Source of the DNA: a virus
Length of the DNA: 64,000 bases
Reading direction: 5' to 3' (one strand)
IMG/VR virus record: IMGVR_UViG_3300046507_000371
Span: 62,001-126,000 of that record
This document shows positions 1 to 64,000 of this stretch, one piece after another. Numbering within the stretch: position 1 is the first letter of the stretch; every line of letters begins with the position of its first letter. The notes under the pieces were generated by a model that was given only the letters and a program-made list of their open reading frames with translations, searched no databases and was not told the origin of the DNA. Both the position numbers and the translations under genes were made by a program.

Positions 1-275
1 ACGTTAGGCATCCCTGAAAACACTGTCTTCAGGTCCTTAACGAGACCTCTACAATCCTCTGAGCCCCAGTATTCATGGTTACCTGGCACATAAAGGATAC
101 GTTTGTACACATCGGCCAGTGCTCGCTTGAGAAGGCCTATGTTGCGCCATTCACACATGTCTCCTGCGAACACTATTACGTCTGCTTCTGGATTGATAAT
201 GGAATGCAGTACACCTTCCCACTGCTTACCTTCCAGACAATCTAGATGCAAATCTGAAATAGGTTGAACTTTCAA
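1..275 (-). CDS. Metallophosphoesterase (calcineurin-like), 3' part outside the window
   Basis: The reading frame begins at a TTG preceded by AAGGAGG with a 4-nt spacer and runs off the left edge, so only about 91 residues are visible. Near the N terminus is the motif SDLHLD, then GDMCEW, then VPGNHEYWG. These match metal-binding motifs of calcineurin-like phosphoesterases (D-x-H, GD, GNHE). The enzyme probably hydrolyses a phosphomono- or diester with two metal ions, but the substrate cannot be read from this part. It is divergent from the baseplate gene to its right and has its own extended -10 promoter 37-42 nt upstream. The start codon is the main doubt, because no ATG lies in a good position. 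Confidence 0.8.
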   Translation of the reverse strand, partial: MKVQPISDLHLDCLEGKQWEGVLHSIINPEADVIVFAGDMCEWRNIGLLKRALADVYKRILYVPGNHEYWGSEDCRGLVKDLKTVFSGMPN

Positions 276-311
276 AATACCTCCTTGAGGTGAAAGACTT
301 ATTCTATAATA

Positions 312-317
312 CTTATA
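312..317 (-). promoter_or_regulatory. Extended -10 promoter (TGGTATAAG) for the metallophosphoesterase
   Basis: The minus strand reads TTTGGTATAAGTATT, an extended -10 hexamer. It is the leftmost member of a family of near-identical sites placed just upstream of minus-strand genes across the window. Confidence 0.6.
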
Positions 318-333
318 CCAAATTGAGGTATAA

Positions 334-1377
334 ATGATGCTTAACAATCCGTCTAAAATTGACAACACTTTTGATGAAGGTACTGTAACAGAAGTCGATC
401 CAATTCGTTCCTTCTGTAAGGTAAAAACTCTTCGTGGACAGAACCTAGACCAGGTTCAATGGGGTCAACCGTCAGGTGGATCGAGTCGTGCTGGTGACAG
501 AGTAACGCCTGTGATGGGGGATAGGGTTGTTGTCATGCATGGTCTTGGATATCCATTAATTATTCTATTCCTACCTCGTACACAAACCTCTGATAGTGCG
601 TTTCCTATCAATATCGATACTGGCACTTTAGCAGTAGACACGGGTAATTTCAGTCCAGAAGGTGTAAATGCTATTAACGACGTTAACAAAGCTGGAGATT
701 TATCTGTAGGAGATCGTGTCATTGCCTCTAGCGGAGGTGGTATACTAGCGGTACTTAGAGGGGGCTCTCTATTAATGAGAAGTTCACGATTGGCTGAGAT
801 CTTTATCTCTAAGTGGGACGATGTTGTACGCATTGTTTCTCGTAACTTTGAACACTTTACTGATGTGAGTTCTGACATCGTTAAGAATATCAAAGGTCGA
901 GTATATCGATACACAGGATACGCAGCAACATCTGATGCAGCAAAGATAGAGAACTACGGATACAACCTGTACTACGGTGATGTTGCTTTAGCTCAGGCTG
1001 TAAAGACTGGTTATCAAAATGCAGGTGCTCCTCCTGCAAGTTCTTCAATCATTTTCAGGGAAGAAGTTCCAGCCGGTTCAATGTATCGAATTGTGGATGG
1101 AGTATCAGGAGCAGTAACTCAAGTAGTAGGACAGACAAAGATATACCAAGACGGCACTAAGGTTACGGTTGACTTTGGTGGGAACCACATCGCCACTTGG
1201 GATGGTTCTCAAATCAAACTTGATTACGAAGGGCAACAAACTGTTACAGTTAACGGTAGCGTCATTGACCTAAAACATAGTAGTGGTGCCGAAGTCAATC
1301 TTAGCAGTGATGGCGCAAAAACAACGTTTAACGGTCACTTCGTTAATGTCACATCAGGTGGCGTTCAAATGGGATAA
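334..1377 (+). CDS. Baseplate spike / assembly protein V-like
   Basis: This 347-aa protein has an N-terminal OB-fold-like segment, with GTVTEVDPIR and GDRVVVMHGLGYP typical of gpV/gp5-type spike hubs. Its Gly/Val/Thr-rich C-terminal half alternates short beta strands, as in a trimeric beta-helix. Such proteins form the central spike below the tail tube and puncture the outer membrane. Two ATGs are adjacent, and GAGG lies 7-8 nt upstream of the first. It is followed after 3 nt by a glycosyltransferase, so the two are probably co-transcribed. The other baseplate genes lie 20 kb away, so this one is displaced from the main block. Family assignment rests on pattern rather than a search. Confidence 0.65.
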   Translation: MMLNNPSKIDNTFDEGTVTEVDPIRSFCKVKTLRGQNLDQVQWGQPSGGSSRAGDRVTPVMGDRVVVMHGLGYPLIILFLPRTQTSDSAFPINIDTGTLAVDTGNFSPEGVNAINDVNKAGDLSVGDRVIASSGGGILAVLRGGSLLMRSSRLAEIFISKWDDVVRIVSRNFEHFTDVSSDIVKNIKGRVYRYTGYAATSDAAKIENYGYNLYYGDVALAQAVKTGYQNAGAPPASSSIIFREEVPAGSMYRIVDGVSGAVTQVVGQTKIYQDGTKVTVDFGGNHIATWDGSQIKLDYEGQQTVTVNGSVIDLKHSSGAEVNLSSDGAKTTFNGHFVNVTSGGVQMG

Positions 1378-1380
1378 TTT

Positions 1381-2547
1381 ATGTTTACTAAATTTTTAAG
1401 TTGGCTCGGTTCACTTTTCAGAAAGAGCCAAACAGATAAAGGAGAGGTTGTGAGAAAGAAGATTCAGTTTATTTTGAAGTATAGAGAAAATGCCTACACA
1501 GATGAAGGTGGGTACTGCAGTACAGGGATGTTAGAAAGCGGTTTGTTTAACAGCGCACGATTCATGGTTGACATGCTAAATGATCATCCAGACATGTTCG
1601 AAGCAGAAATCGTACACGTAGAAGACAACAACGGTATTGATAGAGAAGTTACTAGATACAAACCAGACATTGTAGTAATCGAAGCATACTGGGTAGTTCC
1701 AGAGAAGTTTGAAGTTCTGACAAAGCTACATCCAAAGGTTAAGTGGGTTATTCGCAATCACAGTAAGTCACCGTTCTTGGCAAATGAAGGCATTGCGTTT
1801 GATTGGTCAATGAGATACACAGACTATCCTAACGTTTACGTTTCATCAAATGCAGAAAATACGAACAGCGAAATCGCTCAACTAGTGTATAACCATCATG
1901 CCGATTGGTCACTAGCACAAGCAAAAGAACGCTGCCCGTATCTTCCTAACTACTACCCTATCCAGAAGTTGAAGTGTGATCGTCACGATTATAAGCCTCA
2001 CAACCATGAAGTTCATATCGGATGTTTCGGTGCAATTCGCCCTCTGAAGAACCATGTAATCCAAGCACTTGCTGCAATCAAGTTTGCTGATCGTATTGGT
2101 AAGAAGTTGTTCTTTCACATCAATAGTACTCGTCTTGAGAACGCTGGCTCCAACCAGGTACTTAAGAATCTACAAATGATCTTTAATGGCATTGATCATG
2201 AGTTAGTTGAGCATTCTTGGATGAAACATGCTGACTTCATCAAACTGATCGGCACAATGGATTTTGGCCTACAAGTATCTTACACTGAAACTTTCAACAT
2301 TGTAACTGCTGATCAAGTTTCTCAAGGTGTACCAGTAGTTGTTTCTGATGAAGTAGATTGGGTAGATGGCTTATTCCATGCGGATCCCAACGATTCAGAT
2401 GACATTGCTGAGAAGTTGTTTATTGCCAACATCTATGCTCGTGCTCAAGGTTGGGTGTATAAAAATCACAACAACCTCGATAGATACAATGAAAAAACTG
2501 AGAGACAGTGGATTCACGAAATTCAACGTCTAACTGCGAAAAGCTAA
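1381..2547 (+). CDS. Glycosyltransferase, GT-B fold (GT4-like)
   Basis: The 388-aa product carries a C-terminal nucleotide-sugar domain with GCFGAIRPLKNH near residue 218 and SYTETFNIVTAD near 300 followed by QGVPVVVS. This is the usual GT-B arrangement with an E-x7-E-like acidic patch. The N-terminal half has an acceptor-domain pattern (KPDIVVIEAYWV, KWVIRNHS). It would transfer a sugar to a DNA base, virion protein or host surface glycan; nothing here decides which. It ends at a strong terminator, so it closes a two-gene unit with the spike gene. The first 25 residues are basic and could be an extension upstream of the folded domain. Confidence 0.8.
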   Translation: MFTKFLSWLGSLFRKSQTDKGEVVRKKIQFILKYRENAYTDEGGYCSTGMLESGLFNSARFMVDMLNDHPDMFEAEIVHVEDNNGIDREVTRYKPDIVVIEAYWVVPEKFEVLTKLHPKVKWVIRNHSKSPFLANEGIAFDWSMRYTDYPNVYVSSNAENTNSEIAQLVYNHHADWSLAQAKERCPYLPNYYPIQKLKCDRHDYKPHNHEVHIGCFGAIRPLKNHVIQALAAIKFADRIGKKLFFHINSTRLENAGSNQVLKNLQMIFNGIDHELVEHSWMKHADFIKLIGTMDFGLQVSYTETFNIVTADQVSQGVPVVVSDEVDWVDGLFHADPNDSDDIAEKLFIANIYARAQGWVYKNHNNLDRYNEKTERQWIHEIQRLTAKS

Positions 2548-2549
2548 AA

Positions 2550-2573
2550 AAAGCCGGGTTCAACCCCGGCTTT
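2550..2573. terminator. Bidirectional intrinsic terminator
   Basis: A 9-bp stem (AAAGCCGGG / CCCGGCTTT) is flanked by A-rich and T-rich runs on the two sides. It can stop the plus-strand glycosyltransferase transcript and the minus-strand reverse-transcriptase transcript. Confidence 0.85.
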
Positions 2574-2584
2574 CTATTTGGTTC

Positions 2585-2671
2585 CTAAGAAGTAATCATG
2601 GGTACTACGTTCGTTTCATTGCAGTGTACGAGTCCATCTACTGCACCGAGATGTGGATTTATGCGGTCCAT
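2585..2671 (-). CDS. Possible 28-aa peptide at the end of the RT operon
   Basis: An ATG preceded by GGGAGAG at good spacing opens a 28-codon frame ending just before the terminator. It has no recognisable motif. It lies inside the region downstream of the reverse transcriptase that also shows strong RNA hairpins, so it may be fortuitous. Confidence 0.3.
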   Translation of the reverse strand: MDRINPHLGAVDGLVHCNETNVVPMITS

Positions 2672-2681
2672 TTCAACTCTC

Positions 2682-2777
2682 CCTGTTTATACTACGGTTA
2701 AGAATAACTTCTTACTGCGGTAGTACAGGCCAAGCTCCGGAAGCAGACTACAGTTCTTTTACCCAGAAGAACTAGTC
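2682..2777 (-). ncRNA. Structured RNA downstream of the reverse transcriptase
   Basis: Two long inverted repeats sit in the non-coding stretch after the RT stop codon. One pairs CCTGT-ACTAC with GTAGT-ACAGG around an inner AAGAA/TTCTT stem (2682-2728). The other pairs GACTAGTTCTT with AAGAACTGTAGTC around a short loop (2746-2777). A further CGTAA/TTACG stem lies nearer the RT stop. RT-associated template RNAs are often hairpin-rich, so this is a candidate msr/msd-like or other template RNA, although most retrons place it upstream. The structure is seen; the role is inference. Confidence 0.4.
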
Positions 2778-2855
2778 AGAAAAAACTGGCAAAGCTTTCG
2801 TAATGGCGGATACGATTACTTTACGGTGTTGCTGAGTCTAGCGACATAAATACTT

Positions 2856-3875
2856 TTACGCTTTCTCAATGGCGATAGGATCACTTGATTGCTTGCCCAT
2901 ATCGACTTCTTTTAGCTTTGACTTTAAACGAGCACCAGCTGTGGGATTCAGCTGGCCGAACCAGTTCAACCGCCCCATGAGTTTACTGTAAAACAACTCT
3001 GCACTGATTCCGGCTTTGGCGGCCTCCGCCTCAATTCCGTTCTTGTTGCAGTTGTAAACCATAGCCCTGAGTTTGTTACGCTCAGATTTTTGCAGATTGA
3101 CCTTGACGTTCACAACGGCTCCGCATACATACTGCCGTTGGAAATGGCGCATCACTTTAGTCTTGGACTTGTTTACCCTGAATCGGTAACGTCCAACTTC
3201 AGTTGATACTTTGCGAAGAATCTTTCCAACAATACCTTTCCCTAACTTTTCTCGCGTTTCTGCATCCATCGAGATCGTGATGTCGTCAGCATAGATGCTG
3301 AGCGTCAGATTGTTTTCATCACAGAACTCTTTGATAGCAGGACCGAATGTCAGTGCAGTAATGATGTTACTGATCTTTGGACTGGTCAAGGCTCCTTGTG
3401 GGACGAATGACTCATAAGTACAAAGTTCTGACAATGTTCTAGCCGGTGCTTGACCGAAGCCAAGATGCTGGAACAAATCGAAAAGCTGGTATTGCTTGAT
3501 AGAAGTGAAAAAATCCTCTAGGTCGATACTCACGACCATGTCCTTACCCACATGGCTTTCGGCCATTTTAGGAATACTCCTGCCCTTCTCAAAAGCATGA
3601 ATGTATTCCGGTACCTCAATTTTATCCAGTATTTGGGTTAGGATCTTATACTGGACAACACGCATCAAGCTGTCTGGATTATGCAGGATTCTGTATTTCG
3701 TAATCGGCCCCCTCTTTCGCAGAGAAAGAATCGAGTAGTGCTCCGATTTGTTCTTCCCAAGCAGCGTTAGCATCTTCGATGATTTCCACCGAAGCTTCTC
3801 TGACAGATCCTTGTTCGACTGGATGCTGAACGGCTTGACGTAGGGCCTTAATACTAGTTGTTCCTGAATTTCCAT
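2856..3875 (-). CDS. Retron-type reverse transcriptase
   Basis: This 339-aa protein has all core RT blocks. They are KGRSI...AESH near 98-108 (retron NAxxH-like), VSIDLEDFF with the first catalytic Asp at 118, PQGALTSPKISN at 159-170, the YADD box at 195-198, and VCG at 250-252, corresponding to the retron VTG motif. The QGxxTSP form separates it from diversity-generating-element RTs. There is no fused maturase, integrase or endonuclease domain, and the length is normal for a retron RT. It overlaps the upstream 163-aa gene by about 200 nt in another frame, an unusually long overlap that suggests coupling. Likely role: defence, anti-competitor function or cDNA synthesis. No canonical msr-msd was recognised upstream. 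Confidence 0.85.
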   Translation of the reverse strand: MEIQEQLVLRPYVKPFSIQSNKDLSEKLRWKSSKMLTLLGKNKSEHYSILSLRKRGPITKYRILHNPDSLMRVVQYKILTQILDKIEVPEYIHAFEKGRSIPKMAESHVGKDMVVSIDLEDFFTSIKQYQLFDLFQHLGFGQAPARTLSELCTYESFVPQGALTSPKISNIITALTFGPAIKEFCDENNLTLSIYADDITISMDAETREKLGKGIVGKILRKVSTEVGRYRFRVNKSKTKVMRHFQRQYVCGAVVNVKVNLQKSERNKLRAMVYNCNKNGIEAEAAKAGISAELFYSKLMGRLNWFGQLNPTAGARLKSKLKEVDMGKQSSDPIAIEKA

Positions 3876-4170
3876 TTGCTTGTTCTCTTTTAGCTACTGC
3901 AACTTCTCTTGATTTCCGAATTACCTGACGCATAAGATCTTGGACGGTTACGTGATACGGCTTTTTGTTTATGATCACGATACCTTCCATTAAGACCGGC
4001 GGTGCCTTTTCAAACCGCATAATACTATCGCCGTCAGTGAACGGCTTGACCTTGATAGGATAGTAGTTATACAGCAGCCCTGTTTTAACGAGATAATAGT
4101 TGTTCTTAATCTCTAGGGCAGGCGATGACATCTTTGGAACGTTCTTCGAACTAGTGGACGAAATATCCAT
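3679..4170 (-). CDS. Unrecognised 163-aa protein overlapping the reverse transcriptase
   Basis: I do not recognise the family. The N-terminal two thirds look folded (NNYYLVKTGLLYNYYPIKV), then a basic helix (RQVIRKSREVAVAKREQ) leads to an acidic C terminus. The C-terminal 65 codons overlap the start of the RT gene in a different frame. It sits between a 42-aa amphipathic peptide gene and the RT, and all three share the promoter at 4447. In retron-like systems, accessory proteins next to the RT are often effectors or processing partners, so it is a candidate RT partner. A short hairpin lies 20-38 nt upstream of its start. Confidence 0.6.
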   Translation of the reverse strand: MDISSTSSKNVPKMSSPALEIKNNYYLVKTGLLYNYYPIKVKPFTDGDSIMRFEKAPPVLMEGIVIINKKPYHVTVQDLMRQVIRKSREVAVAKREQANGNSGTTSIKALRQAVQHPVEQGSVREASVEIIEDANAAWEEQIGALLDSFSAKEGADYEIQNPA

Positions 4171-4189
4171 TGTTGCATCCGAAATTAAT

Positions 4190-4208
4190 GTAGGTAGTTT
4201 CTACCTAC
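4190..4208 (-). other. Small hairpin in the leader of the 163-aa gene
   Basis: A perfect 8-bp inverted repeat (GTAGGTAG / CTACCTAC) with a 3-nt loop lies between the 42-aa and 163-aa genes. There is no U-tract, so it is not a terminator; it could be a processing site or part of a structured RNA. Confidence 0.45.
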
Positions 4209-4235
4209 GGTTTCTAAAAGAGCTAAGCGGGAAGG

Positions 4236-4364
4236 TTAATACGCTTCTTTATCGCTCAGCTTAGTTGCGAAGTCATCGAGAACGTCCATAACGCTATTAA
4301 CGATACGAAGGACGATCTTGACAACTCGGACAACCATGACGAGCTTCTTTAGGAATTTACCCAT
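4236..4364 (-). CDS. 42-aa cationic amphipathic peptide in the RT operon
   Basis: An ATG follows AGGAGA at ideal spacing and opens 42 codons. The N-terminal 28 residues (MGKFLKKLVMVVRVVKIVLR...) alternate basic and long hydrophobic residues, as in membrane-active helices or type I toxin-like peptides; the C terminus is acidic and polar. It is first in the operon promoted from 4447 and precedes the 163-aa protein and the reverse transcriptase. The function is not known. A toxin or membrane effector guarded by the RT complex is a reasonable inference but unproven. Confidence 0.65.
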   Translation of the reverse strand: MGKFLKKLVMVVRVVKIVLRIVNSVMDVLDDFATKLSDKEAY

Positions 4365-4446
4365 AGCGATCTCTCCTGATTAGTCTGTAGGCTTGACTAA
4401 AAAGATTGGTCGCTGCTTCCGGAGTAGGGTAGTGCCCTGTAAGATG

Positions 4447-4452
4447 CTTATA
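4447..4452 (-). promoter_or_regulatory. Extended -10 promoter of the RT operon
   Basis: The minus strand reads TTTTGGTATAAGC, the same extended -10 form as the other minus-strand sites, about 83 nt upstream of the 42-aa gene. It follows the terminator of the preceding gene. Confidence 0.65.
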
Positions 4453-4477
4453 CCAAAAGATCTGTTTTTGTTGATGC

Positions 4478-4505
4478 TAAAAAACAAGGCTTTGTGGGCC
4501 TTGTT
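4478..4505 (-). terminator. Terminator after the L7/L12-like gene
   Basis: On the minus strand, AACAAGGC pairs with GCCTTGTT around a 7-nt loop and is followed by a run of T. It separates the L7/L12-like gene from the RT operon. Confidence 0.8.
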
Positions 4506-4512
4506 CTCCTAC

Positions 4513-4824
4513 TTATGCAGCAAGTCCTTTACAACGCAAATGGACTTCATGGATTGAGTCTACAACATCCTTGGATTCTTTGAGCCCCAAGTTTCCTTTA
4601 ACTTCACGGACGAGCTTAATCGCCTTAACCCTGTCTGCACTCTTACCGATTTGATACTCCAAATCCCAAACGTACAAAATCTGTTCCACGAGCCAGTTGG
4701 GAAGATCGATAGAATCCGGGGTCCTAGTCAACTCAGGGATGATACGGTATTCAACGCGGTGATTACCTGCAACAACGTCTTTAAGCAAAACCGGTTTGAA
4801 CAAGTCCGAACGATATGTGCTCAT
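4513..4824 (-). CDS. Protein with ribosomal L7/L12 C-terminal-like domain
   Basis: Residues 62-90 of this 103-aa protein (SADRVKAIKLVREVKGNLGL, then KESKDVVD) match the helix-turn-helix core of the ribosomal L7/L12 C-terminal domain, whose typical form is K-x-x-VIK-x-VR-x-x-T-x-LGLKEAKDLV. In the ribosome that domain recruits translation GTPases. The N-terminal part is different from L7/L12 and contains DLPNWLVEQILYVWDLE. It is a single-gene unit with its own promoter (4866) and terminator. L7/L12-like proteins are known from some large phages and may redirect elongation factors or the host ribosome; here that role is inferred from the domain only. Confidence 0.65.
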   Translation of the reverse strand: MSTYRSDLFKPVLLKDVVAGNHRVEYRIIPELTRTPDSIDLPNWLVEQILYVWDLEYQIGKSADRVKAIKLVREVKGNLGLKESKDVVDSIHEVHLRCKGLAA

Positions 4825-4865
4825 GTCTTTGGTCCTTAAAAAAGGTTGTAGTTATCTGTACTTTA

Positions 4866-4871
4866 CTTATA
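4866..4871 (-). promoter_or_regulatory. Extended -10 promoter of the L7/L12-like gene
   Basis: The minus strand reads ACTGGTATAAGTAAAG, 42 nt upstream of the start codon. A TTGAAT sequence lies 18 nt upstream of the hexamer. Confidence 0.7.
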
Positions 4872-4889
4872 CCAGTTTCTATCTTCAAA

Positions 4890-4914
4890 ATTCAAAACGG
4901 GGCACGTAGCCCCG
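4890..4914 (-). terminator. Terminator after the 114-aa gene
   Basis: CGGGGC and GCCCCG form a GC-rich hairpin directly after the stop codon of the upstream gene, followed on the minus strand by TTTTGAATTTT. Confidence 0.75.
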
Positions 4915-4920
4915 ACAAGA

Positions 4921-5265
4921 TTACTCTAACCAGCCTCGTAATTTGAGTTCTGAGGTGAGCCAGTTATAAGCTTCGGTTACTACTCGTCCATAGTCTTCTA
5001 TGAAGTGTGCATTTTCCGAGTGCGGGCCGAAATCATAGTCTTTGCCTTCGAAAATGAAGTAGCCAAGAAACGGAAGATGACTGAACCATGTAGCTGCGTT
5101 GGAGAGGTAGAAGTGTTTATTAGTTTCCCACTCTAAGAACGTAGTACCTTCCGGAGGATCTCCAAGTACATCTTGGATGAGTCCGTCAAATATGGTGACT
5201 AACGCAAAGTGGCCATCGACCCTGATTACCTGCAATTGGTCTTCAAACGTATGTTTAGATTTCAT
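4921..5265 (-). CDS. Unrecognised 114-aa protein
   Basis: I do not recognise this protein. I chose the ATG at 5265 over an upstream start because AAGGA precedes it by 7-8 nt. The sequence is rich in aromatic and acidic residues (FLEWETNKHFYLSNAATWF, KDYDFGPHSENAHF) and looks like a small globular cytosolic protein with no membrane segment. It is a monocistronic unit with its own promoter at 5313 and terminator at 4890, next to the non-coding repeat element. Confidence 0.6.
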   Translation of the reverse strand: MKSKHTFEDQLQVIRVDGHFALVTIFDGLIQDVLGDPPEGTTFLEWETNKHFYLSNAATWFSHLPFLGYFIFEGKDYDFGPHSENAHFIEDYGRVVTEAYNWLTSELKLRGWLE

Positions 5266-5312
5266 GTAGTTTCCTTGGTCGTGAGAAGGCACTACTGGGT
5301 GTTACTATCCTT

Positions 5313-5318
5313 CTTATA
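5313..5318 (-). promoter_or_regulatory. Extended -10 promoter of the 114-aa gene
   Basis: The minus strand reads TTTTTGGTATAAGAAGG, 48 nt upstream of the chosen start codon. Confidence 0.65.
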
Positions 5319-5319
5319 C

Positions 5320-5895
5320 CAAAAACTGGACACATGTCCAGAAATGTCCAATTTGTCAAAAACCTCGGATCCTTACTGGGTAAGGCTTTGCGGGGAGCGT
5401 GTCCAGTTTGTCCAATTTCTCTAAAAAAAACTGGACAGCTGAAACCTAAGCCCAGTAAGGCTTTGCGGGAGATTGTCCAGTTTTTTGGCCTTTTTTCCAA
5501 AAACCATACCTCACTTTCTATTTGAGAAATAAATTTACCAAAAAAGAAAAACATAGGGTTTCCACTAACAGTCCAGAAAACAGGGGGTACTATATATATA
5601 TTTATATTTGAACTTTTAAAAAATATATTTATATATAAGAGAGTGGGGTAACAGTTTTGCTAGTTTTTTATTTCTAATAGAAAGTGAGGTATGGTTTTTC
5701 TGAAAACCTCGAAAAAACTGGACAAAATCGCTGTGAGCCTTATCCAGTATGGGTTTGAGCCTGTCCAGTTTTCTAAAAAGTTTCTGGACAAACTGGACAC
5801 ACTGGCCGCAAAGCCTTGCTGGGCTTGGGTTTCAGCGTTTCGAAGAAAATGGACATTTTTGGACAAAACTGGACACGTCCAAAAACTTCTTGTTT
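5320..5895. repeat. Non-coding TGTCCAG-iteron element, copy A of an inverted pair
   Basis: No credible gene lies here. The stretch holds many TGTCCAG / CTGGACA words in both orientations, often facing each other to form hairpins. It has an internal inverted repeat (CCATACCTCACTTTCTAT at about 5506 against ATAGAAAGTGAGGTATGG at about 5685). The centre is an AT-only block around 5586-5641 of alternating TATA. A near copy in the opposite orientation lies at 51590-52160. Stretches such as 5387-5446 and the AT core are identical base for base. Iterons plus an AT-rich core fit a replication origin or a partition/packaging site; a recombination target is also possible. The function is inference. Confidence 0.8.
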
Positions 5896-6082
5896 AACTC
5901 CTCCTCTTTACAAGGTCAGAATACTCTTGGATTGGATTACAGCCTCTAGGAGCCTCTGAGAGGGCCTAGTGAGTAGCCGAGTAGCACCTGACCTCTAGAA
6001 GCCTCTTAAATCGTCTCTAATAGAGTCAGATTCTTTTAACACTAAAATCGTTGACATAAGATCTTGAGTGATAGAGAATCGG

Positions 6083-6712
6083 ATGATAATCAAATACAAA
6101 GAAAACGCTATGAACGAAGCTTCTATTCTTTCGGGGTTCACAATGAGCGACATCCAAGAGATGATCGATGAGAATCCTTCTCTCCGTGGATTCCTACAAG
6201 GGTATCTCGCTGAACGTGCATTGAAGACTCAGATCTTGGGTATTCCAGGAGTAACTTCCGTAACCAAGATTCAAGACAGAGATTCAGACAAGGGTGACTT
6301 CAGAGTTGTGTACAAAGGTGTACCTCTCTCAATTGAGAGCAAGTCGATAGTGACTTCCTCAGTTAAAGAAGACGTTCTCTCACAGAATTGGCAAGGTACA
6401 GTAGCTGTCAAGAACACAGACAAGAGAGAAGTTACTGTTGAAGGTGTTGGAACTATTCAGACTACAAAGCTTTATCGTGGCCAGTTTGACATTCTTGCAA
6501 TTTGCTGTTTCGCAGTTAGTGGAGAGTGGGACTTTGTATTCATCGAGAATAGATTCATTCCAGGTGCAGAAGAAAGCAACGACTTACTCAAGACCAAGTT
6601 CACTGTCAATCCAAGCACTACTCCTTGTCTCACCCATGACCTCGTTAAACTCATGGAAAAGACTTTAGAAATCAAGGCTCAAGCCTTACAACCAGAAGCT
6701 TTAGCCGCTTAA
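6083..6712 (+). CDS. PD-(D/E)xK nuclease-like protein
   Basis: The 209-aa product contains KGDFRVVYKG followed by LSIESKSI, giving the D-x(n)-E-x-K spacing of the PD-(D/E)xK nuclease superfamily, with a conserved Glu in an upstream helix (LAERALKTQIL). I used the ATG at 6083; a GTG 15 nt earlier and an ATG at 6110 are alternatives, and no strong ribosome site favours one. It is the first plus-strand gene after the repeat element. A TTGACA lies about 30 nt upstream but no clear -10 box. It may be a DNA-processing or recombination nuclease. Assignment rests on motif spacing only. Confidence 0.5.
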   Translation: MIIKYKENAMNEASILSGFTMSDIQEMIDENPSLRGFLQGYLAERALKTQILGIPGVTSVTKIQDRDSDKGDFRVVYKGVPLSIESKSIVTSSVKEDVLSQNWQGTVAVKNTDKREVTVEGVGTIQTTKLYRGQFDILAICCFAVSGEWDFVFIENRFIPGAEESNDLLKTKFTVNPSTTPCLTHDLVKLMEKTLEIKAQALQPEALAA

Positions 6713-6741
6713 AATATCTGAGTAAAACGGATCCCTACACC

Positions 6742-7344
6742 ATGAATGACAATGAAATTGTTATGAACCTTCTAGACTTTTACAAACGTAAAGGTATCGA
6801 TTTATATAAGGTTCTTGACGACCCGACTTTTAAGTCCCTAGGCCGAGACACTCAGCTTAAGGCCCTGCAGATGTATGCTAACCATATTCTCGCAGGTACA
6901 CCTCAAGGTTTCTCAAAGAACGATTTCAGATCAGTTCTTAAAAACACTTTTATGCAAGCAGGCATCGGAGCGGTATCAGGTGGTGCTACAGCATTTGGCC
7001 TTTCTAAGGCATTTAGAGGCGGCTCAGTACCAGCTGAAGCATTGTTGGCAGGTGGTATCTTCGGTGGTATGTCTGGAGCCTTCAGCGGGATCCTAGGAGC
7101 TGTTGGTAGAGCGAATGATCGTAGGTTCATGAGAAGTGAACTAGAGACGCTTACTAATACGCCTACTCCAGGTCATGCTCTAAATGTTCTTACAGCAAAT
7201 CATATTCGCGCTGGTCAACTTGAACCAACGAACAAGGTTTTAGAAGCAGTACGTGAAAAGGTTAGAACTTCAGTAGACGCTAGTCGTGACGAACAGGTTA
7301 AGTTCTTTGTAGAACAGCATAACCTCGACAATGAACGCATGTAA
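6742..7344 (+). CDS. Unrecognised 200-aa protein with Gly-rich hydrophobic centre
   Basis: The family is not recognised. The N-terminal 60 residues are helical and polar. Residues about 75-125 form a long Gly/Ala-rich hydrophobic stretch (AGIGAVSGGATAFG, AGGIFGGMSGAFSG) that could cross a membrane twice, and the C terminus is charged. Such glycine-zipper segments occur in phage proteins ejected into or through the inner membrane. It starts a plus-strand run of four adjacent genes that looks like a virion-protein group. Confidence 0.6.
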   Translation: MNDNEIVMNLLDFYKRKGIDLYKVLDDPTFKSLGRDTQLKALQMYANHILAGTPQGFSKNDFRSVLKNTFMQAGIGAVSGGATAFGLSKAFRGGSVPAEALLAGGIFGGMSGAFSGILGAVGRANDRRFMRSELETLTNTPTPGHALNVLTANHIRAGQLEPTNKVLEAVREKVRTSVDASRDEQVKFFVEQHNLDNERM

Positions 7345-7364
7345 CGAACTAAGATATAAACACT

Positions 7365-8252
7365 ATGCTAGCATACACACTTAAAGAAATTCTCGATCTT
7401 GTGCCGGAAGCCGCTTCATTTGTAAAGCAGGCTTCTGTAGAGCAAGAAATGCCCCTTGACAACAAGGACTCTTGCATCGCTACGGCCCTGCAAATGAAGT
7501 ACCATGAAAAGGTCGCTTACAAGGCCGTAGACGTTTTTGCGCTAGATAAAGTTGCAAAGGCTGTCGAAGCTTATGGCGTTCAGACTGAAGTAGCTGCACT
7601 AACTGACCGTATGGTCAAGGCTGCTGCACAGCGCACAGCTACAGCTGCTGCCATCGCTACTGACGACTACATGACCAAGCAAGCTTACTTCGAAGGCGAA
7701 CTCTCAGGTCTTCGTGTAAACGGTACTCTTTCAAAGCAAGCTGCTGAGCTTTATGATGAAGCTAAAGAAAAGGGTATTGAGCCTAGCGAAGCCGTAGTAC
7801 GTTATTCAGGTAACGGCTACATGGATAAGGAAGCTGCAGTTAAGGCACTTGCTAATCGTTTCTACGAAACCAAGAATCCTTCATTCGTTAAACTGGCTAC
7901 TGCAATCCACAAGCTTCCACATCAAATTCGCCCAGAGACAGTTCGTGACATTTGTGATACAATTTCAGAAATGGACAAGCAAGCTGGTCTAGTCACTAAG
8001 GGCTATAACTTCTACAACGAAACAATCCATACCAAAGAAGCTTCACTACGGTCATCACTGATGGTTAAGCTGTGCGGTAAGGACGTTCCATTTGAGAAAA
8101 TTGCAAAGCTTGGTAAGGGTCATTTCTCATCAATGATGGGTTCAGATATCGGTAATGAGTTCGACCACGGTCCTGCTCACTTCAAGCAAGTACTTGAAAC
8201 CCTACCGATGGATCTGCAGAAAGTAGCTCTCCACCTAACTAAAAACGTATAA
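7365..8252 (+). CDS. Probable virion protein with repeated K-x-A motifs
   Basis: This 295-aa, Ala-rich, helical protein carries a recurrent short motif, S/T/D-K-Q/E/L-A. Examples are FVKQASV, MTKQAYF, LSKQAAE, MDKEAAV, FVKLATA, MDKQAGL and HTKEASL, spaced roughly every 20-40 residues. Repeats of this kind may be processing sites for a head protease or a helical packing pattern in an internal virion protein. The family is not recognised. It sits 3 nt before the next gene, consistent with one operon. Confidence 0.55.
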   Translation: MLAYTLKEILDLVPEAASFVKQASVEQEMPLDNKDSCIATALQMKYHEKVAYKAVDVFALDKVAKAVEAYGVQTEVAALTDRMVKAAAQRTATAAAIATDDYMTKQAYFEGELSGLRVNGTLSKQAAELYDEAKEKGIEPSEAVVRYSGNGYMDKEAAVKALANRFYETKNPSFVKLATAIHKLPHQIRPETVRDICDTISEMDKQAGLVTKGYNFYNETIHTKEASLRSSLMVKLCGKDVPFEKIAKLGKGHFSSMMGSDIGNEFDHGPAHFKQVLETLPMDLQKVALHLTKNV

Positions 8253-8254
8253 GC

Positions 8255-8818
8255 ATGTTTGACGAAGAAGATATCGGCATTGAATTGAAAGCTCCTGATC
8301 CTAGGTTGGCAATGGCTTCAATTTCACACATCAAAGCCTCCTTGGATCGTATCTTCGGCAAGGGTGAGTGGAGAGATTTAGAAATCGAAACTATCTCTAT
8401 TACGCTCGGTATGGTACTTGACACCTTAACTCGTGATAAGATTAGTGTTCTTCAGCTTATCGAAACTCAACCAGAACTGTACTTCGAAGACGCTGCGTTT
8501 ACTCTGTATGCTACAGACGTTATTAATAACATCGAAGCAGACTTTGAATTCGTACCTGCACCTACGACTCTTGAGCTAGCATACGCAATTACTGAAGTCC
8601 GTAAGGTTCTGACAGAGAACGGTATTTACATTCCAGTCGAGTCAACAGGTCTTGTAGCTACAGCTGCATACATGCTTAACCAAGAAGGATACTCAGTACC
8701 AGTAGCTCCATTTGACTTCATCCCCAATGAGATGCTGTCAGAAGGTCAGACTACAGAAGATACTGAGAACAAAAAGAAAGCTATTAAGCGTTACATTAAA
8801 GAAATGAGTGGTGACTAA
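8255..8818 (+). CDS. Unrecognised 187-aa acidic protein
   Basis: The protein is acidic and mixed alpha/beta, with a helix-rich middle (LEIETISITLGMVLDTL) and a basic tail (NKKKAIKRYIKEMSGD). It is tightly packed between its neighbours, 3 nt after the previous stop and directly abutting the next ATG. Operon position suggests a virion or virion-assembly role. No motif identifies it. Confidence 0.55.
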   Translation: MFDEEDIGIELKAPDPRLAMASISHIKASLDRIFGKGEWRDLEIETISITLGMVLDTLTRDKISVLQLIETQPELYFEDAAFTLYATDVINNIEADFEFVPAPTTLELAYAITEVRKVLTENGIYIPVESTGLVATAAYMLNQEGYSVPVAPFDFIPNEMLSEGQTTEDTENKKKAIKRYIKEMSGD

Positions 8819-9226
8819 ATGTATTCAATCGAAATCGAAGTAAACAACCCAGTTACCATTACTGCTCAAGGGCCAAGCACAGGTCTTACAGCCCCACCTG
8901 ACCAAATTCTTCTTTTCAATGGTGCAGTAAGCGTTCTTCCAGTTACGTTTGCCCCTGTCGCAGGTCCTCTATATAACTTGACATTTACACCTACTGTTAC
9001 TGGCACATACTTGCTTTATGCGTTTGGTGTTATTCAAGGAGTAGTAAATGTAGTAACTCAATCGCTTTACACAATTACCAAGAATATCCAAGATGAAGCC
9101 GTTGGTAGCTGGCAGTGGGATAAAACTGCTGGTACACTGATTATGCTTAGACAAGACGGTACGACCCTGGCTCAATTCACTGTCACAGATAATTTAACGA
9201 TGTCCAGTCGTGAGCGAATCTCGTGA
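8819..9226 (+). CDS. Ig-like / beta-sandwich virion protein
   Basis: This 135-aa protein is almost entirely beta strand with Thr/Val/Pro-rich alternation (TFTPTVTGTYLLYAF). It ends in a segment (SWQWDKTAGTLIML) of a kind often seen in decoration or neck proteins. It closes the plus-strand run and ends near a bidirectional terminator. The fold call is from the pattern; the exact role is unknown. Confidence 0.5.
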   Translation: MYSIEIEVNNPVTITAQGPSTGLTAPPDQILLFNGAVSVLPVTFAPVAGPLYNLTFTPTVTGTYLLYAFGVIQGVVNVVTQSLYTITKNIQDEAVGSWQWDKTAGTLIMLRQDGTTLAQFTVTDNLTMSSRERIS

Positions 9227-9249
9227 GCGCTTGCAACTAAGCTAAAAAA

Positions 9250-9276
9250 AAGCCCCTCGTAAAACAGGGGCTTTTT
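9250..9276. terminator. Bidirectional terminator between convergent units
   Basis: AGCCCCT and AGGGGCT pair, with an A-run on one side and TTTTTC on the other, between the plus-strand virion genes and the minus-strand ubiquitin-like cassette. Confidence 0.9.
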
Positions 9277-9285
9277 CTTTGCTAC

Positions 9286-10557
9286 TTAAAACTGACCGAC
9301 GTTATCCCACACTGATGGCCGTGCTTCTTCTGCAGCCGCTTCAGGAAGAGCGAAAGATACGTTGTTAGCTTCAGCTTCAAAATCTACCAACGTAGGACCA
9401 CTTACCTCGCCTACCAAGGGTTCCGAAGTTCCAACAAGTCCACTATAGACAGGAGTCATCTCAACATCCATCGGCTGAACCTGAATGATCGGACGAAGCT
9501 CCTTGACCTTGGCTTTCTTCTTGGGCTTCTCTGCTTCTTTAACTACCGGCTCGCCAGACGTCTGAGCCTTGATCAGAGCATCCACTTCAAGAGCATTACG
9601 ACGAATGAACATATTCAGTACGTCAACGGCGTTAATGCCAGTCAGTCCTCCAAGCATTCCAGCACAACCCGTACCGATTTGAGTCAAATCAGCGTCGCCA
9701 TGAATCATCTTGTTGCGATATTCCACAACTGTATTCTTCGTATACGAGGTCGATCCACTGACGATATCAATCGACACCGCATTGTAGTCGATAGCCTTGT
9801 TATAGAAGTGATTCTGCACGAACGACAGAATGTACATAGCCATCAATGAATTGATAGCCAACGTCTGATCAAGATCTGCACAACTACCGAGACCAGGATT
9901 GTCTTCCAGATCACGATAGAAATAGTAGTCGAATGGAATGTAGCTCAGATGATCGTGTGCGTACTCAATACGTTCCGGATTCTTGAAATGCGGACGCGCA
10001 GCTTCAGCACTACCATAATCGAAGTCAACAAAGCCGACGTTGTGGAACATACGGACTTGACCAAAACTGTCTTCGTTGCCTGCATCAATGAACACCGTGG
10101 GATCACCGTTAACGGAAAAAGTTTCGATAACAATACGACGAGCTTTGGCACTGTCAACACACATGATAACCATGTCGTTGAAACGATGCTGAATATCAAG
10201 GCCGCTTACTTCCGATAGCAGACTGCGGAAGGCATACGGATTCGTACCTTCTTCAATGAACTTCGGATAAGCAACGACGTTCATGCCATATGCCTTTGCA
10301 TATCGATTGGCCAGTACTGCAGCCTTGTTCTTACCAACATCGCTCTGAACGAAGTTCTGACGAATCAGATTCTTCTGCTCAACAACGTCACCGTCAACCA
10401 AGACGATGTTCGTGGTACCGAGCCAACCAGACGGTACGTGTTCTTTCGTGATGGAACGGATGAATTGAATCAGTGCCGGTACCAGCCGTGAGCCAGTTCC
10501 ACCGCAGCCAACTACAAAAATGTTCGAAGGAATAGAGGAGGGACGAAACGTAAACAT
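9286..10557 (-). CDS. ThiF/E1-like activating enzyme (PRTRC ThiF-type)
   Basis: The 423-aa protein has the Rossmann ATP motif VVGCGGTGS (15-23), the acidic LVDGDVVEQKNLIRQNF segment (53-69) typical of E1/ThiF/MoeB adenylation domains, and a candidate catalytic Cys226 in GLGSCADLDQTLAINS. It should adenylate the C-terminal glycine of the Ubl at 14592-15014 and may take it as a thioester. Residues beyond about 330 are a proline- and charge-rich tail. It is last in the minus-strand cassette and has its own promoter at 10634; GGAGT precedes the ATG. The neighbouring JAB peptidase, E2-like protein and Ubl make this a conjugation system rather than thiamine or molybdopterin synthesis. Confidence 0.85.
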   Translation of the reverse strand: MFTFRPSSIPSNIFVVGCGGTGSRLVPALIQFIRSITKEHVPSGWLGTTNIVLVDGDVVEQKNLIRQNFVQSDVGKNKAAVLANRYAKAYGMNVVAYPKFIEEGTNPYAFRSLLSEVSGLDIQHRFNDMVIMCVDSAKARRIVIETFSVNGDPTVFIDAGNEDSFGQVRMFHNVGFVDFDYGSAEAARPHFKNPERIEYAHDHLSYIPFDYYFYRDLEDNPGLGSCADLDQTLAINSLMAMYILSFVQNHFYNKAIDYNAVSIDIVSGSTSYTKNTVVEYRNKMIHGDADLTQIGTGCAGMLGGLTGINAVDVLNMFIRRNALEVDALIKAQTSGEPVVKEAEKPKKKAKVKELRPIIQVQPMDVEMTPVYSGLVGTSEPLVGEVSGPTLVDFEAEANNVSFALPEAAAEEARPSVWDNVGQF

Positions 10558-10633
10558 AAAAAATGACTCCGAAAGTTAGACAACATATAGGCGCAATGAC
10601 CTTGTTTAAGGACGTGGTGGTCCGTTCAATACT

Positions 10634-10639
10634 CTTATA
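10634..10639 (-). promoter_or_regulatory. Extended -10 promoter of the ThiF/E1 gene
   Basis: The minus strand reads CTTTGGTATAAGAGT, overlapping the stop codon of the zinc-ribbon gene. It gives the E1-like gene a transcript separate from the rest of the cassette. Confidence 0.6.
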
Positions 10640-10883
10640 CCAAAGAATCGGTATTTAAAGGACGAGGTCCAGTTTCTTCCCCGATGATAGCTACGTTGTT
10701 ACCAGCAGAGAGAGCTGCATCAAGTTGCATCTCAAAATTCTTTTCTGTTTCTTTTTTATTGTCAGGCTTCATAGCGCAGTCGAAACAAATCATCGCACCT
10801 TTATGGCCGTAAGGTCGAAGCTCATAGCTGTCGAAATTTACCTTACAGTAAGCACATGCTATTTTCTTTTTTTCTTCAGTCAT
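10635..10883 (-). CDS. Small zinc-ribbon protein in the Ubl cassette
   Basis: This 82-aa protein has two CxxC pairs (CAYC at 10-13 and CFDC near 33-36) spaced as in a treble-clef or zinc-ribbon, followed by a charged helix and a flexible tail. The ATG overlaps the stop of the 37-codon gene upstream. Treble-clef proteins are sometimes encoded with bacterial Ubl systems and could act as an adaptor or E3-like factor, but that is inference; a nucleic-acid-binding protein is equally possible. Confidence 0.65.
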   Translation of the reverse strand: MTEEKKKIACAYCKVNFDSYELRPYGHKGAMICFDCAMKPDNKKETEKNFEMQLDAALSAGNNVAIIGEETGPRPLNTDSLV

Positions 10884-10989
10884 TGTGAGACTCTGCCAGC
10901 CATTCCAAAAAATGATTGTAATTTTTGAATCGACGCCGTTTATCCGGATGGGCTTGACGCTCTAGAAAATACAAAAACCACTCAGTCAT
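10876..10989 (-). CDS. 37-aa protein translationally coupled on both sides
   Basis: The ATG shares ATGA with the stop of the upstream gene, and its own stop overlaps the start of the downstream zinc-ribbon gene by 8 nt. The peptide is basic and aromatic (MTEWFLYFLERQAHPDKRRR). The double overlap in a compact operon argues it is translated. The function is unknown. Confidence 0.55.
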   Translation of the reverse strand: MTEWFLYFLERQAHPDKRRRFKNYNHFLEWLAESHND

Positions 10990-11192
10990 GTTGTAGTGCA
11001 TTTCTCCCCCTTATCATTTTCGTACCTAGCAATAGCCATGCCAATTAGAAACGATAATCCATCGACACTGAAAGATGCAGAAATGAATGGGGGCGTTCCT
11101 TCTCCACCAGTCGTAATACAATGTGCTGCAGTGTGAAAATCTTTAACCAAATGGACAGTATTTTTATACGCCCAATCCATGACTTCACTCAT
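10986..11192 (-). CDS. Unrecognised 68-aa protein in the Ubl cassette
   Basis: The ATG follows AGGTGA at good spacing. The protein has His-rich (HTAAHCITTGGEG) and hydrophobic (SFLIGMAIARY) patches and ends in a coupled ATGA overlap. It follows the terminator placed after the JAB gene, so its expression may depend on readthrough. The family is not recognised. Confidence 0.55.
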   Translation of the reverse strand: MSEVMDWAYKNTVHLVKDFHTAAHCITTGGEGTPPFISASFSVDGLSFLIGMAIARYENDKGEKCTTT

Positions 11193-11206
11193 CTTCTCAC
11201 CTATCT

Positions 11207-11237
11207 AAAAAAAGAAGCGCTCGGTTAGGAGCGCCTC
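11207..11237 (-). terminator. Terminator inside the Ubl cassette, after the JAB gene
   Basis: On the minus strand, GCGCTC pairs with GAGCGC and is followed by TTCTTTTTTT. It separates the JAB gene from the smaller downstream genes. Confidence 0.8.
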
Positions 11238-11244
11238 TGAATCC

Positions 11245-12558
11245 TTAATGGATACCGTTCATCTGGATACGTTCTTGAGCACTGTCAGGGAGTTCCTGAT
11301 ACAGACGCTTGAACAATTCCTCTTGACCTTCTTCTGACATCATATGAATCATATCTGCCATCAGAGTTTCTACGAGTTCATCCTTTCCGTTCAGCACAGC
11401 CATGCCATCATCGATCAAACAATAGATGTCAGCAACGTCTTTGCCATGAACTTCCTTGACTTCTTCATAACGTTCATCACAGTCAAACGTGGTGTTAGCA
11501 TCAGGATCGAAATCAGGATTGTATGGAAACAACTGCGGATGAGCGCTCAGATGAGACTCTTCATACTCAGGGTTCTCACGAAGAACAGCCAGAGCACGTT
11601 CTGCCTTATCAAGCGTAAGCATAGACGTGTCGATGATACCGTCAGCGTCTACTGCATCAGGGTTGAAGGCCCAGGACTCCCAGGGGAAGCCTGCTCCAGC
11701 TCCAGCGGCAGCTGAGTGCTCCTCCCAATAGTTCCCATAACCATCGGGAAGTAACCCCCTATCACGAGCCTGCATATGTGGCCCTGCCCGATTTCCTACG
11801 TCCTCGCTTCCGCCCCTTGTGTACTGCCAAGGCTTTAGATGATCCGCTTTTCCCTTTGTGTTGTTCCCTCCAGTCGAATATCCAGGACTCGTAGTTACGA
11901 TCTTGGAAATCCAATCTTCAGGAATTGCTTGCTCTTCACGAGTAGGGAGGACGAAGATGTCATCGAAGTTGCAGTCGATCTTCTTGTCCTTATAGTTAAA
12001 GCGCCACACCGTTTGAGGAGTTTCATCCTTCAGACGACCGATCACACCCGAGAAACCGATATTGCCACGGTCATCGTTATTGTCCGTGGTGCTGAAGAAT
12101 GCACCCATCGTATTGTGACTATGAATGTCACACACGATAGTCTTGCCAGCAGGCAGGGAGTTCCAGTCATACGATGCCGAAGCCTTCGACACACGTTGCT
12201 CAGGAACGATCAGATGATAACCACTCTCTTGATCCCAACAAACCCAGATCATTGCTTCAAGCTCGGACTTCTTCACTTCCATCACTTGCTTGAAAAAGGC
12301 CACGACCTGATCAAACAACTGGATAGGAATCTTGCCGTCAGGCAGGAAGTTGATTTCTTGCGAGATCTTTCCTTCCTTATAGTTTGTCGGAAGTTTTTCC
12401 ACCTTGAGTCGCACGAAACGATTACGACCACGAAGCTTGTGATGCTTGATAATACCTTCGCTGGTCATTGCGTAGATTTCGCTATAACCAGCGTCTACTG
12501 CTGCTTGAAGTTCATTGGGAAGAACAACGCAGCTAATGTGTTGGCTAATGATTTCCAT
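11245..12558 (-). CDS. JAB/JAMM peptidase (PRTRC protein A-like)
   Basis: This 437-aa protein contains a complete JAMM zinc site: His146-Ser-His148, ten residues, Asp159, with Ser156, in CDIHSHNTMGAFFSTTD, and an upstream Glu near 101. The spacing is exactly that of active deubiquitinase-like JAB peptidases. The N-terminal 90 residues are a separate beta-rich domain and the C-terminal 200 residues are low-complexity and acidic. It would cleave Ubl precursors or conjugates; the obvious substrate is the two-domain Ubl upstream, which needs cutting between repeats. AAGGA precedes the start. The gene lies between the E2-like gene and the small proteins. Confidence 0.85.
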   Translation of the reverse strand: MEIISQHISCVVLPNELQAAVDAGYSEIYAMTSEGIIKHHKLRGRNRFVRLKVEKLPTNYKEGKISQEINFLPDGKIPIQLFDQVVAFFKQVMEVKKSELEAMIWVCWDQESGYHLIVPEQRVSKASASYDWNSLPAGKTIVCDIHSHNTMGAFFSTTDNNDDRGNIGFSGVIGRLKDETPQTVWRFNYKDKKIDCNFDDIFVLPTREEQAIPEDWISKIVTTSPGYSTGGNNTKGKADHLKPWQYTRGGSEDVGNRAGPHMQARDRGLLPDGYGNYWEEHSAAAGAGAGFPWESWAFNPDAVDADGIIDTSMLTLDKAERALAVLRENPEYEESHLSAHPQLFPYNPDFDPDANTTFDCDERYEEVKEVHGKDVADIYCLIDDGMAVLNGKDELVETLMADMIHMMSEEGQEELFKRLYQELPDSAQERIQMNGIH

Positions 12559-12572
12559 TTGTATATCCTTGA

Positions 12573-13325
12573 TTAACGCGAATAACCACGAAGTTTGTTG
12601 TACGGGAATGCAAGATTGTCTTTAGCAGTTTGTGCAAGAAGTTCGAACCACTGATTAATAGTCATATCATCACCTCGAACAGAACGCAGACCCAGGTCAT
12701 TGTTGAACGGGGATTCGAACAAGAACTGATAATACCAGTTCAGACCTTGAAGGTTGTTGTCCTGAAAGATCGAAGGCATTGAATTGCCACCATAACACAT
12801 ACGACCTTCAGGATACGTGTTCGGGAACGGAGAAATGAACACATGATTGCTGTGGTCTGGATCCCAGATTAAACCCTTCGGTAATGCACCAACCTTGGAA
12901 TCTGTACAGAAGAACCTAGACTCAGTTACACGCCACTGCTTTCCGTTATGCTTATCAAGCTTGTGACTGATAATGAAGTTCGGCGTCTTAAGCGTGTACT
13001 TCGTATCCAAGTGAGCCATCTCAGCAATCCGCTCAGCATAGTAACAGCTGAGCTGAATCGAGTTACCAGACTTCGCAAAGAAGAAACAGTTTGCAGGAAG
13101 CTGGAATCCTTCAAGAGACTCTTCATTACGACGATTCAGAATCGAGTTAATGATGCTCCCGAAATCTTCGTACGTAATACGCTTTTGAATCTGACTCGTG
13201 TCATCACCAATCAAAGCTGCTACACAATCTTCAAAGAGAATAATGTGTTGGCCTTGTGCGTTGACAAGCTCCACTTGTTCTTCCACATTAACTTCTTTAA
13301 CTTCATCAACAATAAAGTCGCTCAT
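12573..13325 (-). CDS. E2-like conjugating protein (PRTRC protein B / Prok-E2_D-like)
   Basis: The 250-aa protein has VFISPFPNTYPEGRMCYGG with Cys177 placed as in the bacterial E2-like PRTRC B family, where a Cys-(W/Y)-G follows a beta strand and loop. The N-terminal 100 residues form a separate alpha/beta domain. In the predicted pathway Cys177 would accept the Ubl from the ThiF-like protein and pass it to a target. Its ATG shares ATGA with the preceding gene's stop, and the JAB gene follows after 14 nt. The family call comes from motif and neighbours; no alignment was possible. Confidence 0.75.
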   Translation of the reverse strand: MSDFIVDEVKEVNVEEQVELVNAQGQHIILFEDCVAALIGDDTSQIQKRITYEDFGSIINSILNRRNEESLEGFQLPANCFFFAKSGNSIQLSCYYAERIAEMAHLDTKYTLKTPNFIISHKLDKHNGKQWRVTESRFFCTDSKVGALPKGLIWDPDHSNHVFISPFPNTYPEGRMCYGGNSMPSIFQDNNLQGLNWYYQFLFESPFNNDLGLRSVRGDDMTINQWFELLAQTAKDNLAFPYNKLRGYSR

Positions 13326-13579
13326 ACGAAATCCTCTTCATCCTCTTCAACAGATGCATGTTTGGCTTTAACAATTCCCATTTCAATGGTCTTAACGCTA
13401 ACCTTACGCCTGGAGGTAGTCTCACAAGCATAGGTTTTAATCGTTACCTTAGCCATTGTTTCAAGGTCTTTAGCACTGAGATCGCTTCCGATAGAATTGA
13501 ACTCTCTCTGTGCTTCCTTAACTTCCGATGACAGATCAGGTAGAGCTGTCGCTTCCGATATTAAACGCTGCAGTATCAT
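13322..13579 (-). CDS. Unrecognised 85-aa protein of the Ubl cassette
   Basis: The N-terminal half is a helix with acidic and hydrophobic positions (SSEVKEAQREFNSIGSDL), followed by two short strands and an acidic tail (SVEEDEEDFV). It overlaps the upstream 305-aa gene by 44 nt and the E2-like gene by 4 nt, so it is probably co-translated. It may be a small subunit or specificity partner. No family was recognised. Confidence 0.6.
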   Translation of the reverse strand: MILQRLISEATALPDLSSEVKEAQREFNSIGSDLSAKDLETMAKVTIKTYACETTSRRKVSVKTIEMGIVKAKHASVEEDEEDFV

Positions 13580-14453
13580 AGTTCGATTTTCTAGAAAGTG
13601 TCTTGATTACTTGTTGCATCTCTTCCAGAACGAGGAAGATTTTCTCTACTGCCATAAACCTTTCTGAATCCGGGTAGACTGAAAGCCCACGACGAGAAGT
13701 GATATCGTATGTGTCCCATAGCTGAACGTCTCTATATGCACGAAGATTATCCAGTTGATTATTTTCAAGAAAATGTTGGGCAAGCTTTTCGTGAGTATCA
13801 ACGCCTGGAATTGGCTCAACACCGAGAGGATTATAACGTAGATACGCATCATGTGAGTATCCACGAATGGATACTTTTGCAGTCAGTGTAATTTTGAATC
13901 TGCCAGTGAAGTCAGACTTCGGACCTCTGTTATTGGTCCACTGTCTATACGTATCATGTTCATCTGCATGGCCTTCTACGTTTGTACGAATCCGGTCAAT
14001 GTTGAGAGAGATACCATTTCTCATACACTTGTAGTTCAGAAATCGAAAGTAACGACGCATTACTTTAACCCACTTAGCGCTTTCTAAGAGGAGTGAGACT
14101 TCATTACCATCAGGAATAGTGAGCATCATGTACGGAGAAACAAGCTTTATGTTTACGCTGTTAGCCCCGTTGTTATTAAACAGAAGATCCCCCCCAGACA
14201 TATACTCAAGATACGGAACCTGTTTCTTAACCGCCTTAAGCAGAATGTCTTTCAATTTCTGTACTGACTTACGTTGACCACCAGACCTCGAACCACACAT
14301 ATCAAACTGGTAATTGAACGTCTTCGTTGACAGTTTGCTATCAATGATCATCTTGGTGCAGAAATGTTTGAATTTCTCTTCTACATCTACTCTAAGCTTA
14401 TTCACCTCTCTAGGTAAATTAGAGCTTGAGCGAGGTACTTTAAAAGTCTGCAT
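13536..14453 (-). CDS. Unrecognised 305-aa protein of the Ubl cassette
   Basis: I cannot place this protein. It is basic, with aromatic-rich beta segments (FTGRFKITLTAKVSIRGYSH) and a C-terminal helix (VEKIFLVLEEMQQVIKTLS). The segment MCGSRSGGQRKSVQKLKDIL resembles a nucleic-acid- or phosphate-binding loop but fits no standard motif. It is the first gene after the Ubl and its hairpin terminator. Canonical PRTRC cassettes carry a ParB-like protein and protein E in comparable places, but I see no ParB signature here. Confidence 0.6.
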   Translation of the reverse strand: MQTFKVPRSSSNLPREVNKLRVDVEEKFKHFCTKMIIDSKLSTKTFNYQFDMCGSRSGGQRKSVQKLKDILLKAVKKQVPYLEYMSGGDLLFNNNGANSVNIKLVSPYMMLTIPDGNEVSLLLESAKWVKVMRRYFRFLNYKCMRNGISLNIDRIRTNVEGHADEHDTYRQWTNNRGPKSDFTGRFKITLTAKVSIRGYSHDAYLRYNPLGVEPIPGVDTHEKLAQHFLENNQLDNLRAYRDVQLWDTYDITSRRGLSVYPDSERFMAVEKIFLVLEEMQQVIKTLSRKSNYDTAAFNIGSDSST

Positions 14454-14502
14454 AGTAAATGTCCTTTATTATTCCTGTTTTTCTTAAGCTCCTAGCTCGA
14501 CT

Positions 14503-14554
14503 AAAAAAAACAGGAAAGACGAGCAGCTTGGCTAGGAGGAACCCTGCTGCTCGT
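14503..14554 (-). terminator. Terminator/attenuator after the Ubl gene
   Basis: A 9-bp stem (ACGAGCAGC / GCTGCTCGT) with a long loop is followed on the minus strand by CTTTCCTG and eight T. It lies between the Ubl gene and the rest of the cassette and would make Ubl the most abundant product. Confidence 0.75.
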
Positions 14555-14591
14555 ACCATTACTCAGATGCTAAAAGCAACTGAAGTAATAC

Positions 14592-15014
14592 TTAACCCTT
14601 CGTACCCGTGCGCGGCTTGAAGGTGATCTCACGGACGGTCTCGCCGTCTTGCGTCACAACACGCTCTTCGAACTGCATCGAACCGATGTTCGGGATGTCG
14701 TTCGCATAATTGCGTTGAATCGATGCCGGGGTGTAGTCACCCGGAATCTGGTACTCCGTGTCCGTCGAAGCGATGGTCACGATGGTCTTCGTTACACCAG
14801 CGCCCTTCGTACCCGTACGGGGCTTGAAGGTGATTTCACGAACCGTTTCACCGTCTTGCGTAACGACACGCTCTTCGAATTGCATGCTGCCGATATTAGG
14901 AATATCGTTAGCGTAGTTGCGTTGGATCGAAGCCGGTGTGTAATCACCCGGAATTTGGTACTCGGTGTCGGTCGAAGCGATGGTAACGATAGTCTTGGTT
15001 ACGGTTGCAGCCAT
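14592..15014 (-). CDS. Tandem two-domain ubiquitin-like protein (PRTRC protein C / Prok_Ub-like)
   Basis: The 140-aa product is two head-to-tail copies of a roughly 70-aa ubiquitin-like domain. The copies are identical from VTKTIVTIAST to KPRTGTKG, and the second ends exactly at its terminal Gly before the stop. The C terminus RTGTKG matches the ending I associate with PRTRC protein C. At DNA level the copies differ at many third positions, so protein sequence is conserved rather than recently duplicated. Processing between the Gly of repeat 1 and the Ala of repeat 2 would release two Ubl units. Two sigma70-like promoters and a terminator surround it, consistent with strong independent expression. 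Confidence 0.85.
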   Translation of the reverse strand: MAATVTKTIVTIASTDTEYQIPGDYTPASIQRNYANDIPNIGSMQFEERVVTQDGETVREITFKPRTGTKGAGVTKTIVTIASTDTEYQIPGDYTPASIQRNYANDIPNIGSMQFEERVVTQDGETVREITFKPRTGTKG

Positions 15015-15086
15015 TTGGGTAAATCCTTTGTTTTAGCTAAATAAAAAGATGGACTTTGGAAATGTATTTTCTACCTGTCCAGTATA

Positions 15087-15092
15087 GTTATA
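15087..15092 (-). promoter_or_regulatory. Proximal promoter of the Ubl gene
   Basis: The minus strand reads TTTGGTATAACTAT with TTCAAT 17 nt upstream. The element TTCAATAATTTA recurs at the Y-RNA promoter and at the 56444 promoter. Confidence 0.75.
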
Positions 15093-15158
15093 CCAAACAT
15101 CTCTAAATTATTGAAATATCTGATACCTATAAAAGCTATGCACAGCCTTTACAATACT

Positions 15159-15164
15159 GTTATA
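15159..15164 (-). promoter_or_regulatory. Distal promoter of the Ubl gene
   Basis: The minus strand reads TTTGGGTATAACAG with TTCAAT upstream, a weaker copy of the proximal site and in the same orientation. It lies just past the preceding gene's terminator. Confidence 0.55.
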
Positions 15165-15184
15165 CCCAAATTAGCTAAAAAATT

Positions 15185-15229
15185 GAAAAATAGCCTCGGG
15201 ACTAGAAGAGGCTGCAACTAATCCCGAGA
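15185..15229 (-). terminator. Terminator after the 163-aa gene
   Basis: CTCGGGA pairs with TCCCGAG around a loop that has its own short stem, followed on the minus strand by GCTATTTTT. Confidence 0.75.
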
Positions 15230-15246
15230 CTTAAGACACCCGATGG

Positions 15247-15738
15247 CTACTTGATCAGAGCAACCGAACGGGTGTATCCCCCGTCCATTGCCTTTTTCAA
15301 GATCTCAGCTATTTCCACGAAGGTAGCACCCATGTCGTTTATCCCTGATAATGAAAGAGAATGTAATTCCAGAGTATTCCCTTCCTCATCCGGAAATCTA
15401 CCTCCTACGTACAGTCCTAGTGGACCTAGTTCAGACCCGTAATGACCTCGAACAAAAGGAGTTAAATGGTCCTTGACAGCATTCTCTGTAGAACAAGCTT
15501 CATTCGGGAGAAAACTGTACGCATGTGCTCCAGTATCAAAAGTCCAACCTTCTGGATCAACGAGGTTACAAGCAACCCCGAGACAGCAGAAGCCAGTCTC
15601 ATCTCTTAGAGCGAACGTAGTCTGCTTGAACTCGCCAGACTCAAGGGCATTGATCCACCTCTCCCATTGCTGCTTCTGATCGTCAGTCAGAACTACGCTG
15701 GGAATACGTTCAATTACTGCGCCGCACATTAGTCTCAT
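15247..15738 (-). CDS. Phage protein of a recurrent uncharacterised family (163 aa)
   Basis: The segment WINALESGEFKQTTFALRD followed by GFCCLGVACNL is a pattern I associate with many small phage hypothetical proteins (W-x-x-AL-x-SG-x-Y-x-Q then CCLGVLC). The double Cys may bind metal. It is monocistronic, with promoter at 15825 and terminator at 15185. The function is unknown. Confidence 0.65.
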   Translation of the reverse strand: MRLMCGAVIERIPSVVLTDDQKQQWERWINALESGEFKQTTFALRDETGFCCLGVACNLVDPEGWTFDTGAHAYSFLPNEACSTENAVKDHLTPFVRGHYGSELGPLGLYVGGRFPDEEGNTLELHSLSLSGINDMGATFVEIAEILKKAMDGGYTRSVALIK

Positions 15739-15824
15739 TTTAAAAACCCTTTCTCGTAGAATATTTATAACTACACCAGTCCTAAAGATATAATCATGGA
15801 TTGACGTATGTTTACTACATAGTT

Positions 15825-15830
15825 CTTATA
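15825..15830 (-). promoter_or_regulatory. Extended -10 promoter of the 163-aa gene
   Basis: The minus strand reads ATTTTGGTATAAGAAC, 87 nt upstream of the start and between divergent genes (terminase to the right). Confidence 0.6.
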
Positions 15831-15856
15831 CCAAAATAGAGTACTAAGATAGGAAC

Positions 15857-17467
15857 ATGGATACAGCAAGCCTTTTAAAACTAAGACCCTCCGAGATTTC
15901 CAAGGCACTTTTAACCCTAAAAGGTAAACCTCTAAATCTCGAAGACTACAAACCGTTCGAAATCATCTATGACGTTTCTCCAAATGAAATGACGCTGATG
16001 GCTGGACGACAGATTGGTAAGTCAGTCTCACTTGGCGCAGCTATTGTTGCCAACAGCCTCGTTCGTCCACACTTTTCAACTCTATTCAGCAGCCCGTTAT
16101 CTCAACAGACTTCAAGATTCTCAACAGCATACCTAGACCCGTTCTTAAGCTCACCTCTGATTCGTAAACACTTCGTTGATGCAGGTTCACGTAAAAACGT
16201 ATTCTCTAAATCATTCACTAATGGCAGTGCTGTAACTCTTGGTTATGCAGAAACTGAACAAGATGCCGACCGTATTCGAGGAGTGTTCGCTGATGCGCTA
16301 TATCTGGATGAGTTCCAGGACACCAGCCTTGAATGTGCACCGATTCTTGCAGAGACATTAGGTGCTTCAGACTTTGCCTTCAGACGATATACAGGCACGG
16401 CTAAGACAGAAACAAACTCACTCACACAAAAGTTCAAGCAATCGAACATGATGGAGTGGGCGGTTAAGTGTACACATTGCGGTAAGTTCACGCTTCCTAT
16501 CGATTTCGATATTTGTCATAAAATGCTGCATGCAAACAAAGATGGTCCAGGCTGTGTGTATTGTGGTGGCTTGCTTGATATGATGACTGGCAAGTGGGTA
16601 GCGGCAAAGCCTTTAGAGAAGGATCATTATGGATTCCATTTGCCACAGCTAATCTTCCCTGCACGTACAAAGCCTAAGAAGTGGAAAGATCTTCTTCATA
16701 AATCGAAGACATATTCAGTACCTAAACTTGCTAACGAAGTGTTTGGATGCCCTAGCGGTCTAGCTGGTCGTCCACTATCACTTAAAGAAGTAATGGCATG
16801 TTGTAACAACAACAAGACTGAGTGGGATAAGGGTTTTCCTATGGATGACCGGGGTATTCTACATACAGTGCTTGGAGTAGACTGGTCAGTGAGCGGTGGC
16901 TCAAACTCGTATACGGTTATTACTATTCTTGGCTATGACTGGAATGGCAAAGCTTATCTAATCTACGCTCAACGCTTAAACGGTATTGACATCTTGGATC
17001 AGGTAAAGCGTGTAGAAGAACTGTACGCTCAATATAAATGTACCATGCTTGCTTCAGACCGTGGTGTTGGTCAGCTTCAAGTAGAATTGATGAGAAAAAG
17101 TATTGGCGAAGATAGAGTTAATTCTGTACAATATGTAGCAGCAAAGTCTACGCTTCGTTGGGACAAAGAGGGGAAGTTCTTTTCTGCAGATAGAACTACT
17201 AATATGGACACGATGGTACTTAAGGCTAAGCTTGGTCGTGACCGTATTGAAACACCATGCTGGAATCTGATGTCAGAGTTCTGGCAAGATGCGCTAAACA
17301 TTTTCGAAGAGGAATCCATTACTGGACGTCGCCTTTATAAGAAAGATGAAGACTTGTGTGATGATTGGTTCCACAGCATAGTTTTCGCTAACATAGCGTA
17401 TATGGTTCTTAAAGGTGAGTTCACAACAGTGGACGAAGTTAAGGACAATAACATATTTGATTTTTAA
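15857..17467 (+). CDS. terL: Terminase large subunit
   Basis: The 536-aa packaging motor has Walker A MAGRQIGKS (48-56) and Walker B ALYLDEFQD (147-155). A CxxC...CxxC zinc element (CTHC at 205-208 and CVYC near 233-236) recalls lambda gpA-type terminases. A C-terminal RNase-H-like nuclease begins VLGVDWSVSGG, with further acidic residues at SDRGVGQ and DDWFHS. It translocates DNA into the prohead and cuts it. No small-subunit gene is adjacent, and portal and capsid genes are absent nearby, which is unusual and shows the head module lies elsewhere. It opens the late plus-strand block. Confidence 0.92.
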   Translation: MDTASLLKLRPSEISKALLTLKGKPLNLEDYKPFEIIYDVSPNEMTLMAGRQIGKSVSLGAAIVANSLVRPHFSTLFSSPLSQQTSRFSTAYLDPFLSSPLIRKHFVDAGSRKNVFSKSFTNGSAVTLGYAETEQDADRIRGVFADALYLDEFQDTSLECAPILAETLGASDFAFRRYTGTAKTETNSLTQKFKQSNMMEWAVKCTHCGKFTLPIDFDICHKMLHANKDGPGCVYCGGLLDMMTGKWVAAKPLEKDHYGFHLPQLIFPARTKPKKWKDLLHKSKTYSVPKLANEVFGCPSGLAGRPLSLKEVMACCNNNKTEWDKGFPMDDRGILHTVLGVDWSVSGGSNSYTVITILGYDWNGKAYLIYAQRLNGIDILDQVKRVEELYAQYKCTMLASDRGVGQLQVELMRKSIGEDRVNSVQYVAAKSTLRWDKEGKFFSADRTTNMDTMVLKAKLGRDRIETPCWNLMSEFWQDALNIFEEESITGRRLYKKDEDLCDDWFHSIVFANIAYMVLKGEFTTVDEVKDNNIFDF

Positions 17468-17475
17468 GGAAAGAA

Positions 17476-17991
17476 ATGAGCGAGTTTGAATTTACAGAGC
17501 ACAAGCCAAAGCGTGGCCGTGCTACAAAACAAGAAGAAGTTGCGATTGAGAAAGAGCCAATTACTGAACTTCCTACAGAAGAAAAAAAGGACGAGACTCC
17601 TGAAAAGCCTCAATACGATAAAGACGAGCTACTGCGTATCTTTGATGAGATTATCTTCCAAGGAGAATACGTTGAAGATGTTACAATTCGTGGCAAATTA
17701 AAGGTTCAATTCAGGACAAGAACGGCAGAAGACATTGAACAGATTAGCAAAGTCATCGATTCAACGTCGTTTAATCTTATCGCAACACTGAATGAATCAA
17801 AGATGGTTCTGAATCTTCAGTATGCGCTTACCTTCTATCAAGGCCGGGATCTGTCAGCTCTTAAGAATGAAGATAAAGCGAAGTTCATCAAACGTCTTCC
17901 TGGCCCTGTTATTGCAATGCTGCTAGATGCCTTGTATAAGTTTGATGCCAAGGTAAACGAAGCCTGTAAAGATCTAGAAGAAAATTTTTAA
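17476..17991 (+). CDS. Tail assembly chaperone, G-type
   Basis: This 171-aa protein has a charged low-complexity N terminus and a helical domain (MVLNLQYALTFYQGRDLSAL...) like the tail chaperones that coat tape-measure proteins during tail assembly. The gene ends in A-AAT-TTT-TAA, a canonical slippery heptamer one codon before the stop. A -1 slip continues into the next frame to give a G-T fusion. Position directly before a 1052-aa tape measure supports the role. Confidence 0.75.
   Translation: MSEFEFTEHKPKRGRATKQEEVAIEKEPITELPTEEKKDETPEKPQYDKDELLRIFDEIIFQGEYVEDVTIRGKLKVQFRTRTAEDIEQISKVIDSTSFNLIATLNESKMVLNLQYALTFYQGRDLSALKNEDKAKFIKRLPGPVIAMLLDALYKFDAKVNEACKDLEENF
17982..17988 (+). promoter_or_regulatory. 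Programmed -1 frameshift site
   Basis: The heptamer AAATTTT is in the correct phase (A AAT TTT) immediately before the zero-frame stop. The -1 frame reads LKHSWA and enters the 18006 frame without a stop. This is the classic arrangement for the G/GT pair of long-tailed phages. Confidence 0.8.
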
Positions 17992-18005
17992 AACACTCCT
18001 GGGCG

Positions 18006-18377
18006 ATGCAGAGAATGAAGTTGCATCTCTCAGGAATGAAAGTCCCTCCGCTTGGTTCTCTGCATGATCGGATATATAGGGAGTACATGACCAAAGAAAG
18101 TCAACTCGAAGTCGAGAAGATGAAAATGACCATGCTTACTGCCTTGACTAACCCTAGTATCTCCGATCCTAATAAAGCGCGGGATTGGTCAAGTAGCATA
18201 AAGAAACATTGGGCTAAGTACTTATCCCTAGCATTCAATACAGAAATGCCAGAACAAACAGAGAAGGAAGTACAAATGCTAGAATACTACGAAAACGTAG
18301 TTAAGCATCTTAAACCTACTCTTGAGAAATCAGGCTCAGGTTATAACGTCAAGGGTCTTGACCATCTATTTAAGTAA
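18006..18377 (+). CDS. Tail assembly chaperone, T-type extension
   Basis: The 123-aa frame is in the -1 phase relative to the preceding gene and is open back to the slippery site, so its main product is probably the C-terminal part of a frameshift fusion of about 300 aa rather than a free protein. It is helical and basic (IYREYMTKESQLEVEKMKMT...). In known phages the T domain recruits the tail-tube protein to the tape measure. The internal ATG at 18006 could still start a separate product. Confidence 0.75.
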   Translation: MQRMKLHLSGMKVPPLGSLHDRIYREYMTKESQLEVEKMKMTMLTALTNPSISDPNKARDWSSSIKKHWAKYLSLAFNTEMPEQTEKEVQMLEYYENVVKHLKPTLEKSGSGYNVKGLDHLFK

Positions 18378-18382
18378 TTCCG

Positions 18383-18410
18383 AAGCCGCCCTAAAAAGCG
18401 GCTTTTTCTT
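18383..18410 (+). terminator. Intrinsic terminator between the tail chaperones and tape measure
   Basis: AAGCCGC and GCGGCTT pair around a CCTAAAAA-type loop, followed by TTTTCTTTTT. It is oriented to stop part of the plus-strand late transcript in the middle of the operon. Confidence 0.85.
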
Positions 18411-18424
18411 TTTAAAATAAAGGC

Positions 18425-21400
18425 ATGATCCCACCTTCAGCTTATAACATGCTCGGCAACATTTATCAGTCTCAGGCTGATACGTATACCAATTCGTTTG
18501 CCAATCCGATGAATCCTGCGAATATGAATCCAGGTTTCGGAATGGATCCGAATTTGCTTACGCCTAGCTACACAGCAGGATACAGACCTCAATATGATGG
18601 TCCTCAGCCATACAATCAATATGGTCGAGTAGGTTTCTTTGCTGGTGTTAACAATATTCTTAACCCTACTTCGTCAGAGCCTAGATACGGTAATCCTATC
18701 GATAACAACACTCAGACTATGGAGGGTGTATCATCACGTCCGTTTGATTCAGTAGTTTGGGCTGGTCAACGTATTGCTGCTCCAGCATTAGCTTTCGGAG
18801 CTGCATTCAAGTACACGTCAGGAATAGGTGCTTGGGCAGGAGGAACTACAGGCCGTGCGCTTGGAGCGGGTATTGCTTCAGGCATGGGCGGATATATGCC
18901 TGGCTTTGTTGGACGTGGACTTACAGGAGGTCTTGGCGCTGTAGGTGGACTAGCTGGTAGATTGTTCTTACCCGTAGCTGTTGGTCAAGCTGCAATGGCA
19001 GTAGGTCAAAGAGCCATCTTCAACCCATACATGAATACTCGCCGTGAAGCACGTGACTTACGTGATAACTTCCAGGGAGTAACATTTGATGGCGCGCAAG
19101 GTAATGCTGTAACAGGTCAAGGACTTGGTTTCAGAGAGTCTACTCAGATCGCCCAGCAGATCACTAAGCAAGGTATTAACGACTTTTCGTTCTCGACAGG
19201 CGAGTATGCAAACATTGCTGACTACACTGCCCGTTCAGGCATGCTGGATGACACCAAGGTTAAGCAAATTAGTCAACGTGTCAAGGACGTAGCTGAACAA
19301 GTCAAGCTAGTAATGGCTATTGCCGGTGACCCTTCGATTAAGAACGCTATTGAAGAAATTTCTAAGCTTCACAGTGCTGGCGCATCAGTATCAGGCCCTA
19401 ACAGCCAAGCTTCAAGAGCATTTATGTCTCTTGGACTAAGCGCAGCCGTGTCTGGCCGTAGCGTACAGAACATCATGAACACTGTTGGTGCTCAAGGTCA
19501 GTATCTATACCAAGCAAACGGCATGACACCTTATCTAGGTCAAATGGCTGCTGCTAACATCATTGGTTCGTTCGATACAGCAAGGCGTAACGGTATTCTC
19601 AATACCTCGCAAATCGCTCGTATGGGTGGAGTTGAAGGTGCAACACAAGCATCGCTAACAGCACAGGTTAACGGTTCACAAACGTTGCTTAACAAAATGG
19701 CAATGTACAACCAATATATCAATGGCCGTACAGGATCTAGTAATTCTGGTCCTGGAATGAGCATTACCAATGTTACTTCACAGTTTGGATCAGACTTCAG
19801 TCGTGACCCTATGAAGGCGTATGGTGGAATGCATCTATATAGCCGTGTACTTGGCGGTAAGCAGATGGATGAGCGTGGATCATTAGCTCTGGAAGATCAG
19901 ATTACTTCTATTCTTGATTCGACGGCTACCCAGAGGGATAAGAACGGTAAATACAGTGCTGAACAGATGGCTGGCGTAATGTCAGGCGTTATGGGTATGA
20001 GCGATGATGAAATTCAGGCTTATATCGCCCAACGTACTGCTGAGTCAGATCCAGGCACATATCGTCAAGGCCTTAAAGCACGTAATGCTCAGACACAGAA
20101 ACAACTGCGTCAATACGTGTCCCAAAACTATCTTTATGGCGGTGCTATCGGCGGAACTGTACGTAGTCTAATGAAAGGCGGCAGAAACGTCACATCGTTG
20201 ATGGGTGAGGCTGCTGGTTGGTTTGCAGAAGGCTCAGCTGCAGTTGGTGATGCTACTCAGAGCGGAGCTGATTGGTTACAGTTCGGTGCTTCATTCGGTG
20301 ACAATTACACTACTTCAGACATGGATAAAGTGATTGACTCCATGACTACTGGCAGAAAGACAAACAATCAAGCTCCTGCTGAGACTAGTATGAACCTCCT
20401 TAATGAGGGCCATGACTTCTTCTCGGGACGTACTCTTACTGATCTTGGTCGTGTAGGAAGCCGTATTGCTAATGGCGACACATTGATGGGTAGTGATTCA
20501 ATCAAGATCACTCAACAAATCAACGCATTGGCTAAGCAAGGCAATAAAAACGCTCAAGCGTTTATTAATGCTACGGATAAACAAGGTCGTAGCAAGGCTC
20601 TTGGAACTCTGCTTAAAGAGAACAAGGCAGATATGGCTAACGTAGCAGGTCTTCTGTCTGGCGGTGGTTCAAGAGAGTCAAGCGGTAACTTTGACTCATT
20701 CCTTGATGATGTAGGTTCGTTCGGTAATCACGAAGAATTAGTTAAAAATCAACAAGGCCAGGTTAAGGGTTTGATGGGTGACGTTGTTAAAACTCTTGGC
20801 GAAGAGAAAATACCAGAAGGTCACCGTAAAAACTTCCTTGACTCAGTAAATGCAATCGGTCAGGTTTCAGATCTTGCTAACAAGATTGCTGGTGGTGCAA
20901 GCCAAGCTGAGATTCGTGACATGCTTAACAGCGGTCAATATGACCAAGTCAAGGGTCTTGTTGGTGGCCGTGGTGATAGAGAAGCTGTTGATTACATTAC
21001 TGATACATACAAGCGTTCAGTTGAAACTGGCTTAGGTCAATTAGGTAACCTGGCTTATACCGGTGGTTTTAACGTCGATGAGTTCAAGAAGAATCCTAAT
21101 CGCATTCAAGATAAGAAACAACGTGATGCATTTATTGCCGCCATGAAGTCAGGCGATACGGCTACGATGGAAAACATTGTTTCTAAGCAACTCGGTTATG
21201 CAGCAGGTGGGAAGCTAAAAACAGAAGGTCTGAAAGGTGCTACGAGTCAGAGTCTTAACGATGTAGTAGGATTCCAGCAACACCTTGACTTAGAAGGTCA
21301 AGAGAATGCCAAGGCATATGAAAAAGTTGCTTCAGGTCGATATGACTTCGCAACTACTCAGAATATCCTTAATAACATTGACTCCAAAAAGAACAATGAA

Positions 21401-21583
21401 GTATTCAAGGCTGCAGTAGACAAGTTAGACGGTGCTGCTGATAAGTTAGGAAAGGCTGCTGATGGAATGGGAGGTAGTAGTTCATCAGGTTCAGGCTCTA
21501 GCTGGAGTTTTCTGAACCCGTTTAATGGAACTAGTGACCTAAAGGTTCCTAATAATCAACGCAACAATGGTTCACCAAAATAA
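18425..21583 (+). CDS. Tape measure protein (probable)
   Basis: This 1052-aa protein is the longest tail-region product after the chaperones. It has a Pro/Asn/Tyr-rich N terminus, then a long Gly/Ala-rich hydrophobic segment (about 118-200), then extended helical sequence with many Gln/Lys/Asp and a Ser/Gly-rich end. Position after a G/GT pair and the composition fit a tape measure that sets tail length and may insert in the inner membrane on ejection. The start codon is tight against AAAGG, leaving little spacer. A virion-internal protein is an alternative. Confidence 0.65.
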   Translation: MIPPSAYNMLGNIYQSQADTYTNSFANPMNPANMNPGFGMDPNLLTPSYTAGYRPQYDGPQPYNQYGRVGFFAGVNNILNPTSSEPRYGNPIDNNTQTMEGVSSRPFDSVVWAGQRIAAPALAFGAAFKYTSGIGAWAGGTTGRALGAGIASGMGGYMPGFVGRGLTGGLGAVGGLAGRLFLPVAVGQAAMAVGQRAIFNPYMNTRREARDLRDNFQGVTFDGAQGNAVTGQGLGFRESTQIAQQITKQGINDFSFSTGEYANIADYTARSGMLDDTKVKQISQRVKDVAEQVKLVMAIAGDPSIKNAIEEISKLHSAGASVSGPNSQASRAFMSLGLSAAVSGRSVQNIMNTVGAQGQYLYQANGMTPYLGQMAAANIIGSFDTARRNGILNTSQIARMGGVEGATQASLTAQVNGSQTLLNKMAMYNQYINGRTGSSNSGPGMSITNVTSQFGSDFSRDPMKAYGGMHLYSRVLGGKQMDERGSLALEDQITSILDSTATQRDKNGKYSAEQMAGVMSGVMGMSDDEIQAYIAQRTAESDPGTYRQGLKARNAQTQKQLRQYVSQNYLYGGAIGGTVRSLMKGGRNVTSLMGEAAGWFAEGSAAVGDATQSGADWLQFGASFGDNYTTSDMDKVIDSMTTGRKTNNQAPAETSMNLLNEGHDFFSGRTLTDLGRVGSRIANGDTLMGSDSIKITQQINALAKQGNKNAQAFINATDKQGRSKALGTLLKENKADMANVAGLLSGGGSRESSGNFDSFLDDVGSFGNHEELVKNQQGQVKGLMGDVVKTLGEEKIPEGHRKNFLDSVNAIGQVSDLANKIAGGASQAEIRDMLNSGQYDQVKGLVGGRGDREAVDYITDTYKRSVETGLGQLGNLAYTGGFNVDEFKKNPNRIQDKKQRDAFIAAMKSGDTATMENIVSKQLGYAAGGKLKTEGLKGATSQSLNDVVGFQQHLDLEGQENAKAYEKVASGRYDFATTQNILNNIDSKKNNEVFKAAVDKLDGAADKLGKAADGMGGSSSSGSGSSWSFLNPFNGTSDLKVPNNQRNNGSPK

Positions 21584-21600
21584 AGGGATAAAATACGATC

Positions 21601-21828
21601 ATGCCTATAGTTACTAAATCTACAAGTTCATACATTACACCACGATTTCTTGTGATGTCACCGTATGAAATCTACTTAAGCCAAGTAAGAGGCGCGATTG
21701 ATAACATCCGTTATACATCGCAAGGCTTATCGTATGTCCCTCCTCAACTTGGTGGGTTAGATGGGCAATTAGATACCCTCAATCAAGCAGTTGTATTACA
21801 AGTTACAGACTTTAAGGTCACAGACTAA
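21601..21828 (+). CDS. Small tail protein (75 aa)
   Basis: This short protein is rich in Tyr, Gln and Leu (SPYEIYLSQVRGAIDNIRY) and ends in an overlap with the next start (TAATG). Its place between the tape measure and baseplate genes suggests a small tail or baseplate component. The family is not recognised. Confidence 0.55.
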   Translation: MPIVTKSTSSYITPRFLVMSPYEIYLSQVRGAIDNIRYTSQGLSYVPPQLGGLDGQLDTLNQAVVLQVTDFKVTD

Positions 21829-23312
21829 TGGCTACACAATTAACATTTGGCGATTCAGTTATTTCTAGCACTAATAGTGTTCAGAACAGTAACGGGACCG
21901 TAACTCAAACAGAACGGCTATTCACATTGCGTCCTCGTGGCACTAACACTGCTAACGTAGGAGGTGGAGATCGTGGAAGCCGTGCTTATATTCGTCTATT
22001 GACTACTGATGGATCTGCTTCACTGAATCGCCAAACTGGCCATAATGAAGGGTTAGGCGGTACTTCATTATCAGCTTCAGGTGGCCCTCTTGACCAAGCT
22101 ATTAATGGCGGTGGCGGGTTTGGCGGATATGCTGATTTCTTTGTAACTGATATCCGCTGTAGCCTTGATGAAAAACTGCAGATCACTGAGACATTCGGAG
22201 ATGGGGAAGTAGCTTATTACTTCGGTCGTCAGCCTATTATGATGAACGTTTCTGGCTACATTTTTGATAGCCAAGATAACTCATGGTTCACTGAATTTCT
22301 AAGCATGTATGGTCAAGTTCTTCGAGGCACAGAACTAGCTCGTAACTACGAGTTGGTTAAGCTCGTCCTGCCTAACATGTACGTGATTGGGTCATTTACT
22401 CACGTTGATTGGGGTCAGAATTCAAGCCGTGATACTGACATTCAGTTTTCATTCCAGTTTCTTGTCAAACAACTTGTACCTATTGCTATTCGTGTACCCG
22501 GCGTACCCACATCTAGTGACAGTGGTCTAATCAACTTTGATGCTATTCCTAACTTCGTTAGTCAGGCAGGTATTAACACGGTTAAGAACAGCATGTCTAG
22601 TCTACAGAGTTTGATTCAAGATCCTACGTCTACCTCAGGTCAAATTGCAGCAGGCATTACTGGCATTGGATCTGGATTAAGCGCCGGTATCTCTGATCTT
22701 GGAAATACATTCGGCGTTGGGTCTAACACATTTGGCTTTACAACTGATGGATCTGGATCAAGCGCAAGCTCATCTATAGGATCTGCTTTAAGCAGCGCTG
22801 GTGACACTATTTCAGGCATCTTCTCAAGCGTAAGCGCTAACTTGACTGGACTACGTGCAAGTCTGTTTTCACCTATATATGGTGTGCTTTCATCACTGAC
22901 TAAGCTTGTTAAAAATGCAGCGGGCTCTATAAACTCGATATTCAATGCCCTTACAAGTCCTGTACGTGATATAATCCGTGCTGTTTCAGATATCAGTAAC
23001 CAAGCTGTAGGCATTGTTAATCTCGTTAATCACACGATTCAAGGCCTGACCGGCCAAGTTACATCGATTGATAATCAAGTACGTATTGCACTTGGAGGTC
23101 TTAAGAACGCAGCGGGAGTTATTACCAATGCTCCTAAGACAATATCTCAGTCAATCGGTGAGCTAGTCAACTCTGGAAGACTACCTATTACTACTGGATA
23201 TCTACAGAACAAACCGATGGCAAGCTTATCTTCATCGGGGACTACTCCATCGAAACTAGCATTGCTAAATTCCGGTAAGAAATACACAGCACAATCAGGC
23301 GCATCACTATGA
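21828..23312 (+). CDS. Tail tube-end / baseplate protein (494 aa)
   Basis: The N-terminal 220 residues form a beta-rich domain with DEKLQITETFGDGEVAYYFG and later MYGQVLRGTELARNYELVKL, a pattern seen in tail-tube initiator or distal-tail proteins. The C-terminal half is long, Ser/Gly/Ile-rich and predicted helical (repeated ISG, LSS and VNL words), more like a tape-measure arm. It overlaps the next gene by ATGA. The exact homologue in T4 or P2 terms is not clear. Confidence 0.55.
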   Translation: MATQLTFGDSVISSTNSVQNSNGTVTQTERLFTLRPRGTNTANVGGGDRGSRAYIRLLTTDGSASLNRQTGHNEGLGGTSLSASGGPLDQAINGGGGFGGYADFFVTDIRCSLDEKLQITETFGDGEVAYYFGRQPIMMNVSGYIFDSQDNSWFTEFLSMYGQVLRGTELARNYELVKLVLPNMYVIGSFTHVDWGQNSSRDTDIQFSFQFLVKQLVPIAIRVPGVPTSSDSGLINFDAIPNFVSQAGINTVKNSMSSLQSLIQDPTSTSGQIAAGITGIGSGLSAGISDLGNTFGVGSNTFGFTTDGSGSSASSSIGSALSSAGDTISGIFSSVSANLTGLRASLFSPIYGVLSSLTKLVKNAAGSINSIFNALTSPVRDIIRAVSDISNQAVGIVNLVNHTIQGLTGQVTSIDNQVRIALGGLKNAAGVITNAPKTISQSIGELVNSGRLPITTGYLQNKPMASLSSSGTTPSKLALLNSGKKYTAQSGASL

Positions 23313-24160
23313 GAAGCTATTCAAGCCTTTTAGTTTTTGAAGACATTTACGACTTCGTACCCAATCAGAATAAAGATGTAACTAGCCTGGCTAGTATGAT
23401 CTTTACTCCGAATGTTCCTATTGTAGAAACGAATTGCAATACTACGCTTGGACTTTTTCAAACCGTCAACTACGAACTAGAAGGTGCTGTAGAGCTAGCT
23501 ACAGGACAGATTATTAGTCGAGATAGAATCGACAATCTTCTGTTTCAAGGTATTTACTTAATAGCTACACGTACCCTCTCTACCTGTATTTCAAAAGGTG
23601 GAGTGTGCCAAGCATGCTATCATGCAAGCAATCAACGTTTAGATGTTCCTGCAATTGGAACACGAGTAATCATTCAGCCAGAGTACATTTCTTCTACCGA
23701 CGTTATTAAGGCATCGGCTGGTGAAAACACATGGCCACTCAGCGCTCCTGATAACACTTATCAGTTCACATCTATTTATGTAGATGGTGTAGCTCAGGAT
23801 GCCAGTACCTATACTGTTGCCAATCAGGTTCTTACGTTTAATACTCCGCTTGCTACTGATGATAACGTAGTTGTGCACTTCTCAAGCTACAATAGAGCAC
23901 CTTATCTTGTTTACTTAGCAAAGACATATTCCGGTTCTCTACTGGGAATGAAACCGCTTCCTTCACAGTTACTTCCTATCCGATCACTTCTGTTGGGTAG
24001 CTTAATTCCTCAGAATAAGCTAGAATTAATTGTAGAGTATACAAAGGAAGTAGACATAATCCCACAAGAGTACAGGGATTATATAGATACAGTTAACGAT
24101 ACGCTTGAAAGAGCGCTTTACGTTCTTGCTATCAATTGTATCTATGCTAACGTGAACTAA
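23309..24160 (+). CDS. Baseplate-associated protein with zinc-knuckle motif (283 aa)
   Basis: The N-terminal half carries CISKGGVCQACYHAS, a compact three-Cys/one-His site likely to bind zinc. The middle contains a small beta domain (FTSIYVDGVAQDASTYTV), a common fibre/baseplate insertion, and the C terminus is helical. It is coupled to the previous gene and sits 2 nt before the 1071-aa hub protein. The role is inferred from context. Confidence 0.5.
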   Translation: MRSYSSLLVFEDIYDFVPNQNKDVTSLASMIFTPNVPIVETNCNTTLGLFQTVNYELEGAVELATGQIISRDRIDNLLFQGIYLIATRTLSTCISKGGVCQACYHASNQRLDVPAIGTRVIIQPEYISSTDVIKASAGENTWPLSAPDNTYQFTSIYVDGVAQDASTYTVANQVLTFNTPLATDDNVVVHFSSYNRAPYLVYLAKTYSGSLLGMKPLPSQLLPIRSLLLGSLIPQNKLELIVEYTKEVDIIPQEYRDYIDTVNDTLERALYVLAINCIYANVN

Positions 24161-24162
24161 TA

Positions 24163-27100
24163 ATGTCTTTATTCGACGCAATCAAAAATGTAACCATTAA
24201 CACAGTGATGTCCCAGAACAAGGGATTATCAAAAATTACGAGCACGACGTTCTCACAGGCTGGGACGTCGATTAATTCAATTCGTAATCAAACACTGGGT
24301 TCGGTTAACGCCTCTCTTGGTAACACAGACTATAGCAGTCAGCTATACAATCCTGTTACCCAGATGAGCAACTTCGCCCTATCTCAAGCCACGGGGCCAG
24401 GACAGCAAGATGCAATCGCAACAGCTACCAACAATGCGTATGCTGCGGTTGACTCTAGTTTTAACGCTGCTTTCCCTTCCGGCACTAGCGTAACTCTTTT
24501 TGATATTCAAACAGCCTCGACTCAGGCAATTTCTAGTGGTGTTAGCAATTTAGCTAACTCCTTTTCAGCTATTGACGGAAGTTTCGTATCACCTGCTCTA
24601 AGTATTGGTAATGCTGCTCTTGTAGGTGCAGGTAACACTGCTGATGCATTAGTCACGTCTGTATTTAACACAGCTACAAACACAGTCAATTCAGCGGTCT
24701 CTGCTGTGAACAGTACAGTAGCAAGTGTAGTTGCAGCTAAGAATGCTATTTCCTCTGCTGCGAACTCAGCTATTGATCTAGTCTCTGGAGCCACTAGTGC
24801 AGATTCAGCCGCAGCTAGTGTATTTGGCGGTGCAGGTGTTTCAGCAGTTGATGAGGGCAAGGTTGACGGCACAGTTAATAACACCGATATTATCTATCAA
24901 GACGTCAAGCTTTACATCGAAGGCGTACAAGTTCCCTTCGAGGCTATTTCTATTTCACAAGGCATTGGTTCACTGCCTACGGCAAGTATTCAGATTCCGC
25001 CACAGCCAGGTCTGCTTGACATCGCTCGTTACTACCAACCCAAAGTACATATCTTTTACTCAGATAAGAACTACGGGGGAGATCGTCTCCTATTCTGGGG
25101 ACACATCCTAGTCGGTAACTACTCTAAGTCAAGACAGAATAGTAGCTCAAGCATTACGTTCCATTGTGAACACAAGAACTCCTTGCTCTCTACTGTGACT
25201 CTGGAGTTTTCAGGCTATGCTTCAAACGCTACTACTATCCTGAATGACCAGAATCCAGACCAAGCTACAGCTAAGGTAAACAACCTGAATTCAACCTTGG
25301 CAATTATTAAGGCTTTGCAGGGCATTACAGGCCTCCAGAGCGATTCCAAAGACTTGCTTGACCCAAGTAACACAACTGTCTCTCAAGCCGATGTATCGAA
25401 GCTTAGCAAGCGTTTCCAGAACTTTGAAAAAAGACTGATAGGCATGCCTTCAGCTATAATGAACTTCTGGAATCAACTGAAGAAGGAATGCTACGCGGAT
25501 ATTACGCTTAATACTATTATGGCTGACATGTACATCCCTCTCGTTGAGGATGGGCTTGGTTTCTTTGACCGCATGGCAGGACACACAATAATCGAAAATC
25601 TTATCGATACTAGCAAGCAGGACTATTGTCCAGGCGGAGTCACGCCTTCATCTACTGCTAAGCCAGTGATGGTCCCTCCTGCGTACAGACTTAATAGCAT
25701 TTCAGCAATCAAGTCTTCACTCGCAGTTAGCACCATCGGTAACATGCTTGGCTTCTCAGGGGAGTTGACAACGTTTCTACAGATGTTCTCTGATTTCTAC
25801 TCAGCAGTAGAGTATGAGATTCTGACTCTGGCGAGCCCTGCAGAAGTTCCAGTAGATCCAGATGCTAACGTAGGTAACATGGATATTCCATCGACATATG
25901 CGTCGGTTGACAAAATGGCTATTGAGACAATCATTAAGCCACAGATTCCGTTTTACTACAGCCCTATTTGTAACGTACTGTTTCCTAAGATGTATGGAAC
26001 TATCAACGTTACTCAAGATGAGTCGCAGATTCCTAGCCGTCTGTCAGCTTTCTCAGACATTATTCCAGGAAGTCAAGGCCAGATTGGTAGTCAGTATCGT
26101 GCTCCGAATTCTATCCGTGAAGCCGTAGCATACGGTGCAGCTATGTCAAATGCTGCGAAAGGCACAAACCTGCAAGTAAACCTTCAAGGTACTACTGGTC
26201 AGTCCTTTAATGTGCCTGGTAAATATGAAGTAGGCCGTGGTGTTCGTCATAAACGTATAACCCTGCCTAACTGGCTGGCACAGTTGCTAAAGGGTAAGAT
26301 TCAGGACATTGGTTCACCCAATAACGAAACGTGGCCTGACAAAACTGATCCGGACTATAAAGCTCTTTGCGATCTTCATGCAGCTTGGATTGATCGATAT
26401 GGTTTCGACGTTACAGTCTTTGATGACGGCACGTCAGAAGATACACGTAACACAGATAAGGATTCACTAGACCCATACTCACAGAAGTCTGATATCCATC
26501 CGTTTCAACGTCTACTCTTTGCTACGGCAGATTATGAGTATACGAAAGCTGTTGTGGCTTCACGTATGGGTAACGTTGATGGCATTTTCAATCCGTATAT
26601 TGTCCCAGGTTACCCAATGGAGATTTTGGATGATTCACCTAATGCGCCAAGCTTCCATGCAATGTGCTCATCAGTGACTCACTCATTTACTTCACGTGGT
26701 ATTTCGACAAGCATTGGCTTCGTTGCAGCGTGTACATATACTGAGATGGTTAACTATTACATGCAGCCACTTCATCCTTGGCTTCAGACGGCTCTTGCCA
26801 TTGTTAATACTGAACCTGGTCAATCAGGCAAGTCTTCAACAGATGGTGATGGCTATGGTAATCCTCCGGATGATCTGCAAGTAAACAGCACGATTCTATT
26901 TAATGAAGCAGCTAAGTTTGCAGCCGATGAATTCTACAAGAGTGTACTTGGTGTAAGCGCAGTTGCTATCGATGATCTATACGATTTTGAAATGGGTCGA
27001 GTTATCCCTGTTAAACGCTCATCTGGATTGTTAGTTGAAAGCACGGAAACATCAAAGCCTACTGCTAATGGCGGTGAGGCTAATGACTTCTTGACAGCAG

Positions 27101-27378
27101 TGGGTAATCTACGTCTTGTTATGAGACCGATTGAAGGTAAGAAAAGTATTCAAACCAAGTTTGGTATTACATTTATTGATTTGACACCTACTAACTACAA
27201 TCCAACATCAATCAGTTATCAGAACCCTGCATTGGATTCTGCAACATTGCTTGAACCAGGTGCTAGCCTGTTCTTGGATTATCAGGAAGTTGCTGACTTC
27301 ATTAATAACTCTGTTGCAACAGCTAAAACAGAAGATACGACATCCAGCTCATCTGAAGTTGGTGGTCACGTAGCTTAA
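24163..27378 (+). CDS. Large baseplate hub protein (1071 aa)
   Basis: After a Ser/Ala/Asn-rich N-terminal 240 residues there is a hub-like beta domain. VKLYIEGVQVPFEAISIS, IPPQPGLLDIARY and LFWGHILVGN recall gp27/gpD-type hub folds that join the tail tube to the spike. The remainder is mixed with long loops. Its size exceeds that of simple hubs, so other baseplate domains are probably fused. It lies in a continuous run of baseplate genes. Confidence 0.55.
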   Translation: MSLFDAIKNVTINTVMSQNKGLSKITSTTFSQAGTSINSIRNQTLGSVNASLGNTDYSSQLYNPVTQMSNFALSQATGPGQQDAIATATNNAYAAVDSSFNAAFPSGTSVTLFDIQTASTQAISSGVSNLANSFSAIDGSFVSPALSIGNAALVGAGNTADALVTSVFNTATNTVNSAVSAVNSTVASVVAAKNAISSAANSAIDLVSGATSADSAAASVFGGAGVSAVDEGKVDGTVNNTDIIYQDVKLYIEGVQVPFEAISISQGIGSLPTASIQIPPQPGLLDIARYYQPKVHIFYSDKNYGGDRLLFWGHILVGNYSKSRQNSSSSITFHCEHKNSLLSTVTLEFSGYASNATTILNDQNPDQATAKVNNLNSTLAIIKALQGITGLQSDSKDLLDPSNTTVSQADVSKLSKRFQNFEKRLIGMPSAIMNFWNQLKKECYADITLNTIMADMYIPLVEDGLGFFDRMAGHTIIENLIDTSKQDYCPGGVTPSSTAKPVMVPPAYRLNSISAIKSSLAVSTIGNMLGFSGELTTFLQMFSDFYSAVEYEILTLASPAEVPVDPDANVGNMDIPSTYASVDKMAIETIIKPQIPFYYSPICNVLFPKMYGTINVTQDESQIPSRLSAFSDIIPGSQGQIGSQYRAPNSIREAVAYGAAMSNAAKGTNLQVNLQGTTGQSFNVPGKYEVGRGVRHKRITLPNWLAQLLKGKIQDIGSPNNETWPDKTDPDYKALCDLHAAWIDRYGFDVTVFDDGTSEDTRNTDKDSLDPYSQKSDIHPFQRLLFATADYEYTKAVVASRMGNVDGIFNPYIVPGYPMEILDDSPNAPSFHAMCSSVTHSFTSRGISTSIGFVAACTYTEMVNYYMQPLHPWLQTALAIVNTEPGQSGKSSTDGDGYGNPPDDLQVNSTILFNEAAKFAADEFYKSVLGVSAVAIDDLYDFEMGRVIPVKRSSGLLVESTETSKPTANGGEANDFLTAVGNLRLVMRPIEGKKSIQTKFGITFIDLTPTNYNPTSISYQNPALDSATLLEPGASLFLDYQEVADFINNSVATAKTEDTTSSSSEVGGHVA

Positions 27379-27394
27379 GGAGTAAAATAACACT

Positions 27395-27622
27395 ATGTCA
27401 ATCGCATCAACTATCACAGACGGATTCGCAGCCCTTGGAGAAGTTAAAGGCGGGCTGCCTAGAAGCGTTAATATCCCGACTAACATTTACCAATCAGGTA
27501 TGTTGTCTGACACCTCATGGGCAGACGACTGCTTTGTCTATCAGAAGTTTTCTGCTAGGCTTCAGGCCTATATGATTGGTTACGTTAACAGCGTTTACTC
27601 TAACTACAGCGTTTATCTATAA
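27395..27622 (+). CDS. Small baseplate-region protein (75 aa)
   Basis: This short protein is rich in Gly, Ser and Tyr with no motif I recognise. It overlaps the sigma-factor gene by the arrangement TAATGG, so translation of the two is probably coupled. Confidence 0.5.
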   Translation: MSIASTITDGFAALGEVKGGLPRSVNIPTNIYQSGMLSDTSWADDCFVYQKFSARLQAYMIGYVNSVYSNYSVYL

Positions 27623-28335
27623 TGGAAGAAACAGAAAAGCCCGCATGGATCGATTATCGATCAAAAGACCAAGAGCTATACGACCAGTGGAAAAAGACTG
27701 GGAGTAAAACTCATCTTGGCGCTCTAGTTAATCAGCTTAGCGGCGTTATTTACCAAGAAGTGAATCGTCAATCAGGTAGCTTGCCTAGTGCTGCTTTAAG
27801 TGCGGAAGCTAAGAAGTGGGCTATTAAAGCTATTCACAGCTACGACCCTGCAAAGGGTACACAGCTCTCTACTCACGTTACGAATTATCTTCAGCGCGTA
27901 CGCCGTCTTAATTACAAGTATCAAAATGCAGTGCGTCTTCCCGAGAATATGCAACTCTTGTACAGAGATTGGAACTCTGCAAATCAGGAGCTAGCAGATC
28001 AGCTTAATCGTGATCCTACTGAGGAAGAACTTGCTAAAGCGTTGGGTTGGTCAAAGCCTCAAGTTATCAAGTACAAGAACTCTCTTTACTCGGACTTGGT
28101 TGAATCAGCATCCGACAAACCAGCAGAATTCACTCAGTACAACGAGAATGCTGAGCTTATGGCATATCTTATGAGTCAGCTATCTTCTGATGAAAAATTT
28201 ATTTTCGACAACGTTAAAGAAATGCCTGCACCGAAGATCGCAGAAAAGCTAGGTGTGAACATCAATCGCTATAATTACATCAAGAAACAGTTGATTAACA
28301 AAATCGAAAAAACCAAACGAGAAATCGGACTATAA
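27622..28335 (+). CDS. Phage RNA polymerase sigma factor (sigma70 family)
   Basis: The 237-aa protein has sigma region 2-like sequence (IKAIHSYDPAKGTQLSTHVT), a region 3-like helix set with DPTEEELAKALGWSKPQVI, and a C-terminal region 4-like helix-turn-helix (APKIAEKLGVNINRYNYIKK). It would direct host polymerase to phage late promoters, by analogy with T4 gp55. It is remarkable that it lies inside the baseplate operon with overlapping starts on both sides, so its own expression is tied to late transcription and could form a positive loop. Anti-sigma or specialised host-like sigma roles are less likely. Confidence 0.8.
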   Translation: MEETEKPAWIDYRSKDQELYDQWKKTGSKTHLGALVNQLSGVIYQEVNRQSGSLPSAALSAEAKKWAIKAIHSYDPAKGTQLSTHVTNYLQRVRRLNYKYQNAVRLPENMQLLYRDWNSANQELADQLNRDPTEEELAKALGWSKPQVIKYKNSLYSDLVESASDKPAEFTQYNENAELMAYLMSQLSSDEKFIFDNVKEMPAPKIAEKLGVNINRYNYIKKQLINKIEKTKREIGL

Positions 28336-28727
28336 TGGCAATCGACGCTAATTCGGCAGTAGGCCAAGCACAAAATATCTACAATAGCTTGGCTAAATAC
28401 TTTTCTGACATGACTACATATCTTGGCAGTGGAGGCGCTTGTCCGGATTTCAACGATTATGTTGGTACGATTGATTTTTCAGAGCTTCACCGAGTAACAG
28501 CTATGGCTCAATCAGGCAGCTCCAATTATCCAAACGGTGCTGCTATTGAGAGTATTCATCACATCACTTCTGTTCTGCGCGAGTTTGCACTTCGTACAAA
28601 GAACAAGGCTCAATACTATGGTGATGGTCAAGGTGAAGCTACTGACGAATCTAATTACTACGCTACGCTTAAGACTTCTACCGTAAGTACGTTAAGCGGG
28701 ATCGTAACACCTGGAGGTACAATGTAA
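28335..28727 (+). CDS. Unrecognised 130-aa baseplate-region protein
   Basis: This is a soluble, mostly helical protein (AVGQAQNIYNSLAKYFSDMT, IESIHHITSVLREFALRT). It overlaps both neighbours by the stop/start pattern TAATGG and so is co-translated with the sigma factor and the gp25-like gene. It is probably a baseplate component or chaperone. Confidence 0.5.
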   Translation: MAIDANSAVGQAQNIYNSLAKYFSDMTTYLGSGGACPDFNDYVGTIDFSELHRVTAMAQSGSSNYPNGAAIESIHHITSVLREFALRTKNKAQYYGDGQGEATDESNYYATLKTSTVSTLSGIVTPGGTM

Positions 28728-29260
28728 TGGCTGGTTTAAACTTTAACTTTAACCAACGTATCGGTACGACCTCCAACCTGCCACAAGGCGGGACTTATGA
28801 CTTGCTATTTATTTCGTTTCCAGGTGGCTTCCCACAGAGCCAACTTATATTCGAAATTGCTGATACTCCGCGTAAAGTAACAGGTCTCCAGAAAGTAGCT
28901 CAGATGTTCCTGAAACTTCTCTTTACTCGTAAAGGTAGCAATGTTATCATCCCGGCTCAGGGTACGTTCTTCTCAGACTTCGTAATTAATGCAAATCGTG
29001 TTGAAGATACTGACACTACTTTGATCGCTGATCTAACTGAGCAGATTACCGATGCGCAAGGTCAGTGTCAGTACATTATGAATACCACCGATTCTGACGT
29101 TGCAAGTCAATTAAAGACTGTGCAAATGCTCGGTATTGACGTAACCAAAGAATCAATTGTTATCTATCTGCGTATTCTGACCAATGCCGGAGCTATGGCT
29201 TCTATCGCCGTACCGTTCCCACAATTGGATCTTCCTCTTTCAGATCAAATGTCTAAGTAA
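28727..29260 (+). CDS. Baseplate wedge protein, gp25/W-like
   Basis: The 177-aa protein has the layout of gp25-type wedge proteins. A KLLFTRKGSNVIIPAQGTFF core corresponds to the conserved L-x-T-x-x-G-E/S-x-x-x-x-P-x-x-G region, and a beta-rich C terminus follows (ESIVIYLRILTNAGAMASIA). These proteins join the sheath to the baseplate wedge. It lies just before the J-like gene, the usual order in P2-like phages. Confidence 0.55.
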   Translation: MAGLNFNFNQRIGTTSNLPQGGTYDLLFISFPGGFPQSQLIFEIADTPRKVTGLQKVAQMFLKLLFTRKGSNVIIPAQGTFFSDFVINANRVEDTDTTLIADLTEQITDAQGQCQYIMNTTDSDVASQLKTVQMLGIDVTKESIVIYLRILTNAGAMASIAVPFPQLDLPLSDQMSK

Positions 29261-29323
29261 TAGGGCTGGTGCGTTGCATGTAGAAGGATTAAACTACTAC
29301 AAGTAACGTACTGACCTATAACT

Positions 29324-31720
29324 ATGGCAAATTTCTACTCTGTTCTACCTGGCCTTCAACCCTCAGCGCAAGATATTCTTGAAGCCGAGCTTCTAGCCAA
29401 GCAAATTCTTGAAGCACAATATCCAGACCTAGACCTCCGAGAAGGTACAGGGCTTCGTGATATGGTTCTGCGACCATCTGCTATGCTACTGGCACTGGTT
29501 CGTCTTGGTATCGATTACTACTTTGCTCAGAACACTATTGCTGGAGTAAATGATACTACTCCTACTAGCATCGTTGATAACATTCTTTCAAACTGGTTTA
29601 TTAACCGTAACCTTGGTACTCGTGCTGTTATTAGCGCACGTCTATTCTTTGCCAAGCAAAAGAACGTATCTCTAACGACTGATATCTTTTTCTCAACCGA
29701 TAACATCTCTAAGTTCTTCCCTCAGGCTGCAGTTACATTCAGCTCAGGCACGCTTACATATGATGCTTTCCAAAACGAATACTATGTTGACGTTGACCTA
29801 GTTGCAGAAGCAGAAGGAACACAGTACAACATCGGTTCAGGCTCACTTCTTTACTTCTCTAACTTTGATCCGTACTTCCTTCACGCAGAAATTAACTTCC
29901 TGAAGGATACTTCAGTATCATCAGAGACTAACGAAGAGTTTATTACACGTGCTCAGAACGCTATTTCTACACGTAATCTGATTAACGATCCATCAATCAG
30001 TTCAAACCTGCAGAATACCTTTAACTTTCTGGATAAGATCGTTTCAATCGGTATGGGAGATCCTGAAATGATTCGAGATCAGATTCAGGCTGTATTCACA
30101 GGTCAGCTAGCACAGCTCATTACTCAGCTTACCAGCTCAGGTACTACTGCGACTGCTACCTTGGCTAATCACGGCTACAACTCAGGCCAAACTGTAACCA
30201 TTGCAGGTGGTGCTCCGACGACATACAACGGTTCATATACGATTACCGTAGTTGATACTTCGCACTTCACGTATCAGATGGCTACGGCTGCAACTAACGT
30301 AACAGTTCTTCCTACTGTTCAGGCTGTGAACTCACCATTGCTTATCCATAACGGCGGCATGGTTGACGTGTACTGTGGCAACACCATTGCTACGTCAATC
30401 GTACAGGTTACAACAGACGATTTTGGTGATGCTGACTTGACTGGCGCAATCTACAACTTCACACGTAGCTCTGTAAGCGGTGGAAGCTCAGACGATACTA
30501 TTCCTTTTCTAGCCACGATCTCTGCTTCAAGCACGACGGTTGCAGCTAATCTAGGTCTTGTTCACGTTGCTTCAACTAGCCACGGACTATCAACTGGCCA
30601 AATGGTTACAGTGTCAGGTCTTGTTGAAACGTTGCCTATTACTTCGATTTCATGCTCGGCAATTACTGTAACTGTAGTTTCTGCTAACCACGGTCTGACA
30701 AGTGGTACGTCTGTAACCATTCAAGGCGTAACACCGATTCAGTACAATGGTACGTTCCCGATTAACGTAGTTGATGCTAATACTTTCAACTACATCGTAT
30801 CATTTAACATTGCAACGCCCGGTTCTGGCTCATCAATGCTTATTGCCAACCCATCGCTTACAGGACAGTTTTCTGTAAACGTGCTAAGTGCAAATGCGTT
30901 TGACATTGTAATGCCTGGCCTTTGGACAAATGCTACCGTCACTAACAACATCGTTATTAACTATGCTGTACCATTTACCTTTAAAAACAAAAATACGCAA
31001 AGCCAAGCTATTACTGCGCTTACTTGCACAGGTACTACTGTTACCGTAACAATTCCTAACCACGGAATTACTGAGAACCGCTATGTGACAATTCGTGGTG
31101 CAACTCCATCCGATTACAACGGTACATGGCTAGTAACTAACGCTCTTAATAAAGATCAGTTCCAATTCACAGTTCCAGTAACTATCGGAAGTCCTGGTTC
31201 AAATGCAGTATGTGATTCTGTTATTCCTTGGTTCGATTATGGTTTTAGCTCCCGTCAAGACTTGGTTGTAAGCTTTGGTTCACTCTATGCTAATCAAACA
31301 GCAAGTTTCCAAATCAGCTTCTTTGATAACGTTGATAGCGTACAGTCATATCTAGAGAACTCAACAAACCGTGTACTGTGTGGAGATTTGCTTGCTCGTG
31401 GATTTAACTTCTACTTGATCGATCTGTCAGTAACTGGCTATAATGGCGTGTCCCCAGATGCGACCGTAATTACTGAAACTACAAAGAATTTCTTCAGTAA
31501 TATGAATCCAGGTGATACCTTGATTCTTTCAGATCTTATGGCTCAGCTTTCACTAGCCGGTATTACGAATATCAAGACTCCGCTTGGCGTAGCTTACACT
31601 CATTACACTCGTGACTTGATTCCTGCAACCACAGGTATGATCACTGACTATCTAGATCCAGCAGATAGAACTAACATCTTTATACTGAACACTGTAACAA
31701 CGAATAACCAAACAGTTTAA
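29324..31720 (+). CDS. Baseplate J-like wedge protein with inserted beta modules
   Basis: The 798-aa protein begins like J/gp6 family proteins (DLDLREGTGLRDMVLRPSAM, then a helical pair and EINFLKDTSVSSETNEEFITRAQNAI). Residues from about 265 to 620 contain several copies of a roughly 60-residue module built on NHG-x-x-(S/T)G-x-x-VTI-x-G-x-x-P-x-x-YNG and a final FTY/FNY/FQF. Such modules are small beta-barrels used as surface decorations. The C terminus returns to wedge-like sequence. J-like proteins form the ring that holds the sheath. Confidence 0.75.
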   Translation: MANFYSVLPGLQPSAQDILEAELLAKQILEAQYPDLDLREGTGLRDMVLRPSAMLLALVRLGIDYYFAQNTIAGVNDTTPTSIVDNILSNWFINRNLGTRAVISARLFFAKQKNVSLTTDIFFSTDNISKFFPQAAVTFSSGTLTYDAFQNEYYVDVDLVAEAEGTQYNIGSGSLLYFSNFDPYFLHAEINFLKDTSVSSETNEEFITRAQNAISTRNLINDPSISSNLQNTFNFLDKIVSIGMGDPEMIRDQIQAVFTGQLAQLITQLTSSGTTATATLANHGYNSGQTVTIAGGAPTTYNGSYTITVVDTSHFTYQMATAATNVTVLPTVQAVNSPLLIHNGGMVDVYCGNTIATSIVQVTTDDFGDADLTGAIYNFTRSSVSGGSSDDTIPFLATISASSTTVAANLGLVHVASTSHGLSTGQMVTVSGLVETLPITSISCSAITVTVVSANHGLTSGTSVTIQGVTPIQYNGTFPINVVDANTFNYIVSFNIATPGSGSSMLIANPSLTGQFSVNVLSANAFDIVMPGLWTNATVTNNIVINYAVPFTFKNKNTQSQAITALTCTGTTVTVTIPNHGITENRYVTIRGATPSDYNGTWLVTNALNKDQFQFTVPVTIGSPGSNAVCDSVIPWFDYGFSSRQDLVVSFGSLYANQTASFQISFFDNVDSVQSYLENSTNRVLCGDLLARGFNFYLIDLSVTGYNGVSPDATVITETTKNFFSNMNPGDTLILSDLMAQLSLAGITNIKTPLGVAYTHYTRDLIPATTGMITDYLDPADRTNIFILNTVTTNNQTV

Positions 31721-31722
31721 CT

Positions 31723-33924
31723 ATGACTCGTGCTAACTTCACTGAAAACGGCCTGAACATCGGGCAGAACCTAACGAATATGACGTACCTATATGGTATT
31801 TCAGATTTCTTCACGGTTCTGTTCGAGGATACAGACCGTATGAACCTTATCCTTGAAGCTGGCACAGAAGGGGCTGCAGAAACTTACAGCAAGTTCTTGC
31901 AGCTTACCTCGTCAATTAGTCTTGCAACGATTCAGGAAACTATTGGCTCATCTATTGAGCTTGTTATTCTTCCTGCATCCAACGCAGTGCAAGGCCAAGT
32001 AAACACGTACAAGGTCGGCAAGGCAATTACCTCAAGTCGATACATTGCTAACCGTCCATTTCTTCCCACGGTAATTCTTGAGGAAGACGTTGACTATCAT
32101 CTAGAAACAGCACTTGACGGAACTATGAATGTTCGCTTTGCTGCTGACATTTCAGATAAGGGCTTTTCATCTAACACAGATGTCAATGGCGTTCGTCAGT
32201 ATGCAATGTGGTTCGTAGATGCAACAATCGATGAAAACCTTATCTCAACGATGTTCGGTGATTTGATTGGCGTTGATCCTGAGAGTTCAACTGATGCATT
32301 CTACAACTTCGTTTACGGCCTATACTACGTATACGTTAATGGCCCTACTCTTGATTTAGTTCGCAAGGGATTAAACCTTGTTCTTGGCATGCCTTTGGCT
32401 CGTGCAAATGAGACTGTTCTTGATGTTCGTAACTATCTTGAGACTGACCAGTACATCGTTATTACTGACCAGAACCAATATCTAATTCCTTTCGGGGTTG
32501 TTCCTAACGTTGTACCGGGAGATAGCATCGTCACAGGTCAAGAGTTAGCTCAATGGGTTGAGATTCAGGATTACCTGAGTGATGGAGAGTGGTGGCTTAA
32601 TTTACAGATTCCAGCTTCAATCATTCCTGAACTACCGGCTGGTCAGAAGGATAGATTTGCAACTGAAGGTAGTCACTTCGACTATCTAATGCGCAACTAC
32701 CTAAAGAAACACACGTTTCTAGTAAACGTGAAGGTAGACTCGTTTAAAAATATTCAAACGTTCCAGCAGCTATCGGACATTATTAACAAAGTAAAACCTA
32801 CGTACACTCAGCCGATTTACGTTTGGTCTATTACTGCGATGACAGAAGAGCTTACTCTAAGCGATGATCTGTCTACGTACCGTGTTGATCCTAGCCGTTG
32901 TGAAAAGATTCAATATCCTATCGCTCGTATGCGCAGGGATAATACTGATGACCCTATTAAGCGTGGTTGCCCTACGTTCATTCGCTCTAACGTACCAATG
33001 TGGGTCACAAAGATTCTAGGTACTGACGAGCTTATCAACGGAAATCAGACTACTGTTAATGGCGGTTCACTATCAGGGTTTATCAACCCTCAGGCTCAAT
33101 TCCGTGCAAATACAACACAGGAAACATCTTGGCTTACTGCTATGTTCCAACGTGGACATGACCAGACTCAGATTCGCCGTGACAAAGTAGCGTTCAACCG
33201 TAGTCGTGGTGACTTGACAGTTGCTAATGGCAAAGCCGTAACTTGGTACGACATCCCTGCCGGTATGAAGGTTGTTCCGCTTTACATTACCAAGCAATAC
33301 GACATTGCTGCTAAATGCTTATCTGTAGGCACAGACGTTCCGCCTACTGGTCAGTGGGTGTTTTCCATTTTCAACCCTTCTAATTCTGGCCTTGCAATTA
33401 ACGTGGCGGCGATTAATGATAGCGGATCGTCTTTTACAATAAACCCGCTTGTAACGTTTTTTAACACTTTGTTTTTCCGTGGCACTAACGTAGGTTATCT
33501 GGGAGCATTGATTCCTGATCTTGGAATGCAAGCAACGTATGCGCCTACTCCAGCAGACATTGGATTAGCAGACTATTTGATGGGCGTTCGTATTCTAGAA
33601 GATACAGTTGGAATTTACTGGGTCACAGAGAATGCTTCTATTGAATCTCCTCAGTACTTCCCAGTAGAAGAAATGGATAGAGCTGTTATTAGTTATGATA
33701 TGCCGTTGACTCGTGGACACCAAGCAATTGGAACTCCGCATTATACTTTGCGCGGCTCAGATCTTAACTATACTGGTGATTCGAGCATTGACGGCACTGC
33801 GATTAATGAAGAATCCGGCTATAATAACTCTATAACTCCGAACACTTATTCGGACAAATATAACTCGTCAGTTACAATTACCAGAGGTGGTGCAGTTATC
33901 ACCCATGCCCAAGAACTTAGTTAA
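31723..33924 (+). CDS. Large baseplate wedge protein (733 aa)
   Basis: The gene follows the J-like gene after 2 nt, the position of gp7 or I-type wedge proteins. The N terminus is helical (ISDFFTVLFEDTDRMNLILE), the centre mixed alpha/beta, and the C-terminal 150 residues are beta-rich. It probably completes the wedge and links to fibres. The family was not recognised by motif; the call is positional. Confidence 0.5.
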   Translation: MTRANFTENGLNIGQNLTNMTYLYGISDFFTVLFEDTDRMNLILEAGTEGAAETYSKFLQLTSSISLATIQETIGSSIELVILPASNAVQGQVNTYKVGKAITSSRYIANRPFLPTVILEEDVDYHLETALDGTMNVRFAADISDKGFSSNTDVNGVRQYAMWFVDATIDENLISTMFGDLIGVDPESSTDAFYNFVYGLYYVYVNGPTLDLVRKGLNLVLGMPLARANETVLDVRNYLETDQYIVITDQNQYLIPFGVVPNVVPGDSIVTGQELAQWVEIQDYLSDGEWWLNLQIPASIIPELPAGQKDRFATEGSHFDYLMRNYLKKHTFLVNVKVDSFKNIQTFQQLSDIINKVKPTYTQPIYVWSITAMTEELTLSDDLSTYRVDPSRCEKIQYPIARMRRDNTDDPIKRGCPTFIRSNVPMWVTKILGTDELINGNQTTVNGGSLSGFINPQAQFRANTTQETSWLTAMFQRGHDQTQIRRDKVAFNRSRGDLTVANGKAVTWYDIPAGMKVVPLYITKQYDIAAKCLSVGTDVPPTGQWVFSIFNPSNSGLAINVAAINDSGSSFTINPLVTFFNTLFFRGTNVGYLGALIPDLGMQATYAPTPADIGLADYLMGVRILEDTVGIYWVTENASIESPQYFPVEEMDRAVISYDMPLTRGHQAIGTPHYTLRGSDLNYTGDSSIDGTAINEESGYNNSITPNTYSDKYNSSVTITRGGAVITHAQELS

Positions 33925-33925
33925 C

Positions 33926-34438
33926 ATGAAAGAACTTATTAATCGCTTCGTTAAACGCTTTCTCAAGATGGTCAATCTTATTCCGCTTGAAGGCGTTTTA
34001 AGAGTAGAGAAGTGGTATCCTGATGGCCGTAAAGAACTGGCTTTTGAAAAGAAAAACCTTATCGTACTTACGGCTAAGCAAGTTCTTCTGAGTAGCCTGT
34101 ACGTAGCCAACCAGGTGTCTGATCCAATCATTAATCTGAAGATCGGCACCGGTGGCTGTATCGACCCACAAGGCCTGTTCCCTAAGCCTATCAGCCAAGC
34201 TATGTCTTCGCTATTCACGCCTCTCCTTGACGTTGCTACATCGTTTACTATTAACAATGCGGCGCCTTCGGTTACGTTCATTGCTGACGTTGACCAAGGT
34301 ACGGCTAACGGTCAATTGATCACAGAAGCAGGTCTGTATAAGGCCAGTGCAACGATGTTTAATATCAAGACATTTCCTGGTATCCCGAAGACTAGCGAGT
34401 TCTCAATCCACTTCGAGTGGACCATCCAGATGTCTTAA
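33926..34438 (+). CDS. Baseplate/fibre connector protein (170 aa)
   Basis: I place the start at the ATG two bases after the preceding stop rather than at an upstream ATG inside that gene. The pattern VLRVEKWYPDGRKELAFEKKNLIVLTAKQ followed by INLKIGTGG is typical of small phage proteins that precede tail fibres and are often beta-sandwich connectors. It begins a run of fibre-related genes. Confidence 0.5.
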   Translation: MKELINRFVKRFLKMVNLIPLEGVLRVEKWYPDGRKELAFEKKNLIVLTAKQVLLSSLYVANQVSDPIINLKIGTGGCIDPQGLFPKPISQAMSSLFTPLLDVATSFTINNAAPSVTFIADVDQGTANGQLITEAGLYKASATMFNIKTFPGIPKTSEFSIHFEWTIQMS

Positions 34439-34441
34439 GCT

Positions 34442-34813
34442 ATGCCAACGACTACTTCACAGCTTCAAGTAACCACTCAACTAGAAGGTGACAAGATTAC
34501 TGTCACCGCTCTTATTCTTCCAAACGGTTTCTTGCCACAAAATATTTTCCTGTATAAAAACACTGGGACAAATGCGCTTGGAGATTACTACGGCGTAGCT
34601 AATGTCGAAGAAATGACACGTTTCCAGATTTTCACTGGAACTGCTATTCCTAAGTTCGGAAATGCATTCGTCAGGTTCAATCAGGCTAAAATTACACTGA
34701 GCGTCAACGATGATTCAGCCTCTGTTATTGCAGCGATTACGCAAGGCGTAACAAACCTAAGCGCAGCGATGAAGCTAGCAGCTAGCACCACTAAAGTTAT
34801 TACAATTTCATGA
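34442..34813 (+). CDS. Small fibre-region protein (123 aa)
   Basis: A beta-rich N terminus (TTSQLQVTTQLEGDKITVTAL) is followed by a short helix and a C-terminal NDDSASVIAAITQGVTNLSA segment. It overlaps the next gene by ATGA. It resembles fibre-hinge or attachment proteins, without a recognised family. Confidence 0.45.
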   Translation: MPTTTSQLQVTTQLEGDKITVTALILPNGFLPQNIFLYKNTGTNALGDYYGVANVEEMTRFQIFTGTAIPKFGNAFVRFNQAKITLSVNDDSASVIAAITQGVTNLSAAMKLAASTTKVITIS

Positions 34814-35586
34814 CAACTTCAACGCGACTTTACGCAAATAATGCGAAAACAACTCTTGCGTCTTCAGTTCAGCCTGGCGACACAACAATTCAAGTAGCGA
34901 ATGCTTCGCTGTTTCCACAGCCTACTGCTGGTCAACACTTCTTAGCAACCATCGATACCGGATCAACTCAAGAAGTTATTCAGGTAAATGGCGTAAGCGG
35001 AAATAGCTTTATTAACTGCGTTCGTGGTTTTGAAGGGGTAGCAGGCACATACCAGGCCGGTACTCGTATTGAAAACCGTGCAACTGCCGGTACTTACGAG
35101 TCGTTTGCACGTCTCCAAGACCGTGTTGCACCTATCACTAACCTTGACTCCTTGTCAGCTCCCGGAGCTTCTGACTCGAACAGCTACATCACTCAGAGTA
35201 CTGATGACGGTGGTAACTACATACTAGCATATTCAGGAAGTGCAAGCGGTGTATGGAGTTTTACGAATTACCCTACCGTTCTTACTTCAGGTACTCTAGC
35301 AGGCGTTGGAACTACTATTTCAATTTCAGTTACGAACGCCGCAACTATTATACCTCTACCGTTTGCAGGAAAGTACATTATTCAGTTCATGACTGGTCAG
35401 AATAAAGGCTTGGTCAGGGCTATTACTTCGATTTCAGGCAACACTATAAACTGGGCTACGGCTCTCCCATTTGCACCGGCTGCATCTGATAGCTACCAAG
35501 TCTATCAAAGTGAAGTTTCTAATTTGAACGCACTGAATATAGCTGCAAATAATGGTCTTATCTATGCAATCCTTCTTGGTTCTTAA
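34810..35586 (+). CDS. Fibre/receptor-binding accessory protein (258 aa)
   Basis: The N-terminal 100 residues (TTLASSVQPGDTTIQVANA, then QEVIQVNGVSGNSFINCVRG) match a beta-roll pattern common at the base of phage fibres. A second beta domain follows (PLPFAGKYIIQFMTGQNKGL, then a SDSYQVYQSE segment). It is probably a baseplate-proximal fibre or hub decoration. Confidence 0.55.
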   Translation: MTTSTRLYANNAKTTLASSVQPGDTTIQVANASLFPQPTAGQHFLATIDTGSTQEVIQVNGVSGNSFINCVRGFEGVAGTYQAGTRIENRATAGTYESFARLQDRVAPITNLDSLSAPGASDSNSYITQSTDDGGNYILAYSGSASGVWSFTNYPTVLTSGTLAGVGTTISISVTNAATIIPLPFAGKYIIQFMTGQNKGLVRAITSISGNTINWATALPFAPAASDSYQVYQSEVSNLNALNIAANNGLIYAILLGS

Positions 35587-35590
35587 TTAA

Positions 35591-35920
35591 ATGGCACAGA
35601 ATTTTAAACACTCTACAAACGGTCTTACACTAGGCACTTCAAACACGCTTATTTACGGACCAGTTCCAGCTGGCACTACAGCTATTGTATTCAGCGGTAC
35701 ATTTCCCAATCTGGATGCAACCAATAAGCTAATGCACTATTTGACACTGTTCAAATATGATGGCGTTACGTTCAACTATGAACTAAATAGTGTTCCTATT
35801 CCGTACGGTAGTGCTTCCAAGTCACCTAAAATTGTAATGAACGCTGGCGAGTCACTATATGCTACTGCTGATACAGCAGCAATGATTGGTGTAAGTCTTA
35901 GCGTACTAGAACTTTCATAA
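35591..35920 (+). CDS. Small beta-rich fibre-region protein (109 aa)
   Basis: It is composed mainly of short strands (NTLIYGPVPAGTTAIVFSGTF) ending in a KIVMNAGESLYATADT pattern typical of head/fibre binding sandwiches. It lies 8 nt before a tail-fibre gene and is probably part of the fibre apparatus. Confidence 0.5.
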   Translation: MAQNFKHSTNGLTLGTSNTLIYGPVPAGTTAIVFSGTFPNLDATNKLMHYLTLFKYDGVTFNYELNSVPIPYGSASKSPKIVMNAGESLYATADTAAMIGVSLSVLELS

Positions 35921-35928
35921 GGTAAACA

Positions 35929-37182
35929 ATGGCAGTCGATTTAGAATATTTCGGTGTACCACCGGCAGACTACAGAGAGCAAGAGCTTCGCACTCGGCTT
36001 ACTGCAACTGTTGGTCAAACTACATTTTCAGCCCCGTATTCTCCAGGCAACGTTGACGTTTTCTACAACGGGGCTAAACTCGACCCTTTTTCTGAGTTTA
36101 CCGGCACTGATGGAGCAAACATTGTACTTGCTAGTGGCGCATTCGCTACTGGTGATATCGTTGAAGTTATCTCACGTTCACAAGTACAAGTATCAAACAT
36201 TTACACGAAGCAGCAAGTAGATAACCTTGCTGGTAACTTCTATGGTATCGCAACCGGTACAGGTAACGCTCAAGTCGTAACTACAGTTCCTACTTTTGCA
36301 GCGTATCTGGATGGCATGGAAATCAAGGTTCGTGCAGTTGCAGCTAACTCTTCTGCTACGCCTACTATTGCTATTAATGGTATTACTGCTAAGACTATTG
36401 TTTCTAACAATGCTGCAGCGGCTCTGTTCACTAACGACTGGGTAGCTGGTTCAGAGATTACGCTTCGCTACAATCAGACTCTGGATAAACTGGTACTTCT
36501 TGAGGGAGCTACTACGATAGCTACCCCTGCTCAGTTTGCTAACAATAATCAGGTTCCGAGTACTTTGTTTGTTCAAAGAGCTTTGGGAAATAGAAGTACA
36601 TCAGTTAACGCTAATACAACAAGAACTTTAACTACTTCACAGGTTGGAAGTTTAATTTCTACATTTGGAGCTACTGGGCCAATCACATTGACACTTCCTG
36701 ACGTTAGTGCTTTTACTGCTGGTACCGGTCAATCGTATCTGATTACTAACCCATCATTATTTCCAATTACTCTGACGTCTACGTCATTTTTCTCTCAACC
36801 TTGGGGGCCATCCGGAGGACAAAATAATTTTGTGCTACAATCGGGAGTATCAGTAGAATGTATTTCAGATGGAGGTAGTTGGAATCTTGTAGGTGGTGGC
36901 GGTTCATCTTCTCTACTCACCAATGGCCTTCAAAGACTTCCAAGTGGAATGATAATGCAGTGGGGTACAACAACTTCCATAACAACAGGAACAAGTATAA
37001 CTGTAACCCTTCCTGTAGCCATGCCTGCAAACATTCTACAAGTAATGATTACATCTCAGTCTTCTGCAAACGGTACAGTTCCGTTTAGTGGAGGTTGGCA
37101 AGCAATTAACAACGCTACATTTACACTAAGAAATAACTCCACGCTAACTGGACAGTATTCTTGGATGGCAATCGGTTATTAA
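35929..37182 (+). CDS. Tail fibre with gp53-like C-terminal domain (417 aa)
   Basis: The N terminus has the fibre-base motif TVGQTTFSAPYSPGNVDVFY plus NGAKLD, the middle is Thr/Asn/Val-rich beta sequence, and the last 90 residues begin NGLQRLPSGMIMQWG. That C-terminal domain is a common receptor-binding head and occurs again in two later genes of this window. The protein probably contacts the host surface. A clear RBS precedes the ATG. Confidence 0.8.
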   Translation: MAVDLEYFGVPPADYREQELRTRLTATVGQTTFSAPYSPGNVDVFYNGAKLDPFSEFTGTDGANIVLASGAFATGDIVEVISRSQVQVSNIYTKQQVDNLAGNFYGIATGTGNAQVVTTVPTFAAYLDGMEIKVRAVAANSSATPTIAINGITAKTIVSNNAAAALFTNDWVAGSEITLRYNQTLDKLVLLEGATTIATPAQFANNNQVPSTLFVQRALGNRSTSVNANTTRTLTTSQVGSLISTFGATGPITLTLPDVSAFTAGTGQSYLITNPSLFPITLTSTSFFSQPWGPSGGQNNFVLQSGVSVECISDGGSWNLVGGGGSSSLLTNGLQRLPSGMIMQWGTTTSITTGTSITVTLPVAMPANILQVMITSQSSANGTVPFSGGWQAINNATFTLRNNSTLTGQYSWMAIGY

Positions 37183-37218
37183 GAATTAAAATCACATAGT
37201 AATTAACAAGGCAAACAA

Positions 37219-37815
37219 ATGGCACTTTTTTATTCAAAGTCAACTGGTGGATTCTACGATGATTCAATCCACACGGCTGCACAAATTCCTTCAGACGCAG
37301 TAGCGATTACTGAAGTACAACATCAAGCGCTGCTTACAGGTCAATCTGCAGGCAAGCTAATTACGGCTGATGCTAATGGCAACCCTATTCTTACAGATCC
37401 TCCTGCACCTCCACTTGCTGATGTTCAAGCACGCTCACTAGCAGCTCTTGACGACGCTGCAGAAGTGCTTCGTGGAAAGTTCATCACGGCTAACTCAGGT
37501 CAAGTAGCTACGTATCTGCTCAAGCAAAACCAAGCTGCAGCATTCAAGGCTGCTAACTACACCGGTACAGTTCCAGGCCTAGTACAAGCTGAAGCAGATG
37601 CTACTGGTGATACTGCTAAAGTTTCATGTGACACGATTCTTGCTCAGTATGATCTGTGGTGCACTCTTGCAGCATCAATTGAGACCGCACGTCGTACAGC
37701 TAAGGTTGCAGTGAGCGCAGCAACTACGGTAGATGCTGTCAACTCAGCTGTAAGCTCGGCCCAAGCTGCATTTGCACAAATTGAAACACAAGCAGGTTCA
37801 GGTTCGGTCGAATAA
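37219..37815 (+). CDS. Tail fibre assembly-like protein (198 aa)
   Basis: FYSKSTGGFYDDSIH, IPSDAVAITEVQHQALLTGQ and PILTDPPAPP are typical of small proteins encoded after tail fibres (Tfa-like or tail-assembly families). An Ala-rich helical C-terminal domain follows. It is likely to help fold, or to remain bound to, the preceding fibre. Confidence 0.7.
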   Translation: MALFYSKSTGGFYDDSIHTAAQIPSDAVAITEVQHQALLTGQSAGKLITADANGNPILTDPPAPPLADVQARSLAALDDAAEVLRGKFITANSGQVATYLLKQNQAAAFKAANYTGTVPGLVQAEADATGDTAKVSCDTILAQYDLWCTLAASIETARRTAKVAVSAATTVDAVNSAVSSAQAAFAQIETQAGSGSVE

Positions 37816-37827
37816 CCGGAGTTTTAA

Positions 37828-38343
37828 ATGAAGTACGATGATGTACGCAATTCTATCAAGACTGGCGATCTTATCGCTGTAAGAAATAAGAAATTCCAGT
37901 TCTTGCCCATTGCGACCCGAATTGTAACGAATAGCCCGTACACACATACGGGCATTGCAATTTGGGCAGGTGGTCGTTTGCTGTTAGCTCAGACAAACGC
38001 TGGAGGCTGCAACGTCGTTCCCCTTTCACAAGAAGCGGAATACGACTTTGATGTTTTTGAGTGTCCAGTTGACCGTGACAAGTGCGAGGCTGTAATTTGG
38101 TCCGAGCTTGGTTCAAGAATCCCTTATGGTTTTATTGATTTAGCTCGTATCTTTGGTTACAAAGTGTTCGGCATCCCTCTCCCACAATCTGATGGAGCCG
38201 ACCTAGTCTGCAGCGCACTATCAGCGACCATATATAAACTATGTGGTTGGAACCCAGTAGGGTTACCATCTATTCCTTGGCCAGGCGCTGTTACAGACCA
38301 GTTACAAAATGCAAAGAAATTCGAAGTAGAAGCTTCGACATAA
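37828..38343 (+). CDS. YiiX-like permuted NlpC/P60 cysteine hydrolase
   Basis: The 171-aa protein shows the permuted papain-like order: a GDLI strand, then His40 in SPYTHTGIAIW, then Cys128 in GADLVCSALSATIY. These are the catalytic pair of YiiX/NlpC-type hydrolases, which cleave peptide or lipid ester bonds at the cell envelope. No signal peptide is present. Placed between fibre-assembly and holin genes, it may be a lysis or virion-associated enzyme. Confidence 0.75.
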   Translation: MKYDDVRNSIKTGDLIAVRNKKFQFLPIATRIVTNSPYTHTGIAIWAGGRLLLAQTNAGGCNVVPLSQEAEYDFDVFECPVDRDKCEAVIWSELGSRIPYGFIDLARIFGYKVFGIPLPQSDGADLVCSALSATIYKLCGWNPVGLPSIPWPGAVTDQLQNAKKFEVEAST

Positions 38344-38368
38344 TACTAAATTAATAGGGGAATATTCT

Positions 38369-38818
38369 ATGGCTGAGCCAGTCACTACATCTGCCGGGGC
38401 AATCTTTACTATTGCTAAAGCATGGTCCATCCTTGCGGGGGTATCTGGCTCTGTCGTTCCTATTCTTGCATTAAGTGATCAAAACAAGACTAGTTTCAAG
38501 AACGCTTTATTCATGGCGATAGTAGGTTCATCCTTTGCTATTTTCATGGGTCCTTGGATTGCAGATAACGCTAACGTTCATTCAACAGAGGGTGTAGTTG
38601 CTCTCTCTTGGGCTTTGGGCGCTGTTGGTGTTTATGTAATCAGAGCAGTTCTAAGATGGATCGACAAACGAGGCGAAGACGCAGTAGATCAAATCGTAAA
38701 CAGAGTAATCGGCGGTGATTCACGCGACGATGAAAAGCAAGTTATCCGTGAGACTATAGTCATTGAAGATCGCCGGTCTCTTCCTTCTCAAGGTGGGCCA
38801 TTTGAGGAAAACAAATGA
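38369..38818 (+). CDS. Holin-like membrane protein with cytoplasmic tail (149 aa)
   Basis: Three hydrophobic segments lie at about 18-36 (WSILAGVSGSVVPILAL), 46-64 (ALFMAIVGSSFAIFMGPWI) and 78-96 (VVALSWALGAVGVYVIRAV), followed by a charged 50-residue tail. The pattern fits a holin. It is coupled by ATGA to the next membrane protein. A second holin candidate follows the endolysin, so which one triggers lysis is open. Confidence 0.6.
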   Translation: MAEPVTTSAGAIFTIAKAWSILAGVSGSVVPILALSDQNKTSFKNALFMAIVGSSFAIFMGPWIADNANVHSTEGVVALSWALGAVGVYVIRAVLRWIDKRGEDAVDQIVNRVIGGDSRDDEKQVIRETIVIEDRRSLPSQGGPFEENK

Positions 38819-39201
38819 TCTCGACTTTTTTAAACCTGCTTGCTGATGTAAATATACCGCTTGTTCTTAATTTCCTTATTTCAATAGGGATGGGTTTCTG
38901 TGGTTTCTTTTTTGCGTTTGTAATTAAGAACAAGAATATCAAGAACAAGTGGTTCACGTCTCTTCGATACATTCTAATACTTCTCTCCATCTCAGCTTTC
39001 AGCAATGCTTACTGTTTAGGTATTCTGGGCTACAAAGTGGTTCAGCCGAGCGAGTTACTTCTCCATCTATCAGTTTTAGTATTCATGCTTTGGGGAACAG
39101 CTTACTATCTATTCAATATAGTTGGCTCAGGCACAAGTCTAACTCAAGAGAAAGTATTAAAATTCATTGAGAAAGAACATTCAACTACGAGTACACAATG
39201 A
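38815..39201 (+). CDS. Four-segment membrane protein (128 aa)
   Basis: Hydrophobic helices near 5-20, 20-37, 47-66 and 82-102, with a short charged C terminus, suggest an integral inner-membrane protein. Coupled translation with the preceding holin candidate points to a lysis or antiholin role. No family was recognised. Confidence 0.55.
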   Translation: MISTFLNLLADVNIPLVLNFLISIGMGFCGFFFAFVIKNKNIKNKWFTSLRYILILLSISAFSNAYCLGILGYKVVQPSELLLHLSVLVFMLWGTAYYLFNIVGSGTSLTQEKVLKFIEKEHSTTSTQ

Positions 39202-39216
39202 TTGCTCGTAGTTTTT
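39184..39216 (+). terminator. Terminator after the membrane-protein pair
   Basis: CTACGAG pairs with CTCGTAG and is followed by TTTTTAG. The stop codon of the membrane-protein gene lies in the loop. Confidence 0.75.
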
Positions 39217-39230
39217 AGAAACTATAAACT

Positions 39231-40271
39231 ATGAGCTATTTTGGTCTACCTCTTTACCCAGTATCTCCTCCTAATCAGCAAGCAGTAGTCACAATCGTCG
39301 GGAACACTACCCTTGGCGTTGGTGCAGCTACGTATGACAAACAGTTCATGATTACTGGTGCTGGCGGTTATACAATCACGCTTCCTTCACTTGATGGTGT
39401 GAATTTCCCATCCAAGTCATACAGCATTTTCAATAGTAGCTCTGCTCTTTGCACAGTAAACTGCGCTGGTTCAGACACTGCACTTCTGCTTGGTTCAAGC
39501 TTTACTTCATTTTCTATTCTTCCCGGTGAACGTATTCTTGTTCAAAACATGGTTACGTCATGGATTGTAGCATTGGAGAGCGCTTCTAGAACTACGACTG
39601 CACCTCAATTTGATAGTACTATTCGTAATGCAAGTACAGCTTGGGTTAGACAGTTTGGATTACAATACTCCGCAAATTTTGGAGTTTCTTCTAACGCTAC
39701 TCTAACTGCAGCCCAAGTTGCTGGAGCGATTTGCAACATTCAAGGCAATAACATAACCGTAACTCTGCCCTTAACTTCTACAGCAGTTATTGGTACTAGA
39801 GTAGAATTTGTTAGTGGCGGAGGTACTAACACTATTCAACGGCAGGGCTCAGACGTTATTTCTACGAACTTTTCAAATAACGTTAACTCTATCGTTTTAA
39901 ACGCTGGAGATTCAGCAACTTTGGTGTACATGGGTACTGGGCAATGGTACGTTGTAGGTGGATCAGTTCAGATTGGTTTATCTGGTTCGTTTCTGCCAAA
40001 TTTTTCAAACAACGGTTTCCAAAAACTTCCTAGTGGATTGATAATGCAGTGGGGTTATAGCGCAGCAGTAGCGTTTAATACTACCACAATAGTAACCTTT
40101 CCTATTTCTTTTCCAACGCAATGTATCGGAGTAACTGCTACTGCGTTTGGCGCGGCTGGAAATTATGCATCTCCTGAAGTTTTTAATAAGTCAACTACCA
40201 ACTGTACCGTAGGTAACCCTACTACTGGAAGTACCGCTACTGCTTACTTCGTTGTTGCAATTGGTAATTAA
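39231..40271 (+). CDS. Tail fibre with gp53-like C-terminal domain (346 aa)
   Basis: It is beta-rich throughout, with internal repeats of a TITLPS... / TVTLPL...-type strand and a C-terminal domain starting NGFQKLPSGLIMQWG. The C-terminal domain parallels those at 35929 and 40285, while the N-terminal attachment regions differ. It is probably an alternative or additional receptor-binding fibre. Confidence 0.75.
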   Translation: MSYFGLPLYPVSPPNQQAVVTIVGNTTLGVGAATYDKQFMITGAGGYTITLPSLDGVNFPSKSYSIFNSSSALCTVNCAGSDTALLLGSSFTSFSILPGERILVQNMVTSWIVALESASRTTTAPQFDSTIRNASTAWVRQFGLQYSANFGVSSNATLTAAQVAGAICNIQGNNITVTLPLTSTAVIGTRVEFVSGGGTNTIQRQGSDVISTNFSNNVNSIVLNAGDSATLVYMGTGQWYVVGGSVQIGLSGSFLPNFSNNGFQKLPSGLIMQWGYSAAVAFNTTTIVTFPISFPTQCIGVTATAFGAAGNYASPEVFNKSTTNCTVGNPTTGSTATAYFVVAIGN

Positions 40272-40284
40272 GGAATAAATAAAA

Positions 40285-41043
40285 ATGGCACGTACAAGAA
40301 ATTTAGGTAATTTGACTGATCTGCTTACTGCAGGGTCAACTTACGTCACAACAACTACTCCTCCGCAGTTTGACAATGGTACAAATTTGTCAACAACGGG
40401 TTTTGTGCAACGAGCACTTGGAAATTTTTCAGGGTATTTGAGCTTAGGGGTAAATACAGCGCTTACTGCGGCCCATGCCGGTTTTTTCATTACATGCGCT
40501 GGAACTACATTAACAATTACTTTGCCACAAGTTAGTACAATGGTAATTGGCTCTCAGATCACTATTTCTGCTGCAGGTGGTGCTACTGCATTGACTGTAG
40601 CAACGTTTGCTGGCGATACCTTAGTAGGAGCTAATAATCCTAATACAAGTATCTTGATGGGCGTGGACGAGTATTTAACTGCTATCGTTGTAGGTCCAAC
40701 TTCATGGGTTGTAATTGGAAATACTCCTCGTATTTTGAGTCAAAATGCTATGTTTAGTACCTCACTTTTGTCAACAGCTGGCTTTCAAAAATTACCAAGT
40801 GGAGTTATTTTACAATGGGGAAATGGAAACTATACCGCCCAGACAACTACAACTAGCAATTTTGCGATGACGTTTCCAAATAGCTGTTTGGCTACTTATG
40901 CAAGCTTGGGTTTTAACCTTTCACTTACAACGAATAGCGTTGGTATAGGTATCCAGGCTATCAGCACTTCCCAATTTAAATTAACGGTACCTTCTGCAGG
41001 TGCCGGTACGACAGGGTGCTCCTGGCTTGCAATTGGTGTATAA
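40285..41043 (+). CDS. Short tail fibre with gp53-like C-terminal domain (252 aa)
   Basis: A shorter version of the previous fibre: beta-rich stem (ITITLPQVSTMVIGSQITIS in outline) and C-terminal AGFQKLPSGVILQWG domain. It follows its neighbour by 13 nt. The same head domain on three proteins suggests duplication and divergence for host-range use. Confidence 0.75.
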   Translation: MARTRNLGNLTDLLTAGSTYVTTTTPPQFDNGTNLSTTGFVQRALGNFSGYLSLGVNTALTAAHAGFFITCAGTTLTITLPQVSTMVIGSQITISAAGGATALTVATFAGDTLVGANNPNTSILMGVDEYLTAIVVGPTSWVVIGNTPRILSQNAMFSTSLLSTAGFQKLPSGVILQWGNGNYTAQTTTTSNFAMTFPNSCLATYASLGFNLSLTTNSVGIGIQAISTSQFKLTVPSAGAGTTGCSWLAIGV

Positions 41044-41079
41044 CACTTTGTAACATTTCTCCTATTGACGTTTCATCTA

Positions 41080-41114
41080 AAATCACCGTATAGGCAACTA
41101 GCGGTGATTTTTTT
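41080..41114 (+). terminator. Terminator hairpin abutting the endolysin start codon
   Basis: AAATCACCG and CGGTGATTT pair and run directly into TTTTTT and then the ATG of the endolysin. It can end the fibre transcript or hide the translation start of the next gene. Confidence 0.7.
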
Positions 41115-41654
41115 ATGATACTTACACAAGCACAACTCAAAACAATCGCTCCGACGATGAATCAAACTCGTCTGGACACGTTCACAGATCCAATCAATGA
41201 AACGTTGATTAAATACGGCATTACTGAAATGCCAATCGTTGCTATGTTCATCGCTCAAGTCATGCATGAGAGCTGTGGATGTATCTATACGACAGAACTC
41301 GCTTCAGGACAAGCCTATGAAGGGCGTAAGGATCTAGGAAATACTCAGAAGGGTGACGGTGTGCTGTATAAGGGTCGAGGTCTAATCCAGGTTACAGGCA
41401 GATCTAATTACGCTGCAATGACAATGGCTCTTGACCACGATTTTCTGTCTCACCCCACTGACTTAGCTTTGCCTGAATGGGCCGCACTATCAGCAGGACA
41501 ATTCTGGAAGGATAAAAATCTTTCAGACTTGGCTCAGCCTAATACTGATGACGCCTTTTTAAAAGTAACCAAGCGAATTAATGGCGGCACTAATGGTCTG
41601 GCCGACAGACAAGCCTACTGGGCCCGTGCCAAGAAAGTCCTAGGAGTTAACTAA
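41115..41654 (+). CDS. Endolysin, GH19 chitinase-like muramidase
   Basis: This 179-aa enzyme has the GH19 catalytic Glu pair: Glu52 in QVMHESCG and Glu61 in YTTELASG. The substrate-binding YKGRGLIQVTGRSNY segment follows, then WAALSAGQFW and a C-terminal TKRINGGTNGL motif. It cleaves peptidoglycan glycan strands. No signal peptide is present, so it depends on a holin. The first codon lies straight after a terminator U-tract without a visible ribosome-binding site, although the N-terminal sequence looks complete for the family. Confidence 0.9.
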   Translation: MILTQAQLKTIAPTMNQTRLDTFTDPINETLIKYGITEMPIVAMFIAQVMHESCGCIYTTELASGQAYEGRKDLGNTQKGDGVLYKGRGLIQVTGRSNYAAMTMALDHDFLSHPTDLALPEWAALSAGQFWKDKNLSDLAQPNTDDAFLKVTKRINGGTNGLADRQAYWARAKKVLGVN

Positions 41655-41657
41655 ACC

Positions 41658-41921
41658 ATGTTCTCAATCAAACAATTTCTTAAAGATCTAATCACAGAAA
41701 ACGACGGCGTAAGCTTCTGTCCAGTCCGTATTCTATCAATGGGCCTCAGCGTTCCCACAGTAGTAATGTTCATTGCTGGCTACGCTGCAAGTATTTTCCA
41801 GGGTCATTTCGATGGCCAAAACATGGCACTTGCTTTCACTACCCTTTGTGGAGGCTTTGCAGCTATCGGTGCTGGTGTTGCTGCCAAGGCACTTACCGAC
41901 ACCGATATCACTAAGAAGTAA
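41658..41921 (+). CDS. Holin candidate, two-segment (87 aa)
   Basis: Two hydrophobic helices (SVPTVVMFIAGYAASIF and ALAFTTLCGGFAAIGAGVAA) join a charged N terminus and a short charged C terminus. It lies directly between endolysin and spanins, the classical holin position, and is the stronger of two holin candidates. Confidence 0.65.
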   Translation: MFSIKQFLKDLITENDGVSFCPVRILSMGLSVPTVVMFIAGYAASIFQGHFDGQNMALAFTTLCGGFAAIGAGVAAKALTDTDITKK

Positions 41922-41973
41922 TTGACAGCCGGGCCAGTGTGGAATAGACTTCTCTTAATCAAGGGACAAACAT

Positions 41974-42390
41974 ATGTTTACATCATTTGCACTTATTAAG
42001 GCTTTCTTTTCGCACTGGCTTGGTATCACCATCGGCGTACTAGTACTAGTCTTGGCACTATTCTGCACCGTAGAGTATTTCCACATCAAGACGCTCAACA
42101 CAACCATTGCTTCTCTAAATCAGAAGATTGGTTCCTCACAGGCTACTGCTGCTCAATTCGAATCTGCAGCCAGTGATTGTAGCGCCAACACAGACGCTCT
42201 AGCACAAGCTGAAGCTACTGCCACTGCATCCGCTGCCGTTGCAGTAAGCGAAGCTACTGTCAAGGCTAAGACATTCACAAGCCACGCCAAAACGATTCTT
42301 GCTCAAAAGCCTACTGGTACAGACGATTATGCCAATAGTAAAGCATTGATGGATCAATTAATCGATAATCGTCAAGCTAATCAACCGTAA
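41974..42390 (+). CDS. Inner-membrane spanin (Rz-like)
   Basis: The 138-aa protein has one N-terminal membrane segment (WLGITIGVLVLVLALFCTV) and then a long periplasmic coiled coil rich in Ala, Thr and Glu, as in Rz-type i-spanins. It precedes a lipoprotein of o-spanin type. Together the two fuse inner and outer membranes at the last step of lysis. Presence of spanins indicates a Gram-negative host. Confidence 0.75.
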   Translation: MFTSFALIKAFFSHWLGITIGVLVLVLALFCTVEYFHIKTLNTTIASLNQKIGSSQATAAQFESAASDCSANTDALAQAEATATASAAVAVSEATVKAKTFTSHAKTILAQKPTGTDDYANSKALMDQLIDNRQANQP

Positions 42391-42398
42391 GAGTCATC

Positions 42399-42677
42399 AT
42401 GAAAAAGTTAATCCTCATCGCAGCCATGCTCTTGTCTGGCTGTACCGTGTTTGGCGCTGCTCAACCCGAAGTCCAGTACGTTACCAAAGAAGTGAAAGTT
42501 CCTGTGACCATTAAGTGTGAGAAGCAAAATATCACTAAGCCTAAATATGTGTTTACACAGGCTAAAAAAGGCGACTTGCTTTATACCAACTTGGCCCTAC
42601 TCGCTGCTGAGAACGACTACTTGATCGCATATACGGCTAAACTAGAAGCAGCGCTTAATGCTTGCACTAAACCATGA
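42399..42677 (+). CDS. Outer-membrane spanin lipoprotein (Rz1-like)
   Basis: The N terminus MKKLILIAAMLLSGCTVFG contains a lipobox LLSGC, so the mature protein starts at the acylated Cys. The rest is a Val/Lys-rich periplasmic stretch and a short helix. It is adjacent to, not nested inside, the i-spanin gene. It overlaps the next gene by 4 nt. Confidence 0.8.
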   Translation: MKKLILIAAMLLSGCTVFGAAQPEVQYVTKEVKVPVTIKCEKQNITKPKYVFTQAKKGDLLYTNLALLAAENDYLIAYTAKLEAALNACTKP

Positions 42678-43048
42678 CAAGAAACGTTACTCACTTTGAA
42701 ATAACTGAAGGGACTGATTTTACTCAGTCCTTTTTATATGTTGATCTCTCAACAGGCTTACCCATCGATCTGACTGACTACACAGCAGATATGAAGCTTA
42801 AGGAAAACATGAATGGCACTTATGATGGCTATGCTAATGGTGCGTTCGTACTTGAGCTTTCAACTACGCTTGGCGGTATTACTCTTGGTGGAGATACTGG
42901 CCTAGTCACAGTTACGTTCACTGCTGAACAGACGACTAACGTTCTTTGGAACCGCGCTGTATATAACCTTGTTTTGACTTCTCCTCAGGGCAAACGTACT
43001 CCTTTCATGAACGGATTTGTAACAATTCTTTCTGATACGGTGGCGTAA
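42674..43048 (+). CDS. Tail/spike-associated beta protein (124 aa)
   Basis: The sequence alternates short strands (EITEGTDFTQSFLYVDL, GLVTVTFTAEQTTNVLWNRA) and resembles small phage proteins found before PAAR or baseplate-tip genes. It overlaps the spanin stop and the PAAR start. The role is inferred from context. Confidence 0.5.
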   Translation: MTRNVTHFEITEGTDFTQSFLYVDLSTGLPIDLTDYTADMKLKENMNGTYDGYANGAFVLELSTTLGGITLGGDTGLVTVTFTAEQTTNVLWNRAVYNLVLTSPQGKRTPFMNGFVTILSDTVA

Positions 43049-43368
43049 TGGCCCAAAAGCCAGTCTGCCGTATTGGAGATCAAGGCCAAGGAATCTGTCA
43101 CCTCCATGCTTCTCCTACTCCCTACACTACTACTTTCATTAGTAATCCAGGCACTACTGTTACTGCTGATGGATTAGTCGTTTGCACAATCGGCGCTATT
43201 GGCAACGCTACGTGCGGACACCAAACAATTGCTACGACTGGCTCTGGGCTTAGTCAAGACATTAACGGCAATGCTTTCCACCGTGTCGGAGACCAAGGAC
43301 ATATTATTGGTGATGCCGCTGGAATTTACACTGCAACTACTGGCTCGGGCATAGTTAGTTCCGAGTAA
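43048..43368 (+). CDS. PAAR-like spike tip protein
   Basis: The 106-aa protein begins VCRIGDQGQGICHLH and continues with CGHQ and NAFHRVGDQGHI. This gives the paired Cys/His ligands and GD-x-x-x-G-x-C/H repeats of PAAR domains, which form a sharp zinc-bearing cone at the end of a spike. It probably caps the gpV-like protein encoded at 334-1377. It is encoded far from that gene, within the lysis/fibre region. Confidence 0.8.
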   Translation: MAQKPVCRIGDQGQGICHLHASPTPYTTTFISNPGTTVTADGLVVCTIGAIGNATCGHQTIATTGSGLSQDINGNAFHRVGDQGHIIGDAAGIYTATTGSGIVSSE

Positions 43369-43372
43369 AATA

Positions 43373-43395
43373 GAGGTATCTTTCCAGGATACCTC
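43373..43395 (+). other. Hairpin before the 73-aa gene
   Basis: GAGGTATC and GGATACCTC form a strong stem 3 nt upstream of an ATG. With no T-run it is more likely to affect translation than to terminate transcription. Confidence 0.4.
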
Positions 43396-43398
43396 ATC

Positions 43399-43620
43399 AT
43401 GGCTTTTACATCAGCTTCTACCGACGCAACCATTGAGTTAGTATTTGACTCAACTGGTTCTCAACTAATCAGTCCGTCTTCTCTAGCTCATACATACGGC
43501 TACGACGGCTCAAACAATCTTATCACAGACACCATTACAGACGGTGTCAACACTTGGGTCAAGACCTATACTTATACCGGCAGTAACTTGACTGGCGAAA
43601 GCGCTTGGGTGAAGCAATGA
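43399..43620 (+). CDS. Small repeat-type tail protein (73 aa)
   Basis: The protein (FDSTGSQLISPSSLAHTYGYDGSN in outline) is a short YD-like beta repeat ending in ATGA overlap with the SGNH gene. It is probably a small adaptor for the following enzyme-bearing fibre. Confidence 0.5.
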   Translation: MAFTSASTDATIELVFDSTGSQLISPSSLAHTYGYDGSNNLITDTITDGVNTWVKTYTYTGSNLTGESAWVKQ

Positions 43621-44900
43621 GTCTAGGTCTAGGCGAATTTAAAAAGCTTCTTAAGCTTGCTGGAGTTGGTAGTTCTTCAGGTGGTGGCTCTACTACACCT
43701 CCGGGGCAAACAGTTCGTAACATTGCAACTCGTTGCCGTCAGAACTATCAAACCGTAGCTTCTGTTCAAGCTATGAAGTCAAAATCACAGCATACTAATA
43801 TGGGCGACCATATTCTTGCAGCCGATGGCGTTCAAATCGTAGTTGGTAACTGGTACGCTAATAACACTGGTGAGTTTTCTGGCCCGGCTACATCAACTGA
43901 GATGATCTCTATTGAGTACCCTCAAGGCGTATACAAACTAGCAACATTTGGCGGAAATCAATCAACAACATGTGCTGCTGGATCTAATGTAACAACCGAC
44001 GCTATTAAACTAGCTATTCCAAAGGGTGCTACATTCTGGGTTCACCGTTGGCAGACATTTCCATCAGCAGTGAGTATTCCTGTTTCAGCAAACGCTGTTA
44101 CTATTTCTACCTTTGATGTTGCAACTCAATACAGCGCTGCGCAATTAGCTGCACTTACTGTTGATCCTCGTTCATTCCTAACTGGTATGACTGCAAGTGG
44201 TGGCACAGCGGGCGGTGCATGGACTATGTATCCTCTGGCCGTCCTTGGTAAGTCTTCAGTGCCTAGCGTAATCGGATATGGGGATAGCCGTATGTCTGGT
44301 CGTTCAGATGCTCAAAGTACTCTGACTACAGCTGCAGACTTTGGCTATTTCGGTATGGGGGAAGTGTTCCGCTCTATTGGCCACTTATTGCCGTATACTA
44401 ACTGTGGCTGTGAAACAGATACGATTCAACAGTTCAATGCATTTCCTACATTCCGTAGTAATTTGGCTCAATACCACACCCACGTTCATTTCGAATATGG
44501 TGTTAACGATCTTACAGCAGGCCGTACAGCCGCAGTTATTCAAGCAGCGCTTCAGGCTGGGTACGCATTGTTTCCGACTAAGAAGATTTCTCAGTCAACG
44601 ATTCCTCCTGTAACTGCCAGTACAGATACTTGGCTTACCCTAGCTAACCAGACTACAGCAGGTACTAATCCACAACGTGTTATTCTAAATAACTGGATTC
44701 GTACTAAACCAAGTCCACTCTGGGCTTACTTTGAAGTAGCAGATGCTGTAGAATCAGCTCGTGATAGTGGGTTGTGGAAAGCCCCTACTGGATCAACAGG
44801 TATCTATAGCCCTGTTACTGGCGACGGTACACACGAAACTCCATACGGATATAGCCTTATTCAGCTTTCGAACGCCATCGATCCAACACTCTTCGTCTAA
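43617..44900 (+). CDS. SGNH/GDSL hydrolase tail fibre or spike (427 aa)
   Basis: I start at the ATG that overlaps the preceding stop (ATGA); a TTG 12 nt earlier is less likely. The C-terminal domain has the SGNH blocks: GYGDSRMSG with Ser224, YGVNDL near 296-300, and GDGTHETPYG giving Asp403 and His406. It should deacetylate or de-esterify a surface polysaccharide. The N-terminal 170 residues are Gly/Ser-rich and beta-like for attachment. Confidence 0.8.
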   Translation: MSLGLGEFKKLLKLAGVGSSSGGGSTTPPGQTVRNIATRCRQNYQTVASVQAMKSKSQHTNMGDHILAADGVQIVVGNWYANNTGEFSGPATSTEMISIEYPQGVYKLATFGGNQSTTCAAGSNVTTDAIKLAIPKGATFWVHRWQTFPSAVSIPVSANAVTISTFDVATQYSAAQLAALTVDPRSFLTGMTASGGTAGGAWTMYPLAVLGKSSVPSVIGYGDSRMSGRSDAQSTLTTAADFGYFGMGEVFRSIGHLLPYTNCGCETDTIQQFNAFPTFRSNLAQYHTHVHFEYGVNDLTAGRTAAVIQAALQAGYALFPTKKISQSTIPPVTASTDTWLTLANQTTAGTNPQRVILNNWIRTKPSPLWAYFEVADAVESARDSGLWKAPTGSTGIYSPVTGDGTHETPYGYSLIQLSNAIDPTLFV

Positions 44901-44909
44901 AGGACAAAC

Positions 44910-45413
44910 ATGTTTCTCATTCTGTACCCGTTCTACGCAATTGCATCGCTTCTGTTTGTAGTTGTTACGATGATCTTTGCACCGCTTATCGCTAAGTTCG
45001 TAGATGCTGAAGGCAATCTTCCTAAATGGCTCTCATGGTTTCAAACCTTTGATGCAACGTTATTTGAAGGTCGTCAGCCTCAGTATGGATTTACGGGTAC
45101 TGATGAGGAAGTAGCTACGAAATGGCTACGTCGTAATCCTGGCTACACGTTTGATTACGAGCCTCTTGGCGTAGCCTGGGATAAGACTCAGTGGACTGCA
45201 ACGTTTGTAAAGACTCAAGACGGGACTACGCGTTTTTTCGCTAAAGGCCCTAACGGTCAATTCAACTATGAATACGGCGGTAAGCATCTTCAAGTTAAGC
45301 TAGGCTGGAAAGCGTTTAATCTGTACAATGCTGATACTGGCACTTACAGAGATGGCAATTGGGGCCCTCTACCTAGAATCCCAGTTTGCTTCACGATCAA
45401 GCCAGTGCTGTAA
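44910..45413 (+). CDS. Membrane-anchored protein of unknown function (167 aa)
   Basis: One or two N-terminal hydrophobic helices (MFLILYPFYAIASLLFVVVT) precede a soluble domain rich in Trp and Tyr (NPGYTFDYEPLGVAWDKTQW). Similar anchored proteins are common in phage lysis/fibre regions, but no function is known to me. Confidence 0.5.
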   Translation: MFLILYPFYAIASLLFVVVTMIFAPLIAKFVDAEGNLPKWLSWFQTFDATLFEGRQPQYGFTGTDEEVATKWLRRNPGYTFDYEPLGVAWDKTQWTATFVKTQDGTTRFFAKGPNGQFNYEYGGKHLQVKLGWKAFNLYNADTGTYRDGNWGPLPRIPVCFTIKPVL

Positions 45414-45439
45414 AATAAAAACACAACTTTAGAAGAATT

Positions 45440-45889
45440 ATGAGCTTAGTAACCTTTAACACTGTTAGATTCTACACCCAGGACGATGTGTACCACTACA
45501 CGGCAGATAATCGTCCCCTCCAAGACTTAGCGTCTAATGATACTTTGCTCCAAGAGGCTATTGATACTGTAAATGATTCCGTTTCTAACTTGGCTACAGT
45601 AGTAGTTTCTCCTGGCGATGTCAATGTCGTAGTAGTAGAAGCGCCTAACACTTTGGTCTATTACACTACTGCTATAACGGCAACTCGTACGGTCACTATG
45701 CCGAACATCACAGATAGCAATGTTTGTACTGTTAGGGTTACGAGGGCTTCAACGTCTACTGGCTCATTTTCTATCAGTATCAAACAGCCTGGCGGTGCCA
45801 ACATTAAAAGCCTTTCCTCAGCAGGGACTTGGGCTGATTTCATGTATACAGGTTCAGCGTGGATTCAAACAGCAGCAGGAAGTCTATAA
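45440..45889 (+). CDS. Fibre-tip / virion protein (149 aa)
   Basis: This is a beta-rich C-terminal module (TRTVTMPNITDSNVCTVRVT, then SFSISIKQPGGANI) preceded by a short helix (RPLQDLASNDTLLQEAIDTV). The pattern is common in fibre stalks or heads. It is the last gene of the plus-strand late block. Confidence 0.5.
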   Translation: MSLVTFNTVRFYTQDDVYHYTADNRPLQDLASNDTLLQEAIDTVNDSVSNLATVVVSPGDVNVVVVEAPNTLVYYTTAITATRTVTMPNITDSNVCTVRVTRASTSTGSFSISIKQPGGANIKSLSSAGTWADFMYTGSAWIQTAAGSL

Positions 45890-45909
45890 CAGCTTTGATA
45901 AGCTAAAAA

Positions 45910-45936
45910 AAGCCACGCTAGAAACGTGGCTTTTTC
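45910..45936. terminator. Bidirectional terminator ending the late block
   Basis: AGCCACG and CGTGGCT pair, with an A-run before and TTTTTC after, between convergent plus- and minus-strand operons. Confidence 0.88.
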
Positions 45937-45940
45937 TTTG

Positions 45941-46513
45941 TTACTTACCTGTCTTTTTTCTCATCGCTTTGAACTTCGGCACTAGCTTGTGCCAGATATC
46001 TGTCAACTCAGCTACATCATTCATGATGGATACGACTGGATGATCTTCAATAGAGATGTTCTTCTTAGGCTCGACCGTGACTCTGACGTCTACCTCTTGA
46101 GGCTTACTCTGAGTAATAGGCCCGTCAGGTTCGAACTTCAATACAGGCTTTGGCTTGTTTTCTTCTGGTACAGGGAATGGCTTGTAAAAGTTCTGATATG
46201 TATTCTGGACAAGCTTAGGCGGATCTTCTCTAACCGGCTCTGGTTCTGGCTCAATCTCAGGTTCTTCATCACTAATACAATCCATCTCGTATTCGTCTAA
46301 TGCATCTTCAGCCTGTTCAAGGTTATCTACATCAAACGTCAACTGCCCGTCCATATCCGGATGGCATAAAACGATTTGATGAGTGTTATGTTTTGATACA
46401 TCAGCCATGACTTCTAATTCGATCATGACCTTGACACGTTTAAGGTGCAGAGGAAAGAGTTCTTTCTCTTCCTCCTTATCTTCATAATATCGTTGATGCC
46501 AATCGTCGTGCAT
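45941..46513 (-). CDS. Unrecognised acidic, proline-rich protein (190 aa)
   Basis: The N terminus is charged and helical, residues about 90-130 are Glu/Pro-rich and probably disordered (SDEEPEIEPEPEPVREDPPK), and the C terminus is a helix (AELTDIWHKLVPKFKAMRKK). It is last in the operon that starts at 51550 and follows the dUTPase gene directly. No motif was recognised. Confidence 0.5.
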   Translation of the reverse strand: MHDDWHQRYYEDKEEEKELFPLHLKRVKVMIELEVMADVSKHNTHQIVLCHPDMDGQLTFDVDNLEQAEDALDEYEMDCISDEEPEIEPEPEPVREDPPKLVQNTYQNFYKPFPVPEENKPKPVLKFEPDGPITQSKPQEVDVRVTVEPKKNISIEDHPVVSIMNDVAELTDIWHKLVPKFKAMRKKTGK

Positions 46514-47281
46514 TTACTTGCCTTTTAGTACTGGATCCCAAACTGCGTCATAGACTTGCTTGTACTTCTCATCTAAGAGACTCTCAAGCTCTGCTTTAAA
46601 AGTGTCGCTTGCAGGATTAAGCTTTGCAGCAGTCTCTGAAAGCCACACGTTATCTTCTACACCATTCCAAGTCTTAATGTAATACTCTCTATTTGAGTAA
46701 GCATCTGGACTGTAGATACCTTTCTTATACCCGTTTTTCCAACGAAGTTGATTCAGACAAACCTTGCCTACGAATAGAGCGTAAAAGTCTGAGATAGTCA
46801 ACTTCAATGCAGAAACTACGTCGAAGAAGGAGTATAAAAGTTGACTGAAGAACGTCCCTTTTACAGCATGAACATCATAGTCTTCATCTCCTCGATTAGT
46901 ATTCTTCTCGTTATCGTAATCGAGAATATCTGAGATGAGACACTTGATACGACGCTTAAGATACGCTACATCAATTTCACCACTGAAGTTTTTATAATCA
47001 GAATGGATCTTGACATGTTTCTCAAAGATATTTTCATAACCTTCCGCCATTACTTCACTAAACAAGAAGTGACCTACATCAACGATTTCAAGCTTGACTT
47101 GATCCCAGTCGATCTTACGGTCAATAGCACGCCACCATTCCCAGTTCAAATGGTTATATGCTTCGGTAGCCTCAGTGAACATTGCGTCCGGATAGGGCCA
47201 ACCCTTTTCTTTCCACTCAAGGCTGAGTTTCTGATTGAGAGTTTCTTGGATGGAGAGAAAGTTTTGAGCGATGCTTGTCAT
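46514..47281 (-). CDS. Dimeric all-alpha dUTPase-like pyrophosphatase
   Basis: The 255-aa protein has the MazG/dUTPase_2 signature: EATEAYNHLNWEWWRAID (E-x-x-E with WW) and KLEIVDVGHFLFSEV (E-x-x-D), the Mg-binding helices of dimeric dUTPases. It would hydrolyse dUTP to dUMP to keep uracil out of phage DNA or feed dTMP synthesis. It sits one base after its upstream neighbour's region in a dense operon with other nucleotide enzymes. Confidence 0.8.
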   Translation of the reverse strand: MTSIAQNFLSIQETLNQKLSLEWKEKGWPYPDAMFTEATEAYNHLNWEWWRAIDRKIDWDQVKLEIVDVGHFLFSEVMAEGYENIFEKHVKIHSDYKNFSGEIDVAYLKRRIKCLISDILDYDNEKNTNRGDEDYDVHAVKGTFFSQLLYSFFDVVSALKLTISDFYALFVGKVCLNQLRWKNGYKKGIYSPDAYSNREYYIKTWNGVEDNVWLSETAAKLNPASDTFKAELESLLDEKYKQVYDAVWDPVLKGK

Positions 47282-47284
47282 TGA

Positions 47285-47977
47285 TTATTTACCGTCTTCT
47301 GAATTGCTGAGAAACGTAGTTCTAACGCCAGTGATGTTATCACCGAACGTTGTTGTTTCTTGTGGCATTCCGGGAAAGTCACCGGCACGATAGGGTTGAC
47401 CAGGCAAGCCAACTGTTGGAGCTGGTTGATATGGAATATAAGGCTGCGTTATAGGAACTACAGGTGCAGGCTGTACAACCGGATTTTTGTTGAGTTCAGC
47501 CTGAATTTCGATAAGTTCTCTTTCTATGTTCAGGAAGAGTTGAGTAACGAAATTCTTTACAGTAGCGTCAGTTACGATGCTAAGCAAGTATTTATACTCT
47601 GTAATCTTTTTCTTTAGCTCGATTAGGCGTTGTTGAGCTGATAATGGAGCAACTGTTGGAGCCATGTTAATTGTTAGTTGATCTAGAGGCGATGGAGTCT
47701 TTGGACCGATTGTAGGATACACCGGTGTTTGGATGATCCCTGTTACGGCTTGGTTAGGGCTGAGCTTATTGAAGTCTTCTACTAACTCTTTCAAAGACTT
47801 TGTTTTATTACCATTAGCATCAATGCTTATGCGACGCTGTTTTCTTTCTTCTTCTGAGAGTTCTACCATTTGCTTTCTCACTTCCGTCATGTCTACATGG
47901 CCAAGAGACCATTCTTCATAATTGGAAAGAGGGCTTTCGCCCTCAATCTTATCCGAACTTCTTTTTAAGATCTTCAT
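47285..47977 (-). CDS. Unrecognised 230-aa protein with proline-rich tail
   Basis: A central helix pair (KKITEYKYLLSIVTDATVKN, then TQLFLNIERELIEIQAELNK) is flanked by flexible Pro-rich ends (PAPVVPITQPYIPYQPAPTV). The protein may be a scaffold or virion-associated factor. It overlaps its upstream gene by 29 nt. Confidence 0.5.
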   Translation of the reverse strand: MKILKRSSDKIEGESPLSNYEEWSLGHVDMTEVRKQMVELSEEERKQRRISIDANGNKTKSLKELVEDFNKLSPNQAVTGIIQTPVYPTIGPKTPSPLDQLTINMAPTVAPLSAQQRLIELKKKITEYKYLLSIVTDATVKNFVTQLFLNIERELIEIQAELNKNPVVQPAPVVPITQPYIPYQPAPTVGLPGQPYRAGDFPGMPQETTTFGDNITGVRTTFLSNSEDGK

Positions 47978-48242
47978 ACTGCTTACGTTCTATTTCTTCT
48001 CGATTCTTAGCATAAAAAGCTTCTTGTTCAAGCCTACTCTTATACTCGTCATCGGTTTCGTCACGATGTACGTCTACGTAGAAATATACTTCCTCATTGT
48101 AGTCAGTGGTCCATTCAATAGTAGACTCAGGGCCATACTTCGCTTCTAGACTCTGAAAGAATTTAACTGCTTCACTAGTCTTGCCAATAAAATCGTACTT
48201 ACTGAAATCTTCTACGTTTTCAGAAATTTTTCTTTTCGTCAT
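47949..48242 (-). CDS. Unrecognised 97-aa protein
   Basis: This highly charged protein has an alpha/beta N terminus (EAVKFFQSLEAKYGPESTIE) and a long acidic-basic helix at the end (EREEIERKQYEDLKK-like). It is coupled to the 54-aa gene upstream by ATGA. The function is unknown. Confidence 0.5.
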   Translation of the reverse strand: MTKRKISENVEDFSKYDFIGKTSEAVKFFQSLEAKYGPESTIEWTTDYNEEVYFYVDVHRDETDDEYKSRLEQEAFYAKNREEIERKQYEDLKKKFG

Positions 48243-48403
48243 TGCTCTGAAGCTTTAAGAACTTCTTTAATCAAATTAAAAACAGCGTCATCATTAACAA
48301 CAGTCTCAGTCCATGAATCTTCATACCAAGACCGTTCACGACGCATTGTAAGATTGTTTCTGTGAGTATTTATAAACTCTTTTATGTCTTTGTCGCTAAT
48401 CAT
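48239..48403 (-). CDS. 54-aa protein coupled on both sides
   Basis: This small frame (MISDKDIKEFINTHRNNLTM...) shares ATGA with the stop of the 185-aa gene and its own stop shares ATGA with the 97-aa gene. The double coupling in a dense operon makes it real despite its size. The family is not recognised. Confidence 0.65.
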   Translation of the reverse strand: MISDKDIKEFINTHRNNLTMRRERSWYEDSWTETVVNDDAVFNLIKEVLKASEQ

Positions 48404-48957
48404 CGATTCTGACTTTCACATTCACCGAGCAGGCCTGCATATGCTGCGAGATCAACATAATCATCACGGTTATACTTACCATTACGACTACGTACAATCT
48501 TCAACACAACAAGGAACATCCAAGCATCAGCCTCGTTAATGTTGTGACCGGTAATTGCATTAAACACTTCTGCAATCTTGGCCGCTGTGCGTTCCCCACC
48601 TTCTGCATCACGCAATGCTGCACGTTGCTTCATTGTGTTTGAAGCTTCGTCAAGAAAGCTGTGTGCGCTTTGCTTGTCAGGCTGAGGTTCTTTCTTTAGT
48701 TCCTTGATAAATGCTTGAGTTGCTAAATCAGGAACTTCTGTTGCTGGGAAGGATGGAAGTGGAGCAGCCTTGATCTTATTCTCAATAGGATTAGTCTCAA
48801 CACCAATCTTACTGAGACGTCTCTCCATTGCTTCCATATCTTTTCGTACTTGTGCTTCTTGTGATTCTGAAAGCTTTACAACGTGCTCTACATCTTCAGG
48901 GTTTGAGTATAGAGCACGTGCCCAATCTACTGCGGTTGTCTTAAGTGGTTCTGTCAT
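48400..48957 (-). CDS. DUF6378-like phage protein (185 aa)
   Basis: The C-terminal half (EVFNAITGHNINEADAW, LKIVRSRNGKYNRDDYVDLA, AYAGLLGE) matches a domain common in phages that I associate with DUF6378. The N-terminal half is charged and flexible. It is coupled by ATGA at both ends. The biochemical role is not known. Confidence 0.65.
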   Translation of the reverse strand: MTEPLKTTAVDWARALYSNPEDVEHVVKLSESQEAQVRKDMEAMERRLSKIGVETNPIENKIKAAPLPSFPATEVPDLATQAFIKELKKEPQPDKQSAHSFLDEASNTMKQRAALRDAEGGERTAAKIAEVFNAITGHNINEADAWMFLVVLKIVRSRNGKYNRDDYVDLAAYAGLLGECESQNR

Positions 48958-49463
48958 GCTAGTTGTGGTTCGTTTGGTTCACTCGGAGTTTCCTCCGGTT
49001 CGTTAAGTTTTTCAATTTCAGTATCATACCAAATCGCTGCGATCAGAGGAAGTGCGGAACCGTAATTTTCGTCTTCCATCAAGTCCATAGCGTCTTTGAT
49101 ACAATTCATATCAGCCCATTTGAGAATCTCAGGATCTGAATCCATGAGAAGTTTCTCAACTTCACGGCTGAAAGCGTTACCAATGATCTCTTGCTTACGA
49201 CTACTAGGAATCGTCTTCATAAACGAGTTAGTGATCTCGTCTTGAATACTCGTTTCTTCGCTAGCAATTTGATTGCCAATCGTAACATACGCATCCCGGC
49301 GATGCACGTAACCCATCACCTTGACCTTCTCTTCCATATCTTCGAAATGCTGAGTGTAGAGATCAAATGCGTTTTTACATTGATACTTATCGAGATACGG
49401 CTGAATCTGCGTGGTAAGGAATTTGATGTTACCAGCGATCATTTGTTGAATTTTGCTATACAT
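48954..49463 (-). CDS. Unrecognised 169-aa protein
   Basis: This mostly helical acidic protein (QMIAGNIKFLTTQIQPYLDK, EKLLMDSDPEILKWADMNCI) ends in a Pro/Glu-rich tail. Its start overlaps the stop of the DHH gene (TAATG). It may be a regulatory partner in the nucleotide-enzyme operon; no motif supports a specific role. Confidence 0.5.
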   Translation of the reverse strand: MYSKIQQMIAGNIKFLTTQIQPYLDKYQCKNAFDLYTQHFEDMEEKVKVMGYVHRRDAYVTIGNQIASEETSIQDEITNSFMKTIPSSRKQEIIGNAFSREVEKLLMDSDPEILKWADMNCIKDAMDLMEDENYGSALPLIAAIWYDTEIEKLNEPEETPSEPNEPQLA

Positions 49464-50320
49464 TATTCACTCCACCATTCGTCGTTAAGGATATGTTCAA
49501 GAATCTTGAAACCAACTCTACAACCAGCAGCGTTGGGATGCCCGCCACCGCCTAGTGCTTTACATAGATCAGCTACGTTAACGCCACTATCTTTATGTGA
49601 GCGCATTGACAACACTACATCATTGTCTTTGGTAATGAACCACATAATCGCAAGATCAACGTTAAGCGTTTTGTCTTCACAGATTGCTGCACCCTTCTCA
49701 GAGATGAACTCACCTGTGTTTAGAATCCCTGCTTGATACTTATCAAAGTTCACTACCCTGACTGTCTTTGGCACTGCTGCTTCAACGATTTGTTTCTGTT
49801 GTTGGAGCAAAGTGTTACCGATGTCGATAAGCTTTGGCAGTTCTTCTTCCTGCTCAGCATAGTTGTTCCATGCATCCATACGGCCTTTGAGAAGCCCAAG
49901 CCCTGAATGCACTGCTGCACTTAGAGGAAACTTGAACTTCCACAAGTCACGGTCCTGAACGTACTGAAGCAACATCGGAACAGGGTCGTCGGGATGGAAA
50001 TATTCCCAGGCTAGCACTGCCCCAGACTTGGTCATATCGAAGACCACGTCAGAAAGGCCTAGGAGGGCCTCCTGAGCAGTGGCGTGATGGTCGATGACTA
50101 CTACCCTCTTGCAGCGGCTCCTGAGTGCCTCTAAAGCCGTCCTGGGCATACTGAAGTCTAACATGAATACCTCAGTGTAACTCGTCTGAGGAAAATCGGG
50201 TAGATTTTGACCATACTGACAAGCATGGTATTCAGCATTGTCACCAAACTTCTTCCAAGCTGCGTAACGTGCACCCGTGCCATCCATGCATGAAGCATGG
50301 TAAAGAATTACTGTATTCAT
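49463..50320 (-). CDS. DHH/DHHA1-family phosphoesterase
   Basis: The 285-aa protein has HASCMDGTGA near the N terminus, VVVIDHHAT with Asp77-His78-His79, and the DHHA1 signature GGGGHPNAAG near 255. This family hydrolyses short oligonucleotides, pAp or cyclic dinucleotides with Mn2+. In a phage it may destroy nucleotide second messengers used in defence or recycle nanoRNA. The start overlaps the preceding stop by ATGA. Confidence 0.88.
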   Translation of the reverse strand: MNTVILYHASCMDGTGARYAAWKKFGDNAEYHACQYGQNLPDFPQTSYTEVFMLDFSMPRTALEALRSRCKRVVVIDHHATAQEALLGLSDVVFDMTKSGAVLAWEYFHPDDPVPMLLQYVQDRDLWKFKFPLSAAVHSGLGLLKGRMDAWNNYAEQEEELPKLIDIGNTLLQQQKQIVEAAVPKTVRVVNFDKYQAGILNTGEFISEKGAAICEDKTLNVDLAIMWFITKDNDVVLSMRSHKDSGVNVADLCKALGGGGHPNAAGCRVGFKILEHILNDEWWSE

Positions 50321-51180
50321 AGCTGAATCATGTCTGAGTCTGAGGTGATCAACTCACCATCAAAATATACCTCTGCTTCTACCGTGATTTCGCCATCTGA
50401 TTCCTGAACGCTAAGACGCAGATCAAGACTCTCCTTAATGAGATCTCTGAGCATAGTCTTCAACTGTGATTCAGTAACAGTGAGCGGGGCTTCACTAACC
50501 GGTTCTCCAAAGATAGCATTAGTGCCATTGGTAGAATTGCCGTTAGTGTAGTAGAAACTTCTATTCGTCGTGGTAGCAGGGGCAGCTGCCCACATACCTC
50601 CTCCAGTTGTAGCTGCTGATGCAGCTGCTACTGTTGCGTACTCAATAGCTCCATTGGCATCATTCCCAAAAAGTCTACGAGTGGGACCTTCTTGGTTTAA
50701 CCAGTCCTGTATAGCTATGCCAGCAGTTGCGCGGGCAGCATCAAAACCAACATGAACTGCAGCTAAAGATGGATGAACTCCATCCATAGTAGGCTCTGTA
50801 GTAGGCTGACCACGAGCCTGACGTCTTTGATTCTCTTGTTGCCTCAGACGTTGATCTGGGCGTTGATTCCACTGTGCCATGTCATCATTTCCTAAGTGTT
50901 GATCTACTTCGTATCGTATATCTCTAACAATTAACTCTGCGAAATCGGGCGATTCTCTACGTTGTAGAAAGAGAGGAACATGAGTTTGAACATAAAAGTA
51001 CTCGATCGTACCTACCAGCCTAAATTGACATCTAATTGTATTAGAAGGCTCTGCTACATTGCCTGACCCTGCTAAATTAGGCAGTATTTGAATTTGTACA
51101 AAATTTACTCCCCTTGGATACCCGCGATAAGCCTCAGCGAGTAGATTTGATAAATCACTAACTACTTCTCGTATGTCCAC
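50317..51180 (-). CDS. Unrecognised 287-aa protein
   Basis: An N-terminal alpha/beta domain (RCQFRLVGTIEYFYVQTHVP) is followed by a Gln/Arg-rich linker and a C-terminal strand-helix region with acidic end. It may be a structural or DNA-associated protein. It follows the deaminase-like gene after 4 nt. The family is not recognised. Confidence 0.5.
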   Translation of the reverse strand: MDIREVVSDLSNLLAEAYRGYPRGVNFVQIQILPNLAGSGNVAEPSNTIRCQFRLVGTIEYFYVQTHVPLFLQRRESPDFAELIVRDIRYEVDQHLGNDDMAQWNQRPDQRLRQQENQRRQARGQPTTEPTMDGVHPSLAAVHVGFDAARATAGIAIQDWLNQEGPTRRLFGNDANGAIEYATVAAASAATTGGGMWAAAPATTTNRSFYYTNGNSTNGTNAIFGEPVSEAPLTVTESQLKTMLRDLIKESLDLRLSVQESDGEITVEAEVYFDGELITSDSDMIQL

Positions 51181-51184
51181 ATTT

Positions 51185-51550
51185 CTATACCGTGTATTCT
51201 ATTGATTCAATTCCTGCCTGTTTGATAGCCATCATGCATACGGGACAGGGCTTAGCCAGTCTAAGTTCACCAGCGTTACCTACCCTTACGACTACTATCT
51301 TGGCAGGGATTCCATTCTTTACTTTTACTAAAGCAGCTACCTCAGCATGTAGCCAGTGACGATGACTGTTCCCAGTCTTCTTAGCTAACTCAGCCTGTCG
51401 AGGATGAGTCTTCACATATGAGTTAGTTCCAGTGGCTAAAATTTTGCCCTTGCGATCAAGCACCGCTGCTGCTATTCGATACCTACCTGTTTCTGGTTGA
51501 GCTGAGTCAAGAGCCAACCTTTTAAGTTTTTCTATAAGTCTACTACTCAT
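51185..51550 (-). CDS. Cytidine/deoxycytidylate deaminase-like protein
   Basis: The 121-aa protein carries the zinc site of the CDA fold, His68-Ala-Glu70 in HWLHAEVAALV and Pro-Cys102-Pro-Val-Cys105 in KPCPVCMMAIK. It would deaminate a cytosine nucleotide, or act on tRNA/other cytidines; the enzyme is shorter than T4 dCMP deaminase. It is first in the operon whose promoter lies at 51574, together with dUTPase and DHH genes. Confidence 0.85.
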   Translation of the reverse strand: MSSRLIEKLKRLALDSAQPETGRYRIAAAVLDRKGKILATGTNSYVKTHPRQAELAKKTGNSHRHWLHAEVAALVKVKNGIPAKIVVVRVGNAGELRLAKPCPVCMMAIKQAGIESIEYTV

Positions 51551-51573
51551 GGTTTACCCTACTGTGCGTCTCC

Positions 51574-51579
51574 CTTATA
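51574..51579 (-). promoter_or_regulatory. Extended -10 promoter of the 45.9-51.6 kb operon
   Basis: The minus strand reads CCTTGGTATAAGGGAG, 24 nt upstream of the deaminase-like start, in the edge of the inverted repeat element. Confidence 0.65.
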
Positions 51580-51589
51580 CCAAGGATTC

Positions 51590-52160
51590 GCAAGAAACTG
51601 GACACATGTCCAGAAATGTCCGTTTTCATTGAAACGAGAAAACGTATATAGAACAATGAGTTATAGCACTGCTGTCCAATTTGTCCAGAAACTTTTTAGA
51701 AAACTGGACAGGCTCTAAGCCTTTGTATATAAGGCTCACAGCGATTTTGTCCAGTTTTTTTCACTTTTTTCTAAAAACCATACCTCACTTTCTATTAGAA
51801 ATAAAAAACTAGCAAAAAGGTTACCTCACCCTCTTATATATAAATATATTTTTTAAAAGTTCAAATATAAATATATATATAGTACCCCCATATTCCTGGA
51901 CTGTTAGGGTGAACCCTATGTTGTTACTTTTTTGTTTTTTTATTTATCAAATAGAAAGTGAGGTATGGTTTTTGGAAAAAAGGCCAAAAAACTGGACAAT
52001 CGGGCTCTCAGCCTTATGCAGCAAGGGTTTCAGCTGTCCAGTTTTTTTTAGAGAAATTGGACAAACTGGACACGCTCCCCGCAAACCCTTTGTTTATAAG
52101 GCTCTAAGGTTTTTGGACAAAATGAGATTTCTGGACATGTGTCCAGTTTTTTCTCAGAAG
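51590..52160. repeat. Non-coding TGTCCAG-iteron element, copy B (inverted)
   Basis: This is the near-copy of 5320-5895 in the opposite orientation, with the same order of features: TGTCCAG hairpins, the CCATACCTCACTTTC inverted pair, and the TATA core. Block 52033-52092 is identical to 5387-5446 reversed, and the AT core is identical too. Divergence is concentrated near the outer repeats. No credible gene is present. Confidence 0.85.
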
Positions 52161-52163
52161 GCT

Positions 52164-52193
52164 AAAAAAAGCCGAGTCGAAACCCGGCTTTTA
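52164..52193 (-). terminator. Terminator after the Ro60 gene
   Basis: On the minus strand, AAAAGCCGGG and CTCGGCTTTT pair imperfectly and are followed by TTTAG, just past the Ro60 stop codon. Confidence 0.75.
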
Positions 52194-52212
52194 CTTACTA
52201 CAACCTTTCAAC

Positions 52213-53844
52213 TTACAGGTTGCCAGCAATGAATTCCGAAATGAACCTCGGAGTTGCAGTATCGAAACCAACCACGTCAAGCATATTGCGGTCAGTCGGA
52301 TCAGCAATGCTGAAGTTGTTCACAGCCATACCAACCGTGATCAGCTTAGCTTCAGGCTTGTTCATACCCTGACGATACTTGCGTACCGCTTGGAACACGT
52401 GTTGGCCGCCAGACCACGTTTCGTTATCCGTGTAAACACAGACAGCGTCAACGTCCCACTTATGTTGAAGCGCATACTCGAACGGCAATGCACAATTCGT
52501 ACCACCGAAGTTGTGCGCACGAACCTTACCACACGCCGTAGCCAAAGTATCTTTGGATGTGATCCCGAGATCCTTAAAGCCATTAGCGCCGCTCGTGAAA
52601 CCACGGATCTCAGTCCACGGCTCTGTGCGAGCGGTGACCATAGCCATGATTGCCGTACCTTCAGCACAGCTCAACAGAGGCGTATTGCTGATCGGAGCAC
52701 TCATTGAACCCGATACATCCAGGCCCAACAGAATGTTCTTACCGGACGGCTCTATCGCTTCAAACGAAACATAGAACGCATCTTCCAGATCAGCCACAAT
52801 GGTACGGGCCGGAGTCCATACGAGTGAACCCTTATCGCCACGGCCTTGCGCGTAGATCTTCTGCGCAACTACGATTGACATCGGATGCAGACGTTCCTTG
52901 CGGATGGCTTCAACATCGTGGAGCTTGGCAGATACAATCTTGCTCGTTTCCGAGAAAGGCTTGATCAAACCAACTGCCGTGAGCTTGTTCAGGTTACGAA
53001 CCAGCGCACCCAGACCCATGTGAGGCACAAGAGCTTCCCAAACCTTCGGGTCATTCTTCTGCTCATTCGGAATCATTTCGTGCGTGAGCTTGAAATCCTG
53101 GATCAGCTTAATCAATGTCTTCGTATCTGCAGTCTTGGCTTGCTCTGCAGCAATCAGAAGTTGAGGCACGAGATCGCCTTGCGACAGCGACTCTGCACCC
53201 TTGTTGATAAACTTGTACAGGTTCTGACGAACCGGATCGGTGCCAGGCTTGACGTGAGCCAGACGCATGATGTCCTTGTGGGACCAGCCGTCACGTTGCT
53301 TGTACTTTACGATCTGGAACGCAAGCTTATCGGTATCCTTTGAGGAATACCAGTTCTGAACTACATTCTTGAGCGAACGGCCCCAACCACGCATACCGTT
53401 TGCGAATGCAACGAAGTGCATGAAGTGCGTGCCAGTACGAGCCACGAGATTCAGCTTATCCTTCGCATACAGCTTGGTTGCCACGTCGCCGTGGGTGAAG
53501 ACCAGAGCCATGACCAGAAGCGCATAGTCATTGTTCTTTGCACGGCCAGCTTGGCTGATCTCTACCACACGATCAACCACAACCTTGCCATTTGCCTTGA
53601 TGAGCTTCACGATCTCATCAGTGTTCTGCTTCGTGATATCCTTTTCGCTAGCGTAGAACGTACCGCCGCTCGTGCCGATGATAAGGAATCGATCCAGCTT
53701 TTGAAGGCCAGAGATCTCAAATACAAAGCCGCCAGCGTTGTTCTTGACCTGAGCTACCGGAGCGTTGCCAGCCGGGCGATTCTGCGGCGTGGTACGTGCA
53801 ACAGTACGGGTATTGGTATTCTTTGCGAGGGTATTGAATGACAT
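52213..53844 (-). CDS. rsr: Ro60/TROVE-domain RNA-binding protein (Rsr-like)
   Basis: The 543-aa protein has a helical TROVE N-terminal domain (ALVFTHGDVATKLYAKDKLN, YKQRDGWSHKDIMRLAHVKP) and a C-terminal vWA domain with a full metal-ion site Asp376-x-Ser378-x-Ser380 in LGLDVSGSMS. Ro proteins are ring-shaped and bind Y RNAs on the outer face and misfolded RNA ends in the pore. I chose the ATG at 53844 because AAGGAG precedes it by 6 nt; a TTG 27 nt upstream is unlikely. Y-RNA-like RNAs are encoded immediately upstream on the same strand, strongly supporting the assignment. It is transcribed after the RNA locus, probably by readthrough. Confidence 0.93.
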   Translation of the reverse strand: MSFNTLAKNTNTRTVARTTPQNRPAGNAPVAQVKNNAGGFVFEISGLQKLDRFLIIGTSGGTFYASEKDITKQNTDEIVKLIKANGKVVVDRVVEISQAGRAKNNDYALLVMALVFTHGDVATKLYAKDKLNLVARTGTHFMHFVAFANGMRGWGRSLKNVVQNWYSSKDTDKLAFQIVKYKQRDGWSHKDIMRLAHVKPGTDPVRQNLYKFINKGAESLSQGDLVPQLLIAAEQAKTADTKTLIKLIQDFKLTHEMIPNEQKNDPKVWEALVPHMGLGALVRNLNKLTAVGLIKPFSETSKIVSAKLHDVEAIRKERLHPMSIVVAQKIYAQGRGDKGSLVWTPARTIVADLEDAFYVSFEAIEPSGKNILLGLDVSGSMSAPISNTPLLSCAEGTAIMAMVTARTEPWTEIRGFTSGANGFKDLGITSKDTLATACGKVRAHNFGGTNCALPFEYALQHKWDVDAVCVYTDNETWSGGQHVFQAVRKYRQGMNKPEAKLITVGMAVNNFSIADPTDRNMLDVVGFDTATPRFISEFIAGNL

Positions 53845-53884
53845 TTGAGGCTCCTTAAGTTTAGGGAACAAAGTTTAAATCGAC

Positions 53885-53924
53885 TAAAAAAAGAAGGTCT
53901 GAATCCAAGATGGAAACAGACCTT
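53885..53924 (-). terminator. Terminator of the RNA locus, just before Ro60
   Basis: AAGGTCTG and CAGACCTT pair and are followed on the minus strand by CTTTTTTT. The Ro60 ATG lies about 40 nt further, with no promoter in between, so leaky termination probably sets the Ro60 to RNA ratio. Confidence 0.88.
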
Positions 53925-54316
53925 CGGGTACTTCTAACTTACCACATGTGGTGCTGAACTGGGGACATCTAGGGATCCTGGTTACCAGGGCCCTGGAGAT
54001 GCTCCTCGTGCTCATCATCTCCGCTCCAGTAGAGGCGTAGCCGACACTGGGCGGAAAGCTATAACTTAGAGTTACTCTAAGCCAGCAATCTAACAACTGC
54101 TTGAGATACGTAAGTCTAGTGGTACTGCGGTCATGACCTGACCTCATGCTGGGCTGTAAAGCGACCCAGCGGATCTCCGGCTGTAGTGGAGTAGCGCAAG
54201 ACGTAGCGCAGCGGAGTCTTGTGGTACGCAACGGAAGCGGGAAGTTGATACCTACAGAGTTACTCTATAGTCACTTTCCAAACTGCAAAGTTAAATACGA
54301 AAGGTCATGATGGGGA
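53925..54316 (-). ncRNA. Structured non-coding RNA at the end of the Y-RNA transcript
   Basis: No credible gene lies here. The minus strand folds into several hairpins, including CTTAGAGT/ACTCTAAG, GGAGATGATGAGC.../...GCATCTCC, CCTGGTAACCAGG and repeated CAGCCCAGC-like words. Repeated words TAGAGTAACTC occur twice. It may be a single RNA domain or several short RNAs. A 115-codon open frame over it is a by-product of the structure. Confidence 0.55.
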
Positions 54317-54447
54317 TACGGGCAAAAGGCGTGCTAGAAGATTTTACGTGCTCTATCCGCTAAGCTATACAACCCTCAAGGCTGCAGTTGGATTCGAACC
54401 AACGCCACGACTTCCGAATAGTGATAATCTAACACTAACGGCCCGTA
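54317..54447 (-). ncRNA. Y-RNA-like RNA with permuted tRNA-like module (Arg UCG-like)
   Basis: The ends pair (TACGGGC/GCCCGTA), then CGTTA faces GCCTTTT, then GTGTTAGA pairs with TCTAGCAC, then TTATC. Inside is a T-arm (GTTGG-TTCGAAT-CCAAC), a stem TGCAGCC/GGTTGTA closed by TTGAG, and a D-arm (TAGCTTAGCGGATAGAGC). All acceptor pairs form. An anticodon-like loop ATTCGGA with an ACT/AGT stem sits at the start. The order T-arm, acceptor, D-arm is the reverse of a normal tRNA but is expected for the tRNA-like module of bacterial YrlA Y RNAs. Confidence 0.78.
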
Positions 54448-54455
54448 AAGAGGAA

Positions 54456-54518
54456 GTGAGCAAATGAAAGTGATCTGGAGGAAATCTTAAAAGGATAATC
54501 CAAATCGAAACGGCTCAC
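54456..54518 (-). ncRNA. Short Y-RNA-like RNA without tRNA module
   Basis: Stem GTGAGC/GCTCAC, internal loop CGTTTC against ACTTTCATTT, upper stem GATTTGGA/TCCAGATC, then TTATC and a small loop CTTTTAA. It follows the same plan as its neighbours but with a minimal loop. Confidence 0.72.
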
Positions 54519-54527
54519 AAAATTGAA

Positions 54528-54662
54528 GCTGAACAAAAGGCGTACTGGAATTTTTAGCGCTCTACCAACTGAGCTATGCGGCAACCCGTAAGGCAACCAC
54601 AGAAGGACTCGAACCTTCGACCTCTCTATTAACAGTAGATAAACCAATACAAGCGGTTCAGC
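54528..54662 (-). ncRNA. Y-RNA-like RNA with permuted tRNA-like module (Asn GUU-like)
   Basis: Ends pair GCTGAAC/GTTCAGC, then CGCTT, upper stem GTATTGG/CCAGTAC, then TTTATC. Inside are TCTA-CTGTTAA-TAGA (an Asn-type GUU loop), variable AGGTC, T-arm GAAGG-TTCGAGT-CCTTC, a stem TGTGG/CCGCA, and D-arm TAGCTCAGTTGGTAGAGC. If circularly joined, the anticodon stem would be CTCTA/TAGAG. The acceptor end G matches the Asn discriminator. It reads as a real tRNA turned inside-out inside a Y RNA. Confidence 0.8.
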
Positions 54663-54673
54663 GAAACTGAGAA

Positions 54674-54843
54674 AACGAACAAATGTTTGCCAAGGGAGAT
54701 ACTGGATTCACCAGCTTAGCTTTAGCTCAAGCAGAGTACAACAATGTTAACCCTCTTGAAGTATCTCTCGTTTCCGAGTACTGCTGATACGACTGTCGTT
54801 TAACTTTCCGATAGTAGATAACCCTTAATGCGTTCGGTTCGTT
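54674..54843 (-). ncRNA. Long Y-RNA-like RNA with an unidentified insert
   Basis: Ends pair AACGAAC/GTTCGTT, upper stem TTAAGGG/CCCTTGG, then GGGTTATC as in the others. The 110-nt insert contains ACGACAGTCGT and ACTCGGAAACGAGAG hairpins and GAGCTAAAGCTAAGCTGG, but no standard T-loop, so it is not clearly tRNA-like. It may be a diverged module of another type. Confidence 0.6.
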
Positions 54844-54853
54844 TGAAAATTGA

Positions 54854-54918
54854 TACGGGCAAAGAAATGAAACTAGGGGAATCAGTAAGAGGGATAACCT
54901 AGCATCGAACGGCCCGTG
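54854..54918 (-). ncRNA. Short Y-RNA-like RNA
   Basis: Ends CACGGGC/GCCCGTA (GCCCGT part paired), then CGTTCGA, upper stem TGCTAGG with CCTAGT, then GGTTATCC and a small loop. The 3' side carries TTTCTTT before the closing strand. Confidence 0.7.
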
Positions 54919-54926
54919 AAATGGGA

Positions 54927-55058
54927 ATGGACAAGTAATCGAATGGATCTGGAATCGCTGTGTTTACCAATTTCACCAACCCCGCAACTGCAGCGGAGTA
55001 CAGGACTCGAACCTGTAATTTGCGATTTGGGTTTAGATAAACCATTCTATCGGTCCAT
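54927..55058 (-). ncRNA. Y-RNA-like RNA with permuted tRNA-like module (CCC anticodon-like)
   Basis: Ends ATGGAC/GTCCAT, upper stem GAATGG/CCATTC, then TTTATC. Inside are loop ACCCAA with ATCGC able to pair GCGAT of the D-side half, T-arm ACAGG-TTCGAGT-CCTGT, stem ACTCCGC/GCGGGGT with full pairing, and D-arm GGTGAAATTGGTAAACAC. G1-C72, C2-G71 and U73 fit tRNA-Gly, but the expected U33 is not visible, so identity is uncertain. The order is again T-arm first. Confidence 0.75.
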
Positions 55059-55112
55059 GAACTTTAATTCAGGCACTGACTCTTTAGAATCAATGCGAGG
55101 ATTAAAGCGAGG

Positions 55113-55178
55113 GTGAGCAAAAAGAATAATGCTGGGGAGTAATCACCAATTGATAACCCAACATAAGAACGGCTCACT
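55113..55178 (-). ncRNA. First Y-RNA-like RNA of the array
   Basis: Ends GTGAGC/GCTCAC, then CGTTCTT against TATTCTTTTT, upper stem ATGTTGGG/CCCAGCAT, then TTATCA. From memory, vertebrate Y4 RNA has the same order CCGA, stem, GGG-UUAUC-A, CCC, U-rich, closing stem. The 5' end coincides with the start site predicted from the TATAAT box at 55185. Confidence 0.78.
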
Positions 55179-55184
55179 AAGGTT

Positions 55185-55190
55185 ATTATA
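55185..55190 (-). promoter_or_regulatory. Promoter of the Y-RNA array
   Basis: The minus strand reads TTTCAATAATTTA, then a spacer, then TGGTATAAT, a perfect sigma70 -10 box with extended TG. Start would fall about 7 nt downstream, at the first nucleotides of the first Y-RNA-like unit. Confidence 0.85.
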
Positions 55191-55210
55191 CCATTACTTC
55201 TTAAATTATT

Positions 55211-55268
55211 GAAAGCGAATTTTGAACTGGAAGATTTTTTGGCAGATAATCCAATTCGACGGCTCTCG
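55211..55268 (-). ncRNA. Short Y-RNA-like RNA upstream of the array promoter
   Basis: Ends GAGAGC/GCTTTC, then CGTC, upper stem GAATTGGA/TCCAGTTC (8 bp), then TTATC. Its 3' closing strand overlaps the -35 region of the array promoter. It is transcribed from further upstream, perhaps as the tail of the long structured RNA. Confidence 0.65.
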
Positions 55269-55274
55269 AAACTT

Positions 55275-55800
55275 TTACAACTATAAGCTTGAACACATTC
55301 TGTGCAGAACCTACGACGGTCTCTTCCAACCAGGGGTGCCTGGCCAAGAGGACGACGTCGTACCACAGCTCCAGAATTAGCTTTACCTAGCTACAAGCTA
55401 GGTAGAGTCTTTGCTTTGCCTTTCGGAAAAGCAACGTAGAGCACTGTTGCAGATACTCTCTGGCTTCCAACTTAACCCTTTCCCTAAAGAACGGATATCG
55501 CTATTGAACCAGTTTGATACTTCAAACTCTGTGCGACCCGAAGGTCGTTGTTCATGATGAACTCATGCGGTGCTTGATGTCCATCACCTGCAGCTCATAA
55601 CTTATAGTTAACTATATTAGATGAGCTGTTCTCGAACCCAGAGCATCTCGGTCCCTGGGTTTCGCTGCAGGCGAAGACAACTTTCGAAGAATGTTACATA
55701 CTTCTAGTAACGTTGTCGTTACTTCTATACTTCATCATGCCCCCAAAAGGGGTTCAAAAAGCAATTCTGTAGGATAACCCCAGGTTGCTCAATCAAGGGA
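55275..55800 (-). ncRNA. Large structured non-coding RNA (about 0.5 kb)
   Basis: This stretch has no convincing gene but many compensating stems on the minus strand. They include CTACCTAGCTTGTAGCTAGGTA, GCTTTTCCGAAAGGCAAAGC, GCGACCCGAAGGTCG-type, CATGAGTTCATCATG, CAGCTCAT...ATGAGCTG, CCCAGGGACCGAGATGCTCTGGG with GTTCGAG, GTAACGACAACGTTAC and CCCCTTTTGGGG. The first part (about 55765) again has GGGGTTATCC between GAGCAA and TTGCTT. Long ornate phage RNAs such as GOLLD and ROOL lie near tRNA genes; this may be of that kind, or an extended Ro-associated RNA. Boundaries are approximate. Confidence 0.55.
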
Positions 55801-55833
55801 AGGAGAAAATGTCCTACTCACCATGCACAGCTA

Positions 55834-56004
55834 TTACGTCAACATCGAGAGTCTATCACGAGTATTGTCAGTAAGCCAACAACGTGGAAACTCTAGTGAT
55901 GTGATTTCGGGATTGTCCTTAGTCGCCAGGTATTTACCCTGAGTATCTTCGATCAGAGCAAAGCCTTCTTCGTACTCTACAACGCTAATGATTTCATTAA
56001 ACAT
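55834..56004 (-). CDS. Small protein upstream of the RNA locus (56 aa)
   Basis: An ATG after GAGGGCG opens a 56-codon frame (FNEIISVVEYEEGFALIEDT...) with normal amino-acid composition and a small beta-rich pattern. It is the last coding gene before the RNA locus on this strand. No family was recognised. Confidence 0.5.
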   Translation of the reverse strand: MFNEIISVVEYEEGFALIEDTQGKYLATKDNPEITSLEFPRCWLTDNTRDRLSMLT

Positions 56005-56032
56005 TTTGAATCGCCCTCTGTTGTTCCCGAGA

Positions 56033-56069
56033 TAAAAAACAGAAAGGAGCGTAGCTATATATACGCTCC
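56033..56069 (-). terminator. Terminator after the HTH gene
   Basis: GGAGCGTA and TACGCTCC pair around TATATAGC, followed on the minus strand by TTTCTGTTTTTT. Confidence 0.85.
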
Positions 56070-56103
56070 GTCGAATACTACTATAAGCGATTTATTCTTT
56101 TTC

Positions 56104-56367
56104 TTACACTACGGTAAGTTCTTGCGTAATGAAGTCTTGCGGCGTAACATCTGCTGCGTTAGCCAGCTTGACCAGCGTCGAGAGTTGCGGACGATAGTTA
56201 CCAGCCAGAGCACCAAGGCGGCTGAACTTTTCAATGCGACGGATAGTGCTTTCTGAGAGCTTGGTTGCAGCTGCCATATCACTGATCGTCACTTCGCTTT
56301 CAAGACGGAGATTGACAGTGTTGCGAACTACGTTACGTGCTGCTGTTTGAATATTGAGTGCTGACAT
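56104..56367 (-). CDS. Helix-turn-helix regulator (Cro/C1 type)
   Basis: I start at the ATG at 56367 (87 aa). The segment TISDMAAATKLSESTIRRIEK is a clear helix-turn-helix, followed by TLVKLANAADVTPQDF as in XRE-family regulators. It likely represses or activates phage promoters. It is monocistronic with promoter at 56444 and terminator at 56033, next to the RNA locus. Confidence 0.75.
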   Translation of the reverse strand: MSALNIQTAARNVVRNTVNLRLESEVTISDMAAATKLSESTIRRIEKFSRLGALAGNYRPQLSTLVKLANAADVTPQDFITQELTVV

Positions 56368-56443
56368 CTTGAACCTAAAACAAAGCCACATAAAAAGGAA
56401 ATGAAGAACACTCGATGTGGCTATGAATGTCCTTCACAATATG

Positions 56444-56449
56444 CTTATA
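56444..56449 (-). promoter_or_regulatory. Promoter of the HTH gene
   Basis: The minus strand reads TTCAATAATTTA, spacer of conserved length, then TTGGTATAAGC. It is almost identical to the Ubl and Y-RNA promoters. Confidence 0.75.
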
Positions 56450-56472
56450 CCAACAAGTACTAAATTATTGAA

Positions 56473-56640
56473 TTAAGAGAAGGGTAAACCTCTGTTCTCT
56501 CGCCTCTCATAATACTCTTTCAATCGCTGCTGTTCCTGTCTATTATACTCAGCGATTTCACTAGTGACTTGAGAACGTCCTTCCTTAATTCCTCGTAAGT
56601 ACTCTGACCTTCCGTACTCAGCGATTTCTTCTTCACTCAT
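56473..56640 (-). CDS. Small charged protein (55 aa)
   Basis: I choose the ATG at 56640, overlapping the preceding stop, over an upstream GTG. The protein is a charged helix (SEEEIAEYGRSEYLRGIKEG, RQEQQRLKEYYERRENRG). The function is unknown. Confidence 0.5.
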   Translation of the reverse strand: MSEEEIAEYGRSEYLRGIKEGRSQVTSEIAEYNRQEQQRLKEYYERRENRGLPFS

Positions 56641-57361
56641 ACTTCTCTTTTTCAGTCCAGAGAATACGTCCTTGATATTCCTCACCGTGAATCAAATGAT
56701 TCAATTCAAAGTCTTTGCCAGTGAGTGCTGCCCCGCAGAGCAGAGTGTCATCAAGACTCAAGCCTTCACGCCCATCAGTCAATACAACGTCTTTCATTTG
56801 CTGTGGGAGAAAGTCATTGATGTCATCTAGAATTACGTATGACTCGACTGTAACAGGTACTTTAGATAGACTCTGAATAAGTCTTCCATTCTGTACGAAA
56901 AAGTCTGGACCTGTGTAGTAACGTTTTTCTTTAATGCCTTGAAGGAAATCAAATATCTGTTCTCCACGATTCCCACGAAACTCAGGGGTCTTGCCTATAA
57001 CACGAGTAGGATCAATACCCATAGCGCCAAGCACCAACCTAAGACTGTAGATGTCAACGCCTTCTCTCCACGTAGATGAGACAACGATATGAGCATTGGT
57101 AGCAACGAGGAGCTTGTTAAGCAGTCCAACTGCGTACTTATCAATGCCTTCCGGATACTTCACATACGGAGCTTTAACAACTTTAGCCCTTGGACCTCCG
57201 AAGTAGCCCATATCAGCTTCATGGTCCACCTCAAGGTTAGGCCATGCCCCTGCAAGAATGAAAGTCTTGTCAGAGTTCAAAACTCCGTCGATATCCAAAA
57301 ACACAAGACGTGTTTTGGATGTGTCAAGCGTAGGTGCTTCGTCTTTAAGGGCAACGTCCAT
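56633..57361 (-). CDS. HAD-superfamily phosphatase, RNA-repair (SAK) type
   Basis: The 242-aa protein has the HAD nucleophile motif LVFLDIDGVLNS (Asp23, Asp25), then HIVVSSTWREG, the conserved Ser/Thr motif, a Lys/Arg helix and YVILDDINDFL with the acidic pair. The spacing with GIDPTRVIGKTPE and R-x-x-QIFDFL is that of HAD domains found in 'Swiss army knife' RNA-repair proteins. It may dephosphorylate RNA ends or nucleotides. Proximity to the Ro60/Y-RNA locus is suggestive but not proof of a link. Confidence 0.75.
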   Translation of the reverse strand: MDVALKDEAPTLDTSKTRLVFLDIDGVLNSDKTFILAGAWPNLEVDHEADMGYFGGPRAKVVKAPYVKYPEGIDKYAVGLLNKLLVATNAHIVVSSTWREGVDIYSLRLVLGAMGIDPTRVIGKTPEFRGNRGEQIFDFLQGIKEKRYYTGPDFFVQNGRLIQSLSKVPVTVESYVILDDINDFLPQQMKDVVLTDGREGLSLDDTLLCGAALTGKDFELNHLIHGEEYQGRILWTEKEKYE

Positions 57362-57362
57362 T

Positions 57363-57665
57363 TTATATCCTCAGAAGTTTAACAAAGATATCAACCTTAT
57401 TAGACAACGCCATTTCAAAAGCCATAACGTCTTCTTCATAAGAGCTATCTGGATCGTAATAATCAAGTCTAGATCCTAACTCGTAGCACAAGTCAAATAC
57501 CTTACGTGAAATGCTAGGACTAAAGATTAAGCCGTAAGCTTCTTCCCAAAGATTCTCATTTCGAGCATTGCACGTTATTTTGGTTACCGTTTCGTACATG
57601 CTCGCAAGTTCGTTAAGCTTTTGAGCTAAGGAACTCTCCAGCGAGTTTTGAGACGAGCTTTCCAT
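57363..57665 (-). CDS. Unrecognised 100-aa protein
   Basis: I use the ATG at 57665 after a GGGGA-like site; a longer frame opens inside the neighbouring gene. It is helical with an acidic centre (RLDYYDPDSSYEEDVMAFEM). It overlaps the GatB/YqeY-like gene by about 50 nt. The role is unknown. Confidence 0.45.
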   Translation of the reverse strand: MESSSQNSLESSLAQKLNELASMYETVTKITCNARNENLWEEAYGLIFSPSISRKVFDLCYELGSRLDYYDPDSSYEEDVMAFEMALSNKVDIFVKLLRI

Positions 57666-58038
57666 CGTATTTCCCCGCGTAGTTGTTTTTGAAGATAGCC
57701 ATGATTTTGCCGATGTTATCCAGTGCAGCATTCTCGATGATTACCTTGATTTCAGTTTCTGACAACTGAGTCGGCATGAAGCCTTGAAGAAGCTGGCGTT
57801 CAGCAATGAGAGCGCCTCGCTTAAGGTCATCCTTCTCATGTGCAAGCATTTCCGCAATGCCTTCAAGACCTTTCTTGACGATGCTAACTACTTCTTCATC
57901 AGTAGGGTCACGATTCTCTTTCTTCGTAGCTACTTGCTTGGCTTCACCAAGGACAGTACCAAGCTTAGTAAACGAAAAAGAATCACCGAGTTTCAGGGCT
58001 TCAACCCGCAGTTGTTGAAGGTGTGCGTAAAGAGTCAT
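57613..58038 (-). CDS. GatB/YqeY-domain protein
   Basis: The 141-aa protein shows the YqeY pattern: an N-terminal helix pair with RGALIAERQLLQGFMPTQLS (E-x-x-x-L-x-x-Y/F-x-P-x-x-L) and a C-terminal KIMAIFKNNYAGKYDGKLVS. In GatB this domain contacts tRNA; free YqeY-like proteins may bind tRNA or modulate amidotransferases. It may act with other RNA-related genes here. Overlaps both neighbours. Confidence 0.75.
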   Translation of the reverse strand: MTLYAHLQQLRVEALKLGDSFSFTKLGTVLGEAKQVATKKENRDPTDEEVVSIVKKGLEGIAEMLAHEKDDLKRGALIAERQLLQGFMPTQLSETEIKVIIENAALDNIGKIMAIFKNNYAGKYDGKLVSKLAGEFLSSKA

Positions 58039-58346
58039 ACCGAGTACCCCTTGAATTCACCTTCCATACGATAGAACTCAACGAAGATACCAAGGTCGTC
58101 AGAGCTTACGGTACCAAGCTGCCACCAAGCGCCATTGATGTGATAGAAATCGGTTCCTTCAAACGTACTCTTGCGATAAGGTACCTTCACAGGAAGCGGA
58201 TGTACGCCCATCGAAGCTTTTGATACATCGTTAACCAGGCGATAGATAAAACTCTTATATCGAGTAGGAGGAGGGATAACGCTATCGATAAGCCTTGCTA
58301 CTTCAATAGCGTCTTGCTCAGTTTTGTCTAAATCTTGTGTGCTCAT
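58035..58346 (-). CDS. Unrecognised 103-aa protein
   Basis: A beta-rich centre (HPLPVKVPYRKSTFEGTDFY, then NGAWWQLGTVSSDDLGIFVE) follows an N-terminal helix. ATGA overlaps link it to genes on both sides. No family was recognised. Confidence 0.5.
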   Translation of the reverse strand: MSTQDLDKTEQDAIEVARLIDSVIPPPTRYKSFIYRLVNDVSKASMGVHPLPVKVPYRKSTFEGTDFYHINGAWWQLGTVSSDDLGIFVEFYRMEGEFKGYSV

Positions 58347-58501
58347 TTTTTACTCTTGTTAAATTGATTGTTTTGAAAGGCTTTAATTCTATCTTTATGC
58401 ATCTGCTTTTTCAAGCGCTTTGGCATACGACCAAGATCGCTGATTACCTGTGCGCCAAGCTGTCTGAATGCATCGCCTAGGAGTTGTTTCTCTGTCTTCA
58501 T
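58343..58501 (-). CDS. 52-aa basic protein coupled on both sides
   Basis: A short Lys/Arg-rich frame (MKTEKQLLGDAFRQLGAQVI..., with KRLKKQMHKDRIKAFQ) whose start and stop share ATGA with its neighbours. Likely nucleic-acid binding by charge. It is real by coupling, with no family. Confidence 0.6.
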   Translation of the reverse strand: MKTEKQLLGDAFRQLGAQVISDLGRMPKRLKKQMHKDRIKAFQNNQFNKSKK

Positions 58502-58767
58502 TTCTTCTTACGTATTTCACGCATCTTACGCTTCAAATACAAACCAAACCACAAAGGCCACTGTACAAGCCATCCCATGCAAAAATACAAGCAAAGATAT
58601 GGAACAGTAATTGGCCATGTAATACCTAGCATAACCCCAATTGCCTGCTCTCCGTTATAACGGATTAAGTACATGTTATCACCACGATATCCAATTACGA
58701 TCAGGCTAATTGCGATAGCAAAGGGAATCGAGATTAGATATGCCAAAACGAAATGTACCGTAGTCAT
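58498..58767 (-). CDS. Membrane protein, two to three segments (89 aa)
   Basis: I start at the ATG at 58767 after GGAGGA. Hydrophobic stretches lie at about 3-28 and 42-75 (GVMLGITWPITVPYLCLYF), with a basic tail. It pairs with the next membrane protein through ATGA. Its role at the cytoplasmic membrane is unknown. Confidence 0.65.
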   Translation of the reverse strand: MTTVHFVLAYLISIPFAIAISLIVIGYRGDNMYLIRYNGEQAIGVMLGITWPITVPYLCLYFCMGWLVQWPLWFGLYLKRKMREIRKKK

Positions 58768-58988
58768 TCCGTCATCCTCCGTATACACTTCCCAATCCAA
58801 ATTGGAAAATACCCTATGAAGAAAAGTGACAAGGCCACTGCGACAACAGGCCAAAACACTGAGTAGATCAATGCCATAACACCACCGATGATCTTATCAA
58901 GCTCTTCTCCTCTTTGAAAGCCTACAAGTACCATTCCTAAAAATAGAGATACAGCAAGACCAATCAAATAAATATGAAAGATAAGCAT
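58764..58988 (-). CDS. Membrane protein, two segments (74 aa)
   Basis: The start at 58988 follows AGGTGG. Two hydrophobic helices (LIFHIYLIGLAVSLFLGMVL and YSVFWPVVAVALSLFFIGYF) make it a small inner-membrane protein coupled to the previous one. Confidence 0.6.
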   Translation of the reverse strand: MLIFHIYLIGLAVSLFLGMVLVGFQRGEELDKIIGGVMALIYSVFWPVVAVALSLFFIGYFPIWIGKCIRRMTE

Positions 58989-59032
58989 TTCCACCACCTA
59001 AAGAAAAAGGGCCTGTGGAAGCGCCCTTTATA

Positions 59033-59248
59033 TCATTGATTCGAAACTCTCACACACTGAGTCCTCTTATCGTACGTATAAGGCACAGTCCATCTGCGCC
59101 CTTTGTAACCAGCACCGCTGTACAGAAACTCATCATCCTGGCAGTGTTGCATAGTGTCATACGTTCCGATTACCTCGTACTTAGGCTGAGGAATAACAGG
59201 ATTGAGATATGGTGTCGTTGCAACGGTAACTACGATGAGTGCCCACAT
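59033..59248 (-). CDS. Small secreted or periplasmic protein (71 aa)
   Basis: Starting at the ATG at 59248 after AGGGGA gives an N-terminal hydrophobic signal-like stretch (MWALIVVTVATTPYLNP) and a soluble Cys-containing domain (DTMQHCQDDEFLYSGAGYKG). It probably acts outside the cytoplasm. The family is not recognised. Confidence 0.5.
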   Translation of the reverse strand: MWALIVVTVATTPYLNPVIPQPKYEVIGTYDTMQHCQDDEFLYSGAGYKGRRWTVPYTYDKRTQCVRVSNQ

Positions 59249-59285
59249 AGTTTCCCCTAAGGGGCTTGTGTGAACACCCCTGCAG

Positions 59286-59468
59286 TTAACGAAGATTATC
59301 CGTAGGCTTACGCCTCGGAAACAAGTCCATGAAGACACAGATCGGCCAAAGAATGGAACCGATAATATCTTCCAGTACTTCGCTTATACCATCCTGTTCG
59401 TAAAAGATTGACAACATCAGGAAGTAAGCCACTGCAAGACAGAGGTAGATGTGGACAAACGTATCCAT
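59286..59468 (-). CDS. Small membrane protein (60 aa)
   Basis: Two hydrophobic segments (IYLCLAVAYFLMLSIFY and IIGSILWPICVFMDLF) separated by an acidic turn. The start overlaps the stop of the TAXI gene. Confidence 0.55.
   Translation of the reverse strand: MDTFVHIYLCLAVAYFLMLSIFYEQDGISEVLEDIIGSILWPICVFMDLFPRRKPTDNLR
59383..59388 (-). promoter_or_regulatory. Possible internal extended -10 promoter
   Basis: The minus strand reads GATGGTATAAGCG inside the 60-aa gene, which could drive the small secreted-protein gene below it. It may be fortuitous because it lies in coding sequence. Confidence 0.35.
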
Positions 59469-60391
59469 TACTTCAGATCATTCCACGTCCACTTGCCTTG
59501 ATCCGATTTGACAACGTTCTGCCATGCCGGACTCGTACCCGTCGTCTCCTGGAGATCATCCAGGTTGTTGTAGAAGCACTCACGATAGTTCTTGAGCGCA
59601 TTCACGAACTTTGCCGACTTGTATTCACGCGTAACCAGAAGCGAAGTGATCGATACCGTCTGAACGCCAGCCGCACCCAGGTTACGGTAACTCACACGAG
59701 CCGGTTGATACACCGCCTTGAGCTTGTCTTGAACCGGAGCCGGAATAGCCAGGATCTTGAAGATCGACGGCAGAGCTTCGATTTCTTTCATGGGCTGACC
59801 ACCTACTATAACCACAGCATCGACTTGTTTGTTCGTCAGTGCGGACAGGGCATCAGCGTTAGTGTTGAATTCCTGAACGTTGTACGTAAGCCCGCCTTGG
59901 AATTTGATCACTTTCGCAGTCAATACCGAACCGCCAGCAGCGCCGATGGTACGACCATTCAGGTCCGAGACGTTGTTGAACTTGATCTCTTTCCCACCGA
60001 TACCCATGAAGCCACCTTCCTTCACGCCATCGCCACGAGCCAGGAAGTGAACTTGCTCCGGGTGGAGCGAGAACAGCGTCTTGATCTTCGAGAGATCTTC
60101 GGTCTTCGCACGAAGCACGAGAACGTCGGTCTGCACGATTGCGCCGTTGACTTGGTTGGCAACCAGCTTGTCGATGTTGTCGTTCGAGCCTAGGCTGTTG
60201 ATTTCCTTCACCTCGCCAAGACCACAGCGCTGATTCAATTCCTTGAACATTGCCGAGTACGTACCCTTCGGCCCGCCAGTTGCCACGGTGAGTGACTGAG
60301 CGTGTGCATTGTGCATGACCATCCACGTGATCAGAGCGCCTACGATCATGCCGTAGATCCAACGACGGTTGTTGTACTTGTTGTTGAACAT
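59468..60391 (-). CDS. TAXI-family periplasmic solute-binding protein
   Basis: The 307-aa protein has a basic N terminus and signal sequence (WIYGMIVGALITWMVMHNAH, cut after AHA), then LTVATGGPKGTYSAMFKELN. This opening, with GAIVQTDVLVLRA and GRTIGAAGGSVLTAKVIKF, is characteristic of TAXI-type binding proteins of TRAP transporters. No TRAP membrane subunits are encoded here, so it may act alone, scavenging a solute or blocking a host transporter. It is unusual in a phage. The stretch is visibly richer in G+C than the late genes, hinting at acquisition. Confidence 0.85.
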   Translation of the reverse strand: MFNNKYNNRRWIYGMIVGALITWMVMHNAHAQSLTVATGGPKGTYSAMFKELNQRCGLGEVKEINSLGSNDNIDKLVANQVNGAIVQTDVLVLRAKTEDLSKIKTLFSLHPEQVHFLARGDGVKEGGFMGIGGKEIKFNNVSDLNGRTIGAAGGSVLTAKVIKFQGGLTYNVQEFNTNADALSALTNKQVDAVVIVGGQPMKEIEALPSIFKILAIPAPVQDKLKAVYQPARVSYRNLGAAGVQTVSITSLLVTREYKSAKFVNALKNYRECFYNNLDDLQETTGTSPAWQNVVKSDQGKWTWNDLK

Positions 60392-60392
60392 G

Positions 60393-60572
60393 TCAATTCA
60401 CCTTGAGGTCTTTGAAATTGTTATCGTCCGAAGACGTTGAGGCAGCCGGAGCCGCCGTTTGGGTTTGCACTGCGTCAGAAGCCTGCTGAGCGGATCCAGA
60501 GTCATGGTTGAAGGCGAAGTAGCCACCAACACAAACCAGGACCACCAAGAGGCTGCAAATCAGTCGGTACAC
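60393..60572 (-). CDS. Small membrane-anchored protein (59 aa)
   Basis: A GTG start follows AGGAG. The N terminus (YRLICSLLVVLVCVGGYFAF) is a signal or membrane anchor and the rest is an Ala/Thr/Gln-rich periplasmic tail. It ends one base before the TAXI start, so the two are co-translated and it may be that protein's membrane partner. Confidence 0.6.
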   Translation of the reverse strand: MYRLICSLLVVLVCVGGYFAFNHDSGSAQQASDAVQTQTAAPAASTSSDDNNFKDLKVN

Positions 60573-60925
60573 TTTTGTGACTCCTGCATCAGGGTGATCA
60601 TCTTCACGTTGAATGCGGACAGGCGATCCCGTGCATCTGTGGAATACTCATCCGACAACTTTTGACGATGAATAGGTGTATCAAAAGCCCCTGCGAAGGC
60701 CAGATACGCATCTTTCCATTCGGCATACAGCTCTGCCGAAATGGTTACTTCTTTCTCAGGTCCGGGTTGGTGAAGCTGAGACCCGCCTTGGGGATCTACC
60801 CAGCAATACTGCGATAGCGGTGTCTGGTCTTCATAACGCTTCTTTCCTCGCCACATGTTTCCCGAAAGCCTCGTAGGAGCTAATACAATCGGGACCTTGC
60901 AGTGCTTACAAATGCCTTCGAACAT
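60560..60925 (-). CDS. Zinc-ribbon-like small protein (121 aa)
   Basis: I use the ATG at 60925. An N-terminal CKHCK motif and a WVDPQGGSQ region suggest a metal site; the C-terminal half is helical (ELYAEWKDAYLAFAGAFDTP). It is probably cytosolic. The family is not recognised. Confidence 0.5.
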   Translation of the reverse strand: MFEGICKHCKVPIVLAPTRLSGNMWRGKKRYEDQTPLSQYCWVDPQGGSQLHQPGPEKEVTISAELYAEWKDAYLAFAGAFDTPIHRQKLSDEYSTDARDRLSAFNVKMITLMQESQKCTD

Positions 60926-60927
60926 GT

Positions 60928-61056
60928 TTAACCCCGGTTGAGATGGGAAAGGAGAACGTTGGCCTGAATCGTGGAGGTCACGAACACAATCGAGTCTCCA
61001 CACGGATCATAAATATGCCAGCCGTCTGCTTCTTCATCGTACTCTTTTGTGTACAT
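60928..61056 (-). CDS. 42-aa small protein, paralogue 1
   Basis: This frame (MYTKEYDEEADGWHIYDPCG... to QANVLLSHLNRG) ends in the same LLSHLNRG as the next gene upstream. The two share DP, I-V and the C terminus, so they are a tandem duplication. The function is unknown; an adaptor or inhibitor peptide is possible. Confidence 0.6.
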   Translation of the reverse strand: MYTKEYDEEADGWHIYDPCGDSIVFVTSTIQANVLLSHLNRG

Positions 61057-61058
61057 GT

Positions 61059-61187
61059 TTAACCCCGGTTGAGATGGGAGAGAAGAGCGTCAGCTTGAGA
61101 TCTCGAACTGACTTCTGCAATTACATTTTCCTGCGGATCGAGAATATTCCAAGCACATTCAAGCCAGTTCCAGTCTTTCTTGTACAC
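61059..61187 (-). CDS. 42-aa small protein, paralogue 2
   Basis: A GTG start follows AGGAG. The frame (VYKKDWNWLECAWNILDPQE... to QADALLSHLNRG) is a diverged copy of the gene just downstream, of identical length and with an identical nucleotide tail of about 27 nt. Confidence 0.6.
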   Translation of the reverse strand: MYKKDWNWLECAWNILDPQENVIAEVSSRSQADALLSHLNRG

Positions 61188-61188
61188 G

Positions 61189-61383
61189 TCAAAAGCTCCT
61201 CGTGGTTATTTCTTTGCGACACTGGCCACAGTTAAAGCCATCACGGCCTTCGCTACCACCACCAATATCCCTTCCCCGATACAACTCTCGCACATCTACG
61301 GGGAGATACTCGTTGATAGCACCGCAGTTCTTGCACGTAATGCGCTTTGATACGGCGCTATCCTGGCCGACTACCTTAACCAT
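61189..61383 (-). CDS. Zinc-ribbon protein (64 aa)
   Basis: Starting at 61383 after AAGGTGTG, the protein has CKNC near residue 17 and CGQC near 52, a two-knuckle zinc ribbon, with a Gly/Arg-rich linker. It is probably a nucleic-acid-binding or regulatory protein. Confidence 0.6.
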   Translation of the reverse strand: MVKVVGQDSAVSKRITCKNCGAINEYLPVDVRELYRGRDIGGGSEGRDGFNCGQCRKEITTRSF

Positions 61384-61384
61384 G

Positions 61385-62140
61385 TCACACCTTTTGAGCA
61401 ACCTTCACAGTGGAGAAATCCACCACTTGTGCAGGATCGTTGGTAAGAAGCGAAGCCGACTGCGGGGTTACAACCTGTCCCGGAACTTCAGTCAGCAGCG
61501 ACGTTTCGAGCTGAGACATAGCACGGTTCATGTTCTCGCTCACTTGATCGATGGCAGTCTTCGACTTCAGCTCTTCCAGCAACTTGTCCGAATCCATCTG
61601 GGCCATACTGTTGAGCTTCTGCATCTCCAGCGCCATCTCGTTGACAGCCTTGCATTTCTCGATTTCAGCAAAGTACGTATCGAGCGCAGCGTCAGCCAGA
61701 CGATAATTGTCCTGCCACTTCTTCAGAACCAGCTTCATGTTCGCATGATTCGTTTCGAACACTTCCGCTTGATCAGGAAACTTCTGCTTGAATCCAGCCA
61801 GCTTGTCACCGAAGTTTTTGATCTGTGTGCTCAGATTAGCAATTGCAGTCTGAGCTTCCTTCAGCTTGTCCTGCCGAGCATGAGCAACGTTGATCATTGT
61901 TTCAATCGGATTGCTCTTGGCTTCAGCTACGATGGCCTTGATCTTCCAGTTGGCGAACTTCATCGAGATCACCGGCGCGAAGTTGACAATAGCCAACGCC
62001 ACAATACCAGCGATACCGATACCAACCAAGCCCTTTACTAGCAGCATGATTGCAGGAGCCAGGATAGCAATCGCTATAGCGCCGATTGCGATTTTGACGA
62101 TCCCCGCAACCTTTTTACGTTTCAAATCGATGTCGTTCAC
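61385..62140 (-). CDS. Membrane-anchored coiled-coil protein (251 aa)
   Basis: Two N-terminal hydrophobic helices (IVKIAIGAIAIAILAPAIML, GLVGIGIAGIVALAIVNFAP) precede a long Ala/Lys/Glu/Gln coiled coil (DKLKEAQTAIANLSTQIKNF...), roughly like PspA- or TolA-type bridges. It probably spans or lines the inner membrane. The start is coupled to the RMF-like gene by ATGA. Confidence 0.65.
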   Translation of the reverse strand: MNDIDLKRKKVAGIVKIAIGAIAIAILAPAIMLLVKGLVGIGIAGIVALAIVNFAPVISMKFANWKIKAIVAEAKSNPIETMINVAHARQDKLKEAQTAIANLSTQIKNFGDKLAGFKQKFPDQAEVFETNHANMKLVLKKWQDNYRLADAALDTYFAEIEKCKAVNEMALEMQKLNSMAQMDSDKLLEELKSKTAIDQVSENMNRAMSQLETSLLTEVPGQVVTPQSASLLTNDPAQVVDFSTVKVAQKV

Positions 62141-62304
62141 TTTGATTCTCCCTTTCCGGATTGGTAACCTTTGTTCCAGGACGCATGAAGCGGACTGAAA
62201 ACACTGTAATTATTTTGAATCTTGCCGTCGCCAGTGATTGCTGCAGTACGGCCTTCTTCAAAAGCTTCTTTATGCCACTCACTATCAATCTGACGCCAGC
62301 CCAT
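62137..62304 (-). CDS. RMF/CrpP-like small protein (55 aa)
   Basis: I start at 62304 after AAGGAAAA. The motif EEGRTAAITG followed by SPLHASWNKGYQSGKG fits the ribosome-modulation-factor pattern (G-R-x-A-x-x-G ... P-x-x-x-x-x-W-x-x-G-W/Y-x-x-G). RMF forms hibernating ribosomes; phage-borne relatives may target host ribosomes. Assignment is from pattern only. Confidence 0.6.
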   Translation of the reverse strand: MGWRQIDSEWHKEAFEEGRTAAITGDGKIQNNYSVFSPLHASWNKGYQSGKGESK

Positions 62305-62312
62305 GATTTTCC

Positions 62313-62573
62313 TTAGTAAACTTCGGTTCGTGTGCCTTCGTAGCACTCGTAGACGTAAACATGTTCAGGCTTAGTACAACCTTTGCCGCAGAAAACCCTA
62401 CGTCCAGTAGGAGCTTCAATGACAAGATTACATCCGTGTATACGAAGATCTTCGCTGTGCTGATATCGTGCGTAAAGACTCGCTGCAACGAAGACCAGCA
62501 CAATTAGGATTAATCCCCATACCAGATTTTCCTGCGATAGAAAATCGTACTCTTGCCTTCTGTGCAGACTCAT
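62313..62573 (-). CDS. Single-pass membrane protein with Cys-rich tail (86 aa)
   Basis: The chosen ATG at 62573 shares ATGA with the preceding stop. One hydrophobic helix (VWGLILIVLVFVAASLYARY) is followed by a Cys-containing soluble part (VFCGKGCTKPEHVYVYECYE). Probably periplasmic tail with disulfides. Confidence 0.6.
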   Translation of the reverse strand: MSLHRRQEYDFLSQENLVWGLILIVLVFVAASLYARYQHSEDLRIHGCNLVIEAPTGRRVFCGKGCTKPEHVYVYECYEGTRTEVY

Positions 62574-62773
62574 TTGTTGTACCACGATACATGAGTTGCC
62601 CATTCCGGCTTTGCAGCGAAACTGTCAACCACCGACTCTTGCTTCTCGCCTTTACACCAGAAACCAGTTCCATCAGAAGGAATGAAAGCACCACATTCGA
62701 CACTTTCAGCCCAATCCTTCGCCGTCATAACGTCTGCGTATCCCGGCACTTCGGTGAACTCATACTCAGTCAT
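62570..62773 (-). CDS. Unrecognised 67-aa protein
   Basis: This acidic small protein with Trp/Cys (AKDWAESVECGAFIPSDGTG, FWCKGEKQ) is coupled on both sides. The function is unknown. Confidence 0.5.
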   Translation of the reverse strand: MTEYEFTEVPGYADVMTAKDWAESVECGAFIPSDGTGFWCKGEKQESVVDSFAAKPEWATHVSWYNK

Positions 62774-62774
62774 G

Positions 62775-62909
62775 TCACCACCACCACTTGGAAAGAAAAT
62801 GGAATCCTACGAAAGCAACCGTTCCGAGGACTCCGATACAGATGAGTGCCACCAACACGAACCACAGTTCGATAATGGTGAATCCTTTTTGTTTGTGTTT
62901 CGAGAGCAT
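62775..62909 (-). CDS. Pilin-like peptide with type IV prepilin N terminus (44 aa)
   Basis: An ATG follows AAGGAG. The sequence KQKGFTIIELWFVLVALICI has the class III signal of type IV pilins, with cleavage after Gly9 and Phe then Glu+5. The mature part is a single hydrophobic helix with little else, ending WWW. Such an N terminus would enter the pilus biogenesis pathway; with only one helix it might block assembly or mimic a minor pilin. Real by RBS, operon fit and motif. Confidence 0.65.
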   Translation of the reverse strand: MLSKHKQKGFTIIELWFVLVALICIGVLGTVAFVGFHFLSKWWW

Positions 62910-62924
62910 GGCACTCCTTGTTAG

Positions 62925-64000
62925 TTAATTGCCAGGTCCATAGAGATTTATAGTAAAACTTACAGCATCCGTCAACGCATCTGAGAGCGTAATCGTAACT
63001 ACATTACCACTTACAGTCATTTCTGCATTAGCCCCGCCTAGATCATTATCTGTACGGAACTGTGGGAACCAGTTTGAACGACTGCATGTTTCAAAGTCCA
63101 AAGCAGTGTAAGTCGCACTTAGCGAACCGGCAGGGATATTAATCACTGGCAGGTTATATGTTTGCGGAATAATACGTGCACGTGTTGTACCTGACAGGAA
63201 TGTCTTTCCTGCAGCAGGAAGGTTGTGTAGTCTCGTAGCTGAAATGCCACGTGAGCTACTATTATTAACCTTGATGACACCAGAAGTAAATGCCGATAGT
63301 GTTCCAGCACCACCAGACTCTAGAGTATCATTAAGATCAAGACCTTCAATGTATCCAGCCTTGATTGCGAAGTCTTGAGCTTCACTAGGAATCACTGCTG
63401 CACCACTTACGAACGAATCCCAACCACTATCTTCAAGCTTTAGCTGATAGAAGTTTGAATCAGTAGGCAACAGGTTAATAAATGCGTTACCGAGTCGCTC
63501 ACAGCCAATACGCCTCCATCTACTAGAGACCGTCATACCGGCTGTTACTGTAGATGCTAGACGGGGATCAAGAACATTGTCCTGATAGACGAAGTAAGGC
63601 GCATAGCCATTAAAGTAATCGTCCATGTCTGCATGTACGCCGAAGCTACCATTTCTCGGCAGATAAAATGCTGCACGTTGTTCTGCGTTACTGGAACATT
63701 CTTTCCATGTCCAGTCGCCACCAGTGCTTAGGATATTCCACGTTGCGAAATTACCTGTTGCACCGACGTTATCAAGTGAGCTGTGACCGTCATTAGTCCA
63801 AGCTGTATATGCGAAACGCACGCCTGTTACGAAGAGATCTTTAGCATCGAACTTGTGATTACCACCATTACCGAAAATAATGCCATCCATCAAACAACCG
63901 GTCGTTCCAATTACTGCACCCTTCTGACCAGGACCCATAATCTTGAAGCCACGATACTTAGCTGTGTCAAGCTTCCTTGGACCGTTGTACATCTGTAGAC
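62925..64000 (-). CDS. Tail spike / receptor-binding beta-helix protein, 5' end outside the window
   Basis: At least 358 residues, reading open to the right edge. The sequence is rich in Gly/Asn/Ser/Thr strands (GNGGNHKFDAKDLFVTGVRF, SSSRGISATRLHNL) typical of parallel beta-helix spikes, then a C-terminal beta sandwich. An internal ATG at 63992 has no ribosome site, so the gene almost certainly begins further right. It probably binds or degrades host polysaccharide. Confidence 0.7.
   Translation of the reverse strand, partial: LQMYNGPRKLDTAKYRGFKIMGPGQKGAVIGTTGCLMDGIIFGNGGNHKFDAKDLFVTGVRFAYTAWTNDGHSSLDNVGATGNFATWNILSTGGDWTWKECSSNAEQRAAFYLPRNGSFGVHADMDDYFNGYAPYFVYQDNVLDPRLASTVTAGMTVSSRWRRIGCERLGNAFINLLPTDSNFYQLKLEDSGWDSFVSGAAVIPSEAQDFAIKAGYIEGLDLNDTLESGGAGTLSAFTSGVIKVNNSSSRGISATRLHNLPAAGKTFLSGTTRARIIPQTYNLPVINIPAGSLSATYTALDFETCSRSNWFPQFRTDNDLGGANAEMTVSGNVVTITLSDALTDAVSFTINLYGPGN

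What the first reader, a model, noticed from the sequence alone, without database searches (positions are those of the whole stretch)
52213..55268. A phage Ro60 protein next to an array of eight Y-RNA-like RNAs
The minus strand carries a full TROVE/vWA Ro60 gene and, directly upstream, eight units with one shared plan. The plan is a 6-7-bp closing stem, CCG(T/A) facing a U-rich strand, a 6-8-bp upper stem ending in GG/GA, then TTATC. From memory, Y RNAs bound by Ro60 have this order, and vertebrate Y1/Y4 even share GUUAUC after the upper stem. Bacteria usually have one or two Y RNAs per Ro gene, so an eight-member array with a strong sigma70-type promoter is exceptional. It may let the phage run its own RNA-quality-control or RNA-decay particle with interchangeable adaptors.
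Basis: partly seen in the sequence, partly recalled or inferred. Interest (0 to 1): 0.95.

Follow-up and report, generated by a model that had tools for sequence, protein, structure and literature searches.

The report
Phage Ro60 gene with eight Y RNAs
A bacterial virus carries its own copy of Ro60, a protein known from human autoimmune disease, beside a row of eight small RNA genes built to be held by it; three of them imitate transfer RNAs, so the virus probably builds its own RNA-handling particles, though nobody has yet shown that the RNAs are made or bound.

Summary
The minus strand encodes a full Ro60 (TROVE + vWA), and directly upstream lie eight units with the Y-RNA plan: lower stem, CCG, upper stem, UUAUC, U-rich return strand. 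A strict finder recovers all eight; shuffled 2-kb regions give 0.04 on average. Both stems covary strongly across 41 distinct units from 20 loci.

Three units (U3, U6, U8) carry a tRNA body in permuted order (T arm, acceptor stem, D arm), as in bacterial YrlA RNAs. U6 matches Rfam YrlA at E = 1e-6, below the curated cut-off. U5 carries a different, covarying module found only in this phage lineage.

The array is large but not unique: distant Ro60 phages have 5-8 units, and two bacterial plasmids 3-4 by eye. Phage Ro60 with Y RNAs is a known kind; the size, mixed modules and independent evolution of frame and tRNA-like core (one unit compared) make this a new variant.

The phage lacks PNPase and RtcB, so any RNA-decay particle would borrow host enzymes. 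Function is inferred, not shown. The array sits inside about 1 kb of further conserved, structured, unexplained RNA.

The parts
52213..53844 (-). Ro60/Rsr orthologue, TROVE ring + vWA domain with MIDAS; ATG with AAGGAG at 53844 (open frame runs to a TTG at 53871)
   Evidence: Pfam, PDB sequence search, 20-sequence alignment with invariant K189/R193/H206 and D385/S387/S389
55211..55267 (-). U1, short Y-RNA unit (57 nt), upstream of the promoter
   Evidence: R1 match 21.5 bits
55185..55193 (-). extended -10 promoter element TGGTATAAT; predicted start at 55177, the first base of U2; -35 poor
   Evidence: sequence; present in all relatives, same spacing in L002, L005, L006 and 1 nt closer in L007; not found by the hexamer scan
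55113..55177 (-). U2, short Y-RNA unit (65 nt)
   Evidence: (z -3.57)
54927..55058 (-). U3, Y-RNA unit with permuted tRNA body at 55016-54960 (tRNA-Leu-like D arm)
   Evidence: permissive YrlA match 55024-54955 (15.9 bits, E 8.2)
54855..54917 (-). U4, short Y-RNA unit (63 nt)
   Evidence: (z -2.80)
54673..54844 (-). U5, Y-RNA unit with a long non-tRNA module (three hairpins, one with a GAAA loop in every allele)
   Evidence: 16 pairs with changes on both sides in 5 alleles; model R2 finds full-length copies only in this lineage
54528..54662 (-). U6, Y-RNA unit with permuted tRNA body at 54618-54559
   Evidence: Rfam YrlA 39.8 bits, E 9.8e-07; predicted fold shows T arm, acceptor stem and D arm
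54456..54518 (-). U7, short Y-RNA unit (63 nt), the most conserved unit
   Evidence: (z -2.95)
54317..54447 (-). U8, Y-RNA unit with permuted tRNA body at 54403-54350
   Evidence: Rfam YrlA partial, 22.3 bits, E 0.11; core and frame evolve independently
53886..53925 (-). intrinsic terminator between the array and Ro60 (GAAGGTCTG...CAGACCTTC + T7)
   Evidence: sequence; in all alleles, with a paired change (GGTCTG/CAGACC to GGCCTG/CAGGCC) in L002
55268..55834 (-). upstream flank: conserved structured non-coding region of unknown identity
   Evidence: RNAalifold z -11.5 against column shuffles; same 7 contigs only; no confident Rfam family
53926..54305 (-). downstream flank: conserved structured non-coding region with two AGAGTAACTCT hairpins
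   Evidence: RNAalifold z -4.7 (computed with the terminator included); no confident Rfam family

Best explanation
The locus is a phage Ro60-Y RNA operon. A promoter starting exactly at U2 makes a polycistronic RNA of seven Y RNAs (U1 comes from upstream), ending at a terminator just before the Ro60 start codon. The units are separated mostly by spacers of about 10 nt, rich in pyrimidines or A/U, and are probably cut apart there by a host endonuclease (inferred).

Each unit offers the same Ro60-binding frame: lower stem, CCG bulge opposite a U-rich strand, upper stem, UUAUC. The apical part is a variable adaptor. U3, U6 and U8 present a tRNA body with a canonical T loop and a GG-containing D loop. 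By analogy with YrlA this would recruit proteins that recognise the tRNA elbow, above all host PNPase, giving a phage-run RNA-decay or quality-control particle. U1, U2, U4 and U7 have only a loop and may gate the Ro60 ring. U5 presents another fold and presumably another partner.

Shown: anatomy, conservation, covariation, tRNA-body geometry, co-location with Ro60. Inferred: transcription, processing, Ro60 binding, partner recruitment, benefit to the phage. I put 'array of Y RNAs for this Ro60' at 0.93 and 'the tRNA-like units tether host PNPase or a comparable RNA enzyme' at about 0.45.
For: Ro60 homology to Rsr (which forms the PNPase particle in Deinococcus) and vertebrate Ro60. Invariant K189, R193, H206 align with K170, R174, H187 of Xenopus Ro60, Y-RNA contacts from memory. 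Eight units against about 0.04 by chance. In 41 distinct units 95.6% of pair cells pair, against 73% shuffled and 28-45% slid; 110 double changes against 32. Of 42 R1 matches in 301 kb, all lie on the coding strand upstream of Ro60 or in the window's array. tRNA-like cores: 170 of 170 stem cells pair in 11 cores from five alleles, TTCGA T loops, GG in every D loop. YrlA E 9.8e-07 (U6) and 3.7e-07 (L005 U8). U8 of L002 and L005: frame 92% identical, core 70%; of window and L002: frame 81%, core 98%. YrlA binds PNPase, and DusA and TruB act on it (PMC8394870).
Against: No expression, processing or binding data. No unit reaches the Rfam YrlA cut-off of 69 bits; nor do the tRNA-like units of mycobacteriophage Ava3 or of Nocardia. 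RF00019 (vertebrate Y RNA) gives no match even at E up to 10. The genome record encodes no PNPase or RtcB. Folding energies of the tRNA-like units and U5 are only 1.3-1.9 sd below shuffles. The host is unknown.
Confidence: 0.6

Rival explanations
1. tRNA decoys: the tRNA-like units, stabilised by Ro60, compete for or sequester tRNA-acting enzymes (host tRNA nucleases of anti-phage defence, tRNA-modifying enzymes) and so protect host and phage tRNAs.
For: A competitive-inhibitor role of YrlA towards an anticodon nuclease has been suggested (PMC7790460). This phage carries about 20 tRNAs of its own to protect. Several different tRNA bodies are displayed, and core and frame evolve apart in U8.
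Against: The anticodon arm is replaced by the Ro60 stem, so anticodon nucleases are not mimicked at their cut site; Salmonella YrlA was not cut by one (PMC7790460). Four units have no tRNA-like part, and U5 is something else.
Confidence: 0.22
2. Uncut scaffold: the array works as one long RNA of 1.3-2 kb that, with its structured flanks, holds many Ro60 rings in a row.
For: Short spacers of about 10 nt; flanks are strongly conserved in structure (z -11.5 and -4.7); order and count of units are fairly stable across alleles.
Against: Distant phages keep the units, while a flank motif is found only in this lineage; known bacterial Y RNAs act singly. The predicted promoter start coincides with the first base of U2, which suits free Y RNA ends.
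Confidence: 0.12
3. Broken or permuted tRNA genes, with chance hairpins between them, unrelated to Ro60.
For: The cores look like tRNA halves in reversed order; the phage has a tRNA cluster elsewhere.
Against: No tRNA is called here; every core sits inside the same covarying Ro60-type frame, other units share the frame without a tRNA part, and the arrangement recurs next to Ro60 in distant phages.
Confidence: 0.02

Closest known systems
YrlA (Rfam RF02553), tRNA-mimicking bacterial Y RNA of Salmonella and others
   Same: Order of parts: terminal stem, then T arm, acceptor stem, D arm; canonical T and D loops; encoded beside Ro60/rsr. U6 aligns end to end, E 9.8e-07.
   Different: Below the curated score (39.8 of 69 bits); three different tRNA bodies in one array; UUAUC after the upper stem, not visible in the YrlA consensus printed; U6 of L005 and L006 has a lengthened acceptor stem.
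Phage Ro60 loci (mycobacteriophage Bxz1 group, Streptomyces, Gordonia, Rhodococcus phages)
   Same: Ro60 homologue in 359 phage records, often with Y-like units just upstream, some tRNA-like.
   Different: Most have 0-3 detectable units; the window has 8 and its relatives 6-8 by the strict finder, with a lineage-specific U5 and structured flanks.
Deinococcus Rsr-Y RNA-PNPase particle (RYPER)
   Same: Ro60 orthologue of the same family (E 1.1e-110 to Rsr 2nvo) and a Y RNA with a tRNA-like effector module.
   Different: No PNPase gene in the phage; eight adaptors; function unknown.
Vertebrate Y RNAs and nematode stem-bulge RNAs
   Same: From memory, CCGA after the lower stem and GUUAUC after the upper stem; weak RF01656 (nematode sRNA) matches to units of phage BearBQ and Nocardia, E 0.046 and 0.025.
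   Different: No RF00019 match to the window; to my knowledge no tRNA module in the vertebrate RNAs.
Listeria phage CKA15 (P100-like) abundant non-coding RNAs near an Rsr-like gene
   Same: Three highly transcribed non-coding regions within 2 kb upstream of a Ro60-like gene, proposed as possible Y RNAs (PMC12282133).
   Different: No Y-RNA structure was shown there; not compared here.

Membership tests
Ro60/Rsr protein | TROVE (ring) domain followed by a vWA domain | tested here: met
   Pfam TROVE 3.9e-35, vWA_Ro60 4.9e-54; near full-length match to 2nvo and 1yvp
Ro60/Rsr protein | MIDAS residues (DxSxS) of the vWA domain | tested here: met
   D385, S387, S389, T458 and D482 invariant in 20 Ro60s
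Ro60/Rsr protein | Y-RNA contact residues K170, R174, H187 of Xenopus Ro60 (identity from memory) | tested here: met
   Aligned to K189, R193, H206; invariant
Ro60-bound Y RNA | 5' and 3' ends form a stem with a conserved bulge, then an upper stem | tested here: met
   All eight units; covariation in both helices
Ro60-bound Y RNA | Gene next to Ro60 | tested here: met
   Array ends about 470 bases upstream of the Ro60 start, same strand
Ro60-bound Y RNA | Physical binding to Ro60 | not testable with these tools
   Needs pull-down or binding assay
Vertebrate Y RNA, Rfam RF00019 | Match to the curated covariance model | tested here: not met
   No match with E up to 10; not filed there
YrlA, Rfam RF02553 | Permuted tRNA-like module (T arm, acceptor, D arm) on top of the Y stem | tested here: met
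   U3, U6, U8: all stem pairs form, canonical loops (predicted fold complete for U6). Absent in U1, U2, U4, U5, U7
YrlA, Rfam RF02553 | Curated gathering score of 69 bits | tested here: not met
   Best in window 39.8 bits, E 9.8e-07; tRNA-like Y units of Ava3 and Nocardia also miss it (46.1 bits at most). Called YrlA-like, not filed as RF02553
YrlA, Rfam RF02553 | Modification by DusA/TruB and binding of PNPase | not testable with these tools
   Experimental
RYPER (Ro60-Y RNA-PNPase) particle | PNPase present | tested here: inconclusive
   None encoded by the phage record; host unknown
rsr-yrlBA-rtcBA RNA repair operon | RtcB encoded with Ro60 | tested here: not met
   No RtcB in the phage genome record

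The most novel reading that the evidence does not exclude
Ro60 phages keep Y-RNA arrays as swappable adaptor sets: one Ro60 ring, one conserved binding frame, and a changing set of apical modules (several tRNA bodies, bare loops, lineage-specific folds such as U5) that direct it to several different host proteins during infection, including partners never linked to Ro60 before.
Probability: 0.33. Interest if true: 0.8.

Novelty: new variant of a known kind. Interest (0 to 1): 0.6.

Why it matters
What bacterial and phage Ro60 does is largely open; only the Deinococcus particle has a worked-out partner. A locus with eight Y RNAs that share one binding frame but differ in their apical module is a natural comparison set: one pull-down would show which modules recruit which proteins. 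It suggests that Ro60 may be a general RNA-guided tether rather than a single-purpose particle. The survey also shows that Rfam's YrlA cut-off misses the phage Y RNAs examined, so they are probably under-annotated, and that arrays of up to eight units recur in unrelated phages, some of them culturable (Rhodococcus phage Trina).

Tried and rejected
Rfam at curated cut-offs gave nothing in the window. A first, over-strict finder saw only two units and was replaced. ARAGORN found no tRNA in the window, so the tRNA parts are not ordinary tRNAs. The idea that 8 is unique was rejected. The idea that the flanks are a known giant RNA such as GOLLD or ROOL: no confident Rfam match in the window or three relatives. 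A search for a flank motif found only the same 7 contigs. A broader home for U5: beyond this lineage model R2 gave only matches to the Ro60 frame. A bacterial baseline by genome survey could not be run, so I used four plasmid or genome loci, read partly by eye. The 2014 and 2018 Y-RNA papers are not held, so what they report is from memory. Structure prediction of Ro60 was not run because sequence homology to solved structures is decisive.
Full report
What is there. The window is bases 62001-126000 of a 181,435-base virus record. It is a tailed phage: its large terminase is 46% identical to that of Salmonella phage Arash and 43% to those of three Vibrio phages of about 187 kb. On the minus strand, 52213-53844 encodes a Ro60 orthologue with TROVE and vWA domains. 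It is at most 45% identical to Ro60 proteins of actinophages and 73-100% identical to those of seven contigs in the viral collection. Residues K189, R193 and H206 align with K170, R174 and H187 of Xenopus Ro60, which I recall as Y-RNA contacts; they are invariant in 20 divergent Ro60 proteins, as are the MIDAS residues.

The eight units. Upstream, in about 950 bases, lie eight units of 57-172 nt: U1 55267-55211, U2 55177-55113, U3 55058-54927, U4 54917-54855, U5 54844-54673, U6 54662-54528, U7 54518-54456, U8 54447-54317. Each has a lower stem of 6-8 bp closed at the first C of CCG, an upper stem, UUAUC after its 5' strand, and a U-rich strand opposite CCG. A strict finder recovers all eight. 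On 82 such 2-kb regions the shuffled average is 0.037 and the maximum 1. The seven shorter units fold with both stems; the single-sequence fold of U5 shows the lower stem and a partial upper one.

Covariation. A covariance model (R1) built from short units of five alleles finds 42 matches at E up to 1 in 301 kb. By position, all lie on the coding strand upstream of Ro60 or in the window's array. On 41 distinct aligned units, 95.6% of cells pair (73% after shuffling, 28-45% after sliding), and 110 cells have changes on both sides against 32 in shuffles; the lower stem pairs in 99.6% of cells. The alignment was fitted to the structure, which favours it somewhat, but the stems written out unit by unit tell the same story.

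The tRNA mimics. U3, U6 and U8 contain, inside the upper stem, a tRNA body in permuted order: T arm with TTCGA loop, 3' acceptor strand, short loop, 5' acceptor strand, D arm with GG in its loop (strings verified in the sequence). Over 11 cores from five alleles every one of 170 stem cells pairs. Acceptor, T and D stems all show pair replacements. This is the plan of bacterial YrlA. Rfam YrlA aligns end to end with U6 (39.8 bits, E 9.8e-07), partially and weakly with U8 and U3, and with U8 of L005 (44.9 bits, E 3.7e-07). None reaches the curated 69 bits, but neither do the tRNA-like units of mycobacteriophage Ava3 or of a Nocardia genome.

Other modules. U1, U2, U4 and U7 have only a short loop. 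U5 has a long module with three hairpins; one ends in a GAAA loop in all alleles while its stem changes (16 pairs of the whole unit have changes on both sides). Model R2 finds it full-length only in these relatives; elsewhere it hits just the Ro60 frame. Between L002 and L005 the frame of U8 is 92% identical while its tRNA-like core is 70% identical; between window and L002 the frame is 81% and the core 98%. So in U8 core and frame evolve independently, as expected if modules can be exchanged. This rests on one unit.

Expression signals. An extended -10, TGGTATAAT, ends 7 nt before the first base of U2. It is in all relatives, with the same spacing in L002, L005 and L006; in L007 I count 6 nt. 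The -35 is weak and the hexamer scan does not list the site, so 'strong' is not justified. The units are separated by spacers of about 10 nt, except U2-U3, where a hairpin intervenes. A terminator stands at 53925-53886 just before the Ro60 ribosome-binding site. U1 is upstream of this promoter and must come from another transcript.

How unusual is it? Ro60 homologues occur in 359 of the phage records searched and in at least 447 stretches of the viral collection. Of 82 loci examined, 45 have at least one unit by the strict finder. Distant phages reach 8 (L122), 7 (L073; Rhodococcus phage Trina), 6 (L021) and 5 (L023, L105); the printed folds are convincing, and many carry tRNA-like modules. 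By eye, a Rhizobium plasmid shows four units and a Picosynechococcus plasmid three. The array is thus at the top of a continuous range. Phage Ro60 with tRNA-like Y RNAs is known in outline (PMC12282133 and PMC7824862; and a 2014 survey of bacterial and phage Y RNAs whose content I know only from memory).

Function. In Deinococcus, Y RNA tethers Rsr to PNPase and directs it to structured RNA (PMC8394870, PMC7790460). The phage record has no PNPase or RtcB, so such a particle would use host enzymes. The preserved elbow geometry of U3, U6 and U8 supports recruitment of a partner that binds the tRNA elbow. The main rival is a decoy role towards tRNA-acting enzymes, which PMC7790460 raised for YrlA; the phage has about 20 tRNAs to protect. 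Against it, the anticodon arm is missing. Nothing here distinguishes these by experiment.

Unexplained. The array sits in about 1.95 kb without protein genes. The upstream flank (55834-55268) and the downstream flank (54305-53886) are conserved in structure (RNAalifold energies 11.5 and 4.7 sd below column shuffles). A conserved motif of the upstream flank occurs only in the same seven contigs, and the flanks match no Rfam family with confidence. They may be a large structured RNA of their own.

Verdict. Observation confirmed; interpretation partly supported; a new variant of a known kind. The identity of the RNAs is well supported by sequence; their function is open.

Noticed in passing
window 55834-55268 and 54305-53926 (-): Two conserved, structured non-coding regions flank the Y array (alifold z -11.5 and -4.7) and share motifs (CATGAG..TCATGA, ACGTAT-like); the downstream one has two AGAGTAACTCT hairpins. 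No Rfam family; possibly a new large structured RNA.
   Followed up: partly
L006 about 5138-5569, and the same place in L007: An HNH-endonuclease-like reading frame (Pfam HNH 4.6e-4, just below cut-off) replaces U8 in two relatives, as if a homing gene had invaded the array.
   Followed up: partly
L002 and L005 upstream extracts, 1847-1963 and 1869-1978 in the numbering: A ninth unit after U8 carries what looks like an acceptor stem plus T arm in normal, not permuted, order; L073 and L105 also seem to hold whole tRNA-like bodies in normal order inside Y frames.
   Followed up: no
L016 4790-4912: On a 370-kb contig, a tRNA-like RNA in normal order just upstream of Ro60 has its anticodon arm replaced by a stretch with the Y motif (CGGAAAGGGTTATC): possibly a Y RNA circularly permuted the other way. 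Folding was not decisive.
   Followed up: partly
G000:C1:147298-147370 (-), outside the window: Among about 20 phage tRNAs, the best-scoring one has a CUA anticodon (amber suppressor or TAG recoding?). Only 3 of 49 long open frames in the window end in TAG.
   Followed up: partly
window 2856-3875 (-): Reverse transcriptase (RVT_1, 1.1e-23); whether retron, DGR or other was not examined.
   Followed up: no
window 9286-10557 and 11245-12558 (-): ThiF/E1-like protein and a JAB-domain protein close together, resembling prokaryotic ubiquitin-like pathways.
   Followed up: no
window 56633-57361, 57613-58038, 49463-50320 (-): RNA-related neighbours of Ro60: HAD_SAK_2 (HAD domain of RNA repair proteins), YqeY/tRNA-amidotransferase-like, DHH-DHHA1 phosphoesterase.
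   Followed up: no
L036 6461-6517 and 5740-6151 (Gordonia phage GMA2): A Pistol ribozyme (56.8 bits) and a tmRNA gene lie near Ro60 beside a phage tRNA cluster.
   Followed up: no
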